Part shown: piece by piece, positions 1 to 64,000 of the stretch
How the letters are laid out: the number at the start of each line of letters is the position of its first letter
Numbering within the stretch: position 1 is the stretch's first letter
NCBI RefSeq assembly: GCF_014197445.1
Contig: NZ_JACIFO010000001.1
Coordinates: 1-64,000, forward strand
Length of the DNA stretch: 64,000 bases
Reading direction: 5' to 3'
Origin: Mesonia hippocampi
GTDB taxonomy: Bacteria; Bacteroidota; Bacteroidia; Flavobacteriales; Flavobacteriaceae
Program-made: the position numbers and the translations under genes
Notes under the pieces: model-generated
Seen by the model: only the letters and a program-made list of their open reading frames with translations
Database searches by the model: none
Told to the model about the DNA's origin: nothing

Positions 1-76
<76 letters not shown>

Positions 77-80
77 TTGA

Positions 81-117
81 AACCCTTCATCATTCCGATG
101 AAGGGTTTTTTGTTTTT
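81..117 (+). terminator. Intrinsic terminator of the rRNA operon
   Basis: A perfect 11-bp stem (81-91 with 97-107, five-base loop ATTCC) runs straight into a T-rich tract. It sits just after the 5S rRNA, as expected for the end of an rRNA operon. The rest of the gap to the next gene (118-281) is AT-rich and shows no gene or RNA that I recognise. Confidence 0.9.
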
Positions 118-281
118 ATATTGTTTAGAATAAGATGGTTTTTTTATTATTAGCTTCTTAAGCTATTTTTAAAGCGGGATAGATTATGGCATAGGAATTG
201 CCTAATATACCTCTACAATGTAAATTATTCTTATAAATAAAAATCAAGCTGTATTAATGTCAGTTTGACCAAAAATATACT

Positions 282-2732
282 ATGGCGAAATCAAATTTTT
301 TTAGTATTGACAATTTGTCACTTCAAGAGGTAAATGAGGATGCAGAATTTATTCCGTTAATGACTTCCGAGGATGAAGAAAAGATAAATAATGAAGAGCT
401 TCCTGAGGTGTTACCTATATTACCGTTAAAAAATACTGTTTTGTTTCCGGGAGTTGTTATTCCGATAACAGCGGGTCGAGATAAATCTATTAAATTGCTT
501 AATGATGCTAATAAGGGAAATAAAACTATAGGGGTTGTTGCACAGAAAGATAGCAGTGTTGAGAATCCTGGAGTAGAGGATATAAATAGATTGGGAGTAG
601 TTGCTAATATTCTTAAGGTGTTGAAAATGCCAGATGGAAACATTACGGTGATAATTCAAGGTAAAAAGCGTTTTGAGATTAACGAGGTACTTACACAGGA
701 ACCTTATCTTACAGCTTCTATTTTTGAAGTAGGAGAGCTTAAGCCTATTAAGAAAGATGCAGAATTTACAACAATAGTAGAATCGATAAAGGATTTATCA
801 TTACGTATTATTAAGGAAAATCCTAATTTACCTTCCGAGGCTTCTTTTGCGATTAAGAATATTGAAAGTCCTTCATTCTTAGTTAATTTTATTTCTTCTA
901 ACATGAATTTATCGGTAGAAGAAAAACAGAAGCTATTGGCAATTAACGACCTTAAAGATCGTGCTTTAGAAACATTAAAGTATATGAATTTGGAGCTTAA
1001 AAAGCTTGAACTTCGTAACGATATTCAATCAAAGGTTCAAAATGATATGAACCAACAACAGCGCGAATATTTTCTGCATCAGCAGATGAAAACTATCCAA
1101 GAAGAATTGGGTGGAGTTTCTGCAGAAACAGAAATTGAAGAAATGCGTTTAAAGGCTAAGGATAAAAAATGGACTAAAGAGATAGGGCAGCATTTTGAAA
1201 AAGAACTTGCCAAAATGCAACGCATGAATCCACAAGTTGCCGAATATGCTATCCAACGTAATTATTTAGAGTTATTTTTAGACCTTCCATGGAATGAATT
1301 TAGCAAGGATAAGTTTGACCTGAAAAAAGCTCAACGCATATTAGATAGAGATCATTATGGGCTTGAGGATGTAAAACGTCGAATAATAGAGTATTTGGCT
1401 GTTTTAAAACTTCGTAATGATATGAAGTCGCCTATTTTATGTTTATATGGTCCTCCAGGAGTAGGAAAAACTTCTTTAGGGAAATCGGTAGCCGAAGCCT
1501 TAGGCAGAGAATATGTAAGAATTTCGTTAGGAGGATTGCGGGATGAAGCTGAAATTAGAGGGCACAGAAAAACCTATATAGGAGCCATGCCAGGAAGAAT
1601 TATTCAGAGTTTGAAAAAGGCAGGAACCAGTAATCCTGTATTTGTTTTAGATGAAATAGATAAACTATCAAGTAGCCATCAAGGCGATCCTTCGTCTGCA
1701 TTGCTAGAGGTTTTAGACCCTGAGCAAAACAGCGAATTTCATGATAATTTCTTAGAAGTTGGTTATGATTTATCGCGGGTAATGTTTATAGCAACTTGTA
1801 ATAATTTAAGTAGCATTCAGCCAGCTTTGCGTGACCGTATGGAAATTATAAAGGTAAATGGCTATACTATTGAAGAGAAAGTAGAAATTGCTAAAAAACA
1901 TTTACTTCCTAAACAAATTAAGGAACATGGTTTAACGCCTTCACAAATAAAAGTAGGAAAAACTCAATTAACCAAAATTGTAGAAGGATATACGCGAGAA
2001 TCTGGGGTGCGAGGCTTAGAAAAACAGATAGCAAAAGTAGTGCGCTATGTAGCCAAAAGTATAGCACTAGAGGAAGAATATGATGTTAAAATTTATAATG
2101 AAGACCTGATAGAAATATTAGGCCCAGCAAGGTTAGAACGTGACAAATACGAAGGAAACGATGTAGCAGGTGTGGTTACAGGTTTAGCCTGGACACAGGT
2201 AGGTGGAGATATACTTTATATAGAATCTATTTTATCTGAAGGAAAAGGAAACCTGAGTATTACGGGGAATCTAGGAAAAGTAATGAAGGAGTCGGCAACC
2301 ATCGCTTTAGAATATATTAAAGCACATGCTGAAGATTTTAATTTAAATCCTGATATTTTTAGTAAATACAATGTACATATTCACGTTCCAGAAGGAGCAA
2401 CTCCTAAAGATGGACCAAGTGCAGGAATTACCATGCTAACTTCTTTAGTATCGTTATTTACACAGAAAAAAGTAAAGAAAAATTTAGCCATGACAGGCGA
2501 GATTACTTTACGAGGAAAAGTACTTCCGGTAGGAGGAATAAAAGAGAAAATTTTAGCAGCAAAACGAGCACATATTAAAGAAATTGTGCTTTGTGAGGAT
2601 AATCGTCGCGATATTGAAGAAATAAAAGAAGATTACCTAAAAGGACTCACTTTCCATTATGTAACCGATATGAAAGAGGTAATTGCTATTGCTGTTACTA
2701 ATCAAAAAGTAAAAAATCCCAAAGCTTTATAG
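282..2732 (+). CDS. lon: Lon ATP-dependent protease
   Basis: Cytoplasmic ATP-dependent serine protease that degrades misfolded and regulatory proteins. The 816 residues match the family length. Order of domains: N-terminal substrate-binding LON domain (about 42-245), a coiled-coil linker, an AAA+ module with Walker A GPPGVGKT at 390-397 and Walker B near FVLDEIDK, and a C-terminal protease domain. The catalytic serine is Ser713 in PKDGPSAG, and its lysine partner is in the GGIKEK motif (754-756). An acidic 40-residue leader precedes the LON domain. It stands alone between the rRNA operon and the ComM-like gene and has its own terminator. Confidence 0.97.
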
Positions 2733-2756
2733 ATTATCTGTCTAAATTGTTTTAAA

Positions 2757-2784
2757 AAGACTGCCAAAATGGTGGTCTTTTTTT
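2757..2784 (+). terminator. Intrinsic terminator after lon
   Basis: A 9-bp stem with two G-T pairs (2757-2765 with 2771-2779, loop AAAAT) is followed by a run of seven T. It lies 25 bases after the lon stop codon. Confidence 0.85.
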
Positions 2785-2861
2785 ATGAGTAGTTAGTTTA
2801 AAATGATGTTATTACTGTTTTTTTAATAAAAAAATCTTATTTTTAAAGAAATGTAATAATT

Positions 2862-4400
2862 ATGCTGGTTAAAATTTACGGTAGCGCTTTATTTGGTGTA
2901 GAAGCCACTACAATCATAATAGAAGTAAATATTGCAAAAGGTATAGGTTACCATTTAGTAGGTTTACCCGATAATGCTATTCGTGAAAGTAGTTACCGTA
3001 TAGCTGCTGCATTACAAAATAATAATTATAAGCTTCCGGGTAAAAAAATAACCATAAACATGGCACCTGCCGATATGCGTAAAGAAGGCTCTGCTTACGA
3101 TTTGCCTTTGGCAGTAGGTATTTTATGTGCTTCAAATCAGATAAAAGCAGAACATATAGACGATTATCTTATTATGGGAGAATTATCGTTAGATGGAAGC
3201 TTACAACCCATAAAGGGCGCATTGCCCATTGCTATACAAGCAAAAAAAGAAGGTTTTAAAGGTTTTATTCTTCCCAAACAAAATGCAGAAGAAGCCGCCA
3301 TTGTAGATAAGCTAGAAGTACTAGGCGTAGAACATATTTCTGAAGTTATTGATTTTTTTGATAAAAATGTTCCTTTGTTACCTACTGTTGTTGATACACG
3401 AAAACAATTTTACGATACCTTAGAAAACGCTAGTTTAGATTTTGCCGATGTAAAAGGACAAGAATCTATAAAACGCTGTATGGAAATAGCTGCAGCAGGT
3501 GGGCATAACATCATTTTAATAGGTCCACCAGGTTCTGGAAAAACCATGTTAGCAAAGCGTTTACCCAGTATTTTACCTCCTATGTTTTTACACGAAGCTT
3601 TAGAAACTACAAAAATACATAGTGTTGTAGGTAATTTAAAAGCGCATAAAGGATTAATTGCGGCTAGACCTTTTAGGAGTCCACACCATACCATCTCTGA
3701 TGTTGCTTTGGTAGGAGGCGGTAGCTACCCACAACCCGGAGAAATTTCGTTAGCACATAATGGGGTACTTTTTTTAGACGAGCTTCCAGAATTTAAACGC
3801 AGTGTATTGGAAGTAATGCGGCAACCCTTAGAAGATAGAGAAGTAACTATTTCTCGGGCTCAATTTACCATTACTTACCCTTGTAGTTTTATGCTGGTAG
3901 CAAGTATGAACCCAAGTCCTAGCGGATATTTTAATGATGGTTCGCATCCAGGAGCTTCTTCTCCGGCAGAGATGCAACGTTATTTAGGAAAAATAAGCGG
4001 ACCGCTGTTAGACAGGATAGATATTCATATAGAAGTTACCCCTGTACCTTTTGATAAATTGAGCGAAGAACGTAAAGGGGAAAGCAGTACACAAATTCGA
4101 AAACGTGTGATTGATGCTCGAGAGATACAAAGCGAGCGCTTTAAAGCGATAGAAAATATTCATTACAACGCCCAAATGGGAGTTAAGCAAATAAGAAAAT
4201 ATTGTGTATTAGATGAAACTTCTAAAGCATTACTAAAAAATGCGATGGAACGTTTAAACTTGTCGGCTAGGGCTTATGATAGAATTTTAAAAGTAGCCAG
4301 AACCATTGCCGATTTAGAGCAAAAAGAACAAATTTTAAGCCATCACATAAGTGAAGCTATCCAGTATAGAAGCCTAGATAGAGAAGGTTGGTTGGGCTGA
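2862..4400 (+). CDS. yifB: YifB/ComM family Mg-chelatase-like AAA+ ATPase
   Basis: Member of the ComM/YifB family. Known members are hexameric helicases that help branch migration during integration of incoming DNA in competent bacteria; many non-competent bacteria also carry one. Visible order: an N-terminal ChlI-like domain (1-170), Walker A GPPGSGKT at 221-228, the Mg-chelatase core with FRSPHHTISD and the Walker B region VLFLDELPEF, and a C-terminal Mg_chelatase_C domain. Its 512 residues are the usual length, so it appears intact. It is not in an operon. The family call is firm; a role in DNA uptake here is inference. Confidence 0.93.
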   Translation: MLVKIYGSALFGVEATTIIIEVNIAKGIGYHLVGLPDNAIRESSYRIAAALQNNNYKLPGKKITINMAPADMRKEGSAYDLPLAVGILCASNQIKAEHIDDYLIMGELSLDGSLQPIKGALPIAIQAKKEGFKGFILPKQNAEEAAIVDKLEVLGVEHISEVIDFFDKNVPLLPTVVDTRKQFYDTLENASLDFADVKGQESIKRCMEIAAAGGHNIILIGPPGSGKTMLAKRLPSILPPMFLHEALETTKIHSVVGNLKAHKGLIAARPFRSPHHTISDVALVGGGSYPQPGEISLAHNGVLFLDELPEFKRSVLEVMRQPLEDREVTISRAQFTITYPCSFMLVASMNPSPSGYFNDGSHPGASSPAEMQRYLGKISGPLLDRIDIHIEVTPVPFDKLSEERKGESSTQIRKRVIDAREIQSERFKAIENIHYNAQMGVKQIRKYCVLDETSKALLKNAMERLNLSARAYDRILKVARTIADLEQKEQILSHHISEAIQYRSLDREGWLG

Positions 4401-4414
4401 AAAATAACTTGTAG

Positions 4415-5104
4415 TTATAGACAAGCTTGCCATAAATTATCTGGCGGGAGTGGAGCTTCTAGTGTTATTTCCTCTTTTTTTATAGGATGTATAAAACTTA
4501 GTTTTCGAGCATGTAAATGGATGCTTCCATCTTTATTGCTTCGGTTAAAGCCGTATTTTAAATCTCCTTTTATGGTGCAACCTATTGCAGAAAGCTGACA
4601 TCTTATTTGATGGTGCCTGCCTGTTTCTAAATTAATTTCTAATAAAGTATAGGCTTGTAGCTTTTTTATAATTTTATAGTGTAGGATGGCTTTTTTGCTA
4701 TCGGGAACTTCTTTTTTATGTGCGTAAGATTTATTTTGCTTAGGATTTCTTTTTAAGTAATGTATAAGCTTATCTTCTGTTTGCAGAGGTGCTTTTTTTA
4801 CCAAAGCCCAATATGTTTTTTGAGCCTTTTTATCGGCAAAAAGTTTATTTAATCGGGGTAAAGCTTTAGAGGTTTTTGCAAAAAGCACAAGTCCACTAGT
4901 GGGTCTATCTAATCGATGTACAACTCCTAGGTATACATTGCCAGGCTTGTTATATTTTTCTTTTAAGTAGCTTTTTACCACTTCACTTAATGGTTTATCG
5001 CCTGTTTTGTCGCCTTGCACAATATCGCCAGCACGTTTATTTACCACAATAATATGGTTGTCTTCATAAACTACTTGTAAATTGTCTTTGTTAGAATGTG
5101 CCAA
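4415..5104 (-). CDS. RluA-family RNA pseudouridine synthase
   Basis: Converts uridine to pseudouridine in rRNA or tRNA. The catalytic motif HRLDRPTSG is at 63-71, with the nucleophilic aspartate at 66. The family motif around GRHHQIRCQL and the ending LHARKLSFIHP are also present. At 229 residues with no N-terminal S4 domain it resembles the short TruC/RluC-like single-domain enzymes. The target RNA cannot be read from the sequence. Convergent with the ComM-like gene, 14 bases apart. Confidence 0.92.
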   Translation of the reverse strand: MAHSNKDNLQVVYEDNHIIVVNKRAGDIVQGDKTGDKPLSEVVKSYLKEKYNKPGNVYLGVVHRLDRPTSGLVLFAKTSKALPRLNKLFADKKAQKTYWALVKKAPLQTEDKLIHYLKRNPKQNKSYAHKKEVPDSKKAILHYKIIKKLQAYTLLEINLETGRHHQIRCQLSAIGCTIKGDLKYGFNRSNKDGSIHLHARKLSFIHPIKKEEITLEAPLPPDNLWQACL

Positions 5105-5228
5105 TGTTGTTAGTGCTTTAGAGTAAATTTGATATTAAGGAAGCATTATAAAATAAAAGATAAAACTCAATGTATTATTTCTGATAATCTATTTAGAATT
5201 AAGGAAAAGATATATACATAAAAACTCA

Positions 5229-5258
5229 CCCCATTGCTAGAAAATGTTCACAATGGGG
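5229..5258. terminator. Weak hairpin downstream of panB
   Basis: An 8-bp perfect stem (5229-5236 with 5251-5258) with a 14-base loop lies 70 bases beyond the panB stop. On the minus strand it is followed by TGAGTTTTTA, so it may act as a weak terminator for panB. Nothing else is visible between 5105 and 5328. Confidence 0.4.
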
Positions 5259-5328
5259 AAGTAAAAGTATGTTAATAATTTGATAAGCAGGTAATCATCT
5301 ATTTTTTGAAGGAATATTTTTTTCCGTT

Positions 5329-6147
5329 TTAATACTGCTCTTTATCATTAGGGAAATCGCCCGATTTTACATCGGTATTATATTGCTTAAATGCATTTGT
5401 CATTTCGGTATACATGTCTAAATACCTACGTAAAAATCTTGGGTTAAACTCATGTGTCATCCCGAGCATATCATGCACCACAAGTACTTGCCCATCTACG
5501 CCATTTCCGGCTCCGATGCCAATTACAGGGATAGAAATACTTTCAGCAACTTCTTGAGCTAATTTTGCAGGTACTTTTTCTAAAACCAATGCAAAACAAC
5601 CTAATTTCTCTAGCATTTTAGCATCTTCTTTTAGTTTTTCTGCTTCGGCATCCTCTTTGGCTCTAACCGTATAAGTTCCAAATTTATAAATAGATTGTGG
5701 GGTTAGCCCAAGATGTCCCATTACAGGAATACCAGCTCGTAAAATACGTTTTATCGATTCTTTAATTTCTTTTCCACCTTCAAGTTTTACAGCATGTCCG
5801 CCGCTTTCTTTCATAATACGTATAGCAGAGCGTAATGCTTCTTTAGGGTCACTTTGGTAACTACCAAAAGGTAAATCTACTACTACTAAACATCTTTCGA
5901 TAGCACGTACAACAGATGAAGCATGATATATCATTTGATCTAGCGTAATAGGAAGCGTAGTTTCGTGTCCTGCCATTACGTTAGAAGCAGAATCGCCTAC
6001 TAAAATTACATCGATTCCTGCACGATCTACAATTTGTGCCATGGTATAATCGTATGAAGTAAGCATAGATATTTTTTCACCTTGTGCTTTCATATCTACT
6101 AACGATTTTACCGTTACTCGCTTATATTGTTTTTTTGCTGTTGACAT
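5329..6147 (-). CDS. panB: 3-methyl-2-oxobutanoate hydroxymethyltransferase
   Basis: First committed step of pantothenate and CoA synthesis: transfers a hydroxymethyl group from 5,10-methylenetetrahydrofolate to 2-oxoisovalerate to give ketopantoate. It is a cytoplasmic TIM barrel. The metal- and substrate-binding residues fall where expected: Asp52 in VGDSAS, Asp91 in VVDLPFGS, Glu123 in KLEGG, and the catalytic-type Glu190 in LEKVP. Length 272 is normal. It is transcribed alone, divergent from the GlmU-like gene; panC and panD are not here. Confidence 0.96.
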
Positions 6148-6343
6148 TTTTTTAGGTTTTAATAAGTGTAAAGGTAAGAAACTTATGTGAACTGCTACTT
6201 GTTTTTATATAATAAGCCATTTTTAGAGGCTTTTCATATTCCTTGCATTTTATAAATTGTTTGTGTTGTTATTTATGTTGTTTAGTTGAAGTTTTTGTTT
6301 GTAAATATTTGTAAATTAATTTTTTGAGTGTTTTTGATAAAAT

Positions 6344-6374
6344 TTGAATAATCAAGTTTAGCTTATTAACTTTG
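6344..6374 (+). promoter_or_regulatory. Bacteroidota-type promoter of the GlmU-like gene
   Basis: TTTG ending at 6346, a 20-base spacer and TAACTTTG at 6367-6374 match the Bacteroidota primary sigma pattern TTG-N19..21-TAnnTTTG. Transcription should start around 6380, downstream of the possible TTG codon at 6372. This supports ATG 6390 as the start codon. Confidence 0.7.
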
Positions 6375-6389
6375 TTGAAACTTTTAACG

Positions 6390-7568
6390 ATGAATTATAT
6401 TTTATTTGATGGTAATTTTCGTAACCAATTGTTACCATTTACCTATACCAGGCCAGTAGCCGATATCCGTGTAGGAATTTTAACCATTAGAGAGAAGTGG
6501 GAACATTTTTTAGAAACAACCACTTCTACCATAACCGAAGATTACCTTAGCCAACGTTGGCCACTAGTAGAGTTGGAAGAAAATATATTCATCAACGCTG
6601 CATTTTTACCTTCTACTGCTTTAGTAGCACAAATTAAGGCTTTAAAGAAAAACGAAGTGCTAATTTACGATGATATATATGTAGCTTTTAAAGCAGCGGA
6701 AGATGCCGAAGTAGACCTTGACCATTTAACCCCAGTAGATTTAACCGAGTCGCCTCTCATTATACAAAATACTTGGGATATTTTTTCTAAAAACAGCTTG
6801 GCTATTGAAGCCGATTTTAAATTAATAACTGCGGGGCGTACTTCTGCCGAAATTCCAGCCAGCGTTCATTGTTTAGGAAAAGAAAATATATTTATAGAAG
6901 AAGGAGCTAACGTGAATATGGCTTCGCTTAACGCAGAAAATGGCCCCATTTATATAGGGAAAAATGCAGAAATAATGGAGGGTTCATTGGTACGAGGACC
7001 TTTTGCCTTATGCGAGCATGCCACTCTAAAAATGGGAGCTAAAATTTATGGAGGTACAACCATTGGTCCGCATAGCAAAGTAGGCGGAGAGGTAAACAAT
7101 TCGGTTATTTTGGGATATTCTAATAAAGGCCACGATGGGTTTTTAGGAAATTCGGTGTTGGGAGAGTGGTGTAATATAGGTGCCGATAGCAATAATTCTA
7201 ACTTAAAAAATAATTATGCACCTGTGCGTTTGTGGGACTATGAAACAGAAGGTTTTGCAGATACAGGCCTACAATTTTGTGGGTTAATGATGGCAGATCA
7301 CTCTAAATGTGGTATAAATACGATGTTTAATACAGGTACTGTAGTTGGTGTAAGTGCTAATATTTATGGAGGAGGTTTTCCTCGAAATTTTATCCCAAGT
7401 TTTGCCTGGGGAGGAAGTAGCGGAATGACAACTTATAAAACGCAAAAAGCCTTTGAAGTTGCTGAACGGGTAATGCAGCGCAGGGATATAGATTTTACTG
7501 AAGAGGACAAAAATATTTTAACCCATATTTTTGATGAAACAGAAAAATATAGAAAGAATTTTAAATAA
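6390..7568 (+). CDS. GlmU-like protein: degenerate nucleotidyltransferase plus left-handed beta-helix
   Basis: A 392-residue protein of the Bacteroidota GlmU-like family. The first 150 residues occupy the place of a sugar-nucleotide transferase domain but lack the signature LxAGxGTRM; they begin NYILFDGNFRNQLLPF instead. Residues from about 165 to 345 show hexapeptide repeats (such as IYIGKNAEI and TTIGPHSKVGG) of a left-handed beta-helix, the acyl- or acetyltransferase fold. ATG 6390 is preferred over the upstream TTG 6372 because the TTG overlaps the promoter -7 box. A sugar-phosphate role is plausible but substrate and activity are unknown. Confidence 0.85.
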   Translation: MNYILFDGNFRNQLLPFTYTRPVADIRVGILTIREKWEHFLETTTSTITEDYLSQRWPLVELEENIFINAAFLPSTALVAQIKALKKNEVLIYDDIYVAFKAAEDAEVDLDHLTPVDLTESPLIIQNTWDIFSKNSLAIEADFKLITAGRTSAEIPASVHCLGKENIFIEEGANVNMASLNAENGPIYIGKNAEIMEGSLVRGPFALCEHATLKMGAKIYGGTTIGPHSKVGGEVNNSVILGYSNKGHDGFLGNSVLGEWCNIGADSNNSNLKNNYAPVRLWDYETEGFADTGLQFCGLMMADHSKCGINTMFNTGTVVGVSANIYGGGFPRNFIPSFAWGGSSGMTTYKTQKAFEVAERVMQRRDIDFTEEDKNILTHIFDETEKYRKNFK

Positions 7569-7577
7569 TATTATAAC

Positions 7578-7600
7578 CATCAGTTATCTCTTTACTGGTG
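7578..7600 (+). terminator. Possible weak terminator after the GlmU-like gene
   Basis: A 7-bp stem with one G-T pair (7578-7584 with 7594-7600) lies 10 bases after the stop codon and is followed by ATTTGTAAATTTT. Only weakly convincing. Confidence 0.35.
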
Positions 7601-7624
7601 ATTTGTAAATTTTAAGGAAGTAAG

Positions 7625-7810
7625 TTATCTTTTAGTAAAACGGCCAAGAAACCTATCTTTATTAGTGTCATAAACATTTTTAAGGGTAGGTTTTAGGTTT
7701 AACTTGTTACAGAATTTTTCTATTAACTCTCTAGTGCGTAACCTAAAAATATGCTTCCACCTAAAATTAATATGTTTTATTTTTTCTGGATAACTGTTTG
7801 TTTTATCAAA
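7625..7810 (-). pseudogene. C-terminal gene remnant (61 codons, no start)
   Basis: The minus strand is open for 61 codons and then stops at 7625-7627, but has no ATG, GTG or TTG start. Upstream it ends at a TAA inside the hairpin at 7810-7854. The translation is basic and protein-like: it starts near FDKTNSYPEKIKHINFRW, continues with RTRELIEKFCNKLN, and ends KDRFLGRFTKR. The composition looks like a real C-terminus rather than a chance frame. I cannot name the family; a faint likeness to sulfotransferase C-termini is a guess. Probably what is left of a gene after deletion next to gcvT. Confidence 0.45.
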
Positions 7811-7854
7811 TTACAAACCGATAAAATTGAAACTCAACTTTATCGGTTTGTAAT
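7810..7854. terminator. Perfect 16-bp inverted repeat after gcvT
   Basis: Arms 7810-7825 and 7839-7854 are perfect complements over 16 bp, with a 13-base loop that can pair three more bases. It starts 18 bases after the gcvT stop on the minus strand, so a terminator for gcvT is the simplest reading. There is no long U tract on either side, which is unusual for an intrinsic terminator. Confidence 0.65.
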
Positions 7855-7872
7855 ATAGTGCTATTAAAGTAA

Positions 7873-8958
7873 TTACTTTTTGTAGAATGGTAATTTTACA
7901 ATAGTAGCGGGGATGTTTTTCTTTCTGATTTTGATAAAAATCTTGCTTCCTTGCTTATGCAAAGGTGTGTTAACATAACCTAATCCAATAGCTTTTCCGG
8001 TAGAAGGCGACATGGTTCCTGAGGTAACAATACCAATTTCGTTGTCGTTCTCATCGGTAATTAGGTAATCTTTACGCGGAATACCACGTTCGGTAAGTTC
8101 AAAAGCAATAAGTCTTCTTTTAGGACCTTCTTCTTTTTCTTTCTTTAAATTCTCAGCGTTCACAAAATCTTTAGTAAATTTTGTAATCCAACTTAATCCA
8201 GCTTCGATAGGCGAAGTAGTTTCATCGATATCGTTTCCGTAAAGGCAGAATCCCATTTCTAAGCGAAGGGTGTCACGAGCAGCAAGTCCTATAGGTTTAA
8301 TATTGAAATCTTTTCCAGCTTCAAACACTTTATTCCAAATGCTTTCGGCATTATCATTTTTAAAATAGATTTCAAAACCACCACTTCCAGTATAGCCTGT
8401 TGCAGAAATAATAACATTGTCGATTCCGGCAAAAGTACCAACTACAAAATGATAAAATTTAATTTCGCTTAAATTTACATCGGTAAGTTGTTGCATGGCT
8501 TCTACAGCCTTAGGTCCTTGAATGGCTAAAAGCGAATAATCATCAGATACATTTCTTAATTCAGCATCAATGCCTTTATTTTGTTTTTCTATCCAAGCCC
8601 AATCCTTCTCAATATTAGAGGCATTTACCACAAGTAAATATTTTTCGGCTGTAAACCTATAAATAATAAGGTCGTCTACAACACCGCCTTTATCGTTAGG
8701 CATATAGGCATATTGAGCTTTGCCATCGGTTAAGGTAGATACGTCGTTAGAGCTTATTTTTTGCAATAAAGCTACCGCATTTGGTCCAGAAACGATAAAC
8801 TCTCCCATGTGAGAAACATCAAAAACCCCAAGGTGTTCACGTACATTTTGATGTTCGATATTTACCCCTTCGTATTGTACAGGCATTTCAAAACCAGCAT
8901 AAGGCACCATTTTGGCACCTAAAGCCTTGTGTATATGGTTTAGTGCAGTTGTTTTCAT
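7873..8958 (-). CDS. gcvT: Glycine cleavage system aminomethyltransferase (T protein)
   Basis: Takes the aminomethyl group from the lipoylated H protein, releases ammonia and makes 5,10-methylenetetrahydrofolate. The family start is clear (MPVQYEGV, then [11 protein letters not shown]). The conserved aspartate is Asp96 in [11 protein letters not shown], and the folate-domain motif [12 protein letters not shown] is present. The C-terminal barrel ends with the [17 protein letters not shown] segment. Its 361 residues are typical. gcvP and gcvH are not nearby, so the system is scattered on this chromosome. Confidence 0.97.
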
Positions 8959-9108
8959 TGGTTTAATTTCTTAATAAGGTTAAAGTTGCGAAATTACTAA
9001 AATAATGCGGTAAAAAAAGCTTAAAGAAGAGTTCCTCCTTTTTCCAAATGCTTTTGTTAACTTTAAGCGCTTTTTAGCGGAATAAATTAATTGTTTTAAA
9101 ATAAAAGT

Positions 9109-10641
9109 ATGAAAATTTTTGATAGAGAACAGATATACCAAATAGATAAACAAACTATACAAAGTCAGAATATTACCCAAGATGAATTGATGGAGCGTGT
9201 AGGGACTAGATTGTTTGCATGGTTAGATGAACAATTGCCTAGCACAGACCAAAAAATAGTGCTTTTTTGCGGCGTAGGAAATAACGGAGGCGATGGTTTG
9301 GTATTGGCAAGGCTGCTATTGCTAAAAGGTTATGAAGTAACAGTGCATGTGGTTAATTTTGGTGAAGGCAGAACAGAAGGTTTTTTAAAGAATTTAGACC
9401 GATTGAAAGAAAATAAACTTTGGCCTAATTTTATTTCTGAAGATTCAGATTTTCCAACACTTCAAGAAAATGAAATTGTTATCGATGCTATTTTCGGAAT
9501 AGGGTTAACCCATAGTTTATCTCCTTGGGTGGCATCCTTAGTAAAACATATAAATAAGCAAGCTGCTTATGTTATCGCAATAGATGTTCCCTCAGGATTG
9601 TTTTTAGATAAATTTCCCGATGATGACGAAGCGATTATTCAGGCAAATTTTACAGTTAGTTTTCAGTTGTATAAACTTATTTTTTTCTTACCCCAAACCG
9701 CTAAATATATAGGCGGTTTACGCTTATTAAATATAGGCTTAGATGCAGAAGCTATCCATAAATCAATGGCGAGTAAATTTCTAATGACAAAAAATGACGT
9801 ATTGCCATTATATAGAAATAGGGCAAAATTTTCGCATAAAGGAAGTTATGGCCATGCGCTTGTTGTGGGAGGAAGTTATGGTAAAATAGGATGTGTTAGT
9901 TTGTCGAGTAAAGCTGCTTTACGTACAGGAGTAGGTAAGTTAACTGCTTTGGTGCCTAGTTGTGGTTATCAAATCCTGCAAACAAGTGTACCCGAAGCAA
10001 TGTTGGTAACCAGTAATTTAGAAAATGAGCTTAATACCGAAAATATAGATTTTATTCCAGATGTGGTTTGCTTCGGAATGGGAGCAGGCACAGGAGAAAA
10101 CGCTTATATTACTTTATTAAATTTGATAGAAGATACTAAAAATCCGATGCTGATAGATGCCGATGGCATAAACTTACTGGCAAAACATCCTGGGTTAATA
10201 GAAAAGCTTCCTGAAAAAACTATTCTTACGCCACATCCTGGAGAATTAATACGTTTGCTAGGAACATGGACAGATGATTTTGATAAATTAGAAAAGTGTA
10301 AAACATTTTCTAAAACACATAAAGTAATCATTGTATTAAAAGGAGCGCACACTATTGTAGTAGCAGAGGATAACCTTTATGTAAACACTACAGGAAATCC
10401 CGGTATGGCAACTGCAGGTAGCGGCGATGTACTTTCGGGGGTAATTACTGCTTTGTTGGCACAACAATACGACCCGTTAATGGCAAGTATTTTGGGAGTA
10501 TATTTGCATGGTAAAGCAGGAGATTTGGTAGCACAACAAAATGGCTATGAAGCCTTAATAGCATCAGATATTATCGCTTACATGGGGAAAGCATTTATAA
10601 GTTTGTTTCAAGAGGAACAAAAACCCGCCAAAGAAGTTTAA
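9109..10641 (+). CDS. nnr: Bifunctional NAD(P)HX epimerase / ADP-dependent dehydratase
   Basis: Repairs hydrated NAD(P)H. The N-terminal YjeF-type epimerase domain (about 1-215) has the nucleotide motif GVGNNGGDG at 55-63 and IDAIFGIGL. The C-terminal ribokinase-like dehydratase domain (about 225-500) has LTPHPGE and the anion-hole motif AGSGDVLSG. The 510 residues match the two-domain fusion. It is followed 56 bases later by hutH in the same direction; no terminator is visible between them, so shared transcription is possible. Confidence 0.95.
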   Translation: MKIFDREQIYQIDKQTIQSQNITQDELMERVGTRLFAWLDEQLPSTDQKIVLFCGVGNNGGDGLVLARLLLLKGYEVTVHVVNFGEGRTEGFLKNLDRLKENKLWPNFISEDSDFPTLQENEIVIDAIFGIGLTHSLSPWVASLVKHINKQAAYVIAIDVPSGLFLDKFPDDDEAIIQANFTVSFQLYKLIFFLPQTAKYIGGLRLLNIGLDAEAIHKSMASKFLMTKNDVLPLYRNRAKFSHKGSYGHALVVGGSYGKIGCVSLSSKAALRTGVGKLTALVPSCGYQILQTSVPEAMLVTSNLENELNTENIDFIPDVVCFGMGAGTGENAYITLLNLIEDTKNPMLIDADGINLLAKHPGLIEKLPEKTILTPHPGELIRLLGTWTDDFDKLEKCKTFSKTHKVIIVLKGAHTIVVAEDNLYVNTTGNPGMATAGSGDVLSGVITALLAQQYDPLMASILGVYLHGKAGDLVAQQNGYEALIASDIIAYMGKAFISLFQEEQKPAKEV

Positions 10642-10697
10642 TATTATTTGTAAATAATGATTTAAAGATTGACTTTTGAAACCGTAAAAATATACTT

Positions 10698-12209
10698 ATG
10701 GAAAACATACATTATATAAATAGAGGAACAATAGATATTCCTAAAATACAGGAATTACTAGCACAGAAAACAAAACTAGCTTTAAGCGAAGAAGCAAGAC
10801 ATGATATTGCCAAGGCAAGAACTTATTTAGATGATAAAATAGCCAATTCAGAACAGCCATATTATGGAATAAATACAGGTTTTGGTTCTTTATACAATGT
10901 GAAAATTGCCAAAGATAAACTCACTAAACTACAAGAAAATCTTGTGTTATCACATGCTTGTGGTACAGGAGATAAAGTAGATGCAACAATTGTTAAAATT
11001 ATGTTGCTCTTAAAAATACAGTCTTTAAGTTATGGCAACTCGGGGATAAGCTTACAGGTGGTAGAACGTTTAATAGATTTTTATAACAACGATATTCTTC
11101 CAGTTGTTTTTGAGCAAGGCTCATTAGGTGCTTCTGGAGATTTATCGCCTTTGGCACATTTATCTTTACCCCTTTTAGGAAAAGGAAAAGTAGAGGTGGA
11201 AGGAGAAATTTTAGCTTCGGAAGAAATTTTAGCAAAACATAACTGGAAGCCTATAGCTTTACAATCTAAGGAAGGTTTGGCGCTGTTAAACGGAACTCAA
11301 TTTATGAGTGCTCATGGTGTTTATGCCTTAATGAAAGCTTATAAAATTTCATTTCTATCAGATTTAATTTCAACCATATCGCTAGAAGCATACGATGGTA
11401 ATAGTTCGCCTTTTACGGCTTTGGTTCACGATATACGTCCGCACAGAGGGCAAATACAAACTGCTGAACGCGTAAGAAGCTTTTTAGAAGGAAGTCAACT
11501 TATTAATCAACCTAAAAAGCATGTACAAGACCCGTATTCGTTTAGGTGTGTACCCCAAGTACATGGCGCGTCTAAAGATACATTAAGGTTTGTGCATAAG
11601 GTTGTAAAAACAGAAATTAATAGCGTAACCGATAATCCTAATATTTTTCCTGATGAAGATGAGATTATCTCGGCGGGAAATTTCCATGGGCAACCTTTAG
11701 CTTTAGCCTTAGATTATTTGGCTATTGCCATGGCTGAATTAGGAAGTATTTCAGAACGAAGAATTTATCAGTTAATTTCTGGCTTAAGAGGCTTGCCAGC
11801 ATTCTTGGTAGAAGAACCAGGTATTAATAATGGCTTTATGATTCCGCAATATACTGCGGCAAGTATTGCCAGTCAAAATAAACAATTAGCAACCCCTGCG
11901 AGTATAGATTCTATTGTTTCTTCAAATGGGCAAGAAGATCACGTAAGTATGGGAGCCAATGCCGCTACAAAGCTTATAAAAGTGTTGGATAATGTAGAGC
12001 GAATTTTAGCCATAGAATTGTTTAATGCTTCACAGGCGTTACATTATAGAGAACCATTAACCTCGTCTCCTTTTATCATGAGTTTTGTAAATGCCTTTAG
12101 AACAGAAGTGCCTTTAGTAAAGTTAGATAAACTTATGGCAGATGAAATTGCTAAAGCAGTACAATATTTAGAAGGTTATCAAATAGATGAAACTTTGTTA
12201 TACGATTAA
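10698..12209 (+). CDS. hutH: Histidine ammonia-lyase
   Basis: Deaminates histidine to urocanate using the self-made MIO cofactor. The MIO tripeptide Ala145-Ser146-Gly147 is intact inside GSLGASGDLSPLAH, and the active-site segments YGINTGFG and TDNPNIF are present. The 503 residues match the family. The other hut genes (hutU, hutI, hutG) are not adjacent. A tyrosine lyase is excluded only by overall resemblance, so substrate specificity is inferred. Confidence 0.93.
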   Translation: MENIHYINRGTIDIPKIQELLAQKTKLALSEEARHDIAKARTYLDDKIANSEQPYYGINTGFGSLYNVKIAKDKLTKLQENLVLSHACGTGDKVDATIVKIMLLLKIQSLSYGNSGISLQVVERLIDFYNNDILPVVFEQGSLGASGDLSPLAHLSLPLLGKGKVEVEGEILASEEILAKHNWKPIALQSKEGLALLNGTQFMSAHGVYALMKAYKISFLSDLISTISLEAYDGNSSPFTALVHDIRPHRGQIQTAERVRSFLEGSQLINQPKKHVQDPYSFRCVPQVHGASKDTLRFVHKVVKTEINSVTDNPNIFPDEDEIISAGNFHGQPLALALDYLAIAMAELGSISERRIYQLISGLRGLPAFLVEEPGINNGFMIPQYTAASIASQNKQLATPASIDSIVSSNGQEDHVSMGANAATKLIKVLDNVERILAIELFNASQALHYREPLTSSPFIMSFVNAFRTEVPLVKLDKLMADEIAKAVQYLEGYQIDETLLYD

Positions 12210-12226
12210 TACACTATAAAAAGTTT

Positions 12227-12264
12227 AAAAGCACCTGTTTTTATAAAAATAGGTGCTTTTTTTA
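12227..12264 (+). terminator. Intrinsic terminator after hutH
   Basis: A 10-bp stem (12227-12236 with 12251-12260), extended inwards by A-T pairs, runs into TTTTTTT. It sits 18 bases after the hutH stop. The remaining 120 bases before the next gene show nothing else. Confidence 0.88.
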
Positions 12265-12388
12265 TTTTAAAAATAGTAAGATAGATTAGTGAAACTAGAT
12301 ATGCTTGTAATACTAAACTTACTTTTTTTAAGTAGGTAGAATTGTACTGAAAATAAATATCCTTAACTGTTTATTAAAGTATTAAAAG

Positions 12389-13864
12389 CTAGTTGTTTAT
12401 TAATTTTTCGGTGTTTTTTTCTTGGTTTATGGCTTTGGTGTATCCAAAAAGCTCATGTTCCTTTATCATATCTGCAGTACTTTTAGGTAGCATTTTTTCC
12501 CAACCGGGCTTGTTTTCGTTAATCATTTTTAATACAAACCTAGAATGAATGTCCATAACATCGGGGTTGGGGTTTGTAATATCAACAACCCGCCCATTGT
12601 ATTTAAAAAACTTATACAATTCTTTCATTCTTGGGTGTACTTTTAGGTTGTTGCTGTCGATAAGTCCACCGTTTTCTTTATCGATAAGCGGATATAAATA
12701 AACCTTTAAATTTCTATAAAATAATTTTCCAAAGGCTTCTAAAATTCCTCCGCTTAGGTGCCTATAGTAGCGTTCGTCAAAAATATCTACAAGGTTATTA
12801 ACGCCCATAGCTAAGCCCATGCGACTTTTGGTAAAACGTGAAAGGTATTCTACCAAACGGTAGTATTCCTTAAAGTTAGAGATAAGTACTGTTTGACCTT
12901 GTGCGCAGAGCAGTTTTGCCCTGTCAAGAAAGTCTCTTTCGTCTATCTCGCCTTCGGCCCTTAAGTTTGAAAGGGTAATTTCAAAAAGACAGATGGTATT
13001 ATTTTCATCTACACGTTTTTCTTTTAAAAATAAATCTAAAGATTTATGGTAGATATCCATATTAACTTTTGTTACAGGACGGAAGCTTCCTCGGAAAGCA
13101 AGTACATTTTTCTTGTATAAAACAGCTGCCGGCATTACATTTTTTGCATCTGGTGAGAACATAACTGCTTGCGTCATTCCGTTTTTAACCAATTGTAAGC
13201 TCATCAATCGGTTATCCACTTCTTTAAAACGTGGACCAGAAAAATTGATGGTATCTATCTCTATTTGGTCTTTATCGATATGGTCGTATAAGTATTTTAA
13301 TAGGTTTTTAGGTTCATCGTATTTATAAAAAGCACCATAAATAAGGTTTACGCCTAATGTCCCTAAGGTATTTTGTTGTAAACGAGCATCGTTTTCGTGA
13401 AAACGAACGTGTAAAATAATATCGTTATAAGCTTCATCGGGCTTTACTTGAAAGCGTAAGCCTACCCAACCATGACCTTTGTAATTCTTTTTAAAATCGA
13501 TGGTAGCTACTGTATTGGCGTAACTAAAAAAAAGTTTATCGGGGTGCCTGTCGCGATTTATACGTTCTTCTATTAAATTTATTTCATGCGAAAGCATTTT
13601 TTTGAGCCTAGATTCGGTTACATAGCGTTTATCATCTTCAATCCCATAGATAGCATCGCTAAAATCTTTATCGTATGCACTCATGGTTTTAGCAATTGTA
13701 CCCGAAGCGCCTCCAGCTCTAAAAAAATTTCTAACCGTTTCTTGTCCTGCACCAATTTCTGCAAAAGTGCCGTAAATATTTTTGTTAAGGTTAATTCTTA
13801 AAGCTTTACTCTGTATAGAAGGGACATTCTCAAACTCTCTATCCCCCATAATGGTTATTGGCAT
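12389..13864 (-). CDS. Conserved 491-residue protein of unknown function
   Basis: A soluble, well-formed protein with no signal peptide and no membrane segment. I recognise it as a conserved Bacteroidota family, marked by the segment NIYGTFAEIGAGQETVRNFF near residues 29-48, an RAGGASGTIAKTMSAYDKD stretch, and LGTLGVNLIYGAF in the middle. No catalytic motif of a known enzyme class is clear. Some databases, as I recall, label relatives as TonB-dependent receptor or nicotinate-nucleotide adenylyltransferase; neither fits, since there is no barrel, plug or HxGH motif. The start could be Met1 or Met6. Divergent from the metallohydrolase gene. Confidence 0.8.
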   Translation of the reverse strand: MPITIMGDREFENVPSIQSKALRINLNKNIYGTFAEIGAGQETVRNFFRAGGASGTIAKTMSAYDKDFSDAIYGIEDDKRYVTESRLKKMLSHEINLIEERINRDRHPDKLFFSYANTVATIDFKKNYKGHGWVGLRFQVKPDEAYNDIILHVRFHENDARLQQNTLGTLGVNLIYGAFYKYDEPKNLLKYLYDHIDKDQIEIDTINFSGPRFKEVDNRLMSLQLVKNGMTQAVMFSPDAKNVMPAAVLYKKNVLAFRGSFRPVTKVNMDIYHKSLDLFLKEKRVDENNTICLFEITLSNLRAEGEIDERDFLDRAKLLCAQGQTVLISNFKEYYRLVEYLSRFTKSRMGLAMGVNNLVDIFDERYYRHLSGGILEAFGKLFYRNLKVYLYPLIDKENGGLIDSNNLKVHPRMKELYKFFKYNGRVVDITNPNPDVMDIHSRFVLKMINENKPGWEKMLPKSTADMIKEHELFGYTKAINQEKNTEKLINN

Positions 13865-13894
13865 GCTTGCGTTTTGTTTTTAATAGTAGTTATT

Positions 13895-13902
13895 CAAAAA
13901 TA
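13895..13902 (-). promoter_or_regulatory. -7 box for the 491-residue protein gene
   Basis: Minus-strand TATTTTTG matches TAnnTTTG, about 30 bases before the start codon. No good -33 TTG was found at the usual spacing. Confidence 0.4.
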
Positions 13903-13935
13903 CGCATTTGCTCATTAAACATGAAATAATATATT

Positions 13936-13943
13936 TACTTTTG
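13936..13943 (+). promoter_or_regulatory. -7 box for the metallohydrolase gene
   Basis: TACTTTTG matches TAnnTTTG, 18 bases before the GTG start at 13962. The nearest upstream TTG is about 25 bases away, a little too far. Confidence 0.45.
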
Positions 13944-13961
13944 TAGGAAAATATTTTATTT

Positions 13962-14723
13962 GTGAAAATCCGTTTTTTAGGAACAGGCACCTCACAAGGA
14001 ATTCCCGTTATTGGGAGTAATCATCCTGTTTGCCTTAGTACAAATCCCAAAGATAAACGCTTACGTGTATCGGTATTAATAGAAATAGATAGCAATACTT
14101 ATGTAATAGACTGTGGTCCTGATTTTAGGCAGCAAATGTTACGGCATGATGTTAAGCAATTAGATGCAGTATTGTTTACGCATGAGCATAATGACCATGT
14201 GGTAGGACTAGATGATGTGCGTCCGTTTTCACATAAACAGGGCGAAGTAACCATATATGCACAAGAACGTGTGATTGTAGACCTTAAAAAACGCTTTGCT
14301 TATGTTTTTCAGGAAAAAGATCGTTATCCAGGAGCTCCTAAAATAATGGTGAATGAAGTAGGAACAGCCGTTTTTAAGCTAGGAAACCTAGAAGTTACGC
14401 CTATACAGGTGCTACACGGTAAATTGCCCATTTTAGGTTATCGGATAAAAGATTTTGTTTATATAACCGATGCCAAAACAATAGCAGATACTGAATTAGA
14501 GAAACTTAAAAATGTAGAGGTTTTGGTGGTAAATGCCCTGAGAAGAGAGCCACACCATTCTCATTTTAATTTATCGGAAGCTTTAGCTTTTATCGAGAAA
14601 GTAAAACCAACGAAAGCTTATTTAACCCATATAAGCCATTTAATGGGTTTTCATGAAGAAGTAGAGAAAGAATTACCAAAAAATGTATTTTTGGCTTACG
14701 ATAACTTAACAATAACACTTTAA
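13962..14723 (+). CDS. PhnP-like metallo-beta-lactamase-fold hydrolase
   Basis: A 253-residue MBL-fold hydrolase. The zinc-binding motif HEHNDH (His74, His76, Asp78, His79) is intact, and the N-terminal LGTGTSQGIPVIG is typical of the PhnP/RNase Z-like branch. Later ligands fall in LHGK, ITDAK and LTHISH. PhnP hydrolyses cyclic ribose phosphates, but this gene is not in a phosphonate cluster, so the substrate is unknown. The start is GTG at 13962, which keeps the beta-strand MKIRFLGTGT intact. The next gene follows after 11 bases. Confidence 0.88.
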   Translation: MKIRFLGTGTSQGIPVIGSNHPVCLSTNPKDKRLRVSVLIEIDSNTYVIDCGPDFRQQMLRHDVKQLDAVLFTHEHNDHVVGLDDVRPFSHKQGEVTIYAQERVIVDLKKRFAYVFQEKDRYPGAPKIMVNEVGTAVFKLGNLEVTPIQVLHGKLPILGYRIKDFVYITDAKTIADTELEKLKNVEVLVVNALRREPHHSHFNLSEALAFIEKVKPTKAYLTHISHLMGFHEEVEKELPKNVFLAYDNLTITL

Positions 14724-14734
14724 AAACTATTTAC

Positions 14735-15229
14735 GTGAGAAAGCATATTTTTTTATACCTATTTTTATTTGCTGTTTTATACATTGTTTTTCAGTATACC
14801 AATGCCTCTAAAGGCTTAGAACGCCAAAGTAAAAAGATAGAGAAGCTAAAAGAGCAAGTAAATGACCTGGAAACAGAAAAAGCAGCTTTGCAATTAAAAA
14901 TAGAGGATATGAGCGGATTTAGCTTAGCAACCAACGATAAAGCTCGTGCTTTTTATGAGGATTTAGGCTATAATATTACTGCCATAGAAAAAACAATAGA
15001 AAGCAAGATAATAGGCAACAATAAAATTGATGCAGATAATGCTTTAATTCCATATACAGGGATGGAAGGGCATATCCGCGTAAACCGAATAAAAGTACTT
15101 AACCATAAATGGGTACTGGTTGAATTTACCGATAGTGTTTATTGGGGTGAAGCTATTATTGCTTACGTGTTTGATAAAGAAGGTAAACTTGCGTTAGATA
15201 CTAAAGAAGCTTTTTTATACCCGCGTTAA
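14735..15229 (+). CDS. Membrane-anchored protein with short coiled coil, unknown function
   Basis: A 164-residue protein starting at GTG. Residues 4-21 form one membrane anchor (IFLYLFLFAVLYIVFQYT). A heptad-rich coiled coil follows (about 30-60), then a compact domain that ends VYWGEAIIAYVFDKEG. I recognise only that similar proteins occur in Flavobacteriaceae. It is probably co-transcribed with the metallohydrolase 11 bases upstream. Its stop codon overlaps the convergent esterase gene in a TTAA palindrome (15226-15229). Confidence 0.75.
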   Translation: MRKHIFLYLFLFAVLYIVFQYTNASKGLERQSKKIEKLKEQVNDLETEKAALQLKIEDMSGFSLATNDKARAFYEDLGYNITAIEKTIESKIIGNNKIDADNALIPYTGMEGHIRVNRIKVLNHKWVLVEFTDSVYWGEAIIAYVFDKEGKLALDTKEAFLYPR

Positions 15230-15885
15230 GCCGTTTTTAGCAACCAATTTTTTAAATCGGAAAAATTCTGAGGGCAAACCCCATGTCCTACAGGATATTC
15301 ATGGTATTCGTGAGTAATGTTAAGCGCTGTTAGAAAAGGCTTTATTTTACGAGCCCAATCTACAGGAATTACCTGGTCTACACTTCCGTGAGAAGCAAAA
15401 ATAGCAAGGTTTTTGTACGAATTATCTCTGAATGATTTATTAAAAATTTCACTATCTATATATCCGCTTAAAGCAATAACACGTTGTACTTTTTGTGGAG
15501 CAGAAAGCGCAGCAGCATAACTCAAGATAGCCCCTTGGCTAAAACCTAAAAGCGTGACTTTATTGGCATCGGCATGGTAATGTTCTACCACTTCGTCTAT
15601 AAATTTTAGAATACGTTTTCTAGAGGCGATGGCTTGCTCGTTATTGGTAAATTTATTTTGGTCGGCATCAAAATTTATTTCATACCACGCATTTCCGTAA
15701 GGCATTAAGCTTAGTGGAGCTTTGGCAGAAACAATAAGGTATTCTTCTGGCAGTTCTGATGCGAAGGAAAATAAATCATTTTCATTACTTCCATACCCGT
15801 GTAGCATTATTATTACTGGTGCTTTGGTAGTTGTATTCTTGGAAGGTTTTACGAGGTGCTCGAGTGTTAAATTTTTAGTTGTCAT
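15226..15885 (-). CDS. Phospholipase/carboxylesterase-type alpha/beta hydrolase
   Basis: A 219-residue esterase of the Abhydrolase_2 (acyl-protein thioesterase-like) group. The oxyanion-hole segment IIMLHGYGSNENDL comes first, the nucleophile is Ser116 in GFSQG, and the acid and histidine fall in GSVDQVIPVDW and GHGVCPQ. There is no signal peptide, so it is cytoplasmic. Its ATG shares a base with the upstream gene's stop (TAATG at 15883-15887), which suggests translational coupling. Last gene of the operon that starts at 19438. Confidence 0.88.
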   Translation of the reverse strand: MTTKNLTLEHLVKPSKNTTTKAPVIIMLHGYGSNENDLFSFASELPEEYLIVSAKAPLSLMPYGNAWYEINFDADQNKFTNNEQAIASRKRILKFIDEVVEHYHADANKVTLLGFSQGAILSYAAALSAPQKVQRVIALSGYIDSEIFNKSFRDNSYKNLAIFASHGSVDQVIPVDWARKIKPFLTALNITHEYHEYPVGHGVCPQNFSDLKNWLLKTA

Positions 15886-16226
15886 TAGCCAATAGTTTTA
15901 AACCATTTTTGAAAGTATTCTCCTAACAGCGGAACAATTGTTTTGCGGTTTTGTAAAGCTCCTGTAAACCCATAAGCCCATAGCACAAAAGAAAAAATCC
16001 AAAAAGGAATGGTGATAAGCCAAGAGTCAAAACCGCTGATAAGTGCTAATACTAAAAAGTAAACAATATGTATTCCTATAGCTTGGCGGATATGGAAACT
16101 GGCAAATGTGTTTTTAGTTTCGCTATTCATCGATATTGCAATAATAGTTCCTACAAAAGTGAGGTAAGCAGCTATGGCTGTTGATTTTCCTTCTTTTATT
16201 TGTTGTTGCTGAGGTTGCTGCGTCAT
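15885..16226 (-). CDS. Small Tic20/DUF4870-like membrane protein
   Basis: A 113-residue protein with a glutamine-rich cytoplasmic start (TQQPQQQQIKEGK) and three likely membrane helices: about 17-33, 50-67 and 72-92. The motif FHIRQAIGIHI is typical of the DUF4870/Tic20-like group. The molecular role of the family is not known to me. It lies one base from the dihydroorotase-like gene and overlaps the esterase gene, so it is co-translated with both. Confidence 0.78.
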   Translation of the reverse strand: MTQQPQQQQIKEGKSTAIAAYLTFVGTIIAISMNSETKNTFASFHIRQAIGIHIVYFLVLALISGFDSWLITIPFWIFSFVLWAYGFTGALQNRKTIVPLLGEYFQKWFKTIG

Positions 16227-16227
16227 G

Positions 16228-17481
16228 TTAATTTAGCGTAAGGCTGTTGTTTGCAAAAATACCGATTGCTTTTCCTGTAAGTTTTTCATCTTTAAAGATG
16301 GTATTTTTGGAGGATGATAAGATGTTTTCTGGGGTAAAGGTGTAATTTTCGGTAGGAGAAAATAAACTGATTTCTGCTTTTTCACCTACTTCTAATTTTG
16401 GTTCGGTTATGCCAAAACGAGTACGTCCTTTAGTAAGAAGGTCTATTGCTTTTTCGGTTCCTACAAGTTTATTTAGAATTCCAAAAGCACATTCTAGACC
16501 AATACTTCCGTAATTGGCTTGTTCAAATTCTACCTTTTTTTCTTCGATAGTAGTAGGGAAGTGGTCTGTGGTAACCATATCTATAGTACCATCTTTTATT
16601 CCTGCTAAAAGCGCAAGCCTATCTTCTTCTGTACGTAAAGGCGGTAAAATTTTATAGGCGCTATCAAAACCAATTATTTCTTTATCTGTATAATATAGGT
16701 TAGCAATAGCCACACTGCAACTTACATCAAGTCCTTCTAATTTTGCTTGCTTGATAAGGTTAACCGAAGAAGCGGTAGATATGGTAGGAATGTGTAATTT
16801 CCCACCAGTGTATTTTAAAATATATAAATCGCGTGCGATTTGTAATTCTTCCGCAAGGTTAGGAATTCCCGATAAACCAGCGTTGGTACTGCTAATGTTT
16901 TCGTTTACACAAGCCGTACGAGCAATGGCATTTTCTTGCGGGAAAGATTGTATTAGCCCGTTAAAACCTTGTGTGTATTGTAAAGCTAACTTTAAAAGGT
17001 TAGGATTTTGTATGGGTTGTTTATAATCGTAAAAAGAAATAGCACCATGTTGCTGCATGTCGTATAATTCGGCTAAATCTTTACCAGCTCCATTTTTAGT
17101 TAAATTTCCAATAGGAAATAATTCTACCCCAAATAAATGCGTTTTGTTTTTAAGATAACTTATACTCGACCCCGTATCTGGAGCAGGATGGCTGGTTGCA
17201 TTTAAACCGATGCTTGTATAACCGCTTTTTGCCGCAGTTTGCATCCCATTGTAAAGTGTTTCTCGGTCTTCATAGCCAGGTTCTCCAAACGATACACTGC
17301 TATCTATCCAACCTAACGAGAGGTGTAAATTTTGGTAGGTTACTTCCTGAGTGTTTTCTGTTAAAGAAATATTTTTTTCTATAGCCTTAATTGTTCCGTT
17401 TTCTATAAGAATATCAAGGGTTTTGTTATGATATTTACTTGATGGGGCGATGATGGTTGCCGATTTTATTAAAATCTTCAA
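16228..17481 (-). CDS. Dihydroorotase homologue, probably catalytically inactive (PyrC')
   Basis: An amidohydrolase-fold protein of 417 residues, close to class I dihydroorotases in layout. The metal-binding HxH after the first barrel strand is replaced by Ser62-Val-Ser64 (IDSSVSFGEPGYED instead of DxHVHLREPG). The carbamylated lysine region reads GAISFYDY, and the later histidine sites read IQSFPQEN and IPTIST. Only the aspartate region TTDHFP (about 305-308) is kept. It should not bind the usual two zinc ions. Inactive dihydroorotases elsewhere serve as structural partners of aspartate transcarbamoylase; that role here is inference. Confidence 0.85.
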   Translation of the reverse strand: MKILIKSATIIAPSSKYHNKTLDILIENGTIKAIEKNISLTENTQEVTYQNLHLSLGWIDSSVSFGEPGYEDRETLYNGMQTAAKSGYTSIGLNATSHPAPDTGSSISYLKNKTHLFGVELFPIGNLTKNGAGKDLAELYDMQQHGAISFYDYKQPIQNPNLLKLALQYTQGFNGLIQSFPQENAIARTACVNENISSTNAGLSGIPNLAEELQIARDLYILKYTGGKLHIPTISTASSVNLIKQAKLEGLDVSCSVAIANLYYTDKEIIGFDSAYKILPPLRTEEDRLALLAGIKDGTIDMVTTDHFPTTIEEKKVEFEQANYGSIGLECAFGILNKLVGTEKAIDLLTKGRTRFGITEPKLEVGEKAEISLFSPTENYTFTPENILSSSKNTIFKDEKLTGKAIGIFANNSLTLN

Positions 17482-17509
17482 AGCACTCAGTTTTTGGATT
17501 AATATATGG

Positions 17510-19438
17510 TTATTTCAGCAATTTTAGCAAAGCTACTTCTGCTAGTAAAAATATTAGGGCAAAGATAATAAACCATTTCCAAATGTTGTTTATTTTATCA
17601 GCATTTACCAACACATTTGCAAATGTGTTTATCGAAGTGTTTAGTTCGGTGTTTTTAAGAGTGGTGTAAGTTAAGTTACTTTCTGTTCGGTCGTAGTTAA
17701 AGCTAAGCTTAGCGATGTCCTGCTGGTCTAACTTAACCTTATATATACCTGCTTCTTGCGGTAAGTCTTGGGTGGTAACTACTATTTTATCGTTGTGTTT
17801 TTGTTGTAGCGGGATAAATGTTGCTGTATTTAACGCTAAGCTGAGTACGTTCTCGGGATTACTGTTTTCTGGCGGAGTAATTAAGATATTATTTTGCTTA
17901 TTAATAAGGTAGTAAAGTTGTGGTTGTATTGTACTTGTTTTTGCCATATTATAAAAAACTGGAACAATTAATGGCGATTGTGTAAAATTGCTATTTTCTG
18001 GAGTTAACGCACTGCTAAAAACATAAACCTTATTTGTGGAGCTGCTTAAAAAAGCTTGATGATTTTGGTACGAAAGAATTTTTTCTGATGGATTTTTAAA
18101 GGTATAGGAATGTTTAACCGTTGGATAATCAAAATTTTCTATGGTTTTGCTAAAGACATCTTGAAAAATAGGATGCGAAAAATTAAGTTGAGTAACTTTT
18201 ACATCGTTCAACTCTTGGAGTGCGTATGGGCTATGTTGTAAACCTGAAAGCAGTAGGTTGTAGCTGTCTTTTTTTATGTTACTAGAAGGAATAATACATA
18301 AAGCCCCTTTTTTATCTTTATGAGTAACAAGTAATTGTGCTAAGCTTGGTGGTATTTTGTTTAGGTTGTTTAGGATAATGAAATTAGCTTCGGAAAGTTC
18401 TTTGTAATTTACATTTTTCTCAGTGTATGTTTTTACTGAAAATTCTTCGAGGTTGGCATAAATTCGTTTTAAAAAAACAGGATCTTTATTGCTAATAATG
18501 GCTATTTTTATAGATTGTTTTTTTGGGGTATTAAAATAGATGCTGTTATCGTAGGTTAGGCCATTATCTTCTAGGCTAATTTTACCATTCTCAACGCCAT
18601 TTTCGGGTAAGCTTATGCTAAGTAGTTGTTCTTTTTTTGTAGCAAAACTAAAACTGTTTTTAGCAAAAGGGGTATCACCATCATAAAGGCTTAGGTGGTA
18701 TAATTGCTTGTCTAATTGGTTGCTGCTTAATTTAATGTTAAGTTGATGGTTACCTTCTTTAAAATAAACAGTATCTATCGCAATATTATGTGTGTTTTCG
18801 GGCTTTTTAACAATATAATGTACCTGATAAAGGCTATCGGTTACTGGGATGTTTTTTGTTATGTTTTCTTGGAAATCTGAAACCGCCACAAAATGCTTTT
18901 CGGTATTACTATTTTTAGAAAATAAGGTGGTTGCTTTTAGAAAGGCGTTATTTATAGCTGTTTTTTTTGAAGAGAAGCTAGTTTGTAAAAGTTCTTCTTT
19001 TATTTTTTTTAAGTTGGTGTTTTTATAAGTATTGCTATTGGTAATAAGGCTAAGTGGGTAATCTTCGGGGAAACTTTGTAATAACTCTTGAATGCTCTCT
19101 TCTAAAAGAGAGCTGCTTTTTCCTTGTAATTGCATGCTAAAAGAGTTGTCTAGGTATATTACAAGTTCCTTTTCTTTTTTAGAGGTTAGCTCGGTTACCA
19201 ACGGGAAATACGGCTGAGCAAAAGCAATAATTATACAGGCTAAAGCGGCTAAACGTGTACATAAAACAAGCCATTTTTTTAATTGCCTACTTTTACGGCT
19301 TTGGGTATTTACCTTTTTTAAAAACGCAACATTACTAAAAATTTCTTTTTTAAATTTTCGTAATTGAAATAAGTGGATAAGTACTGGAATTAGCAGTAAA
19401 AAAAGCGCATAGAGAACCTTAGGGTATAAAAACTGCAT
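17510..19438 (-). CDS. BatA-type von Willebrand factor A membrane protein
   Basis: A 642-residue inner-membrane protein. The N-terminus is the BatA_N hairpin: membrane helices at about 5-22 and 57-75 around a basic loop (LRKFKKEIFSNVAFLKK). A von Willebrand A domain follows, with an intact MIDAS start Asp97-Asn-Ser99-Phe-Ser101. A long periplasmic beta-rich middle leads to a final helix at about 620-638. Similar proteins occur in the Bacteroidota aerotolerance group, but no MoxR ATPase or other bat gene is adjacent. First gene of a four-gene operon; 28 bases separate it from the dihydroorotase-like gene. Confidence 0.87.
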   Translation of the reverse strand: MQFLYPKVLYALFLLLIPVLIHLFQLRKFKKEIFSNVAFLKKVNTQSRKSRQLKKWLVLCTRLAALACIIIAFAQPYFPLVTELTSKKEKELVIYLDNSFSMQLQGKSSSLLEESIQELLQSFPEDYPLSLITNSNTYKNTNLKKIKEELLQTSFSSKKTAINNAFLKATTLFSKNSNTEKHFVAVSDFQENITKNIPVTDSLYQVHYIVKKPENTHNIAIDTVYFKEGNHQLNIKLSSNQLDKQLYHLSLYDGDTPFAKNSFSFATKKEQLLSISLPENGVENGKISLEDNGLTYDNSIYFNTPKKQSIKIAIISNKDPVFLKRIYANLEEFSVKTYTEKNVNYKELSEANFIILNNLNKIPPSLAQLLVTHKDKKGALCIIPSSNIKKDSYNLLLSGLQHSPYALQELNDVKVTQLNFSHPIFQDVFSKTIENFDYPTVKHSYTFKNPSEKILSYQNHQAFLSSSTNKVYVFSSALTPENSNFTQSPLIVPVFYNMAKTSTIQPQLYYLINKQNNILITPPENSNPENVLSLALNTATFIPLQQKHNDKIVVTTQDLPQEAGIYKVKLDQQDIAKLSFNYDRTESNLTYTTLKNTELNTSINTFANVLVNADKINNIWKWFIIFALIFLLAEVALLKLLK

Positions 19439-19464
19439 AGTTGATTTTAATTTCTAAAATACGT

Positions 19465-19472
19465 CAAATATA
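19465..19472 (-). promoter_or_regulatory. -7 box of the BatA-like operon
   Basis: Minus-strand TATATTTG lies 26 bases before the BatA-like start codon and matches TAnnTTTG. The -33 element is not clear. Confidence 0.45.
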
Positions 19473-19502
19473 CAATTTTGTATATCTTTTTAGGGTTTTC
19501 GT

Positions 19503-20732
19503 TTAGGCAGTTTTTTTCTGCGAATATTTCTGTATGCTAAACTTAAAGCTGGTTTCCTGACCTTCGCGTGATTCTACGGTAATTTTACCACCTAAACCTT
19601 CTACAAGTTTTTTTACGGTAGAGAGTCCTATGCCGTTGCCTTTTCGGCCATTTCTATCTACCGAAGTAGCAATGGAAAATAAATCAAAAATACTATCTTT
19701 TTTATCTTCAGGAATTCCTACTCCATTATCGGTAACCGAGAAGTAATAATAATGTTGATCTTTAGAAAAATTGAGGCTGATGATAATTTTATTTTTATCA
19801 TTATACTTTAGGCTGTTGCCTATGAGGTTGATGAAAATTTGCTCTAAGGCTATTTTATTTACTTTTATTACGGGGTTTTCTTCTATAAAGTTTATTTCGC
19901 ATTCTTCTTGGATATGAAATAAATCGATAACTTCTTCCAACAGGTGATTAACATCTATTTCTTCAACATTGTTTTTGTCGGCAATTTTATCGGTTTCATA
20001 GTGGGTTAGAATGCTAGAAATATAATCGCTTAAGGTAAATGATGCTTGTTTAATGTAATCTAAGTGTTTTTTACCTTGAAAATCCAACTGTTTATCGTAT
20101 TGCGCTTTTAGTAAATCGATGGTTAAAATCATGTTGGAAAGCGGCATTTTCATGTCATGCGATACCGTACCTGCAAAATTCTTAAGCAGTTCATTTTGCT
20201 TATGTAATTCTTCTTTAGCCTTTGTTAAGGAAGAGTTTTTTTTACGCAATTCAAATAATAGCATTACCTGCTGTGCTAAAGCTTGTAATGATGTTTTTTG
20301 CGCATCGGAAAGTTGGTTAGGTTTATGGTCGATAACACATAAGGTTCCTAATGCAAGGTTTTCTTTATTTACAATGGGTATGCCACAATAATAGTTAATT
20401 TTAGGGTTTAATTTTTCTAAGAGTGGGTTTTTGTCAAATTCTTTTACCTCGGTAATGTTTTTGTATTCTGTAATTTCATTTGGGTTGTTAATTACATGAG
20501 CGCAAATAGAGTGTTTTCTGTCAGATTCGCAAAAATTAATCCCAAAAGCTGCTTTTGCCCATTGCCTGTTTTTATCGATTAAATTAATAAGTACAATCGG
20601 CATTTTGCTAATTTCTGCAGCAATAAGTGTTATGTCATCATAGGCTTTTTCTGCGGGAGTATCTAAAATTTCTAAACGTTGTAATGCCTCAAGTCGCTCT
20701 TTTTCGTTGATTGGGATTTGGGGTATTTCCAT
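19503..20732 (-). CDS. GAF-domain sensor histidine kinase
   Basis: A 409-residue soluble kinase with no membrane segment. An N-terminal GAF domain (about 20-160) carries LINLIDKNRQW and GTLCVIDH, typical of small-molecule-sensing GAFs. Then comes a HisKA helix with the phospho-acceptor His192 in TVSHDMKMPLSN, and a HATPase domain with N box near NLIGNSLKYND, DNGVGIP and GNGIGLSTVKKLVEGLGG. No response regulator is adjacent, so it is an orphan kinase; signal and partner are unknown. Confidence 0.9.
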   Translation of the reverse strand: MEIPQIPINEKERLEALQRLEILDTPAEKAYDDITLIAAEISKMPIVLINLIDKNRQWAKAAFGINFCESDRKHSICAHVINNPNEITEYKNITEVKEFDKNPLLEKLNPKINYYCGIPIVNKENLALGTLCVIDHKPNQLSDAQKTSLQALAQQVMLLFELRKKNSSLTKAKEELHKQNELLKNFAGTVSHDMKMPLSNMILTIDLLKAQYDKQLDFQGKKHLDYIKQASFTLSDYISSILTHYETDKIADKNNVEEIDVNHLLEEVIDLFHIQEECEINFIEENPVIKVNKIALEQIFINLIGNSLKYNDKNKIIISLNFSKDQHYYYFSVTDNGVGIPEDKKDSIFDLFSIATSVDRNGRKGNGIGLSTVKKLVEGLGGKITVESREGQETSFKFSIQKYSQKKTA

Positions 20733-20836
20733 AATAATCTGAAATCAGAAGGTTAGTTGCTTACTAAAATAAAGAAAAATTTTAAATATGTATATAAAAT
20801 CTTAAAAAAGTTAAACTAAAGTTAAAGAAAATATAA

Positions 20837-21601
20837 TTAGAACCTTTCAAAAACTCCAAGTCCAAAAAGTGCAAAATCGTATTTTACAGGGTCGTTAGGG
20901 TCTAATTTTCTTAAATTAGTGTCTAGCTCTAGTAAAGCTTTAGCATCGTTCTGCTTGCGCGTTAAAAGCCCTAATTTTCTCGCTACATTTCCGCTATGTA
21001 CATCTAACGGACAAGAAAGTTGGGAAGGGGCAATGGAGTTCCAAATCCCAAAATCTACGCCATTGTTATCTTTTCTTGCCATCCAGCGTAAAAACATATT
21101 TATGCGTTTTGCTGCTGAACCTTTGTGAGGATCAGAAATGTGTTTTGTAGTTCTTTGTGGATGTGGGATTTCAAAAAATATTTTTTTAAACTCGTGGATG
21201 GCTATTTGCGTAGAGCTTGCAGAGCTATAGGTTTTAAACACACTCTCTAAGCCTTGGTGTTTTTTATAAATGTGCTGTAAGGCTTCTATAAAATAAATAA
21301 AATCTGTTAAATTAAAAGTTCGGTGAACAAAATTTTCTAGTTGTTGTAGGTCTTTTTTGGAGTGGTTTATCACAAAATCTGCAGGAGAATGATCTAAAAG
21401 CGTTAACATCCTGTGTGCATTTTTAATAATACTTTTTCTGTTTCCCCAGGCAATAGTAGCGGTTAGAAAGCCTGCTATTTCTATATCCTCTTTTCTTTTG
21501 TATAAGTGCGGAATTTGTATTGGGTCGGTTTCTATAAACCGAGCTTGGTTGTAAACAGTTACTTTATAGTCTAAAAAGGCTTTTAATTCGGTGGTTTTCA
21601 A
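20837..21601 (-). CDS. TIGR02757/DUF2400 family protein
   Basis: A 254-residue conserved protein of the family known as TIGR02757 (DUF2400). Recognisable segments are [12 protein letters not shown] near 63-74, the [16 protein letters not shown] region and [16 protein letters not shown]. The family resembles helix-hairpin-helix DNA glycosylases in outline, but no activity has been assigned that I know of. Its start overlaps the end of the LolD-like gene by four bases (21598-21601), so the two are translationally coupled. Confidence 0.88.
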
Positions 21602-22263
21602 TTTTCAATTATTTTTCCGTCTTTCATTACGAGCTTTCTATCGGCCATATCGGCAAGTTTTTTATTATGGGTTACAATAACAAAAGTTTGCCCAAACTCT
21701 TTTCGTAGCTTGAAAAACAACTGATGTAGATTTTCTGCCGATTCAGAGTCTAGGTTTCCCGAGGGTTCATCTGCCAAAATAACAGCTGGATTATTAATAA
21801 GAGCTCTAGCTACAGCTACGCGTTGCTGTTCACCTCCACTTAAGGCATCTGGTTTATGGTTTTTTCGGTCTGCAAGCCCTAAAAAATCAAGTAATTCCGA
21901 AGCTCTTTTTTCGGCTTCAACCTTAGGGGTGTTGTGGATAAATGCAGGAATACACACATTCTCTATTGCTGTAAATTCGGGTAAAAGTTGGTGAAATTGA
22001 AAAATAAACCCAATATGTTTGTTTCTAAACAGCGCAAGCTCTTTTTTAGAAAGTTTGTGTAGGTTTATATTGTTGATTTTTAATGAAGTATCGTTTCTTT
22101 TATCTGGAAAATCTAAGGTGCCTAAAATTTGTAGCAAAGTGGTTTTTCCTGCTCCAGAAGCACCAACAATAGAAACAATTTCTCCCTTTTTTATATGCAA
22201 GTTAACATCGTTTAAAACATGTAAGTTTTCATAATGTTTATGTACGTGTTTTATGTTGATCAT
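21598..22263 (-). CDS. lolD: LolD-like ABC transporter ATP-binding protein
   Basis: A 221-residue ABC ATPase of the LolD/MacB branch. Walker A GASGAGKT is at 34-41, the Q-loop is [13 protein letters not shown], the signature is LSGGEQQR, the Walker B is [11 protein letters not shown], and the H-loop is VTHN. LolD drives release of outer-membrane lipoproteins by LolCE, but no permease is adjacent, so the symbol rests on family resemblance. Coupled to the DUF2400 gene, which is an odd functional pairing. Confidence 0.85.
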
Positions 22264-22289
22264 AGTTTATGAGTTCTGTAAGTCGGTTT

Positions 22290-22297
22290 CAAAAATA
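22290..22297 (-). promoter_or_regulatory. -7 box for the lolD-like gene
   Basis: Minus-strand TATTTTTG, 26 bases before the start codon, matches TAnnTTTG. No -33 TTG at the right spacing. Confidence 0.4.
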
Positions 22298-22369
22298 ACG
22301 TATTTATGTTAATTTTAGTCTTTAGAATTCTAAAAACAAGTTTGGAGAGCTTTTTGCTTTAGTTATGTT

Positions 22370-22909
22370 ATGGAAAATAATAAACTTGAAACAGCAACTT
22401 TTGCAGGCGGATGCTTTTGGTGTACCGAAGCCGTTTTTAAACGTATAAAAGGTGTGGAACGTGTTTTACCTGGTTATACCGGAGGAGAAGTTAAAAACCC
22501 GTGTTATCGAGAGGTTGCTATGGGGCTAACCAACCATGCTGAGGCAATACAAATAAAATACAACCCAGCTCTAATAAGTTATCAGCAGTTATTAGCGGTA
22601 TTTTTTGCAACACACGACCCTACAACACTTAATAGACAAGCAAATGATGTAGGTAAACACTACCGAAGTGCTATTTTTTACCATAATGATAAACAATATG
22701 AAATAGCAAAACGAGTTATTAAGGAGTTGAACGCTACTATTTATAATCATAAAATTGTTACAGAACTAACGCTTGCGAAGCCTTTTTATAATGCAGAAAG
22801 TGAACATGTAGATTATTATGATTTAAATAAAGAGCAGCCGTATTGCCAAGCAATTATAAATCCAAAAATTAATCTATTACTAACTCGGTTTAAAAGCGTG
22901 TTAAAATAA
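22370..22909 (+). CDS. msrA: Peptide methionine-S-sulfoxide reductase
   Basis: Reduces the S form of methionine sulfoxide in proteins. The catalytic motif GCFWC is present, with the active cysteine at 15. Other family marks are PGYTGGEVKNPCY, NHAEAIQI and the HYRSAIFYH segment; a cysteine in EQPYCQ near the C-terminus may resolve the disulfide. The 179 residues match the stand-alone form; no MsrB domain is fused. A small membrane-protein gene follows after 19 bases. Confidence 0.96.
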   Translation: MENNKLETATFAGGCFWCTEAVFKRIKGVERVLPGYTGGEVKNPCYREVAMGLTNHAEAIQIKYNPALISYQQLLAVFFATHDPTTLNRQANDVGKHYRSAIFYHNDKQYEIAKRVIKELNATIYNHKIVTELTLAKPFYNAESEHVDYYDLNKEQPYCQAIINPKINLLLTRFKSVLK

Positions 22910-22928
22910 TTTTAAAGGTAAATATTTC

Positions 22929-23249
22929 ATGAAAGAAAATAGAAAAAAGAAACTTTTATGGCAAGGGCTGTTGTACGATGCTATAGGGATGCTAACCATG
23001 GCAATTCCTGTTGTTGGTCCAGCTTTAGATATTTTGTGGGCACCTTATGCGGGGTCTCAAATGCTTAAAATGTATCCTAACAAAAAAGGTAAAATAGCTT
23101 CTGTCATTGTTTTTATAGAAGAAATTTTACCTTATACAGATTACATACCTACATTTACTATAATGTGGATATATACATTTATTTTTGCTAAAAATGCTGA
23201 AAATTTTGACGATGATAAAACTATCGATATCAAAATGAATGATGATTAA
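22929..23249 (+). CDS. Small two-helix membrane protein, unknown function
   Basis: 106 residues: a basic start (MKENRKKKLLW), a hydrophobic helix about 14-35 (YDAIGMLTMAIPVVGPALDI), a loop with WAPYAGSQML, a second helix about 71-88 and an acidic tail (FDDDKTIDIKMNDD). I recognise similar small flavobacterial proteins only as hypothetical. Probably co-transcribed with msrA. Its stop overlaps the convergent gene's stop in TTAA (23246-23249). Confidence 0.7.
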   Translation: MKENRKKKLLWQGLLYDAIGMLTMAIPVVGPALDILWAPYAGSQMLKMYPNKKGKIASVIVFIEEILPYTDYIPTFTIMWIYTFIFAKNAENFDDDKTIDIKMNDD

Positions 23250-23545
23250 ATATCATCATCATCATTTAAATCAGGAGCTTCTGGAAGGTCTACAATTGGT
23301 TCTTGTAAATCATCTTCATCGTATTGATCCTCATCATAATTAGCCATACTTTGCTCTAAACGTGTACTTATTTTTACCAGATAAATACTATCTGTAGTAC
23401 GAACTTCAACAGCTTCAACAGTTTCGTTTTTAGCATTTTTAAATGTAATAATATGGTTGTCATCATACCCGTCAGGATATTTTTCAACCAAAAGCCCTAG
23501 AATTTCTGGGGTTAATTTTTTGTAATCTACAATTACTCGTTTCAT
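23246..23545 (-). CDS. Small acidic protein of unknown function
   Basis: 99 residues, soluble. The first 65 residues look folded (alternating strands around VIVDYKKLTPEILG and NHIITFKNAKNETVEAVEV). The last 30 are strongly acidic (DEDQYDEDDLQEP, ending NDDDDI), probably disordered. It lies 86 bases after the 125-residue gene in the same direction. No function can be assigned. Confidence 0.7.
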   Translation of the reverse strand: MKRVIVDYKKLTPEILGLLVEKYPDGYDDNHIITFKNAKNETVEAVEVRTTDSIYLVKISTRLEQSMANYDEDQYDEDDLQEPIVDLPEAPDLNDDDDI

Positions 23546-23631
23546 ATGGGGTATTTAGGTTGTTGTTTAGTGTAAACCTCGAAGCAAATATGAAAAAAGT
23601 TTCTAAAACAGCCTAGATGAAAAAATAATTT

Positions 23632-24009
23632 TTACTTCTTCTTAAAGTTAAGTTTTTCTATACTTGCTAAGCTGTCGCAATTTACAATGGTTGCCCTTAT
23701 TGTTTTTTGTTTATAGTTATGGTCTATAAGGTAAGTGTTGCAGGTGTCTGTATTGGTAATACTGTTTTTAAAATCTACATCTCCATTAGTAAGAAGTTCA
23801 GACATATAGGTGGTATCTATTGCTTGCTGATTTAAAAAAGCCAAGCTTTGAGTACTAAAATGTTTAGGTTTTGTTTTAATGTTTTTTAAAACCCTTGCAT
23901 TAGGTGTATAATCGCAAGAAGCATTTTTTCCGTTAAGGAAAAATAAAAGGAGAATAATACCAATTAGAAAGCCACCTAAATAGTAAGCTAAACGTTTTAT
24001 AAGACTCAT
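23632..24009 (-). CDS. Membrane-anchored small protein (DUF4258-like)
   Basis: 125 residues: one N-terminal membrane helix (about 8-25, LAYYLGGFLIGIILLLFF) and a small extracytoplasmic domain with two notable cysteines (ASCDYTPNARVLKN and TDTCNTYLI). I associate this arrangement with flavobacterial proteins labelled DUF4258, with modest confidence. It starts six bases after ald, so it belongs to that transcript. Confidence 0.7.
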   Translation of the reverse strand: MSLIKRLAYYLGGFLIGIILLLFFLNGKNASCDYTPNARVLKNIKTKPKHFSTQSLAFLNQQAIDTTYMSELLTNGDVDFKNSITNTDTCNTYLIDHNYKQKTIRATIVNCDSLASIEKLNFKKK

Positions 24010-24015
24010 AAGTAT

Positions 24016-25209
24016 TTAAAAAATTAAAAGATTAATATCACGATAGGTTAAATTAAACCAATCTGCAATAGATTTATGGGTTAAAATACCGTGGTAAAAA
24101 TACAAACCGTTTCGTAAATCTCGGTTAAAGCGGAGGCTGTTTTCTATGCCTCCTTCTTCGCCAATATGTAATATGTAAGGCGTAAAAATATTACTTATTG
24201 ATATAGAGGAAGTTCTGGGGTATCTGGAAGGAATGTTAGGAACGCCGTAATGAAAAACATTATGTTTTTTTATAAAAGGAGCATCGTGCGAGGTAACTTC
24301 TGAAGTTTCGAAACAACCGCCCATATCTATGCTAACATCAATTACCACAGCGTCACGTTTCATTTGTTCTACCATATCTTGTGTTACAATAATAGGAGAG
24401 CGGTCTTTACCGCGTACAGCTCCAATTACTACATCGGCTCTTTTTAGGGCTTTTGACAGGTTTTTGGGCTGTATGGTAGATGTGTATATACCGCCTAGGT
24501 GGTCGTGAATGCTTCTTAGTTTAGTTAAGGAATTATCGAAAAATTTAACGTTTGCCCCTAGGCCAAGTGCTGCTCTTCCTGCAAATTTCCCTACGGTTCC
24601 GGCGCCAATTATAACCACCTCGAGCGGAGGTACGCCGCTAATGTTCCCAAACATTAAACCACTTCCTTTTGGGCTAGCTAATAATTCTGCTGCAATAAGT
24701 ACCGCTGCGGTTCCCGCAATTTCGCTTAAGGCTTTTACGGCAGGGTAGCTTCCGTCTTCATCTTTAATAAACTCAAAGGCTAATGCTGTAATTCGTTTTT
24801 CGGCAAGGGTTTTAAAATAATCCTTTTTTTGTGTTTTTAGTTGTAAAGCACTTATAATGGTACTTTGCGGATTTATGTATTGAAGTTCTTTTTGGGTAGG
24901 CGGCTCTACTTTTAAAATCATGGGGCAAGCAAAAACCTTAGCCGTGTCTAGGGTGATTTCGGCACCTGCTTCGCTATAATCTTTATCAGAAAAGTTCGCG
25001 TTGGCACCAGCTTTACTTTCTATAAGAATACGGTGCCCATGCGCTGTTATGGCAGCAACGGCATCTGGTGTAAGGCAAACTCGTTTTTCTTGATAAGAGT
25101 TTTCTTTAGGAATTCCTATATACAGTTTTCCTTTAGCGCGCTGTATTTCTAAAGTTTCTTCCTGCGGAATCAATTCAGACTTACTAAATGGGGTATTGGG
25201 AATACTCAT
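24016..25209 (-). CDS. ald: Alanine dehydrogenase
   Basis: NAD-dependent interconversion of alanine and pyruvate. The N-terminal AlaDH/PNT domain has the substrate segment GIPKENSYQEKRVCLTPDAV. The central Rossmann domain has VVIIGAGTVGKFAGRAALGLGA with a downstream acidic residue, and VIDVSIDMGGCFETS follows. The 397 residues are about 25 longer than classic enzymes because of an N-terminal extension before the PNT domain. It follows tsaE after 58 bases in the same direction. Confidence 0.93.
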   Translation of the reverse strand: MSIPNTPFSKSELIPQEETLEIQRAKGKLYIGIPKENSYQEKRVCLTPDAVAAITAHGHRILIESKAGANANFSDKDYSEAGAEITLDTAKVFACPMILKVEPPTQKELQYINPQSTIISALQLKTQKKDYFKTLAEKRITALAFEFIKDEDGSYPAVKALSEIAGTAAVLIAAELLASPKGSGLMFGNISGVPPLEVVIIGAGTVGKFAGRAALGLGANVKFFDNSLTKLRSIHDHLGGIYTSTIQPKNLSKALKRADVVIGAVRGKDRSPIIVTQDMVEQMKRDAVVIDVSIDMGGCFETSEVTSHDAPFIKKHNVFHYGVPNIPSRYPRTSSISISNIFTPYILHIGEEGGIENSLRFNRDLRNGLYFYHGILTHKSIADWFNLTYRDINLLIF

Positions 25210-25267
25210 GAGTTGTGCCGTTGAAATTGTTTTACAAGGTATAAAAAAATGTTAATAAAATAAAATA

Positions 25268-25693
25268 TTAGTTTATCGTAATGTTTTTTATAGAAATGTT
25301 TCTTTCGGTAATGTTTGTAGGGACTTCGGTAATTTTAATTTCAGTATAAGTGTTGGGTAGGAGGTTTTCTATTTTTTCTGGCCATTCAATAAAAACATAG
25401 TTTGGGCTGTAAAGGTATTCTTCGAAACCAATATCATAGGCTTCTTCCTCATTATCTATTCGGTAAAAATCAAAATGATAAATAAGCCCGTTGGGGTATT
25501 GATATTCATTAACCAACGAGAATGTTGGACTAGAAACGCTATCGGTAGTGCCTAATTGTTTTACAATTTCTCTTAATAGTGTTGTTTTTCCAATACCCAT
25601 CCTGCCATAAAAAGCAAAAACTTTGCTGTTGGCTTTTTCTAAAATCATTTTAGCTATTTTAGGGAGTTCGTCTAGATTGTATTGTTCTTGCAT
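25268..25693 (-). CDS. tsaE: tRNA t6A biosynthesis ATPase TsaE
   Basis: ATPase partner of TsaB and TsaD in making N6-threonylcarbamoyladenosine at tRNA position 37. The Walker A region GRMGIGKTT is at 30-38, followed by SSPTFSLVNEY and HFDFYRI, both typical of TsaE. FIEWPEKI closes the conserved core. The 141 residues are normal. It lies eight bases after porX, so the two are co-transcribed. Confidence 0.94.
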   Translation of the reverse strand: MQEQYNLDELPKIAKMILEKANSKVFAFYGRMGIGKTTLLREIVKQLGTTDSVSSPTFSLVNEYQYPNGLIYHFDFYRIDNEEEAYDIGFEEYLYSPNYVFIEWPEKIENLLPNTYTEIKITEVPTNITERNISIKNITIN

Positions 25694-25701
25694 TTTATTT
25701 T

Positions 25702-27252
25702 TTATTTAGGATTGAAAACCGAAAATGGGATAATCATTTCCTCTAAAGAAACCCCGCCGTGTTGATAGGTGTTTCTGTAATAGCTTACATAATGGTTATA
25801 GTTGTTAGGGTAGGCAAAAAATAAATCGTTTTTGGCAAAAATAAAAGAACTGCTCATATTTATGCTAGGAAGATGAAAATCTTTAGGTTTTTTTGCTGCT
25901 ACCACTTCTTTATTTTCGTAGGTAAGGCTTTTTCCTGTTTTATAGCGTAAGTTTAAGCTTGTGTTTTTGTCGCCTATTACTTTAGAAGGGTTTTTTACAT
26001 TAATGGTACCATGATCTGTTGTAATAATAAGCTTAAAGCCTAGCTGTTGCGCTTGCTGAATCATAGCAAGTAAAGGGGAGTTTTTAAACCAACTAAGGGT
26101 TAGCGATCTGTAAGACCGATCTGTAGATGCTAGCTCTTTAATTACTTCCATTTCTGTTTTTGCATGCGAGAGCATATCTACAAAGTTGTAAACAACTACC
26201 GAGAGGTCGTTTTCTTGTAGGTTTTTAAAATTATCTACTAGTTTTTTTCCGCCTTTTAGGCTAGTTATTTTATGATATGAAGTTTTATAGTCTATACCTA
26301 AACGTTTACATTGAGCGTTTAAAAAGGCTTCTTCGTTGAGGTTTTTTCCTCCTTCATCGGTGTCGTTTAGCCATAAATCGGGATGAAGTTTTTGCATGTC
26401 TGAAGGCATGAGTCCAGAAAAAAGGGCGTTTCTGGCATATTGTGTTGCTGTGGGTAAAATACTGTAATAGGTATCGCTTTTTTGTGTTTTATAGTGCTTG
26501 TTTATTATGGGTTCTAAAAGTTTATACTGGTCGTAGCGCAGGTTATCGATTACTACCAGCAGCGTGGGTTGTTTTTTAGAGATTTCGGGCAGAATTTTCT
26601 TTTTAAATAATGTATGCGACATTACAGGAGCTTCTGCAGAATCTTGACACCATTTAGGGTAATTTTTTTCTATAAATTTGCAAAACTGTACATTTGCTTC
26701 TGTTTTCTGGCTTTCTAGAATTTCTGCCATGCCTGTATCGTTGGTAGCTTCTAGTGCTAGTTCCCAGTATATTAATTTTTTATAAAGGTCTTCCCATTCC
26801 TCATACGAGTTTACCATACTCATATCCATTGCAATTTTTCTAAACTCTTGCTGGTAGTTGGCAGTAGTTTTTTCGGATACTAAGCGCGAGTGGTCTAAAT
26901 TCTTTTTTAAGCTTAATAAAATCTGATTAGGATTTACAGGTTTAATAAGGTAATCGGCTATTTTTGCCCCAATAGCTTCTTCCATAATATACTCTTCTTC
27001 ACTTTTTGTAATCATTATTACAGGAAGATTTGTATGTTTTTCTTTTATTTCATTAAGGGTTTCTAGCCCGGTAAGTCCAGGCATGTTTTCATCTAAAAGA
27101 ATAATATCAAAATGCTGGTTATTAACCTCTTCTATAGCTTCTGTTCCACTTTGGCAAGTGCTTACTTGGTATCCTTTTTTTTCTAAAAATAAGATATGAG
27201 GCTTTAATAAATCTATTTCATCATCTACCCAAAGTACGTTTATTTTATTCAT
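25702..27252 (-). CDS. porX: PorX-type response regulator with PglZ domain
   Basis: A 516-residue regulator. The receiver domain (1-120) has acidic residues Asp10-Asp11, phospho-acceptor Asp54 in LLDENMPG, Thr82 and Lys104 in YLIKP. A linker leads to a PglZ domain of the alkaline-phosphatase fold (about 230-516), with LVVIDNLRYDQYK near the nucleophile strand and the metal-site motif TTDHG. This is the PorX architecture. In Porphyromonas gingivalis PorX, with PorY, controls the type 9 secretion system and its PglZ domain is a phosphodiesterase. Its use here for secretion or gliding is inferred from the family. Confidence 0.95.
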   Translation of the reverse strand: MNKINVLWVDDEIDLLKPHILFLEKKGYQVSTCQSGTEAIEEVNNQHFDIILLDENMPGLTGLETLNEIKEKHTNLPVIMITKSEEEYIMEEAIGAKIADYLIKPVNPNQILLSLKKNLDHSRLVSEKTTANYQQEFRKIAMDMSMVNSYEEWEDLYKKLIYWELALEATNDTGMAEILESQKTEANVQFCKFIEKNYPKWCQDSAEAPVMSHTLFKKKILPEISKKQPTLLVVIDNLRYDQYKLLEPIINKHYKTQKSDTYYSILPTATQYARNALFSGLMPSDMQKLHPDLWLNDTDEGGKNLNEEAFLNAQCKRLGIDYKTSYHKITSLKGGKKLVDNFKNLQENDLSVVVYNFVDMLSHAKTEMEVIKELASTDRSYRSLTLSWFKNSPLLAMIQQAQQLGFKLIITTDHGTINVKNPSKVIGDKNTSLNLRYKTGKSLTYENKEVVAAKKPKDFHLPSINMSSSFIFAKNDLFFAYPNNYNHYVSYYRNTYQHGGVSLEEMIIPFSVFNPK

Positions 27253-27257
27253 ATATG

Positions 27258-27265
27258 TATATTTG
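27258..27265 (+). promoter_or_regulatory. -7 box for the HD-domain gene
   Basis: TATATTTG matches TAnnTTTG and lies in the 15-base space between porX and the first possible HD-gene start. Transcription would begin near 27272, so GTG 27268 is unlikely to be the start codon. Confidence 0.5.
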
Positions 27266-27288
27266 CTGTGGAATTTAAAAATTTGTGT

Positions 27289-28509
27289 TTGAATTTACGA
27301 AACAAACTTAAAATATTAAACGATCCAATTTACGGATTTATTACAATTCCTAACGAACGGATTTTTGATATTATAGAACATAGATACTTTCAGCGTTTGC
27401 GGAGAATTTCGCAAATGGGGATGTCTTATTTAGTGTATCCAGGAGCGCACCACACACGTTTTCATCATGCTTTAGGTTGCATGCATTTAATGGGAAAAGC
27501 AATAGAAGTACTTCGTTTTAAAGGGGTTGAGATTTCTTTAGAAGAAGCAGAAGCATTGCAAATTGCAATTTTGCTGCATGATATTGGGCATGGTCCATTT
27601 TCTCATGCCATGGAACATAGCATTGTAAATGGTGTTAGCCATGAGTATTTATCGCTGTGTTTTATGGAGGAAATGAATGCTGAATTTAACCAAAGTTTAA
27701 CGCTTGCGATTAAAATTTTTAAAGGAGAATATCATCGCAAGTTTTTTAAGCAACTCATAGCAAGTCAGCTAGATATAGATAGGTTAGATTATTTAAAGCG
27801 CGATAGTTTTTACACAGGAGTAGCCGAAGGTAATATAAATAGCGAACGCATTATTACCATGCTTAATGTAAAAAACGATGCATTGGTAGTTGAAGAGAAA
27901 GGTATTTACTCGATCGAAAAATTTTTGGTAGCCCGTAGGCTTATGTATTGGCAAGTATATTTGCATAAAACAAGTCTTGGGGCAGAGCAATTGCTCATCA
28001 GGGTTTTAAAAAGAGCCAAAGAACTTAGTCAAAAAGGTGTAAAATTGCCAGCAACTACAGCTTTAAGCTTTTTTCTTACCACTCCAGTTAACATCGAGAA
28101 CTTTAATAATGTCCATTTAGAGAAATTTAGTAAATTAGATGACTATGACATTGTAGCCGCGATGAAAGAATGGGTTTCTTGTGATGATTTTGTATTGAGT
28201 AGTTTATGTAAAATGATTCTTAATAGGGATTTATTAAAAGTTAAACTCAAGAAAAAAAGTTTAGGAGACCATAAAGTGAAGCGTAAATTAACAGAAGTGA
28301 TGCAGCAATATAACCTAACAGAAGAAGAAGCTAAATACTTTGTTTTTAAAGGGAAGGTTAGTAATTTGGCTTATAACCCAACTTCAGAATCTATACAAAT
28401 TTTACATAAAAATCAAAAGATAACCGATGTGGTTAAAACATCAGATCAACTTAACCTTGAGGCACTATCTCAACCTGTGGTTAAATATTATATCTGTTAT
28501 CCTAAATAA
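27289..28509 (+). CDS. HD-domain phosphohydrolase (SAMHD1-like family)
   Basis: A soluble protein of about 406 residues related to dNTP triphosphohydrolases of the COG1078 type. Metal-binding histidines and aspartate are visible in HHTRFHHALG and LLHDIGHGPFSHAMEH, with a late aspartate in SQLDIDRLDYLKRD. The frame is open from GTG 27268, but the promoter -7 box at 27258-27265 makes TTG 27289 (giving MNLRNKLKILND) or TTG 27283 more likely. Substrate is not known. Divergent from porX with almost no spacer. Confidence 0.87.
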   Translation: MNLRNKLKILNDPIYGFITIPNERIFDIIEHRYFQRLRRISQMGMSYLVYPGAHHTRFHHALGCMHLMGKAIEVLRFKGVEISLEEAEALQIAILLHDIGHGPFSHAMEHSIVNGVSHEYLSLCFMEEMNAEFNQSLTLAIKIFKGEYHRKFFKQLIASQLDIDRLDYLKRDSFYTGVAEGNINSERIITMLNVKNDALVVEEKGIYSIEKFLVARRLMYWQVYLHKTSLGAEQLLIRVLKRAKELSQKGVKLPATTALSFFLTTPVNIENFNNVHLEKFSKLDDYDIVAAMKEWVSCDDFVLSSLCKMILNRDLLKVKLKKKSLGDHKVKRKLTEVMQQYNLTEEEAKYFVFKGKVSNLAYNPTSESIQILHKNQKITDVVKTSDQLNLEALSQPVVKYYICYPK

Positions 28510-28527
28510 AAGATAAACAATTTTTTC

Positions 28528-28535
28528 TATTTTTG
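28528..28535 (+). promoter_or_regulatory. -7 box before lpxD
   Basis: TATTTTTG lies only five bases before the lpxD ATG at 28541. If used, the transcript would be leaderless or nearly so. No -33 TTG is visible. Confidence 0.4.
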
Positions 28536-28540
28536 CAAGA

Positions 28541-29569
28541 ATGAAATTTACAGCCCAACAAATAGCAGAGATTTTAGACGGTAGTGTTGAAGGAAATCCC
28601 GAAGCAGAAGTATTTACACTGTCTAAAATAGAAGAAGGAAAAGAAGGTTCTTTAACCTTTTTGGCTAATCCCAAATATACCTCATATATATACGCTACTC
28701 AAGCAAGCATATGTATTGTTAATAATAATTTTACACCAGAACAAGCAATTTCTACTACACTTATTAAAGTAGCCGATGCTTATGCTGCGTTCTCTAAACT
28801 CTTAGATTACTATAATCAGATAAAACTTCATAAAGAAGGGATAGAGCAACCAAGCTTTATCGACGAAACAGCAACTTACGGAGAAAATATATACTTAGGT
28901 GCTTTTGCATACATTGGTAAAAATGCAAAAATAGGCGATAATGTAAAAATTTACCCTAACGCTTATATAGGCGATAACGTTGTTATAGGCGATAATACTG
29001 TAATTTTTGCAGGTGTAAAAATATATTCTGAAACCCAAATAGGAAACCATTGTATCATTCATGCAGGAGCCGTTTTAGGAGCCGATGGCTTTGGCTTTAG
29101 TCCAGATGAAGAGGGAAGATACTCCAAAGTACCACAAATAGGTAATGTAGTTTTACACGATTATGTAGAAGTAGGAGCCAATGCCGCAATAGATAGAGCA
29201 ACTTTAGGTTCTACCGTTATTAACGAAGGCGCTAAACTAGACAACCTTATACAAATTGCCCATAATGTAGAGGTTGGAGCACATACTGTTTTGGCAGCAC
29301 AAGCAGGTGTAGCAGGATCTACAAAAATAGGGAAACATTGTATGATTGGAGGGCAAGCAGGTATAGCAGGGCATTTAAAAATAGGTGATAAAGTACGAGC
29401 GCAAGCACAAACAGGAATAGGAAGAAATATAGAAGATGATGTTGCCATACAAGGAAGTCCTGCAATAGGATATAACGAATTTAATAGAGCTTACGTTTAT
29501 TTTAAAAAGTTTCCAGAACTAGTAGAAAGACTTGAACGTTTAGAAAAAAAGTTAGATAATCATGGCTGA
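28541..29569 (+). CDS. lpxD: UDP-3-O-acylglucosamine N-acyltransferase
   Basis: Third step of lipid A synthesis: adds the N-linked 3-hydroxyacyl chain. An N-terminal uridine-binding domain (1-100) is followed by hexapeptide repeats of the left-handed beta-helix (about 108-310). The catalytic histidine is His241 in [10 protein letters not shown], and the acyl-pocket motif [10 protein letters not shown] at 180-189 is intact. A short C-terminal helix ([14 protein letters not shown]) ends the protein. The 342 residues match the family. The gene overlaps lpxC-fabZ by eight bases, the start of a tight operon. Confidence 0.96.
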
Positions 29570-30962
29570 AAAAAAAGCAAAACAGCGAACCATTCAAAAT
29601 GAAGTTTCATTAACAGGAGTAGGACTTCATACCGGTAAAAATGTTACCATCACGTTTAAACCAGCTCCAGAAAATCAGGGTTATGTTTTTAAGCGAGTAG
29701 ACTTAGAAGGGCAGCCTTCTATCCCTGCAGAAGCAGGTTATGTAACCGATACTCAACGAGGAACTACACTAGAAAAAAATGGGGTTGCAGTACACACTAC
29801 CGAACATGTTTTGGCAGCCTGTGTAGGACTTGAAATTGATAACCTTTTGATGGAGCTTACCGAAAGTGAACCTCCTATTATGGATGGGTCGTCAAAGTTT
29901 TTTATCGAAGCATTAGAAAAAGCAGGAATACAAGAACAAGAAGCCGAACGGGAAGAGTATGTTGTAAAAGAAGTAATCTCTTATCAAGACCCAACATCGG
30001 GAAGCGAGATTATCCTTATGCCAGCCGATAACTACCAAGTAACCACAATGGTAGATTTTGAAACAAAAATTTTAGGAACACAAAATGCCTCTATAAAACA
30101 TTTATCAGAGTTTAAAAAAGAAATCTCTAACGCAAGAACTTTTAGTTTCTTACACGAGTTAGAAATGCTTTTAGAACATGGTTTAATACGCGGAGGCGAT
30201 CTAAATAATGCCATTGTTTATGTAGATAAAGAACTCTCGCAAGAAACCATGCAAAAACTTAAAGTGGCTTTTGATAAAGAGAGTATTTCGGTAAAACCAA
30301 ATGGTATCCTAGATAACCTAACCCTGCATCACCCTAATGAAGCCGCCCGCCATAAACTATTAGATGTTATAGGAGATTTAGCACTTATAGGAACAAGAAT
30401 AAAAGGAAAAGTAATAGCCAATAAGCCAGGACACAAGGTAAATACAGAGTTTGCCAAAAAAGTGGCCAAAATTATAAAGAACGAAAAACGTAACCAAGTA
30501 CCAGAGGTAGATTTAACCGTTACACCTTTAATGGATATCAATCAAATAATGAAAATGTTGCCACATAGACCACCATTTTTATTGATCGATAAAATATTTG
30601 AGATTACAGATAAATATGTTGTGGGAAGTAAAAACGTAACCATGAATGAAGACTTCTTTAGAGGTCACTTTCCTGGAGCTCCCGTTATGCCAGGCGTTTT
30701 AATTGTAGAAGCCATGGCACAAACAGGAGGTATTTTTATACTCAATACTGTCCCCGACCCAGAAAATTACCTCACTTATTTTATGAAAATAGATAAAGTG
30801 AAGTTTAAACAAAAAGTAACTCCTGGAGACACCCTAATTTTTAAGTGTGATTTAATAACACCAATACGTCGCGGGATTTGCCACATGCAAGGTAGAGCGT
30901 TTGCCAACGGAAAACTTTGCGCAGAAGCAGAATTAATGGCACAAATTGTAAAATCTAAATAA
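29562..30962 (+). CDS. lpxC/fabZ: LpxC-FabZ fusion: UDP-3-O-acyl-GlcNAc deacetylase and 3-hydroxyacyl-ACP dehydratase
   Basis: Two enzymes in one chain of 466 residues, an arrangement typical of Bacteroidota. The LpxC part (1-305) has zinc ligands His82 (HTTEHVLAA), His264 and Asp268 (RHKLLD), and a catalytic-type histidine in KPGHKVN. The FabZ part (about 325-466) has the active-site pair His335 (LPHRPPF) and Glu383 (VEAMAQ), and [11 protein letters not shown]. The fusion couples the committed step of lipid A synthesis to fatty-acid elongation, which compete for hydroxyacyl-ACP. It lies between lpxD and lpxA. Confidence 0.97.
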
Positions 30963-30972
30963 CCATAACATT

Positions 30973-31755
30973 ATGAACCAGCCCTTAGCTTATGTTCATC
31001 CAGGAGCAAAAATTGCAAAAAATGTAGTAATAGAACCCTTTACAACAATACATAACAATGTTGTAATAGGAGAGGGAACATGGATAGGTTCTAATGTAAC
31101 CATCATGGAAGGAGCACGAATAGGAAAAAATGTAAGTATTTTTCCAGGTGCTGTAATCTCGGCCGTTCCACAAGATAAGAAATTTGATGAAGAAGATACC
31201 CTCACCATCATTGGCGATAACACAACCATTAGAGAATGTGTAACCATTAATAGAGGGACTTCTGATAGAATGAAAACCGTAGTTGGTGAAAATTGCTGGA
31301 TAATGGCCTACTGCCACATTGCCCATGATTGTGTAGTTGGTGATAATTGTATATTTTCCAATAACAGTACTTTAGCAGGGCACATCACGGTAGGAGATTA
31401 TGTAGTGCTCGCAGGAATGGCCGCAGTACAACAATTTTGTAAAATAGGAAGCCATGCCTTCATTACAGGAGGTTCTCTGGTACGTAAAGATGTTCCTCCA
31501 TTTGTAAAAGCAGCACGAGAGCCACTTTCTTATGTAGGAATTAACTCTATAGGTTTGAGAAGAAGAGGCTTCAGTACAGAGAAAATTAGAGAAATTCAGG
31601 ATATATACAGAATTTTATATCAAAAAAATTATAATAACTCTCAAGCAGCAGCAATCATAGAAGCTGAAATGGAAGCAACTCCAGAACGAGATGATATACT
31701 TGAGTTTATTAAAAACTCACAACGAGGAATTATGAAAGGCTATTTTTCAAACTAA
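30973..31755 (+). CDS. lpxA: UDP-N-acetylglucosamine O-acyltransferase
   Basis: First step of lipid A synthesis: moves a 3-hydroxyacyl group from ACP to UDP-GlcNAc. The left-handed beta-helix covers about residues 8-185, and a helical C-terminal tail follows (GLRRRGFS onwards). The catalytic histidine is His118 in AYCHIAHDCVVG. TINRGT and GSLVRKDVPPFVKAAR are family marks. Length 260 is standard. It lies 10 bases after lpxC-fabZ and 9 before efp. Confidence 0.97.
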   Translation: MNQPLAYVHPGAKIAKNVVIEPFTTIHNNVVIGEGTWIGSNVTIMEGARIGKNVSIFPGAVISAVPQDKKFDEEDTLTIIGDNTTIRECVTINRGTSDRMKTVVGENCWIMAYCHIAHDCVVGDNCIFSNNSTLAGHITVGDYVVLAGMAAVQQFCKIGSHAFITGGSLVRKDVPPFVKAAREPLSYVGINSIGLRRRGFSTEKIREIQDIYRILYQKNYNNSQAAAIIEAEMEATPERDDILEFIKNSQRGIMKGYFSN

Positions 31756-31764
31756 AAACAAATT

Positions 31765-32331
31765 ATGGCAACAACTAGTGATATCAAAAAAGGATTATGT
31801 ATTCGTTACAGTAACGATATTTATAAAGTAACAGAATTTCTACACGTGAAACCAGGAAAAGGACCTGCTTTTGTTCGTACAAAATTAAAAAGTGTAACCT
31901 CAGGAAAAGTAATCGAAAACACATTTTCTGCCGGACATAAAATAGAAGATGTACGCGTAGAAACCCAAAAATTTCAGTTTCTATACAATGATGGCGAATT
32001 CTATCATTTTATGAATACAGAAGATTATACCCAAATACGATTAACAGAAAGCAACCTAGATAGTCCAGGATTATTAAAAGAAGGCGAAGTAGTAACCGTA
32101 CTTATAAACACAGAAGATAGCATGCCGCTTTCTGTAGAAATGCCTGCAAGTGTAGTGTTAGAAATAACACATACAGAACCTGGCGTAAAAGGAAACACTG
32201 CTACAAATGCAACAAAACCCGCAACAGTAGAAACCGGAGCAGAAATTATGGTGCCGTTATTTATTAATGAAGGCGATAAAATAAAAATAGATACAGAAAC
32301 AGCATCCTATAAAGAACGTATAAAAGAATAA
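31765..32331 (+). CDS. efp: Translation elongation factor P
   Basis: Rescues ribosomes stalled at polyproline. The three-barrel protein has 188 residues. The exposed loop PGKGPAF carries Lys32, the position that is modified in some bacteria. No modification gene (epmA, epmB or the rhamnosyl type) is nearby. It sits inside the lipid A operon, between lpxA and the second LpxD-like gene. Confidence 0.97.
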   Translation: MATTSDIKKGLCIRYSNDIYKVTEFLHVKPGKGPAFVRTKLKSVTSGKVIENTFSAGHKIEDVRVETQKFQFLYNDGEFYHFMNTEDYTQIRLTESNLDSPGLLKEGEVVTVLINTEDSMPLSVEMPASVVLEITHTEPGVKGNTATNATKPATVETGAEIMVPLFINEGDKIKIDTETASYKERIKE

Positions 32332-32339
32332 TTGTTTAG

Positions 32340-33278
32340 ATGAAGTTTCCACAACCCTATTCTCTACAACATATTGCAGAAATATTAGAGGTAACCTATG
32401 TAGGCGATAAGAATTTCCAAGTTTTAGGGATGAATGAAATTCATGTGGTTACCCTTGGCGATATTGTATTTGTCGACCATCCTAAGTATTATGATAAGGC
32501 CTTAAACTCCGCAGCAAGTGTAATTTTAATTAACAAAAAAGTAGACTGCCCCAAAGGGAAAGCCTTATTAATTTCAGACGATCCTTTTCGAGATTTTAAT
32601 AAACTTACAGATTACTTTAAACCTTTTCGGCCTGTAGAACAACATAATATCATAATACCCAATACAGCAAGTATAGGCGAAGGAACTATTCTTCAGCCTA
32701 ATGTTTTTATAGGCAATCATGTAAAAATAGGAAAGAATTGCATAATACATCCCAACGTAACAATTTACGATTATACATGTATAGGCGATAATGTAACCAT
32801 TCACGCAGGAACTATTCTTGGGGCCGAAGCTTTCTATTATAAAAATAGAGGAGAAAAAGGTTTTGATAAACTTAAATCTGGCGGCAGAGTTGTTATCGAA
32901 AACAATGTAGATATAGGCGCGGCTTGCACCATAGATAGAGGTGTAAGCGGAGATACAACCATCAAAGAAGGAAGCAAAATAGATAATCAAGTCCATATAG
33001 GACACGATACAGTAGTAGGTAAAAAATGTTTAATAGCCTCACAATGCGGTATAGCAGGCTGCGTAGTTATAGAAGATGAAGTAACCCTATGGGGACAAGT
33101 AGGAATTAAAAGCGATGTAGTAATAGGAGAAAAAGCTGTTATTTTTGCACAATCTGGAGTAAGTAAATCTCTAGAAGGAGGGAAAAATTATTTTGGATCA
33201 CCTGCAAACGAAGCCAAAAAAATGTTTCGAGAAGCAGCCATGATAAGACAAATTCCTGCACTTTTAAAAAAGCAGTAA
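32340..33278 (+). CDS. Second LpxD-like left-handed beta-helix acyltransferase
   Basis: A 312-residue relative of LpxD in the same operon. It has an LpxD-type N-terminal domain (about 1-100) and a hexapeptide beta-helix (about 107-290), and keeps the catalytic-type histidine His222 in VHIGHDTVVG. The acyl-pocket motif GADGFGF of true LpxD is changed to GAEAFYYKNRGEKG, with a short insertion, and the C-terminal ACP-binding helix is reduced. It therefore probably uses another acceptor or acyl chain. Known databases tend to name such paralogues LpxD too; the true substrate is unknown. Confidence 0.87.
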   Translation: MKFPQPYSLQHIAEILEVTYVGDKNFQVLGMNEIHVVTLGDIVFVDHPKYYDKALNSAASVILINKKVDCPKGKALLISDDPFRDFNKLTDYFKPFRPVEQHNIIIPNTASIGEGTILQPNVFIGNHVKIGKNCIIHPNVTIYDYTCIGDNVTIHAGTILGAEAFYYKNRGEKGFDKLKSGGRVVIENNVDIGAACTIDRGVSGDTTIKEGSKIDNQVHIGHDTVVGKKCLIASQCGIAGCVVIEDEVTLWGQVGIKSDVVIGEKAVIFAQSGVSKSLEGGKNYFGSPANEAKKMFREAAMIRQIPALLKKQ

Positions 33279-33306
33279 AAATCTTTATATTTCATAGATA
33301 AAAAGT

Positions 33307-33314
33307 TAAATTTG
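33307..33314 (+). promoter_or_regulatory. -7 box before sucD
   Basis: TAAATTTG matches TAnnTTTG, 23 bases before the sucD ATG. It suggests that sucD can be transcribed separately from the lipid A operon. No clear -33 TTG. Confidence 0.5.
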
Positions 33315-33337
33315 CAAGTACAAATCAAGAAAAAATT

Positions 33338-34210
33338 ATGAGCGTTTTAGTTAATAAGAATTCGAAAATTATAGTGCAAGGTTTTACCGGAAGCGAAGGA
33401 ACCTTCCATGCAGAACAAATGATAGAATACGGTACTAACGTAGTTGGTGGGGTAACTCCAGGAAAAGGAGGGCAGAAACACCTAGACAAACCCGTATTTA
33501 ATACGGTAGCCGATGCGGTAAAAGAAACCGCCGCAGATACCAGTATTATTTTTGTTCCGCCAGCTTTTGCTGCCGATGCTATTATGGAAGCTGCCGATGC
33601 AGGAATAAAAGTAATTATTACCATTACAGAAGGAATTCCAGTAGCTGATATGATTAAAGCTGCAGACTATATTCAAGATAAAGATTGCCGATTAATAGGG
33701 CCTAACTGTCCAGGAGTAATTACCCCAGAAGAAGCTAAAGTAGGTATCATGCCTGGTTTTGTTTTCAAAAAAGGAAAAGTAGGAATTGTATCTAAATCAG
33801 GTACCTTAACTTATGAGGCAGCAGACCAAGTTGTAAAACAAGGTTTAGGAATTACTACAGCCATTGGTATTGGAGGAGACCCAATAATAGGAACAACTAC
33901 CAAAGAAGCTATCGAACTACTTATTAACGACGAAGAAACAGAATGTGTAGTAATGATAGGTGAAATAGGTGGTCAACTAGAAGCAGACGCCGCAAAATGG
34001 TACAAAGAAAGTGGCTCTAAAAAACCTATCGTTGGTTTTATTGCTGGAGAAACAGCTCCTGCAGGAAGAACAATGGGGCACGCAGGTGCTATTGTAGGTG
34101 GTAGTGAAGATACTGCACAAGCAAAAAAACAAATTATGAGAGACTCAGGAATTCATGTAGTAGATTCTCCTGCAGAAATAGGTAAAAAAGTAGCAGAAGT
34201 ACTTTCGTAA
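33338..34210 (+). CDS. sucD: Succinyl-CoA synthetase alpha subunit
   Basis: TCA-cycle step that makes ATP or GTP from succinyl-CoA. The N-terminal CoA-binding Rossmann fold has QGFTGSEGTFHAEQ, then GPNCPGVITP, and the phosphorylated histidine is His248 in GHAGAIVGG. The 290 residues are normal. The beta subunit gene sucC is not adjacent. A strong terminator follows. Confidence 0.97.
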   Translation: MSVLVNKNSKIIVQGFTGSEGTFHAEQMIEYGTNVVGGVTPGKGGQKHLDKPVFNTVADAVKETAADTSIIFVPPAFAADAIMEAADAGIKVIITITEGIPVADMIKAADYIQDKDCRLIGPNCPGVITPEEAKVGIMPGFVFKKGKVGIVSKSGTLTYEAADQVVKQGLGITTAIGIGGDPIIGTTTKEAIELLINDEETECVVMIGEIGGQLEADAAKWYKESGSKKPIVGFIAGETAPAGRTMGHAGAIVGGSEDTAQAKKQIMRDSGIHVVDSPAEIGKKVAEVLS

Positions 34211-34233
34211 ACCTTTTATAATAAAAACAGGAG

Positions 34234-34263
34234 GCCATTAACAAATAGTTAATGGCTTTTTTT
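34234..34263 (+). terminator. Intrinsic terminator after sucD
   Basis: A perfect 9-bp stem (34234-34242 with 34248-34256, loop AAATA) runs into seven T. It ends the lpxD-to-sucD unit. Confidence 0.92.
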
Positions 34264-34344
34264 ATGAAAAAAAATATAAACTTCTGAATAAAAGAAATTT
34301 ATACTAAATTAGTGCCTTTATAAATAAATTTAAGTAAATATTAT

Positions 34345-37308
34345 ATGAACAAATTAAAACCCTTATTTCTATTTCTGTTCGCCACTACTTTTCTGTTTTT
34401 AGGAAGCTGTACGCAGGATAAGAAACCGCAAGAATCTACCAAGGTAGTAACCGAAAAACATACCGATAAAGCAGGATTTACATACGAAACTGTAAGTAAC
34501 GACCCTACAGGGCTACGCCTGTATACACTAGAAAACGGACTAAAAGTTTACCTAAGCAAAAATACCGATGAGCCTAAAATACAAACTTTTGTAGCCGTTA
34601 GAGCAGGTTCTAATTATGATCCAAAAGAAGCTACCGGCTTAGCTCACTATTTAGAACACATGGTGTTTAAAGGAACAAGCGAAATAGGTACTATAGATTG
34701 GGGAAAAGAGAAAGAGTTTCTTAAACAAATATCAGATTTGTACGAAGCGCATAAAGCAGAAAATGACCCAGAGAAAAAGAAAGAAATATACCGAAAGATA
34801 GACGAAATCTCATTAGAAGCCTCTAATTATAGCGTAGCTAACGAGTACGATAAAATGGTACAATCTCTAGGAGCAACGGGAACTAATGCTCATACATGGT
34901 TTGAAGAAACGGTATACAAAAATAAAATTCCAGCAAATGAATTAAATAAATGGCTGAAACTAGAAAGCGATCGTTTTGGCGAACTTACACTACGCTTATT
35001 TCATACAGAATTAGAAGCCGTTTTTGAGGAATTTAACCGAGGGCAGGATAACGATTTCAGAAAAGTTTATGCAGCGATGCTAGATGGGCTATTTCCGCAA
35101 CACCCATACGGCCAGCAAACAACTATAGGTACTGCCGAGCACCTGAAAAATCCTTCGATGGTTGCTATACATGAGTATTTTGATAAATATTACGTACCAA
35201 GCAACATGGCCGTTGTTTTGGTAGGGGATTTAGATTTTGATACGACCATTGCAGAAGTAAATAAAACTTTTGGAAAACTAGAAAGTAAAGAAGTAGTTCA
35301 TCCAGAGCTTCCCAAAGAAACACCAATTACAAGCCCTATTGTAAAAGAAGTTTATGGGCCAACAGCCGAAAATATCAGCATTACATTCCGCTCTGGTGGG
35401 GTAAATACCGCAGACGAAAAGTTTGTTACACTGTGTGATATGATTTTAACTAACGGAACCGCTGGTTTAATCGATTTAAACCTGAACCAAAAACAATTGG
35501 TACAAAATGCAGGAAGCTCTCCTATGTTTTTAAACGATTATGGCTTTCATAACTTTAGTGGAACCCCAAAAGCAGGGCAAAGTTTAGATGAGGTAAAGGA
35601 ACTTATTTTGGCACAAATAGAAAAGTTGAAAAAAGGAGAATTTGACCAATGGATGCTCGAGGCCGTTATTAACGATATGAAACTAAGCCAAACACGTCAA
35701 TACGAGAATTCTTCAGCTTTAGCTTCAGCATATTACAATGCTTTTATCCATCATGAAGACTGGCAAGATAAAGTGAACTTTTTAGAAGAATTACGAAAAA
35801 TTTCTAAAAAGGAGTTGGTGGAATTCGCTAATAATTTCTACAAGGATAATTATGTAGTAGTGTATAAACGCCAAGGAGAGGATAAAAATATTGTAAAAGT
35901 AGAAAACCCTGGAATAACTCCTGTAAATTTAAATCGTGACAAAAAATCGGAATACCTAGCCAATTTTACCGCAAAAGAGTCACCAGCTTTAGCACCACAA
36001 TTTATAGATTATAAGAAAGCGATAAAAACTAAAAACTTAACTAATGGAGTAGAAGTTTCTTATGTTAATAATCCTAATAACGATTTATTTGAACTGAACT
36101 TTATTTTTGATATGGGCGATAAACATAACAAAGATTTAGGTTTAGCTGTTAACTATTCCGAATATTTAGGAACCGATAAATACACCGCAGAAGAACTTAA
36201 AAAAGAGTTTTATAAATTAGGGATAGAATACAAAGTAGGTACAGGAGAAGATAAAACCTATGTTTCTATTAGCGGACTGAAAGAAAACCTACCTAAAGGC
36301 TTAACTTTATTAGAGCATTTTTGGGATAATGTAACGCCAGACGGAGAAGCTTATGCAAAATATGTAGAGAGCATTCAAAAATCACGTCAAGATACAAAAA
36401 CAAATAAAGGAGCAATACTTTGGTCTGGGTTAATGAATTACGGGCAATATGGCGAAAATTCTCCACTACGTAACATTTATAGCACAGAAGCTTTACAAGC
36501 AAAAAAGCCAGCAGATTTAGTAAACATACTTAAAAAGCTTAAAAACTATAAACAACGTATTTTTTATTACGGTAAAGATGTAGAAGCAGCAATTACTGCG
36601 TTAAACAAAGAGCATAAACTACCAGAGCAGTTACAAGAATATCCTGAAGCAAAAAACTATATCGAGTTAGAAACAGGCAATAAAGTCTATTTTGTTAATT
36701 ACGATATGGTTCAGGCAGAAATGCTATTCTTAGCAAAAGGAGACCTATTTGATGCCGATAAAATGGCAGCATCTACTTTATTTAATGCATATTTTGGGCG
36801 TGGTTTATCATCTATTGTTTTTCAGGAAATTAGAGAGTCTAAATCTTTAGCATACTCCGCATTTTCAGCTTACGCTAATGCCTCAGAAAAAGAAAAACCA
36901 AACTATATTTATGCTTATATAGGCACACAAGCCAATAAAATGCCACAAGCCGTAGATGCTATGTTGGGCTTAATGAATGATATGCCAGAGGCAGAAGAAC
37001 AATTTAATGCAGCAAAAGAGGCAGCCTTAAAGAAAATAGCCGCACAGCGTATTACAAAAAGCAATATTTTTTGGAGTTATGAACGCCTTAAAAAACAAGG
37101 TATAGAAAATGATAACCGAAAAGCGATTTACGAAGGTATCCAAGAAATGGAATTAAAGGATTTGCACAAGTTTTTTAATGAAAATATAAAAGGAGAAGAG
37201 TACACCATTATGGTAATAGGAAATGAAAAAGAGATAAACTTTAAAGCCTTAGAAAAATTAGGGACGATAGAAAAACTTAAAGTAGATTATCTATTTAACT
37301 TTAAATAA
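34345..37308 (+). CDS. M16-family (pitrilysin-like) metallopeptidase, lipoprotein
   Basis: A 987-residue zinc peptidase exported as a lipoprotein: hydrophobic start, then lipobox LGSC with Cys22. The inverted zinc motif HYLEH is at 101-105 in GLAHYLEHMVFKGT, and the third ligand glutamate is expected near ELEAVFEEFNRG. Two M16 halves follow one another; the second (from about 560) lacks HxxEH, as is usual for the inactive half. It probably degrades peptides at the periplasmic face of the inner or outer membrane. It stands alone with its own terminator. Confidence 0.92.
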   Translation: MNKLKPLFLFLFATTFLFLGSCTQDKKPQESTKVVTEKHTDKAGFTYETVSNDPTGLRLYTLENGLKVYLSKNTDEPKIQTFVAVRAGSNYDPKEATGLAHYLEHMVFKGTSEIGTIDWGKEKEFLKQISDLYEAHKAENDPEKKKEIYRKIDEISLEASNYSVANEYDKMVQSLGATGTNAHTWFEETVYKNKIPANELNKWLKLESDRFGELTLRLFHTELEAVFEEFNRGQDNDFRKVYAAMLDGLFPQHPYGQQTTIGTAEHLKNPSMVAIHEYFDKYYVPSNMAVVLVGDLDFDTTIAEVNKTFGKLESKEVVHPELPKETPITSPIVKEVYGPTAENISITFRSGGVNTADEKFVTLCDMILTNGTAGLIDLNLNQKQLVQNAGSSPMFLNDYGFHNFSGTPKAGQSLDEVKELILAQIEKLKKGEFDQWMLEAVINDMKLSQTRQYENSSALASAYYNAFIHHEDWQDKVNFLEELRKISKKELVEFANNFYKDNYVVVYKRQGEDKNIVKVENPGITPVNLNRDKKSEYLANFTAKESPALAPQFIDYKKAIKTKNLTNGVEVSYVNNPNNDLFELNFIFDMGDKHNKDLGLAVNYSEYLGTDKYTAEELKKEFYKLGIEYKVGTGEDKTYVSISGLKENLPKGLTLLEHFWDNVTPDGEAYAKYVESIQKSRQDTKTNKGAILWSGLMNYGQYGENSPLRNIYSTEALQAKKPADLVNILKKLKNYKQRIFYYGKDVEAAITALNKEHKLPEQLQEYPEAKNYIELETGNKVYFVNYDMVQAEMLFLAKGDLFDADKMAASTLFNAYFGRGLSSIVFQEIRESKSLAYSAFSAYANASEKEKPNYIYAYIGTQANKMPQAVDAMLGLMNDMPEAEEQFNAAKEAALKKIAAQRITKSNIFWSYERLKKQGIENDNRKAIYEGIQEMELKDLHKFFNENIKGEEYTIMVIGNEKEINFKALEKLGTIEKLKVDYLFNFK

Positions 37309-37333
37309 ATAATCAGATTTCGATAAAAAGATA

Positions 37334-37382
37334 AAGAAGGTTTTATAGCAAACTTTCAAAAAGCTATAAAATCTTCTTTTTT
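37334..37382 (+). terminator. Intrinsic terminator after the M16 peptidase gene
   Basis: A 16-bp stem with one G-T pair (37334-37349 with 37363-37378) ends in six T. It lies 25 bases after the stop codon. Confidence 0.88.
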
Positions 37383-37438
37383 ATAAAAAATAGCACACTT
37401 TAAATTGTTGGATTTTTAGCATACAAAAGCTAAATTAG

Positions 37439-37446
37439 TATATTTG
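37439..37446 (+). promoter_or_regulatory. -7 box before fabG
   Basis: TATATTTG matches TAnnTTTG, 28 bases before the fabG ATG. The nearest upstream TTG is 28 bases away, longer than usual. Confidence 0.45.
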
Positions 37447-37474
37447 AAACCCAAACAGTATTAAATTTAAATTA

Positions 37475-38221
37475 ATGAAACTTTTAGAAGGAAAAAACGC
37501 CATTATTACAGGAGGCAGTAGAGGTATTGGTAGAGGTATCGCAAGAGTATATGCAGAACAGGGTGCAAACGTGGCATTTACATACAGCTCTTCGGAAGCT
37601 GCAGCTAAAGAATTGGAAGAAGAACTTTCTAAGCTAGGCATAAAAGCAAAAGCATATAAAAGCAATGCCGCTAGCTATGAAGAAGCACAAGATTTAGTAG
37701 CTAACGTTTTAGAAGATTTCGACTCGATAGATATTCTTATCAACAACGCAGGAATAACTAAAGATAATTTATTAATGCGTATGAGCGAAGAAGATTTTGA
37801 TGCCGTAATAGGGATTAACTTAAAATCTGTTTATAACATGGTTAAAGCTGTACAGCGAACAATGCTTAAACAACGCTCAGGAAGTATTATAAACATGAGT
37901 TCGGTAGTAGGAATTAAAGGAAACGCAGGACAAGCAAATTACGCCGCTTCTAAAGCAGGAATTATAGGTTTCTCTAAATCTGTAGCCTTAGAATTAGGCT
38001 CGAGAAATATCCGTTCTAACGTAGTTGCTCCAGGATTTATCGAAACCGAAATGACAGCAAAATTAGACGAAAAAACTGTAGATGGATGGCGCCAAGCAAT
38101 TCCGTTAAAACGAGGCGGAACTCCTCAGGATATCGCTAATGCATGTGTGTTTTTAGGAAGTGATATGAGTAATTACATCACCGGGCAAGTATTACAAGTA
38201 GATGGAGGAATGTTAACCTAA
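37475..38221 (+). CDS. fabG: 3-oxoacyl-ACP reductase
   Basis: NADPH-dependent reduction of 3-oxoacyl-ACP in fatty-acid elongation. Classical short-chain dehydrogenase of 248 residues: cofactor motif TGGSRGIGRG near 12-21, NNAG at 90-93, and the catalytic set with Ser143, Tyr156 and Lys160 (YAASK). The ending YITGQVLQVDGGM is typical of FabG. A von Willebrand-type membrane-protein gene follows within 15 bases and is probably co-transcribed. Confidence 0.95.
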   Translation: MKLLEGKNAIITGGSRGIGRGIARVYAEQGANVAFTYSSSEAAAKELEEELSKLGIKAKAYKSNAASYEEAQDLVANVLEDFDSIDILINNAGITKDNLLMRMSEEDFDAVIGINLKSVYNMVKAVQRTMLKQRSGSIINMSSVVGIKGNAGQANYAASKAGIIGFSKSVALELGSRNIRSNVVAPGFIETEMTAKLDEKTVDGWRQAIPLKRGGTPQDIANACVFLGSDMSNYITGQVLQVDGGMLT

Positions 38222-38235
38222 TAAACCTTGTGTTT

Positions 38236-40266
38236 ATGAGTAACAGTACAATTTTGTTACTGGTTTTATTTGTTTTTTTATCACTTATAGTATCATTTTT
38301 TCAGTATTATAAAAAAGATAAACAAAAACGTATAAAGCACTGGATTTTATTCGGTGCTTTACGTTTTATTACATTTTTGTCACTATTATTACTATTATTG
38401 CCACTTAAATTTTCTAATTATTCTTACCATGTAGAAAAACCAACATTGGCAATAGCGGTAGATAATTCTTCTTCTATTAAAAATATAGGCAAGACAAAAG
38501 AAGTAACTAGTTTTTTTAACAAGTTGGTTGAAAACCCTAACCTACAAGAAAAATTTTCGGTAGAAGTTTTCTCTTTTGGAGAAACGGTAAAAAAACTTAC
38601 CGATAGCCTGACGTTTTCTGATAAGCACACCGATATTGCACAAGTTTTTAACAGCTTTTCATCACTATATCAAGATGATAAAGTGGCAACCGTATTGCTT
38701 ACAGACGGAAATGCCACTTATGGGAAAGACTACATAACTCAAGCTAAATTATATAAAAATAATATTTACCCTGTCATCTTGGGCGATACTATAAAACACC
38801 CAGATATACGTATAGATAGGGTGAATGTAAATAAATATGCATTTCTAGGAAATACATACCCAGTAGAAGTTCATTTATCTTATACAGGAAAACAGACGGT
38901 TGCTAAAAAACTTAGTTTTTATTTAGGAGAAAAACTAGTAGCCGCCCAAACCCTAAAGTTTAATAAGCAACACGCGGCAGAAATTGTAACTGTAATGCTT
39001 CAAGCAGATAAGGTTGGGATACATTCTTATAAAATAAAAATAGAAAATTTAGAAGGCGAGAAGAATATTTTGAATAACCAGCAAGAGTTTGCTATAGAGG
39101 TATTAGACCAGCAAACAAATATATTGTTATTAAGCAGTTTTTTACATCCAGATATTGGTGCGTTTAAAAAAGCAATTACTCATAATAAACAACGTAGATT
39201 TACGTTAAAAAAACCATCGGATGAGATTGATTTTTCAGCCTATCAACTGGTTATTTTATATCAACCAGACCAAACATTTAGCAAGGTTATTGAACGTATT
39301 AAGCAAGTAGGAATTAATTATTTGTTTATAGGAGGTACCAAAACCGATTATAATTTTTTTAATACACAGCAACAGCATTTTACTAAGCAAGTAAGCAACT
39401 CAATAGAAGAGTATTTACCTCAGAAATCAGCCCAATTTCAATTGTTTCAAATTCCGGCGTTAGGCGTAGAAGATTTCCCGCCTGTACAGGATGTTTTTGG
39501 AAGGCTAAGTTTTAATACCCCAACACAAACATTATTAGAAAAAACGGTTAATGGGTTTACAACAGAAGAGCCCTTGATAACTTTTGTTGAAGACACCAAT
39601 AAACGCTACGGATATTTGTTTGGTGAAAATACATGGCAATGGAGAGCTTCCTCTTTTTTAAAGGAAGGTAATTTTGAAGTCTATGATGGTTTTGTAGAAA
39701 AAGTAGTCCAGTTTTTGGTGAGTAATACCAAAAAGGAACGCCTAAAATTAGATTATAAAACTTTTTATAAACAGGGAGAAGCAATTTACATTAGAGCATC
39801 TTATTTTGATAAAACCTATGCTTTTGATGAACGTAAAAAACTTCAGCTTAGGCTTAGCTCAAAATCAGGAGGTACTACTCAGCAGATTCCGTTATTGCTC
39901 AAACAACATTATTACGAGGCAGATTTAAGCAATAGTGCACCAGGCGATTATACTTTTAAAATAAGTGTGCTGGGTGAAAACATAGAAAAATTTGGCGCAT
40001 TAAAAATTATTCCTTTCGATGTAGAACAGCAACATACCAGTGCAAACTTAACCGATTTAAAACGGGTAGGAGGAGAGTCTGGATTATATTTTTTAGATAA
40101 ACCTAATGTGCTAATTGACTATTTGTTAAACACCTCAGAATATACTTCTATTCAGAAAGCAGAAAAATCAGAAAAACAACTCATCGATTGGAAGTTATTG
40201 TTAGGGATATTGGTATTGAGTTTGAGCTTAGAATGGTTTTTGCGTAAATACTACGGACTTATTTAA
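38236..40266 (+). CDS. von Willebrand factor A-like membrane protein, unknown function
   Basis: A 676-residue protein with two N-terminal membrane helices (about 5-23 and 38-57), a von Willebrand A domain beginning at the strand LAIAVDNSSS with MIDAS residues Asp76, Ser78 and Ser80, a long beta-rich extracytoplasmic middle, and a final helix (about 650-668, LLLGILVLSLSLEWFL). The layout is like the BatA-type protein at 17510-19438, but the BatA_N sequence itself is not evident. ATG 38236 is preferred to GTG 38230. The stop is shared with the convergent gene through TTAA. Confidence 0.82.
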   Translation: MSNSTILLLVLFVFLSLIVSFFQYYKKDKQKRIKHWILFGALRFITFLSLLLLLLPLKFSNYSYHVEKPTLAIAVDNSSSIKNIGKTKEVTSFFNKLVENPNLQEKFSVEVFSFGETVKKLTDSLTFSDKHTDIAQVFNSFSSLYQDDKVATVLLTDGNATYGKDYITQAKLYKNNIYPVILGDTIKHPDIRIDRVNVNKYAFLGNTYPVEVHLSYTGKQTVAKKLSFYLGEKLVAAQTLKFNKQHAAEIVTVMLQADKVGIHSYKIKIENLEGEKNILNNQQEFAIEVLDQQTNILLLSSFLHPDIGAFKKAITHNKQRRFTLKKPSDEIDFSAYQLVILYQPDQTFSKVIERIKQVGINYLFIGGTKTDYNFFNTQQQHFTKQVSNSIEEYLPQKSAQFQLFQIPALGVEDFPPVQDVFGRLSFNTPTQTLLEKTVNGFTTEEPLITFVEDTNKRYGYLFGENTWQWRASSFLKEGNFEVYDGFVEKVVQFLVSNTKKERLKLDYKTFYKQGEAIYIRASYFDKTYAFDERKKLQLRLSSKSGGTTQQIPLLLKQHYYEADLSNSAPGDYTFKISVLGENIEKFGALKIIPFDVEQQHTSANLTDLKRVGGESGLYFLDKPNVLIDYLLNTSEYTSIQKAEKSEKQLIDWKLLLGILVLSLSLEWFLRKYYGLI

Positions 40267-42584
40267 TTTTTTATTCCTTCGGTATTTATTACAGGGTTTA
40301 CAACCGCATTTTTACAGTTGATAAGCCTAACTCTTAAATATTCAGGATCTCCGTAATCACAGCCTTGGCGTTTTGTTTGAATTTTTGCAAGTATTATTTC
40401 TTCGTTTTCTAAGTTTTGGTATAAACGCTCTAACGGAAAATACATAATATTGTTTTCTACATGGCTTAATGTAAGTGCCGATTCTGGTATATCTTCTACT
40501 TCTAGAATACTTTTTATGGGTTGGTTATTTTCATCTACCAAAATATTTCCGTCAGTATCGGTAAAACTTCCTCCAAATTGGAGCACTTTTGCGAAGGAGA
40601 CTTCATAAGTAGTACAGTGGTCAGGTTGTTTAATTTTAAGGTAATCGGCGGCACAAATCGCGGTTACTTCTTTAGGGTCTTTTTGTCCTTCAAAAAGCAT
40701 CATTGGGCGCATTCTCACATCGTGAATTCTAAGTCCTTGTCCTAAATTTACGCTTACGGTATTAAATTGTTGAATTTCAATTTTATTAAAAGGAATAGTT
40801 ACAGGTTTGGCAATTACCGCTTTTTTGTTGTTTTCAAAGTCTAATAGCCCAATATCTAAAACTCGAAACTCTTCCATATATTCTTCTCCAACTTTAGTAT
40901 CATCTAGGTAATATACAACTTTAAAGTTTCCTAATTGTAAAAGACTTAGATTAAGAATATTGATGTTTGGGTACGAAATGGTAATTTGTACCTGGTCACC
41001 AGGACGTGCCGTTTGGCGTAAATGGGTTAGTAAAAATTGCTGGTTAAGCGCACCTACAACAGTATTGAAAATGGCATAACTTTCGTAATTATTATCTACT
41101 GCATAATAGGGATGTACTACAGATGATAACGATGTAGCGGCATTAATTACAGCGGTTTTATTACCCCAAGAGACATCTTCGGTAAACTCATTTAATAAAA
41201 AATTAGTATTTTCTATAATAACGGTATCACCATCAATAGTGGTTTGTTCATCAGGATAGAGTAAAGATGCTGGCGGGGTTACTCTTATTTCTTCTTCTAT
41301 ACAGGTGTTAGTGTTGGGGTCTATAGTGTAATCTTCTTCTATATAGGCATAGAAAACGGTAGCAATATCGGCAACACCTAGAAGTGATCCTAATTGAATA
41401 CGTACGCCATTAAAGCCTACAGGGATTCCGTTTGACGAAGCAGGACTAAAGCTAAATTGAAAAACATTATCTCCTTTTAGCAGATCTAATACTCCTCCCT
41501 TTACTCCAAAGGTTTTACCTACGTTGCTTCCGTTGAATTCTGTAATATTCCCTGCTGTAACTCCTTCATCTGTTTGTCGGCCTACAACGGTAAGACCCCC
41601 AGCTACTTTTAGCCCAGAATATTGCTCTCCTAGTTTTATGGTTACTCGTTTTCCTTTTAACTCTTGCGGACTGTATAGGGTTCCGTTTTCTTTTGTAAAA
41701 TATAAATCTATTCTTACCGTACCAATTCCTAAAATTACAACACCTCCATTTAGTGAAGCATAGTTTGCCCTATTGTTATTAACGGCATTTTGCTCGTTAG
41801 AAACCCAACTTAACAGAGGACTCGAACTCCAGCCGACAGCTTGGGTAGCATATATTTTCTTGGTACGTTTATTACAATCTGCCATATCATAAACAACTAC
41901 TTGTATATATGTTGTGTTTGTACAACCTGAAACCGTGGCGGCTGTAGTAGTGGTAGCAATAACCGTTAAGGTATGCGTACCTTCGCTTAGGCTTATAGAG
42001 CTTCCTTGGGAAAGACTATTTCCTTCAGCATCAAATATTGCTATAGTTGCAGGCAAGCTGGTTGTAATTGTTGGTATGGTAAAGGTTTCACCTAAAGCAA
42101 TGGCATACGCATTGATATCGTTTTGAAAAAGTATTTTATTTTCTTGTTGAACATTAACGCTTAGCGGAGCGGTGTATGCGTTATTACTAGGCGATAGAGT
42201 TGAATAAACATACCTTCTTATAAGCATGTTGTTGGTTATGTTTTCTAATGTTATGGGGTTAGGGTCGGTTTGAAGAAGTCCGTCTCCAAATTCATACGGA
42301 TCTCCTTCTGCATTTTCATAATAAGACCAAGTTAGCCCATTATCGTAACTTATTTCATAATAATAGTTTGCTGTTTGGAGAAGTCCTAATCCACTTACGG
42401 CTTGGTCTTCATAAATGGTAATGCTTCCTCCGTGGCATATATCTATACTGGTTAGGCTATAATTTTCTGCGAATGAAATGCTGCCTGGGGTAATGGCAAA
42501 AGCCTTCTTTTCGGCTGTGTGTGTATTAGACTTTACAGCAAAAGAAATAAATAAAATTAGTAGTAAATGGGCAGTTCTTATCAT
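40263..42584 (-). CDS. Large secreted protein, unknown function
   Basis: A 773-residue protein with a signal peptide (residues 1-18, then KSNTHTAEKK). Near the start is a motif common in flavobacterial surface proteins, DICHGGSITIYEDQAVSG, followed by YYYEISYDNGLTWSYYEN. The rest is beta-strand-rich and threonine-rich without long tandem repeats. I see no clear type 9 secretion C-terminal domain: it ends with INCKNAVVNPVINTEG. Six to eight cysteines could form disulfides outside the cell. It follows the 241-residue secreted-protein gene by seven bases, so the pair is one unit. Confidence 0.75.
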   Translation of the reverse strand: MIRTAHLLLILFISFAVKSNTHTAEKKAFAITPGSISFAENYSLTSIDICHGGSITIYEDQAVSGLGLLQTANYYYEISYDNGLTWSYYENAEGDPYEFGDGLLQTDPNPITLENITNNMLIRRYVYSTLSPSNNAYTAPLSVNVQQENKILFQNDINAYAIALGETFTIPTITTSLPATIAIFDAEGNSLSQGSSISLSEGTHTLTVIATTTTAATVSGCTNTTYIQVVVYDMADCNKRTKKIYATQAVGWSSSPLLSWVSNEQNAVNNNRANYASLNGGVVILGIGTVRIDLYFTKENGTLYSPQELKGKRVTIKLGEQYSGLKVAGGLTVVGRQTDEGVTAGNITEFNGSNVGKTFGVKGGVLDLLKGDNVFQFSFSPASSNGIPVGFNGVRIQLGSLLGVADIATVFYAYIEEDYTIDPNTNTCIEEEIRVTPPASLLYPDEQTTIDGDTVIIENTNFLLNEFTEDVSWGNKTAVINAATSLSSVVHPYYAVDNNYESYAIFNTVVGALNQQFLLTHLRQTARPGDQVQITISYPNINILNLSLLQLGNFKVVYYLDDTKVGEEYMEEFRVLDIGLLDFENNKKAVIAKPVTIPFNKIEIQQFNTVSVNLGQGLRIHDVRMRPMMLFEGQKDPKEVTAICAADYLKIKQPDHCTTYEVSFAKVLQFGGSFTDTDGNILVDENNQPIKSILEVEDIPESALTLSHVENNIMYFPLERLYQNLENEEIILAKIQTKRQGCDYGDPEYLRVRLINCKNAVVNPVINTEGIKN

Positions 42585-42591
42585 TTTTAAA

Positions 42592-43317
42592 TTAGTTTAA
42601 TTTTAAAACGATGTTCATGAATGAGCCGTTTCTGATAATACTGTTTTCTTTTACTTTATAAGTTAGGATACCATTTTCGTCTAATGTTATTTGTTCAAAA
42701 ACAGCGGTATCTGCATAGGTAACAAAATAGTCGTATTGTGTAGCTGTAGGAAGAACAAAAGAAGTTAACTCTGTATTGGTATTGCTTTTTGCAATAGGGG
42801 TAGAAAATTGATTGCTAAAAATAGTATATAAATTTACGGAGAAAACTTTGGTAACGCTATCGTAAATATAGTTGGTATTACTGATATTGATAATTCTGCT
42901 ATCTAATTCGGAAGTAGGTAATACTATAGAGGGCATATAAAAAAAGCTAGGAGCAGTATTGCTTGGAATTAGTTTTATCCATTTGCCTTGGTCTATTCCG
43001 CCTACTATGTTTGCTTTCCAGTAATAGAAATCTTCACTGTTTATGTATTCTGCTTTACCTGTTTGTGTACCTGTAACACTATTGTCTATGTAAACCAAGG
43101 TAGAATTTTCAATGTCAGTCATAAACTGCGCCCTTTCTCTGTCTATCCTAGGTATTAATATTCCGTCAGTATGCGTGTTTTGCCCTGAAGGAGATTTAGC
43201 AACTACATCTAGTGTAGCTTTTGGCTCTATTATATTGATTCCTGTTTGGGCATAACTGTTTGATTCTAAAAAGAATATTGCAATTAGTAGAATCGATATA
43301 CTTGTTTTTTTTAACAT
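42592..43317 (-). CDS. Secreted protein with flavobacterial TGINxxxPKATLDV start
   Basis: A 241-residue protein with a signal peptide (1-23, ending NSYAQ). Directly after it comes TGINIIEPKATLDVVAKSP, a pattern common at the mature N-terminus of Bacteroidota cell-surface proteins, often compared with phage tail-fibre-like adhesins. The middle has FYYWKANIVGGIDQGKWIKL, and the C-terminus is beta-rich. First gene of a two-gene unit with the 773-residue secreted protein. A surface or matrix role is inference. Confidence 0.75.
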   Translation of the reverse strand: MLKKTSISILLIAIFFLESNSYAQTGINIIEPKATLDVVAKSPSGQNTHTDGILIPRIDRERAQFMTDIENSTLVYIDNSVTGTQTGKAEYINSEDFYYWKANIVGGIDQGKWIKLIPSNTAPSFFYMPSIVLPTSELDSRIINISNTNYIYDSVTKVFSVNLYTIFSNQFSTPIAKSNTNTELTSFVLPTATQYDYFVTYADTAVFEQITLDENGILTYKVKENSIIRNGSFMNIVLKLN

Positions 43318-43354
43318 TTATTAATATAATAAAAGTGAATATTCTTATAAAATA

Positions 43355-43362
43355 CAAAAATA
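43355..43362 (-). promoter_or_regulatory. -7 box of the secreted-protein pair
   Basis: Minus-strand TATTTTTG matches TAnnTTTG, about 37 bases before the start codon. No -33 TTG at the usual spacing. Confidence 0.4.
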
Positions 43363-43409
43363 CTCGTTTTATGATTAACATAATGTTAAATGTGAATTTT
43401 TTAAAAAGA

Positions 43410-43447
43410 AAAACCCTCATTATGTGTATTTGTATAATGAGGGTTTT
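43410..43447 (-). terminator. Intrinsic terminator after icd
   Basis: A perfect 14-bp stem (43410-43423 with 43434-43447). On the minus strand it continues into TCTTTTTAAA. It starts 22 bases after the icd stop codon. Confidence 0.9.
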
Positions 43448-43469
43448 AAAATAGGATTATAAGTTTCTT

Positions 43470-45707
<2,238 letters not shown>

Positions 45708-45764
45708 TTATAGAATTATTAATAGTTAAAATTATCTTGTTCTTGATAAGAAAAAAAGACAGAA

Positions 45765-45772
45765 CAAAGATA
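45765..45772 (-). promoter_or_regulatory. -7 box of icd
   Basis: Minus-strand TATCTTTG matches TAnnTTTG, about 70 bases before the icd ATG. The -33 element is not clear. Confidence 0.4.
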
Positions 45773-45820
45773 CATATTTTAACGATTAATTTTGGTTGTT
45801 TTGTTAAGGATAAATGGTAT

Positions 45821-45849
45821 AAAAAAAGCTTCCGTTTATGGAAGCTTTT
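45821..45849 (-). terminator. Intrinsic terminator after rplS
   Basis: A perfect 10-bp stem (45824-45833 with 45840-45849, six-base loop). On the minus strand it runs into a T tract (complement of the A run at 45821-45827). It lies 18 bases after the rplS stop. Confidence 0.9.
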
Positions 45850-45867
45850 CGAAAAACGTACAAAGTA

Positions 45868-46221
45868 TTATTTCATACGACGTTCTTTAATTCTTGCTTT
45901 TTTACCAGTAAGGTTTCTAAAGTAGAAGATACGTGCTCTACGTACTTTACCTCGTTTGTTTACTTCGATTTTTTGAAGTGCTGGTAAGTTGATAGGGAAA
46001 ATACGCTCTACACCAACCGTACCACTCATTTTACGAATAGTAAAGGTTTGTAAAGATCCGCTACCTTTCTTTTGGATTACTACACCACGGTAAAACTGAG
46101 TACGGGTTTTAGCCCCTTCTTTAATCTCGTAATACACGGTGATAGTGTCTCCTGCAGAAAATTCTGGAAAATCTTTTTTGGTTACAAATTCGTCTTGTAC
46201 AAATTTAATTAACGATTCCAT
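45868..46221 (-). CDS. rplS: 50S ribosomal protein L19
   Basis: 117-residue ribosomal protein at the interface of the two subunits. The family core FSAGDTITVYYEIKEG, FRGV-type segment FYRGVVIQKKG, and VGVERIFPINLPALQKIEV are all present, and the tail is strongly basic. It lies 92 bases after trmD in the same direction, the classic trmD-rplS order, but with its own promoter. Confidence 0.98.
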   Translation of the reverse strand: MESLIKFVQDEFVTKKDFPEFSAGDTITVYYEIKEGAKTRTQFYRGVVIQKKGSGSLQTFTIRKMSGTVGVERIFPINLPALQKIEVNKRGKVRRARIFYFRNLTGKKARIKERRMK

Positions 46222-46291
46222 AGTTATAAGTTATATAAGTGTAAGCAAATCAACATAGCACGATTTTCGTCAGAGGTTAATTTTGCGAGTG

Positions 46292-46325
46292 CAAATGTAA
46301 TGTTTTTTTTTATTTATTCCTCAAA
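46292..46325 (-). promoter_or_regulatory. rplS promoter overlapping the end of trmD
   Basis: On the minus strand TTTG (complement of 46322-46325) is followed after 22 bases by TACATTTG (46299 to 46292), a -33/-7 pair for the Bacteroidota sigma factor with a slightly long spacer. The -33 box lies inside the last codons of trmD. The start of transcription should be near 46285, giving a leader of about 60 bases. Confidence 0.55.
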
Positions 46326-47000
46326 ATCTCTTAAAAGATCGGGGCGTTTTTCTGCGGTTCGTTTATAGGCTTGTTCTTCTCGCCAAGTTTCTATTTTTGG
46401 TGTGTTACCACTGGTGAGTATCTCGGGTACTTCCCAACCTTTATAGTTTGCAGGCCTTGTGTAAATAGGAGGTGCTAATAAGTTGTCTTGGAAAGAATCG
46501 GTTAGGGCAGAGGTTTCGTTGCCTAAAACTCCAGGGAGAAGCCTAATAACGGCATCGCAAAGTACGGCTGCTCCTAGTTCGCCACCAGAGAGTACGTAAT
46601 CGCCTATAGAAATTTCTCTGGTAATAAAGTGATCCCGAACACGTTGGTCTACCCCTTTATAGTGCCCACAAAGAATAATGATGTTTTTTCTTAAGGAAAG
46701 CTCGTTTGCTGTTTGCTGATTTAAGGTTTTTCCGTCTGGCGTCATGTAGATTATTTCATCGTAATGGCGTTCAGTTTTAAGTTTACTAATGCATTTATCT
46801 ATAGGCTCGATCATCATAACCATACCTGCACCGCCTCCAAACTGATAGTCGTCTATTTGTTTATAGCTATCAGCAGTGTAATCACGTAGGTTGTGTAGGT
46901 GGATTTCTACTAATTTTTTTTCGATAGCACGTTTAAGAATAGAAGCATTAAAAGGGCTTTCGAGTATAGCTGGAACAACGCTAATGATATCTATGCGCAT
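46314..47000 (-). CDS. trmD: tRNA (guanine-N1-)-methyltransferase
   Basis: Methylates G37 of tRNAs, preventing frameshifts. It is a SPOUT-fold enzyme; the knot that binds S-adenosylmethionine is visible in [12 protein letters not shown] and [13 protein letters not shown]. The N-terminal [14 protein letters not shown] and the C-terminal segment [19 protein letters not shown] are typical. Length 228 is normal. It is preceded after 10 bases by the coiled-coil membrane-protein gene. Confidence 0.97.
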
Positions 47001-47010
47001 AGGAAAAGAT

Positions 47011-47592
47011 TTATTTTTGAGATTTATTTTTCTCGTCTTGTAGCATTCTACCTAATTTTTGCTGTTTTTCTAACGCGTTTTTTCGATATTCTTCAAATTC
47101 TTCCTCGGTTTCTTGAAGTTTATGGCGCGCTTCTTTTGTAATGCTATTGCTTTTTTTATACTGGTAAATGAAGAATGCAAGGATAAGAATTAGAACAAAA
47201 ACAAGTCCCCACATAATATTTTTGTAAACTGCTTTTTGTGTTGCAATTCCTAAAAAGACAATGTCATCTTTTTCTTGTGTTACATCGGTTAATTGCTTTT
47301 GGATATCGGCAAGTTTACCTTTTAGGCTTGTTATTTCCTTTTGCTGTTCTTGGATTGTAGCTTCGGAAGTATTTATTTTTTCGTTAAGATTGGCTATTTC
47401 TTTATTTGTATTTCTTTTAAGCTGATTTAGTTGCGATGTTTTTACAACTTTAAAATTTTTATAATTGTTAGAAGATTCCATTAGCTCAGTAAATTGAGAA
47501 TCGATACTGTTTTTGGAAGCTTCTTCTGGTTGTTGTGCGTTAAGTATAAAAGAAATACTTAAAAATAAGAGTAATAAGGTGTTTTTAAACAT
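47011..47592 (-). CDS. Coiled-coil membrane protein encoded next to trmD
   Basis: A 193-residue protein: a signal peptide or first helix (1-19, then AQQPEEAS), a periplasmic coiled coil (about 50-108, [20 protein letters not shown]), a membrane helix (about 127-144, [15 protein letters not shown]) and a charged cytoplasmic coiled coil to the end. This is not a methyltransferase, though relatives may carry that name because they sit beside trmD. Function unknown; co-transcribed with trmD. Confidence 0.78.
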
Positions 47593-47671
47593 TGTTGTGG
47601 GGTTGATGGTTATGGTGTGTGTTCAACAACGCCAATTTATAAGGCTTATTGTAAAGGTAGTGTAAAAAAAA

Positions 47672-48175
47672 CTATAGATCGTAATGAATTGCTTTTTTTT
47701 GCTTAGTTCTGTCTATAGATGTTTTAATGCGTTTTAATGCATTGTTATCAATGGTAGAGAGTGCACTTTTTTTATAATATTCTATAGCAGTGTCAAATTT
47801 GTTTTGTTGCTCATACATAATGCCATATTCATTGTAAATGGTAGATTTTGTAATGCCAACTACATGGATAGCTTTATCGAGTAAATTTTTTAAATCTTCC
47901 CATTTTTCTAAGTTAGAAAGTAACATTGCAAAATTATAATATAAAGGAGGGTATTCTGGAGATTTTTCTAAACAGAGGGTGTAGAGTGTTTCTGCTTTCT
48001 CGTAAGCTCTAAATTTGGTATCATATAAGTAAGCTAAGTGGTTGTATGCTTTTCCGAAATTAGGGTCTATACTTATAATTTCTTCTAGGATAGATGAGGC
48101 ATCTTCGTATCTGTTTTCTTTTATAGCGGTATTGGCATTATTTAGCATTTCCTCTAGCATTACGCTATTATCCAT
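47672..48175 (-). CDS. Tetratricopeptide-repeat protein
   Basis: 167 residues, soluble, made of about four TPR units: ANTAIKENRYEDASSILEEI, then NFGKAYNHLAYLYDTKFRAY, PPLYYNFAMLLSNLEKWEDL and IYNEYGIMYEQQNKFDTAIE. TPR proteins are interaction scaffolds; no partner can be named. It is transcribed in the same direction as the genes on both sides, 79 bases before the coiled-coil gene. Confidence 0.83.
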   Translation of the reverse strand: MDNSVMLEEMLNNANTAIKENRYEDASSILEEIISIDPNFGKAYNHLAYLYDTKFRAYEKAETLYTLCLEKSPEYPPLYYNFAMLLSNLEKWEDLKNLLDKAIHVVGITKSTIYNEYGIMYEQQNKFDTAIEYYKKSALSTIDNNALKRIKTSIDRTKQKKAIHYDL

Positions 48176-48194
48176 AATGATATGTTTTTATTTT

Positions 48195-48238
48195 AAAAAA
48201 GAAAGAAGAGCTTCCCGATAGGTTTTACTATCAGGAAG
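48195..48238 (-). terminator. Intrinsic terminator after gap
   Basis: An 11-bp stem with one mismatched or wobble position (48211-48221 with 48228-48238) is followed on the minus strand by CTCTTCTTTCTTTTTT. It lies 27 bases after the gap stop codon. Confidence 0.8.
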
Positions 48239-48265
48239 TCTCTTTGTAATTTAACTGTTTAACTA

Positions 48266-49714
48266 TTAATAGTAGGTAAATCTGCGTACTTTAGCAATGT
48301 ATTTAGCAAGACGTATTACTTGGTGACTATATCCATACTCGTTATCGTACCAGATGTAAAGTACAGCATTTTTTCCATCCTCGGTAACAATAGTGGCTTT
48401 ACTATCAAATATAGAAGGAGCCGACGACCCGATAATGTCTGATGATACTAATTCGTTATCAATTGAGTACTTAATTTGCTCTACTAAATCGCTTTCTAAC
48501 GCGTATTTTTTCATTAAATTGTTTAGTGCATTAAGCTCTGTTGCTTTTTCTAAGTTAAGGTTTAAAATAGCTAAAGAACCATTAGGAACAGGAACTCTAA
48601 TAGCATTTGAGGTTAATTTACCTTCTAACCCAGGTAATGCTTTGGCAACTGCTTTTCCTGCACCTGTTTCTGTAATTACCATGTTTAATGCTGCTGCACG
48701 ACCTCTGCGGTATTTTTTGTGCATATTATCCACCAAGTTTTGGTCGTTAGTATAGGCATGTATAGTTTCTAGGTGTCCGTTTTTCAACCCTAAATTATCT
48801 TCAATTACTTTTAAGATAGGAGTGATAGCATTGGTTGTACACGATGCTGCAGAAAAAATATCTATTGTGTCAGGATCATAATCTGTATGGTTTACGCCAT
48901 GTACAATGTTAGGAACACCTTTTCCTGGAGCTGTTAATAATACTTTTTTAGCTCCTACAGATTTTAAATGTCTACTAAGGGCTTCTTCATCTCTAAAGGC
49001 TCCTGTGTTATCGATAATTAAAGCATCGTTGATACCGTATTGGGTATAATCGATATCTTCGGGTTGATTGGCAGAAATTAGGTGAACCGTGGTTCCGTTT
49101 ATAATAAAGGCTTTTTTCTCTTCATCTATAGTAATAACACCAGAAAAATCACCATGTACAGAATCGCTAGCAAGTAAAGATGCGCGTTTTTCTAATACTG
49201 TTTTATCAATGTTGCCACGCACAACAATTGCACGTAAACGTAATTGGTTTCCTTTTCCTGCTTTAGTCATTAGTTCTCTGGCTAATAGCCTTCCTATACG
49301 TCCAAAACCGTATAATACAACATCTTTAGGGGTGATGTCTTCTACGTCTTTTGCCTCTGCTAATTTAGCCGATACAAATGCTGTTGCACTATTGTATTTA
49401 TCTAATTCTAATTGATACTCGTAGGTTAATTTTCCTACATCTAATCGTGCAGGAGGTAGGTCTAGGGTTTTTATAGCTTTGGCAATTTCTACCGTATCGA
49501 AGATAGAGATTGGTTTTTCTACAAATTCTGCAGCATATTCGTGAAGGTTTAAAATTTCACTAACGCTTTTGTCTATAATTGAATTTCTGAAAATAACTAA
49601 TTCGATGGCTTTATCGTACCATAAATCGTTAATTATTTTAATGAATTCTACCGTTGCTTTCCTGCGGTCTGCTTGAAATGCTAGCTCTTTTTCGTAATCT
49701 TGGTTGTTACTCAT
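48266..49714 (-). CDS. gap: Glyceraldehyde-3-phosphate dehydrogenase, long form
   Basis: Glycolytic or gluconeogenic GAPDH. The catalytic core begins near 130 (VVLYGFGRIGRLLARE, NAD site at 136-142), with the nucleophile Cys292 in SAASCTTNAITP and the expected histidine in the ETIHAYTNDQ region further on. About 130 extra residues precede the core; they are helical and charged (KELAFQADRRKATVEFIK). Total 482 residues against about 335 for the classic enzyme. The extension is known in a Bacteroidota subgroup; its role is unclear to me. Own promoter and terminator. Confidence 0.94.
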   Translation of the reverse strand: MSNNQDYEKELAFQADRRKATVEFIKIINDLWYDKAIELVIFRNSIIDKSVSEILNLHEYAAEFVEKPISIFDTVEIAKAIKTLDLPPARLDVGKLTYEYQLELDKYNSATAFVSAKLAEAKDVEDITPKDVVLYGFGRIGRLLARELMTKAGKGNQLRLRAIVVRGNIDKTVLEKRASLLASDSVHGDFSGVITIDEEKKAFIINGTTVHLISANQPEDIDYTQYGINDALIIDNTGAFRDEEALSRHLKSVGAKKVLLTAPGKGVPNIVHGVNHTDYDPDTIDIFSAASCTTNAITPILKVIEDNLGLKNGHLETIHAYTNDQNLVDNMHKKYRRGRAAALNMVITETGAGKAVAKALPGLEGKLTSNAIRVPVPNGSLAILNLNLEKATELNALNNLMKKYALESDLVEQIKYSIDNELVSSDIIGSSAPSIFDSKATIVTEDGKNAVLYIWYDNEYGYSHQVIRLAKYIAKVRRFTYY

Positions 49715-49755
49715 TTTACTAATGTTGTGTTACTATTTGGTTTTAAGTTGCTTTG

Positions 49756-49763
49756 CAAAAATA
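49756..49763 (-). promoter_or_regulatory. -7 box of gap
   Basis: Minus-strand TATTTTTG followed by CAAAG, about 40 bases before the gap ATG, matches TAnnTTTG. No TTG at the expected -33 position. Confidence 0.45.
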
Positions 49764-49790
49764 ACTAAATATTGTATTTATAGAAGTAAG

Positions 49791-49834
49791 AAACAGAAAT
49801 TCCTTATAAAACATATTTAAAGGAATTTCTGTTT
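49791..49834. terminator. Perfect 15-bp hairpin between htrA and gap
   Basis: Arms 49791-49805 and 49820-49834 are perfect complements. The hairpin begins 26 bases after the htrA stop on the minus strand, so it probably ends that transcript. As with the gcvT hairpin there is no long U tract. Confidence 0.65.
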
Positions 49835-49859
49835 GTTGTAAATGGTTGTTTTTTAGTGA

Positions 49860-51284
49860 TTAATGCCTGAAAGTGTAACTCTCTTGGTAGCCTTTTCTGT
49901 TCTGAAAGGTTAAGGTAATGCGTTTGTGTTCTGGGGTTTGTTCTAAAATATTTTTAACGTCTGTTACACTGTTAATTTTGTAGTTGTTAATGGCTGTTAT
50001 TATGTATTGGTCTTTAGGTATCTGGAAATCTCTGCTTAATGTTTTTGATATTCTTACCCCATAATCTGCCTTAAATTCGGCAAGGTATGTTTTATTTGCG
50101 TTGGTAACTTCTATGTTAGCAAAATCTAGTGTGTACGTTTCATACTTAGTAAGTTTTACATCGGTCTGTTTTACGTTTCCTTGTCTTATGTATTTAATTT
50201 TTACGATGTCGTTAGGGCGTTTGGTACGTATATAAGCTGTGAGGTCCGATATTTTTCTAACATTAATGTTATCAATAGCCGTAATTAAATCTCCGTGTTG
50301 AAGTCCTGCAGCTTCTGCACCATCCGACACACTATCTATATAGACACCTTGTGTGATGCTGATGTTTTTGTTTTCGGCTATTTCAGGATTAATAGTTCCG
50401 CCAGTAATTCCTATAATGGCTTGTTGTACATCTCCGTATTCTAATAAATCTTCTACAATTTTCTTGGCATTATTACTAGGAACGGCAAATCCATACCCAA
50501 TATAGCTTCCTGTTTGTGAGCTAATGGCGGTGTTTATCCCTATTAATTCACCTCTTGTGTTTACCAAGGCTCCTCCGCTATTTCCTGGGTTTATGGCTGC
50601 ATCGGTCTGAATAAAAGATTGCATTTGTGTGTCGCTATCGTTTAAGTCTCTTCCTTTGGCGCTAATTATTCCTGCGGTTACAGTAGAAGTAAGGTTAAAT
50701 GGGTTTCCTACGGCAAGCGCCCATTCGCCAATTTTAACTTGGTCGCTATCGCCAAAAGGGAGGTAATCCAGTTCTTCGGCTTCAATTTTTATTAAGGCAA
50801 TATCTGCTTGCGGGTCGCTGCCTATTAATTTTGCTTTGTAGGTGAGGTTGTTGTTTAGGGTAACTTCAATTTCGTTAGCTCCTTTTATGACATGGTTGTT
50901 AGTTACAATATAGCCATTAGGTGTAATTATAACTCCAGAACCAGCGCCTTGTAATCTTTTTCCTGCACGCATCCCCATCATGTATTCCGAGATTGTTCGG
51001 GGTGCTCTGCCAATGCTTACATTTTTTACATGGACAACAGCATGTACGGTTTCGTTGGCCGCTTTTGTAAAATCGATATCTAAATTGGCCAATGCTGTAT
51101 TGTTATGATTTACAGGCGAAGTAGGCAACCGAAAAACACGAGAAGTATCAGGATTTGTATTTGCGGTTGTTAGTAGGGTAGAAGTGTTGTTGTCTTCTTG
51201 TTTGGGTTCGAATAATTTGTAGGTTCCTAGGCTAATAACTCCGCCTAATATAGCAACGATAAGTAGACTAGTGAATTTTTTCAT
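49860..51284 (-). CDS. htrA: HtrA/DegP-type serine protease with PDZ domains
   Basis: Periplasmic protein quality-control protease of 474 residues. An N-terminal signal anchor (5-24) precedes a flexible segment. The trypsin-like domain has the triad His131 (TNNHVIKG), Asp161 (DIALIKI) and Ser236 (GNSGGAL). A PDZ domain follows (about 285-370, with GDLITAIDNINVRK), then a second, shorter PDZ-like region (about 385-474). Transcribed alone, minus strand, divergent from dapF. Confidence 0.95.
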   Translation of the reverse strand: MKKFTSLLIVAILGGVISLGTYKLFEPKQEDNNTSTLLTTANTNPDTSRVFRLPTSPVNHNNTALANLDIDFTKAANETVHAVVHVKNVSIGRAPRTISEYMMGMRAGKRLQGAGSGVIITPNGYIVTNNHVIKGANEIEVTLNNNLTYKAKLIGSDPQADIALIKIEAEELDYLPFGDSDQVKIGEWALAVGNPFNLTSTVTAGIISAKGRDLNDSDTQMQSFIQTDAAINPGNSGGALVNTRGELIGINTAISSQTGSYIGYGFAVPSNNAKKIVEDLLEYGDVQQAIIGITGGTINPEIAENKNISITQGVYIDSVSDGAEAAGLQHGDLITAIDNINVRKISDLTAYIRTKRPNDIVKIKYIRQGNVKQTDVKLTKYETYTLDFANIEVTNANKTYLAEFKADYGVRISKTLSRDFQIPKDQYIITAINNYKINSVTDVKNILEQTPEHKRITLTFQNRKGYQESYTFRH

Positions 51285-51384
51285 GCTTTTAAGAGTTTTA
51301 TAGTGAACTAAATTATAAAATAAGATTTTTTATAGGATTCTGATTAACGCATTTTTAACGTAGCTTACTTCTTGATGAAAATTG

Positions 51385-51392
51385 TATATTTG
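51385..51392 (+). promoter_or_regulatory. -7 box before dapF
   Basis: TATATTTG matches TAnnTTTG. Transcription would begin near 51399, so a start codon at TTG 51382 is excluded and ATG 51412 is supported. Confidence 0.55.
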
Positions 51393-51411
51393 TCCCACTT
51401 ATTTTTTATAT

Positions 51412-52194
51412 ATGCAGTTGGAATTCTATAAATATCAAGGAACAGGTAACGATTTTATCATGCTGGATAATCGTGACAAAACATTCAAAAATGATACCAA
51501 ACTTATAGCAAAATTATGCGATCGTAAATTTGGCATAGGTGCAGATGGACTCATATTATTAGAAAACCCAACAGAGGCTAAGTATGATTTTAAAATGGTG
51601 TATTTTAATGCCGATGGTAATGAAAGCACCATGTGCGGAAATGGCGGAAGATGTATTGTTCGTTTTGCCGAGCAATTAGGGGTTGTTAATAATAGTGCTT
51701 TTTTTACCGCTATCGACGGGGAACATCAGGCTGTAATTACGCCTAACGAGATTCAACTGCAAATGAAAAATACAGCAACTGTACAACAAAATGAGTTAGG
51801 GTATTTTATAGATACAGGCTCTCCGCATCATGTTGAGTTTATAGAAAATTTGGCAGATTTTGATGTTTATACTAAAGGAAAAGAACTTAGAAATCATGCC
51901 ATTTATTCACCTTTAAAAGGGGTTAATGTAAATTTTGCAGAAATAAAAGAAGGGAAAGCTTACCTTCGTACATACGAGCGTGGGGTGGAGGATGAAACGC
52001 TTTCTTGCGGAACAGGAGCTACAGCAGTTGCTTTGGTAAGTTACTTGGTTAACAAATTAGCAACGTGTCCAGTACAATTAGTTACTCAAGGAGGAAATCT
52101 AAATGTAAAATTTACCAAAACAGAAACAGGTTATCAAGATGTATGGCTTTCTGGAGCTGCAACAATGGTTTTTAAAGGAGAGATAACATGCTAA
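51412..52194 (+). CDS. dapF: Diaminopimelate epimerase
   Basis: Interconverts LL- and meso-diaminopimelate for lysine and peptidoglycan. The two catalytic cysteines are visible, in MCGNGGRC and in LSCGTGATA. The enzyme starts MQLEFYKYQGTGNDF, as in relatives; the frame is open from TTG 51382, but a promoter box there excludes it. 260 residues. It overlaps the following GNAT gene by seven bases, so translation is coupled. Confidence 0.96.
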   Translation: MQLEFYKYQGTGNDFIMLDNRDKTFKNDTKLIAKLCDRKFGIGADGLILLENPTEAKYDFKMVYFNADGNESTMCGNGGRCIVRFAEQLGVVNNSAFFTAIDGEHQAVITPNEIQLQMKNTATVQQNELGYFIDTGSPHHVEFIENLADFDVYTKGKELRNHAIYSPLKGVNVNFAEIKEGKAYLRTYERGVEDETLSCGTGATAVALVSYLVNKLATCPVQLVTQGGNLNVKFTKTETGYQDVWLSGAATMVFKGEITC

Positions 52195-52718
52195 CATTAC
52201 GAGGAGATTTAGTGCGTTTGCGAGCATTAGAGCCAGAGGATTTAGATTTCTTATTTAAGGCGGAAAATACCGAGCAGCTTTGGGGGCTGAGTCAAACACA
52301 AACGCCTTTTTCAAAACATATTTTAAAGCACTATTTAGAAAATGCACATTTAGATATTTATGAAGTAAAACAGCTTCGTTTGGTTATCGAAACATTAACT
52401 AAAGAAACTATAGGCTTTATCGATGTCTTTGATTTCGACCCTAAAAATAAGCGTGCCGGAATAGGAATATTAATTTTAGAACCTTACCATAGGGGAAAAG
52501 GCTACGGAAAGCAAGCACTAAACTTATTATGTAATTATTGTTTTAAGCACTTGCAATTGCACCAAGTTTATGCAAATATAGAAGAAGAAAACAACGCCAG
52601 TATAAAACTATTTACACAACAAGGATTTGTGCTTTCTGGAGTCAAAAAAGACTGGAACTTTACAAACGGAACTTTTACAAACGAACTTTTATATCAATAC
52701 GTTAATAATGTACATTAA
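52188..52718 (+). CDS. GNAT-family N-acetyltransferase (RimJ/RimL-like)
   Basis: 176-residue acetyltransferase. The acetyl-CoA loop is EPYHRGKGYGKQAL, near residue 100, and the ending segment NNASIKLFTQQGFVLSG is typical of the RimJ/RimL and spermidine acetyltransferase group. The acceptor is unknown. It overlaps dapF by seven bases and mltG by eleven, which makes it the middle of a coupled three-gene unit. Confidence 0.87.
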   Translation: MLTLRGDLVRLRALEPEDLDFLFKAENTEQLWGLSQTQTPFSKHILKHYLENAHLDIYEVKQLRLVIETLTKETIGFIDVFDFDPKNKRAGIGILILEPYHRGKGYGKQALNLLCNYCFKHLQLHQVYANIEEENNASIKLFTQQGFVLSGVKKDWNFTNGTFTNELLYQYVNNVH

Positions 52719-53751
52719 AAAAATACTTTTTATTATTGCTATCATGGGGATTATAGCATTGGGCGGTTTTAGTTACTATGTTTATAATCAGATTTTTACT
52801 CCTAATACAGCATTTCAAGAACCAGAGGCCGTTGTGTTAATTCCTACCGATGCAAATTTTACAACGGTAAAAAAACAACTTAAGCCTTATGTAAAAGATA
52901 TGGCTAGTTTTTCGCGAATAGCAGAAAAAAAAGCTTACCATAAACATATAAAACCAGGGAGGTTTATTCTAAAAAAAGGGATGAATAACAATGAGCTTAT
53001 CAATACCTTACGTAGTAAAAATGTGCCTGTAAAAGTTACATTTAATAATCAAGAACGTTTAGAAAATCTCGCAGGGCGTATTGCGAGTCAAATTGAAACA
53101 GATAGCATTAGTTTGCTTAAAAGTTTTACCGATTCTACATTTTTAGCGCAACAAAAATTTACTTTAGCAAATGCCTTAGGGATGTATATTCCTAATCAAT
53201 ATGAATTTTATTGGAACACTTCTGCTGATGAGTTTAGGGCTAGAATGTTACAGGAATATAAACGTTTTTGGAATGATAAACGTATGGCTAAAGCCAAAAA
53301 AAATAACCTAACACCTAAGCAAGTAATGGTGATAGCTTCTATTGTTCAAAAAGAAACGGTACAAATAGATGAACGCCCACGTGTAGCCGGAGTTTATATG
53401 AATAGGTATAACAAAGGCATGAAACTCGATGCGGATCCAACGGTAATTTACGCGCTTAAAAAGCAACGTAACGATTTTGATACGGTAATAAAGCGGGTGT
53501 TGTATAAAGATTTAGAAATAGATTCTCCTTACAATACATATAAATATAATACGCTGCCTCCAGGACCTATTGCTATGCCTGATATTTCTGCTATAGATGC
53601 CGTTTTAGATTATGAGCAGCATCAGTATTATTATTTTGTGGCAAACCCAAAAAAACCAGGCTATCATCTTTTTGGGAGAAACCTAGCAGAGCATAACCGT
53701 AACCGCCAACATTATATAAGTTGGATAAATAAAATGGGAATAAATAGGTAA
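52708..53751 (+). CDS. mltG: Endolytic murein transglycosylase MltG
   Basis: Cuts nascent glycan strands in the periplasm and so sets peptidoglycan strand length. One N-terminal membrane helix (about 6-27), a LysM-like subdomain (about 40-110), and the YceG catalytic domain with Glu216 in ASIVQKETVQ. LDADPTVIYAL and SPYNTYKY are family marks. The frame is open from 52627, but ATG 52708 gives the normal anchored start (MYIKKILFIIAI). 347 residues. It abuts the convergent peptide-binding gene with no spacer. Confidence 0.94.
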   Translation: MYIKKILFIIAIMGIIALGGFSYYVYNQIFTPNTAFQEPEAVVLIPTDANFTTVKKQLKPYVKDMASFSRIAEKKAYHKHIKPGRFILKKGMNNNELINTLRSKNVPVKVTFNNQERLENLAGRIASQIETDSISLLKSFTDSTFLAQQKFTLANALGMYIPNQYEFYWNTSADEFRARMLQEYKRFWNDKRMAKAKKNNLTPKQVMVIASIVQKETVQIDERPRVAGVYMNRYNKGMKLDADPTVIYALKKQRNDFDTVIKRVLYKDLEIDSPYNTYKYNTLPPGPIAMPDISAIDAVLDYEQHQYYYFVANPKKPGYHLFGRNLAEHNRNRQHYISWINKMGINR

Positions 53752-55368
53752 TTAATTTCCAGGTGTTTTTTTTACTCTGCTTAAGTTGAGTAAGTTAATG
53801 GGGTTAATTCCTAAACCTTGCACATTACTTTGTTTAAACCTAACAACCTCGTCGTAATATAACGGAACAATAGGAGCCTTATTCATAATAATAGCATCCA
53901 TTTGCTTGTAAAGCTGTTGTCTTTTGTTGCTATCATCGGTATATTTTGCTTTTTCATACAAAGCATCAAAAGCAGAGTCAGAAAAATGCGTGTAATTGGG
54001 GCCGTTCGGACTAAAATTTTTACTGTAAAATAACGAAAGGTAATTTTCGGCATCGGGATAATCGGCAATCCAACTGGCTCTAAACGATTCTAACTTCCCT
54101 GCCGAGCGTTGTTGGCGTAACGTGGAAGGAGTCATTATTTCTATTTCTACCTGAATACCAATATGCCGTAACTCTTGTTGGATATATTCGCATAAATCCA
54201 GGTATGAAGCATTGGTGCTAATTTTTATCTGAGGTGTTTTTCCTGTTTCTTTGTGGTAAGCAGTTACTAGGGCTTTAGCTTTTTCAGGTTGATAGGTGTA
54301 ATATATTTTATCAGAAAAACCAGGTAAACCTTTAGGAATAAACCCGTAATTGGCAGGAATTCCGATACCATTTCTTAAGTAAGTAACCATTTTTTGCCTA
54401 TCAAACCCAATGTTGATTGCTTTTCTAATTTTAGCAGAAGCTAAGGCAGGGTTGTTGCCTTCTAAAAAAATGCCTAAGTACTCGGTGTTTAGGTAAGGCG
54501 TTTTTTGCATAGCAATTTTTGAGGCATGTTTTTTTCGGAGTTTACCTTTAGCAGTAATAATTTCATCTTTGTATGAAGGGTCTAAACCACTTAAAAAATC
54601 TAAATTTCCTTGAATAAATTGTAGAAATTCACTCTGTTTATCAGGGAGAAAAGTAATGGCTACAGCTTCTAAATAAGGAAGTTGCTCGCCGTTTTCATCT
54701 TTTTCAAAATAACGTTTATTTTTCCTAAATACAAGCTTTTCATTGGCTTTCCAGCGTTTAAAATAAAATGGTCCTGTACCAATGGGGGAGCTTCTAAAAT
54801 CAAGGTTTTCCATCTCTGTAGGAACTACAGAGCAAAACTTCATGGATAGTAAGCCTAAAAAAGCAGGGAAGGCTTCTTTTAGTCTGATTTTTACAACAGA
54901 ATCGTTTATGGCTATTACTTCCTCAACACTTTGCATAACCCAACTACCAGGCGATGCAATTTTAGGAGACCTAAGGCGGTTAAAACTATAGACTACATCT
55001 TTAGCAAGAAATGCGCGAGTAGAATCTTTACCAAAAATAGGGTGCTGATGAAAAAATACTTCCTTTTGTAAGAAAAACGTATAGGTTTTTTGGTCTTCGC
55101 TTATGTTCCAAGTTTTAGCCAAGTCTGGTTCTACCTGTAAGCTGTCGTTTAACCTAACTAAGCTGTTGTATAGTTGATTGCATGCCCAAATGTTGCGTTG
55201 GTCTTTTGCAAAAGCAGGATCTAACGAGCTAATATTGGCGTGCTCATTATACCTGAAAACCAAATGATCTTTTGTGAGCTTGCTATCTTCTTTACAAGCA
55301 AAAAATAAACACAGACTTAATCCTAAAACTAAGCGATTGACAGGTATGTTTCTAAAAAAAGTTTTCAA
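53752..55368 (-). CDS. Peptide-type ABC transporter substrate-binding lipoprotein
   Basis: 538-residue extracytoplasmic solute-binding protein of family 5 (oligopeptide/nickel type). A lipoprotein signal ends at Cys25 (LCLFFAC). The family pattern is clear: HANISSLDPAFAKDQ, KDVVYSFNRLR, SSPIGTGPFYFKRW and IRKAINIGFDRQKMV. No permease or ATPase gene is adjacent, so the transporter is elsewhere or the protein works differently. Confidence 0.9.
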   Translation of the reverse strand: MKTFFRNIPVNRLVLGLSLCLFFACKEDSKLTKDHLVFRYNEHANISSLDPAFAKDQRNIWACNQLYNSLVRLNDSLQVEPDLAKTWNISEDQKTYTFFLQKEVFFHQHPIFGKDSTRAFLAKDVVYSFNRLRSPKIASPGSWVMQSVEEVIAINDSVVKIRLKEAFPAFLGLLSMKFCSVVPTEMENLDFRSSPIGTGPFYFKRWKANEKLVFRKNKRYFEKDENGEQLPYLEAVAITFLPDKQSEFLQFIQGNLDFLSGLDPSYKDEIITAKGKLRKKHASKIAMQKTPYLNTEYLGIFLEGNNPALASAKIRKAINIGFDRQKMVTYLRNGIGIPANYGFIPKGLPGFSDKIYYTYQPEKAKALVTAYHKETGKTPQIKISTNASYLDLCEYIQQELRHIGIQVEIEIMTPSTLRQQRSAGKLESFRASWIADYPDAENYLSLFYSKNFSPNGPNYTHFSDSAFDALYEKAKYTDDSNKRQQLYKQMDAIIMNKAPIVPLYYDEVVRFKQSNVQGLGINPINLLNLSRVKKTPGN

Positions 55369-55392
55369 TTTTATTTTACCAAATTAAAATAG

Positions 55393-55400
55393 TATTTTTG
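55393..55400 (+). promoter_or_regulatory. -7 box before mtaB
   Basis: TATTTTTG matches TAnnTTTG; it lies 24 bases before the first ATG (55424) and 72 before the ATG at 55472. No clear -33 TTG. Confidence 0.5.
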
Positions 55401-55423
55401 CACCCGCTTTTTAGTGTAGCTTT

Positions 55424-56803
55424 ATGCATTACAATTATACTAAAAAGATTACGAAAGAAGAGGTCAGGGATATGAATATTACCGAAACAAAAAATGTAGC
55501 TTTTTATACATTAGGATGTAAATTAAACTTTTCAGAAACATCAACCATTGCGCGTTCTTTTGAAAACGAAGGCTTTAATCGTGTAGATTTTTCGGAAAAA
55601 GCAGATGTTTACGTAATTAATACCTGTAGTGTTACCGAAAATGCCGATAAGCGTTTCAAAACCATTGTGAAGCAGGCGCAAAAAAGCAATGCCGATGCTT
55701 TTGTAATCGCTATAGGTTGTTATGCGCAATTAAAACCTGAAGAATTGGCCGATGTAAATGGTGTGGATTTGGTTTTAGGAGCTACCGAAAAATTTAATAT
55801 CACCGATTACTTAAACGATTTAACCAAGAATGATTTTGGGGAGGTACATTCCTGTGAAATTTCTGAAGCCGATTTTTACGTAGGTTCCTATTCTATAGGA
55901 GATCGTACTCGGGCTTTCTTAAAAGTTCAAGATGGGTGCGATTATAAATGTACCTATTGTACAATACCTTTGGCAAGAGGGATTTCTCGAAGCGATACCT
56001 TAGAAAATGTTTTGCAAAATGCAGCCGATATTTCTGCTCAAGGGATTAAAGAAATTGTTCTTACAGGAGTTAATATTGGAGATTACGGAAAAGGGGAGTT
56101 TGGTAATAAACGCCATGAACATACCTTTTTAGATTTAGTAGAGGCATTGGATAAAGTAGAAGGGATAGAGCGATTAAGAATATCGTCTATCGAACCAAAT
56201 TTGCTAAAAGATGAAACCATAGATTTTGTTTCTAAAAGCAGAACTTTTGTACCTCATTTTCATATTCCTTTACAAAGCGGGAGTAACCATTTATTAAAAC
56301 TTATGCGTAGGAGGTATATGCGGGAGTTATACCAAGAACGAGTTAAGAAAATTAAACAAACCATGCCCGATGCATGTATAGGAGTAGATGTAATTGTAGG
56401 TTTTCCGGGAGAAACCGATGAACGTTTTCTAGAAACCTATAATTTTTTAGCAGACCTAGATATTTCTTACCTGCATGTTTTTACTTATTCAGAGCGAGCG
56501 AATACACCAGCCGATAAAATGGATGGGGTTGTACCACAAAATGTGCGTAAAAAACGAAGCAAAATGCTTAGAGGACTTTCGGTTAAAAAGCGTAGAGCTT
56601 TTTATGAGCGTCAATTAGGTAATACCTTAGAAGTGCTTTTTGAAGGAGAAAACAAAGAAGGCTACATTCATGGTTTTACAGAGAATTATGTAAAAGTAAA
56701 AATGCCATGGAACCCTACATACGTAAACACATTACACCTTGTAAAACTTACAGAAATAGATGAAGATGGTTTGGTGCGTTTTGAGTTTGTAAACGAAAAA
56801 TAA
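55424..56803 (+). CDS. mtaB: tRNA t6A37 methylthiotransferase MtaB
   Basis: Radical-SAM enzyme that turns t6A37 into ms2t6A in tRNAs reading ANN codons. The N-terminal UPF0004 domain has three cluster cysteines (in TLGCKLN, NTCSVTEN and IGCYAQL). The radical-SAM motif CDYKCTYC follows, and a TRAM domain closes the protein. The open frame gives 459 residues from ATG 55424; ATG 55472 would give MNITETKN and 443 residues, nearer the family start. It uses the product of the TsaE pathway, whose gene is at 25268. Confidence 0.95.
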   Translation: MHYNYTKKITKEEVRDMNITETKNVAFYTLGCKLNFSETSTIARSFENEGFNRVDFSEKADVYVINTCSVTENADKRFKTIVKQAQKSNADAFVIAIGCYAQLKPEELADVNGVDLVLGATEKFNITDYLNDLTKNDFGEVHSCEISEADFYVGSYSIGDRTRAFLKVQDGCDYKCTYCTIPLARGISRSDTLENVLQNAADISAQGIKEIVLTGVNIGDYGKGEFGNKRHEHTFLDLVEALDKVEGIERLRISSIEPNLLKDETIDFVSKSRTFVPHFHIPLQSGSNHLLKLMRRRYMRELYQERVKKIKQTMPDACIGVDVIVGFPGETDERFLETYNFLADLDISYLHVFTYSERANTPADKMDGVVPQNVRKKRSKMLRGLSVKKRRAFYERQLGNTLEVLFEGENKEGYIHGFTENYVKVKMPWNPTYVNTLHLVKLTEIDEDGLVRFEFVNEK

Positions 56804-56806
56804 GCA

Positions 56807-57103
56807 CTAAATACTAATCCCGATTGGGATTAAATCTTTATACGTATTTTTGTTTTTTCTGAAGAATTTTGCAACCTCGGGACTTGTAGGAACAATGCGT
56901 AAACGGTATTCCCTTATTTTATTAAAAACAGCACCTAAAAAAATATTAACCTCAGAATCGGAGATAAGCTCGCTATTAAATTTTAACTTAGTTAAGAAAA
57001 TTTTACGTTCTTGGCGTACATACTCTAAAATAATTTTTTCTTTACCTTTTTCTACTTCAAATTGTCTTAAAAATTCGTTATCTATTAAGCTTAAGTTTTC
57101 CAT
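56807..57103 (-). CDS. Small GNAT-like protein (GCN5-related, PF14542 type)
   Basis: 98 residues. The region DNEFLRQFEVEKGKEKIILEY, then QERKIFLTKLKF and RIVPTSPEVAKFFRKN, resemble the short single-domain GNAT group, in which the acetyl-CoA loop is shortened. The last codons (PIGISI) overlap a hairpin at 56815-56832. Convergent with mtaB, three bases apart. Confidence 0.75.
   Translation of the reverse strand: MENLSLIDNEFLRQFEVEKGKEKIILEYVRQERKIFLTKLKFNSELISDSEVNIFLGAVFNKIREYRLRIVPTSPEVAKFFRKNKNTYKDLIPIGISI
56815..56832. terminator. Short palindrome at the mtaB/GNAT convergent junction
   Basis: A perfect 7-bp stem (56815-56821 with 56826-56832, loop GATT) lies 12 bases after the mtaB stop, inside the last codons of the convergent gene. 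On the plus strand AATCTTTATACG follows. It may be the mtaB terminator. Confidence 0.4.
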
Positions 57104-57225
57104 TTGTACAATATTTTAGGTAACTTTACAAAGTGTTTAGATGAATAAAAATCAAATTGTATAACTTTTTAAAAACCTCGCTATAAAGATACTACAATTT
57201 TCCCAATCTATATAGTTAAAAGATT

Positions 57226-57894
57226 ATGGCAGTTAAAGAGGAAGTAATTCATGTATATTTTATGCCAGGAATGGCAGCAAATACAAGTATTTTTGAATAT
57301 ATAAAGTTACCTGAAGATAAATATAGGTTACATTACTTAGATTGGATAATACCAAATGATGATGAAACACTCTCGGATTATGTATTGCGTTTGTTGGAGA
57401 ATGTAAAACACAAAACACCAATTTTAATAGGGGTTTCTTTCGGGGGGATTATTGTGCAAGAAATGAGTAAAGTTATAGCGGTAAGAAAGCTTGTTATTAT
57501 TTCGTCTGTTAAAACAAAGCACGAACTTCCTGCGGGTATGAAGTTTGCTAAGAATACAGGACTTTATAAGATTTTACCCACAAGTTTAGCAAAGCATATA
57601 GATAAGTTAGAACAGTTACCAGTGGGGAAAACAACACAAAAAAAAGCAAAATTGTATAAACGATACTTATCTGTAGATGATAAAAAATATTTAGATTGGT
57701 CCATCGCACAAGTTGTATTATGGAATCAGGAAAAAGAAATACCTGGTATAATACATATACATGGCGATAAAGATGCCGTTTTCCCTATTAAAAACATTGA
57801 AAATTGCATCACGTTAAAAAACGGTACACATGCTATGATTATATATAAATACCGTTGGTTTAATAGAAATTTACCACTTATACTAGCTAGTTAA
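57226..57894 (+). CDS. Small alpha/beta hydrolase
   Basis: 222 residues of alpha/beta hydrolase fold. The nucleophile elbow is GVSFGG near residue 72, and the histidine is probably in LKNGTHAMI at the C-terminus, with an acid in HGDKDAVFP. The start HVYFMPGMAANTSIFEYIKL is a recognisable oxyanion segment. There is no signal peptide. It stands 23 bases before the lytic transglycosylase gene and may be co-transcribed. Substrate unknown. Confidence 0.83.
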   Translation: MAVKEEVIHVYFMPGMAANTSIFEYIKLPEDKYRLHYLDWIIPNDDETLSDYVLRLLENVKHKTPILIGVSFGGIIVQEMSKVIAVRKLVIISSVKTKHELPAGMKFAKNTGLYKILPTSLAKHIDKLEQLPVGKTTQKKAKLYKRYLSVDDKKYLDWSIAQVVLWNQEKEIPGIIHIHGDKDAVFPIKNIENCITLKNGTHAMIIYKYRWFNRNLPLILAS

Positions 57895-57917
57895 AGATTA
57901 AAATAGAAATAAATAGA

Positions 57918-58889
57918 ATGAGATTTTTTAAAAACACATTAATTTTTGTAGGTTTTGCAGCAATTGTAGGGATATTAGTGCAAGCAGTAAACGTTAATAC
58001 AACAAAAAAAACCGAAACCTCGCATAAAGGAAAGTCGCCAGCCGATACTACCATGGTAAGTTTTGTGAAAGATTATAATGTATATGCGTTGCCTTTACCG
58101 CAAGATGTAAATTTTGCTGGAGAACCCGTACCTGTAGAAAATCCAGATATTAAAGAACGTTTAGATAGAGAGTTTTTAGTAAACACCTATTGGCAGTCTA
58201 ATGGATTATTATTAGTGAAAAGAGCACATAAATATTTCCCGATTATAGAACCTATTTTAGAAAAAAACGGAATCCCAGACGATTTTAAATACCTAGCTAT
58301 TGCAGAAAGTGGTTTAATGCAAGTGGTTTCGCCAGCAGGAGCAACAGGAGTTTGGCAAATTATGAAGGCCACAGGACGAGAATATGGTCTCGAAATTAAC
58401 GACAATGTAGATGAACGCTACCATATAGAAAAAGCAACAGAAGTAGCTTGCCAATACCTAAAAGAAGCCAAAGAAAAATTTGGAAGTTGGACATTAGCTG
58501 CCGCATCCTATAATGCAGGAAGAGCAGGGATAGAACGCCAGCAAGAGCGTCAAGAAGTAGAAGGTTATTATGATTTATTATTAAATACAGAAACAGGGCG
58601 TTATGTGTTTAGAATTGTAGCCCTGAAAGAAATCTTATCGAACCCAGAAAAATATGGGTTTAATTTTACCGAAAGGGATATGTACCAATATATCCCAACA
58701 AAAGAAATTAGTGTAGATACAGCCGTAACAAACTTTGCAAGTTTTGCAAAAGAACTTGGTATAAACTACAAAATTTTAAAAATACATAACCCTTGGTTGC
58801 GCGAAGCGCATTTAAATAATAAATCTAGAAAAACCTACCAGCTTAAAATCCCTCAAAAAGGTTATTATACCTACAATCCGCAAAGCTAA
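57918..58889 (+). CDS. Membrane-bound lytic transglycosylase (MltD-like SLT domain)
   Basis: 323 residues. An N-terminal signal or anchor (about 7-25) is followed by a goose-type lysozyme (SLT) domain with the catalytic glutamate Glu130 in AIAESGLMQ, then GATGVWQIM and AAASYNAG. The region after 230 is a short extension without a clear LysM. It cleaves peptidoglycan between N-acetylmuramic acid and N-acetylglucosamine in the periplasm. Confidence 0.92.
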   Translation: MRFFKNTLIFVGFAAIVGILVQAVNVNTTKKTETSHKGKSPADTTMVSFVKDYNVYALPLPQDVNFAGEPVPVENPDIKERLDREFLVNTYWQSNGLLLVKRAHKYFPIIEPILEKNGIPDDFKYLAIAESGLMQVVSPAGATGVWQIMKATGREYGLEINDNVDERYHIEKATEVACQYLKEAKEKFGSWTLAAASYNAGRAGIERQQERQEVEGYYDLLLNTETGRYVFRIVALKEILSNPEKYGFNFTERDMYQYIPTKEISVDTAVTNFASFAKELGINYKILKIHNPWLREAHLNNKSRKTYQLKIPQKGYYTYNPQS

Positions 58890-58933
58890 TTTATAAGCGA
58901 TAAAGAGATTGTATGTAGAGAGGGTTGAAAAAT

Positions 58934-60388
58934 ATGTTAGATTTTATACAACATAACCTCTGGCCAATTTTATTAGGGTTAAATTACTTAACCGCCTTTG
59001 TTGTGGCTTTATTTATTATAAGCAACAATAGGAATCCTATACGTACTATTTCTTATATATTAGTATTAATAACTTTTCCTTTTGTCGGCTTAATCGTGTA
59101 TTACTTTTTTGGAACAGAGTACAGAAAAAGTAAAATGTTTCAACGTAAAATGGTTTTTAGTAGCCCTACCATAAAAAAATGGGAAGAACGGTTAAAGCTA
59201 TCAACATTACAATTAGAAAAGTTAACAGAAAATCTACTCGAAAACAAAATAAAAATAGTCAAACTTGTTCAGCGAAATCAATATAAACCTCTTGTTTTAG
59301 ATAACGAAGTAAAAATCTTAATAAATGGCGAAGAAAAATTTAAAAGTCTCTATCAAGATTTATGTAACGCGAAAAAGCACATACATTTAGAATACTATAT
59401 TATAAAAGATGACACCACAGGATTAGCGTTTATAGATATTATTTGCCAAAAGGCAAAACAAGGCATCCAAGTACGTTTAAGTTACGATGATGTAGGAAGT
59501 AAACTAAGTAGGAAAACAAAACAAAAACTCAGTGCAGCAGGGGTAGAGCATTACCCGTTTATGCCAGTGTTATTCTCCCGTTTAACACGGAAATTAAATT
59601 ATAGAGATCACCGTAAAATTGCAATTATAGACGGGGAGATAGGCTATTTAGGAGGCATAAACATTAGTGATAATTATGCTAATTTAGAAAACAAAACCTA
59701 TTGGCGAGACACACACATAAAAGTATCAGGAGATGTTGTAAAGCTGTTGCAATCGCAGTTTTTATTAAATTGGAATTTTGTTTCTAAAACAGAAATACAA
59801 ATAACCGACGATTTTTTTCCAGAAATAGAAAAGCAAGGCAATATTCCTGTGCAATTAGTAGCAAGTGGTCCAGACTCTAGTTTTCCGCATATTATGGAAG
59901 CTCTATTTACCGCAATAAATACCGCTACAAAGCAAATTGTAATTACTACCCCTTACTTTATTCCTAACGAGCAAATACTTACCGCATTAACTACAGCAAG
60001 CAGACGAGGAGTAGAAGTGCAAGTACTTATCCCTAAACAAGGCGATACTTGGACAGCTACCTATGCAACAAACTCCTACATAGAGCAATTACTACGTTCG
60101 GGAGTTAAAGTTTTTCGTTATACAAAAGGAATGATACATGCTAAAGTCATGCTGGTAGATGATAATTTTTCCAGCATAGGAACATCGAACATGGATTATA
60201 GAAGCTTTGAAATTAACTTTGAAATAAATGCTTTAATCTATCATAAAGAAACAACCGCAAAAATGTACGAAATTTACCACAAGGATTTGCAAGATGCAGA
60301 AATGCTAACTTTAGCAGCTTGGCGGCAACGCTCTCGTACCAAAAAAATAAAAGAATCTTTTAGCCGATTGTGGGCTCCTCTATTATAG
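58934..60388 (+). CDS. cls: Cardiolipin synthase
   Basis: Membrane phospholipase-D-type enzyme that makes cardiolipin. Two N-terminal membrane helices (about 9-29 and 40-59) precede two HKD motifs: HRKIAIID (His226, Lys228, Asp233) and the second, HAKVMLVD. The 484 residues match the bacterial Cls family. ATG 58934 is preferred to TTG 58925. It lies after the lytic transglycosylase in the same direction. Confidence 0.95.
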   Translation: MLDFIQHNLWPILLGLNYLTAFVVALFIISNNRNPIRTISYILVLITFPFVGLIVYYFFGTEYRKSKMFQRKMVFSSPTIKKWEERLKLSTLQLEKLTENLLENKIKIVKLVQRNQYKPLVLDNEVKILINGEEKFKSLYQDLCNAKKHIHLEYYIIKDDTTGLAFIDIICQKAKQGIQVRLSYDDVGSKLSRKTKQKLSAAGVEHYPFMPVLFSRLTRKLNYRDHRKIAIIDGEIGYLGGINISDNYANLENKTYWRDTHIKVSGDVVKLLQSQFLLNWNFVSKTEIQITDDFFPEIEKQGNIPVQLVASGPDSSFPHIMEALFTAINTATKQIVITTPYFIPNEQILTALTTASRRGVEVQVLIPKQGDTWTATYATNSYIEQLLRSGVKVFRYTKGMIHAKVMLVDDNFSSIGTSNMDYRSFEINFEINALIYHKETTAKMYEIYHKDLQDAEMLTLAAWRQRSRTKKIKESFSRLWAPLL

Positions 60389-60404
60389 CTTAAATTAAAA
60401 ACGC

Positions 60405-60920
60405 TTAAATACGCTTCATTTGTTCCTTCATCATACGTATTTGGTCGGTAAGCATGTTGTTTTTATCTAGTTTTTTAGCTTCATTAAGGTAAATTTGTGC
60501 CTCTCTTTTTCTTCGCTTAGTCATTGCAATTCCTGCAAGGTTTAAACGAGCCATTGCCTCGTCTTGTTTCATCGAAAGACCCAATTTTAAAGCTTTTCGC
60601 AAGTATTTTTCTGCCTGAGAAATATTGGTTTGCGATAACATTAACCCGTGTAAATAGTTGTAATAACCTTGTTGCTTTGTAACCAAAGCAGCTTCTGGAT
60701 TTTTAATTTTAGAAAGCCATTTCTTAGCACCTTCAAAATCTTGTTTACGTAAACGTAAAAATGCTAAAAGTATAATTTCATTTTTAAAATATAGAAATAC
60801 AAAAATACCAGCCAATAAAATTAACAGAATTCCGTTACCAATATAACCTTCATAAAACTGATAAATGGCTAGAGCAAATGCGGCTACGGCTAAAACTAAT
60901 TTAATATTTTTGTTGAACAT
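60405..60920 (-). CDS. Membrane protein with TPR-like helices
   Basis: 171 residues: two membrane helices at about 8-25 and 30-45, then a basic helical region with TPR-like units (FEGAKKWLSKIKNPEAAL and AEKYLRKALKLGLSMKQDEA). Similar proteins occur in Flavobacteriaceae as hypothetical. It is convergent with cls and divergent from rpmH. Confidence 0.78.
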   Translation of the reverse strand: MFNKNIKLVLAVAAFALAIYQFYEGYIGNGILLILLAGIFVFLYFKNEIILLAFLRLRKQDFEGAKKWLSKIKNPEAALVTKQQGYYNYLHGLMLSQTNISQAEKYLRKALKLGLSMKQDEAMARLNLAGIAMTKRRKREAQIYLNEAKKLDKNNMLTDQIRMMKEQMKRI

Positions 60921-60946
60921 ACAAAGGGGTTTTATTTTTCAAAATG

Positions 60947-60954
60947 CAAAGATA
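60947..60954 (-). promoter_or_regulatory. -7 box for the TPR membrane-protein gene
   Basis: Minus-strand TATCTTTG matches TAnnTTTG, about 26 bases before the start codon. The -33 element is not clear. Confidence 0.4.
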
Positions 60955-60988
60955 ATAAAAACAAATCTAAAAATATTTTAAAATAGAC

Positions 60989-61018
60989 TTGTAAAGCATA
61001 AAAGATGTTGTATATTTG
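60989..61018 (+). promoter_or_regulatory. rpmH promoter
   Basis: TTG at 60989-60991, a 19-base spacer and TATATTTG at 61011-61018 form the best match in the window to the Bacteroidota promoter TTG-N19..21-TAnnTTTG. It gives an rpmH leader of about 40 bases. Confidence 0.78.
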
Positions 61019-61065
61019 CACGCAGTTTTAAAATAGAAGTAAAGGACTTTAAAGATAATTTAGCA

Positions 61066-61224
61066 ATGAAAAGAACGTTTCAACCTTCAAAAAGAAAAAG
61101 AAAAAATAAGCACGGATTTAGAGAGCGTATGGCAAGCGTTAACGGAAGAAAAGTCCTTGCTAGAAGAAGAGCTAAAGGAAGAAAAAAACTTTCTGTATCT
61201 TCAGAACTTCGTCACAAAAAATAA
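61066..61224 (+). CDS. rpmH: 50S ribosomal protein L34
   Basis: 52 residues, highly basic, starting [18 protein letters not shown] and continuing [19 protein letters not shown], the L34 signature. Too short for common ORF length limits. It has its own strong promoter and terminator. Unlike the classic dnaA-rpmH-rnpA order, its neighbours here are cls-side genes and carB. Confidence 0.98.
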
Positions 61225-61246
61225 TGATTGTATTGTTATAAAATAG

Positions 61247-61279
61247 AAAAGGTGTTACTTATGGGTAACGCCTTTTTTT
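61247..61279 (+). terminator. Intrinsic terminator after rpmH
   Basis: A 12-bp stem with one G-T pair (61247-61258 with 61265-61276) runs into seven T. It separates rpmH from carB. Confidence 0.9.
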
Positions 61280-61317
61280 ATATCTTAACCTCATATAATA
61301 CCTAAATTTTCCCTAAG

Positions 61318-64000
61318 ATGCCTAAAAATAACAACTTAAAAAGTATTTTAATTATTGGTTCTGGGCCAATAATCATCGGTCAAGCCTGCGAATTTGATTA
61401 TTCTGGTAGCCAATCCTTACGTTCTTTACGTGAAGATGGGATAGAAACAATCCTTATAAATTCCAATCCAGCAACCATTATGACAGACCCGTCTATGGCG
61501 GATCATGTGTACCTAAAGCCCCTAACAACCAAATCGATTATAGAGATACTAAAAGCACATCCGCAAATCGATGCCGTATTACCTACTATGGGAGGGCAAA
61601 CCGCATTAAACCTATGTATAGAAGCTGATGAAAAAGGAATTTGGGAAGATTTTAATGTGAAAATAATAGGGGTAGATATTGCAGCCATCAATATTACCGA
61701 AGATCGTGAGGAGTTTAAGGGACTTATGCAAAAAATAAATATTCCTGTTGCTCCTGCAGAAACAGCAACATCATTTTTAAAAGGTAAAGAAATAGCTCAA
61801 AAATTTGGGTTTCCTCTGGTAATTAGACCATCGTTTACCTTAGGAGGAACAGGAGCTTCTTTTGTGCATGATGCAGATACCTTCGATGAACTTCTTACAA
61901 GAGGTTTAGAGGCTTCTCCAATTCACGAAGTACTTATCGATAAAGCACTGTTAGGTTGGAAAGAATATGAGTTAGAGTTGTTGCGCGACAGTAATGACAA
62001 TGTAGTTATTATCTGTACGATAGAAAATATGGATCCAATGGGAATCCATACAGGAGATTCTATTACCGTAGCGCCAGCAATGACACTTAGCGATTCAACT
62101 TTCCAGCGCATGCGAGATATGGCTATAAAAATGATGCGAAGCATCGGAGATTTTGCTGGAGGTTGTAACGTGCAATTTGCAGTAAGCCCAGATGAAAAAG
62201 AAGATATTATAGCGATAGAAATTAACCCACGTGTTTCTCGTTCATCAGCCTTGGCTTCTAAAGCTACAGGATACCCTATCGCTAAAATTGCTACAAAACT
62301 AGCAATAGGTTATACATTAGATGAGTTGGATAACCAAATTACAAAAACAACATCGGCTTTATTTGAGCCAACTTTAGATTATGTAATTGTAAAGATACCA
62401 CGTTGGAATTTTGATAAATTTGAAGGTTCTGAAAGAACTTTAGGACTACAAATGAAATCTGTAGGCGAGGTAATGGGGATAGGACGTTCGTTCCAAGAAG
62501 CTCTACATAAAGCAACACAATCGTTAGAAATTAAACGTAACGGATTAGGAGCCGATGGTAAAGGATATACCGATTACGATACCATTATAGAAAAGCTTAA
62601 AAACCCAAGTTGGGATCGCGTTTTTGTACTTTACGATGCTATCCAGTTAGGAATTCCTTTAAGCAGAATCCATGAGATTACAAAAATAGATATGTGGTTC
62701 TTAAAACAGTATGAAGAGTTATATAGGTTAGAAAAAGAAATTTCTAGCAATTATACTATTGATACTATTCCTCACGATATTCTATTAGAAGCCAAACAAA
62801 AAGGCTATGGAGATCGCCAAATAGCACACATGCTAAATTGCTTAGAAAGCGAAGTTTATAAAAAACGAGAAGAATTAAACATTAACCGTGTTTATAAATT
62901 GGTAGATACTTGTGCAGCCGAGTTTGAAGCACAAACACCTTATTACTATTCTACCTTTGAAAACGAAATAGAAACCCCAGATGGTAAGCGTTATACCGAT
63001 AACGAAAGTAAAGTTTCTGATAAAAAGAAAATTATAGTATTAGGTTCTGGACCAAACCGAATTGGACAAGGGATAGAATTTGATTATTGCTGTGTGCACG
63101 GAGTTTTGGCCGCTGCAGAAGAAGGCTACGAAACCATCATGATAAACTGTAACCCAGAAACAGTTTCGACAGATTTTGATACAGCCGATAAACTTTATTT
63201 TGAACCTGTATTTTGGGAACATATCTATGATATAATTCGTCATGAAAAACCAGAAGGCGTAATTGTTCAGCTAGGAGGGCAAACCGCACTAAAACTTGCC
63301 GAAAAATTAGATAGATACGGTATAAAAATTATGGGCACAAGCTATCGTGCTTTAGATCTAGCAGAAGATAGAGGTAGTTTTTCTACCTTGCTAAAAGAAA
63401 ACGATATTCCTTATCCAGATTTTGGAACAGCCGAAAATGCCGATGAAGCACTTGCCTTAGCTAAAGAATTAGATTTCCCAATATTAGTAAGACCATCTTA
63501 TGTATTAGGAGGACAAGGAATGAAAATTGTTATCAACGAGCGAGAATTAGAAGCACATGTGGTAGATTTATTAAATAAAATACCAAACAATAAACTCCTG
63601 TTAGACCATTACCTAGATGGAGCTATCGAAGCTGAAGCCGATGCTATTTGCGATGGAGAAAATGTATATATTATAGGAATTATGGAGCATATAGAACCTT
63701 GTGGAATACACTCGGGCGACTCTAATGCTTTATTACCACCGTTTAATTTAGGTGATTTGGTACTTCAGCAAATAAAAGACCATACCAAAAAAATAGCCTT
63801 AGCTTTAGAAACAGTAGGTTTAATAAACATTCAGTTTGCTATAAAAGATGATAAAGTATACATTATCGAAGCAAACCCAAGGGCTTCAAGAACGGTTCCG
63901 TTTATCGCAAAAGCTTATGGCGAACCTTATGTGAATTACGCAACAAAAGTAATGTTAGGGAAAAAGGTTACCGATTTTGATTTTAACCCAAAATTAGAAG
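61318..64000 (+). CDS. carB: Carbamoyl-phosphate synthase large subunit (5' part)
   Basis: Makes carbamoyl phosphate for arginine and pyrimidines. The frame is open from ATG 61318 to the window edge: 894 codons of about 950 (the family is 1,070 or less in most bacteria; Bacteroidota forms are near 950). The first ATP-grasp half begins ILIIGSGPIIIGQACEFDYSG; the second half repeats the pattern with IIVLGSGPNRIGQGIEFDY. ATP-grasp metal ligands appear in EINPRVSRSSALASKATGYP and IEANPRASRTVPF. The C-terminal allosteric domain lies past base 64000. A small-subunit gene (carA) is not seen upstream. Confidence 0.96.
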   Translation, partial: MPKNNNLKSILIIGSGPIIIGQACEFDYSGSQSLRSLREDGIETILINSNPATIMTDPSMADHVYLKPLTTKSIIEILKAHPQIDAVLPTMGGQTALNLCIEADEKGIWEDFNVKIIGVDIAAINITEDREEFKGLMQKINIPVAPAETATSFLKGKEIAQKFGFPLVIRPSFTLGGTGASFVHDADTFDELLTRGLEASPIHEVLIDKALLGWKEYELELLRDSNDNVVIICTIENMDPMGIHTGDSITVAPAMTLSDSTFQRMRDMAIKMMRSIGDFAGGCNVQFAVSPDEKEDIIAIEINPRVSRSSALASKATGYPIAKIATKLAIGYTLDELDNQITKTTSALFEPTLDYVIVKIPRWNFDKFEGSERTLGLQMKSVGEVMGIGRSFQEALHKATQSLEIKRNGLGADGKGYTDYDTIIEKLKNPSWDRVFVLYDAIQLGIPLSRIHEITKIDMWFLKQYEELYRLEKEISSNYTIDTIPHDILLEAKQKGYGDRQIAHMLNCLESEVYKKREELNINRVYKLVDTCAAEFEAQTPYYYSTFENEIETPDGKRYTDNESKVSDKKKIIVLGSGPNRIGQGIEFDYCCVHGVLAAAEEGYETIMINCNPETVSTDFDTADKLYFEPVFWEHIYDIIRHEKPEGVIVQLGGQTALKLAEKLDRYGIKIMGTSYRALDLAEDRGSFSTLLKENDIPYPDFGTAENADEALALAKELDFPILVRPSYVLGGQGMKIVINERELEAHVVDLLNKIPNNKLLLDHYLDGAIEAEADAICDGENVYIIGIMEHIEPCGIHSGDSNALLPPFNLGDLVLQQIKDHTKKIALALETVGLINIQFAIKDDKVYIIEANPRASRTVPFIAKAYGEPYVNYATKVMLGKKVTDFDFNPKLE

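Follow-up and report, generated by a model that had tools for sequence, protein, structure and literature searches.

What does a dihydroorotase (DHO) homologue do once its metal site has been lost, and why is it encoded beside a membrane-protein gene and not beside a pyrimidine gene? The question was raised by a gene within a window of 64,000 nucleotides of Mesonia hippocampi DNA. The gene product, referred to here as pseudo-dihydroorotase (pDHO), belongs to a compact BatA / pDHO / small protein / esterase group whose successive gaps are 28, 1 and -1 bases (Table 1). The first-pass annotation had called the small downstream protein a DUF4870 protein, a name that lacks support, as PF09685 matched only at E=0.99 and no named family scored above a cut-off; a homologue of this protein is present at 34 of 35 family-level loci. 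The nearest named relatives of pDHO are from Mesonia, with 62 and 61% identity (Flavobacteriaceae). Genomes described below as belonging to the same class are those of what we take to be the Bacteroidia in the GTDB scheme; the NCBI taxonomy places Mesonia under Flavobacteriia.

Table 1. Genes of the pDHO group and codons of pDHO that correspond to metal-ligand positions of Aquifex aeolicus DHO, in window coordinates.
Feature	Position	Strand	Remarks
Pseudo-dihydroorotase (pDHO)	16228..17481	minus	417 aa; begins with TTG; substitutions at five of six DHO metal-ligand positions
BatA N-terminal-domain membrane protein	17510..19438	minus	PF07584 / TIGR02226; directly upstream of pDHO, 28-base gap
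Small protein	15885..16226	minus	Downstream of pDHO, 1-base gap; neighbour only
Phospholipase/carboxylesterase-like alpha/beta hydrolase	15226..15885	minus	PF02230 1.3e-32; neighbour only
Ser62 codon	17296..17298	minus	Aquifex His61 position (first residue of HxH); from ORF numbering
Ser64 codon	17290..17292	minus	Aquifex His63 position; from ORF numbering
Tyr153 codon	17023..17025	minus	Aquifex Asp153 position (bridging ligand); from ORF numbering
Thr233 codon	16783..16785	minus	Aquifex His232 position; from ORF numbering
Asp306 codon	16564..16566	minus	Aquifex Asp305 position, sole ligand kept; from ORF numbering

The relationship of pDHO to known proteins was examined using phmmer, which gave type-I DHO chains of A. 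aeolicus as the top PDB matches (E about 1e-60; 1.3e-60 for 3d6n) over pDHO residues 1–408. The best matches include 3d6n and 4bjh, in which the DHO chain was crystallised with aspartate transcarbamoylase (ATCase). The NCBIfam model TIGR00857 scored pDHO at 239.5 bits, below the curated cut-off of 279.05; the NCBIfam scan returned sub-threshold models only, with no named family over its cut-off, and the Pfam scan gave no family at E<=0.001, PF01948 included. An AlphaFold monomer model built from seven sequences had a mean pLDDT of 66.5 and a pTM of 0.70, and was poor at residues 125–206 (pLDDT under 50). When this model was searched using Foldseek the best match was 3d6n_A, with an E-value of 5e-27, a TM score of 0.70 and an rmsd of 8.7. 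Judged by these matches pDHO is homologous to type-I dihydroorotases over its full length, and the DHO of the A. aeolicus class A1 DHO-ATCase dodecamer (3d6n, 4bjh) is the closest solved relative by both sequence and predicted fold. Two of four further pseudo-DHOs scanned with TIGR00857 passed its cut-off. The dead relatives L042 and L043 scored 370.9 and 352.7 bits, so that automatic annotation would call them dihydroorotase, and L064 (265.2) and L036 (266.7) fell below.

The alpha metal site of Aquifex DHO is described as consisting of His61, His63, Asp153 and, more weakly, Asp305, with His180 and His232 at the beta-site position (PMC3880350). The motifs quoted in the first-pass annotation, Ser62-Val-Ser64, GAISFYDY, IQSFPQEN, IPTIST and TTDHFP, are all present as stated, and the loss of the metal site that it proposed is real, with the aspartate region surviving as D306. 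Its count of four lost sites out of five needs correction to five of six, and the carbamylated-lysine site that it placed at GAISFYDY does not apply, since the bridging ligand in this subfamily is Asp153 and there is no carbamylated lysine. The aspartate of GAISFYDY (FYDY) aligns with Aquifex D152, a non-ligand, and at least 90% of pseudo-DHOs likewise have an aspartate at this position. Aquifex H180 corresponds to S179 of pDHO in the pairwise alignment or to F180 using MAFFT, and at the positions of R65 and H309, which are conserved in intact DHOs, pDHO has G66 and T310. Keeping only the final aspartate of the ligand set, pDHO would not be expected to be an active dihydroorotase.

The remainder of the genome was searched for pyrimidine genes. 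A second dihydroorotase with an intact HxH, the search for which the first-pass annotation had recommended, was found in part: the only other dihydroorotase found (L002, contig C6, 1345–2685) scored 743 bits with NF006688 against a cut-off of 535, identifying a PRK09236-type PyrC, and its first motif is DDQVHFREPG, in which QVH, shared with the solved P. gingivalis structure 2gwn, stands in place of HVH, with the rest of the site intact. The QxH motif is also found in the PyrC of two f2 genomes; in relatives from f11 and f97 the motif is HVH. L002 may bind either one metal or two. The recommended search for pyrB gave one gene, on contig C7, over the TIGR00670 cut-off and directly after pyrR (NF003549, 180 bits, cut-off 138). 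The pDHO gene is located on contig C1 and is not adjacent to it. No pyrI (PF01948) was found in the genome, of which the assembly is 99.5% complete, in a search that matched 7 of 14 control genomes. With a separate dihydroorotase and pyrB present and no pyrI found, the genome has the wiring of a class A2 ATCase except for the adjacency of pDHO and pyrB. The PyrB itself resembles class C enzymes (41%) as much as it does Aquifex (40%). A PyrB interface signature of pDHO association was considered and rejected, as only 5 columns were shared by pDHO-associated PyrBs and Aquifex to the exclusion of class B/C PyrBs, compared to 9 in a matched class C control.

Taken with the distribution described below, these properties make it probable that pDHO, encoded away from pyrB, serves a class A2-like ATCase as a dihydroorotase-like subunit without catalytic activity. 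In Pseudomonas a separate active dihydroorotase is present in the same genome as the pseudo-DHO, PyrC', and the genes are arranged as pyrBC', with the pseudo-DHO gene adjacent to pyrB; this adjacency is not essential to the definition of class A2. A separate dihydroorotase is likewise present in the M. hippocampi genome in the form of L002, which is predicted to be active. The pDHO gene, unlike that of Pseudomonas, is part of the BatA group and away from pyrB, and its product would form the corresponding complex by analogy; PyrC' is likened to pDHO by description and not by direct sequence comparison. The PyrC' of the Pseudomonas class A2 ATCase is described as an inactive type-I DHO homologue with PyrB as its partner, and the P. 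aeruginosa catalytic chain as a monomer that gains activity only when the pseudo-DHO assembles with it into a dodecamer (PMC7053772). The Aquifex complex is described as two ATCase trimers held by three DHO dimers (PMC7053772). Wild-type Aquifex DHO differs from pDHO in that it is active within this complex and that its six ligand positions are complete. The defective DHO domain of fungal Ura2/CAD-like proteins is described in the same source as an inactive DHO beside an active ATCase, as proposed here, differing in that the fungal DHO is a domain of one long chain while pDHO is a free protein (PMC7053772).

From these comparisons we infer a physical complex of pDHO with PyrB, a need of PyrB for pDHO and the following order of events. 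The ancestor would have had a class A1-like ATCase-DHO pair, with pyrB beside an intact type-I DHO gene. The DHO of this pair would have lost catalysis near the base of the class, with the separate dihydroorotase (PyrC, PRK09236 type) making dihydroorotate. The dead DHO would then have been kept because PyrB still needs a structural partner, presumably in the form of dimers that join catalytic trimers and make them stable, in the manner of the Aquifex and Pseudomonas complexes.

The distribution of pDHO and PyrB was measured across 197 same-class genomes, using cut-offs that were set after the tables had been seen (E<=1e-80 to the M. hippocampi PyrB; E<=1e-20 for pDHO homologues); the best matches in genomes without a homologue stay above 1e-15. 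A PyrB of the same kind was found in 180 genomes, and 172 of these have a pDHO homologue. Among the 17 genomes with another PyrB (12) or none (5) a homologue was found in one, G406. Fisher's exact test gave p = 9e-17 for this co-distribution with kinship ignored, the association resting on few independent changes. PyrI is present in nine of the 197 genomes and the homologue in none of the nine. The homologue is therefore co-distributed with one kind of PyrB and exclusive of PyrI. The first-pass annotation had suggested a scaffold or regulator, and it is the ATCase-partner branch of that idea which is favoured by the co-distribution with PyrB, by the exclusion of PyrI and by the adjacency to pyrB outside the class described below. 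The homologues total 173, of which 36 were read at the active site, giving 35 dead and one intact (G072); the other 137 were taken as dead by similarity alone, and intact DHOs from outside the class give similar E-values.

The eight genomes with this kind of PyrB and no homologue within the E<=1e-20 cut-off consist of seven genomes of family f82, whose PyrB is A-like, and G342. A profile search of four f82 genomes revealed a long, extremely degenerate homologue in G456 and G422, a 381-aa ORF in G355 and a fragment in G327, the active sites of the last two being unread. G342 (300 contigs) has an A-like PyrB and no pseudo-DHO was found, while G406 (360 contigs) has a pseudo-DHO and no PyrB was found. 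In G310 (230 contigs) a degenerate pseudo-DHO (L131/L143) lies beside BatA, PyrC is present and no PyrB was found, which indicates either an assembly gap or a pseudo-DHO outliving its partner. G324 and G353 are without a match to PyrB, pseudo-DHO or PyrC-like proteins, and in G166, a congener of G072, a pseudo-DHO is lacking and the sole ATCase-like match is sub-threshold. Together with G310 and G406 these make up the five genomes without a PyrB match. The PyrB of G317, G339, G412 and G421 was recovered in pieces only.

A tree of 55 PyrBs was calculated, including three of the seven f82 genomes and three of six f2 genomes. The pDHO-associated PyrBs, together with those of the three f82 genomes, form one group (96/85), and this joins eight PyrBs from outside the class, seven of them beside an intact DHO, at 97/93. 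The PyrBs of G072, G342 and Aquifex lie outside on long branches (88/84). Three PyrI-associated PyrBs, two from the same class and one from outside it, form a group (97/83) that joins G366 and is separated from the rest at 100/99. The PyrBs of three pDHO-less genomes of the same order join the class C enzymes of B. subtilis and S. aureus at 99/98, a join that was flagged by the tree program as long branches meeting. The fragmented genome G366 (L162) has a PyrI-like PyrB, with no PyrI found and no pseudo-DHO, and its congeners carry the pDHO-associated kind of PyrB and the homologue; this is either a switch of ATCase type or a binning error. In the small-genome family f82 the pseudo-DHOs (L148 in G456, L150 in G422) are extremely degenerate and PyrB is on a long branch with 1.6 changes per column, making covariation in rate between the two proteins possible.

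The age of the loss was examined by reading the ligand positions of homologues at increasing distance. All 35 family-level proteins, pDHO included, retain the final aspartate only; these comprise 30 from the same family and five named proteins from Mesonia, Haloflavibacter, Salegentibacter and Aquimarina. A copy was detected in all 30 same-family genomes, and one is presumed to exist in Flavobacterium johnsoniae. A first batch of same-class proteins was taken from 28 of the 37 same-class genomes compared, omitting G076, G111, G178, G194 and G273, for which no position was listed, and G166, G230 and G238, which gave no strong match; the ninth genome outside the batch, G072, was added later. All 28 proteins retain between 0 and 2 of the six ligand positions, and the full set is found in none of the 63 first-batch family and class proteins. 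In L041, from a Bacteroidetes MAG, HVH is kept and nothing else of the ligand set. The ligand set is also absent from 13 further same-class proteins (one partial), so that 77 of the 78 same-class homologues read are without it. The sole exception, the DHO of G072 (L114, contig C23), is intact and directly beside pyrB in a class A1-like arrangement.

Type-I DHOs from other classes of Bacteroidota (L070–L081) belong to the same family as pDHO by alignment and tree, and their PyrBs form one clade with the PyrBs described here. Unlike pDHO, all 12 have the six ligand positions and the ten catalytic or ligand positions checked intact, and seven (L071, L075–L078, L080, L081) are directly beside pyrB. 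The 12 loci represent 12 of about 223 genomes from outside the class, one per family among the strong matches listed, and are therefore not a random sample. The 717-aa ORF at L079 was considered as a PyrB-DHO fusion and rejected, as residues 291–708 match DHO and none match PyrB. In the flanks (mostly 1.5–5 kb) of the 63 first-batch family and class pDHO loci no pyrB was seen.

A total of 123 alignment columns are conserved in 12 or all 13 of the intact DHOs compared. The set of 32 pseudo-DHOs preserves 47 of these columns at a level of at least 90% and has lost 18, including H61, H63, R65, D153, G154, H180 and H232, with 58 in between; the replacements at the ligand positions vary from family to family. 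An unrooted DHO tree calculated by a quick method, with f82 sequences left out, split the included pseudo-DHOs from the intact DHOs, Aquifex and PyrC with an SH-aLRT of 99. These sequence comparisons fit a single loss of catalysis near the base of the class, after which the emptied pocket drifted while the fold was preserved.

The pocket could alternatively have been put to a new use, the vacated site binding a ligand and pDHO acting as an allosteric regulatory subunit that does the job of PyrI. The regulatory subunit of class B ATCases is unrelated to pDHO and would occupy an analogous place in the ATCase assembly, and the two never occur together in the 197 genomes. Residues E138, D141, P181 and L291 (numbering of the window pDHO) are found in 30–31 of 32 pseudo-DHOs compared to 0–5 of 13 intact DHOs, and the positions that once held ligands are near-uniform in the family (Ser; mostly Ser or Cys; Gly; Asp-Tyr; Phe/Tyr; Thr). 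Between families the pocket residues vary, the His61 position being occupied by Phe, Asn, Gly or Ser, and this variation speaks against a single conserved ligand. The nucleotide inhibition of the P. aeruginosa enzyme is ascribed in PMC7053772 to destabilisation of the complex, not to allostery. An allosteric role is considered unlikely. A broader scenario, in which ATCase across most of the Bacteroidia is held together by a dead DHO whose emptied pocket senses a metabolite, and lineages that went over to PyrI-type or class C enzymes have lost the DHO, is speculative and rather doubtful; if true, a single bacterial class would have seen three designs of ATCase control succeed each other.

The immediate neighbourhood might suggest a different function, in which pDHO would work with the BatA / small protein / esterase group in the cell envelope or in stress, unrelated to pyrimidines. 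BatA adjoins the pDHO gene at all 35 family-level loci and was detected beside it at 15 of the 29 loci L041–L069, the gaps within the group are short, and pDHO-less genomes of f2 and f11 have BatA matches that are missing or weak. Against this, no BatA was detected at the other 14 of the 29 loci, seven of the 12 intact relatives outside the class are beside pyrB instead, and BatA homologues are present in G166 and G324, both of which lack a pseudo-DHO and a PyrB over the cut-off. As BatA homologues outlast PyrB and pseudo-DHO in these two genomes, a BatA partnership was rejected as the main explanation and the operon context to which the first-pass annotation had attached meaning is probably incidental. 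BatA is an old neighbour of pDHO and not a better tracker of it, in what is a small test, and a role in the BatA group is regarded as improbable.

It is still less probable that pDHO is an amidohydrolase with altered catalysis that uses a different substrate, whether with one metal or with none. In favour of this are the retention of D306 and of the barrel and the lack of any named Pfam or NCBIfam family scoring over its cut-off, but five of the six ligand positions are lost and the replacements differ by family, while a new class-wide active site would be expected to be uniform.

Constraint on the protein was measured in 12 gene pairs, 11 of pseudo-DHOs and one of intact DHOs. A simple counting method gave dN/dS values of 0.038–0.103 in nine of the 11 pseudo-DHO pairs, with dS over 1 in four of the nine; three pairs were saturated, including the intact pair, so that the values stand without an active-enzyme control. 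The range of the nine measurable pairs shows purifying selection and indicates that pDHO is not decaying. Pseudo-DHO matches in G335, G361, G332 and G457 were flagged with one in-frame stop each, where the match may run past the true end or the copy may be broken. That pDHO is a decaying pseudogene or a still-active dihydroorotase can practically be dismissed despite its high divergence (51–57% identity within the family compared to 81–87% for PyrB in 11 of those genomes), given a dN/dS of 0.04–0.10, no stop inside the match in 30 of 30 family genomes, a loss common to the class and the disappearance of the catalytic ligands.

Pseudo-DHO subunits of ATCase have precedents in Pseudomonas and in fungi, where the subunit takes the form of a domain. 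The new features of the pseudo-DHO described here are the breadth of the lineage, a gene unlinked to pyrB and the fact that it is not found together with PyrI; no report of a Bacteroidota pseudo-DHO was found in the open-access literature searched. If pDHO is indeed the non-catalytic ATCase subunit proposed, the commonest ATCase design in the class, with the homologue present in 173 of 197 genomes, would be a two-protein complex, and its second subunit, to which sequence models give the name dihydroorotase, could not be one. Two dihydroorotases would then be wrongly read into such genomes by metabolic models and in gene-essentiality work, and the unlinked gene of the BatA group would be a pyrimidine gene with a conditionally essential role. 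The class as a whole amounts to a natural experiment, since its ATCases are found with a pseudo-DHO, with PyrI, or with neither.
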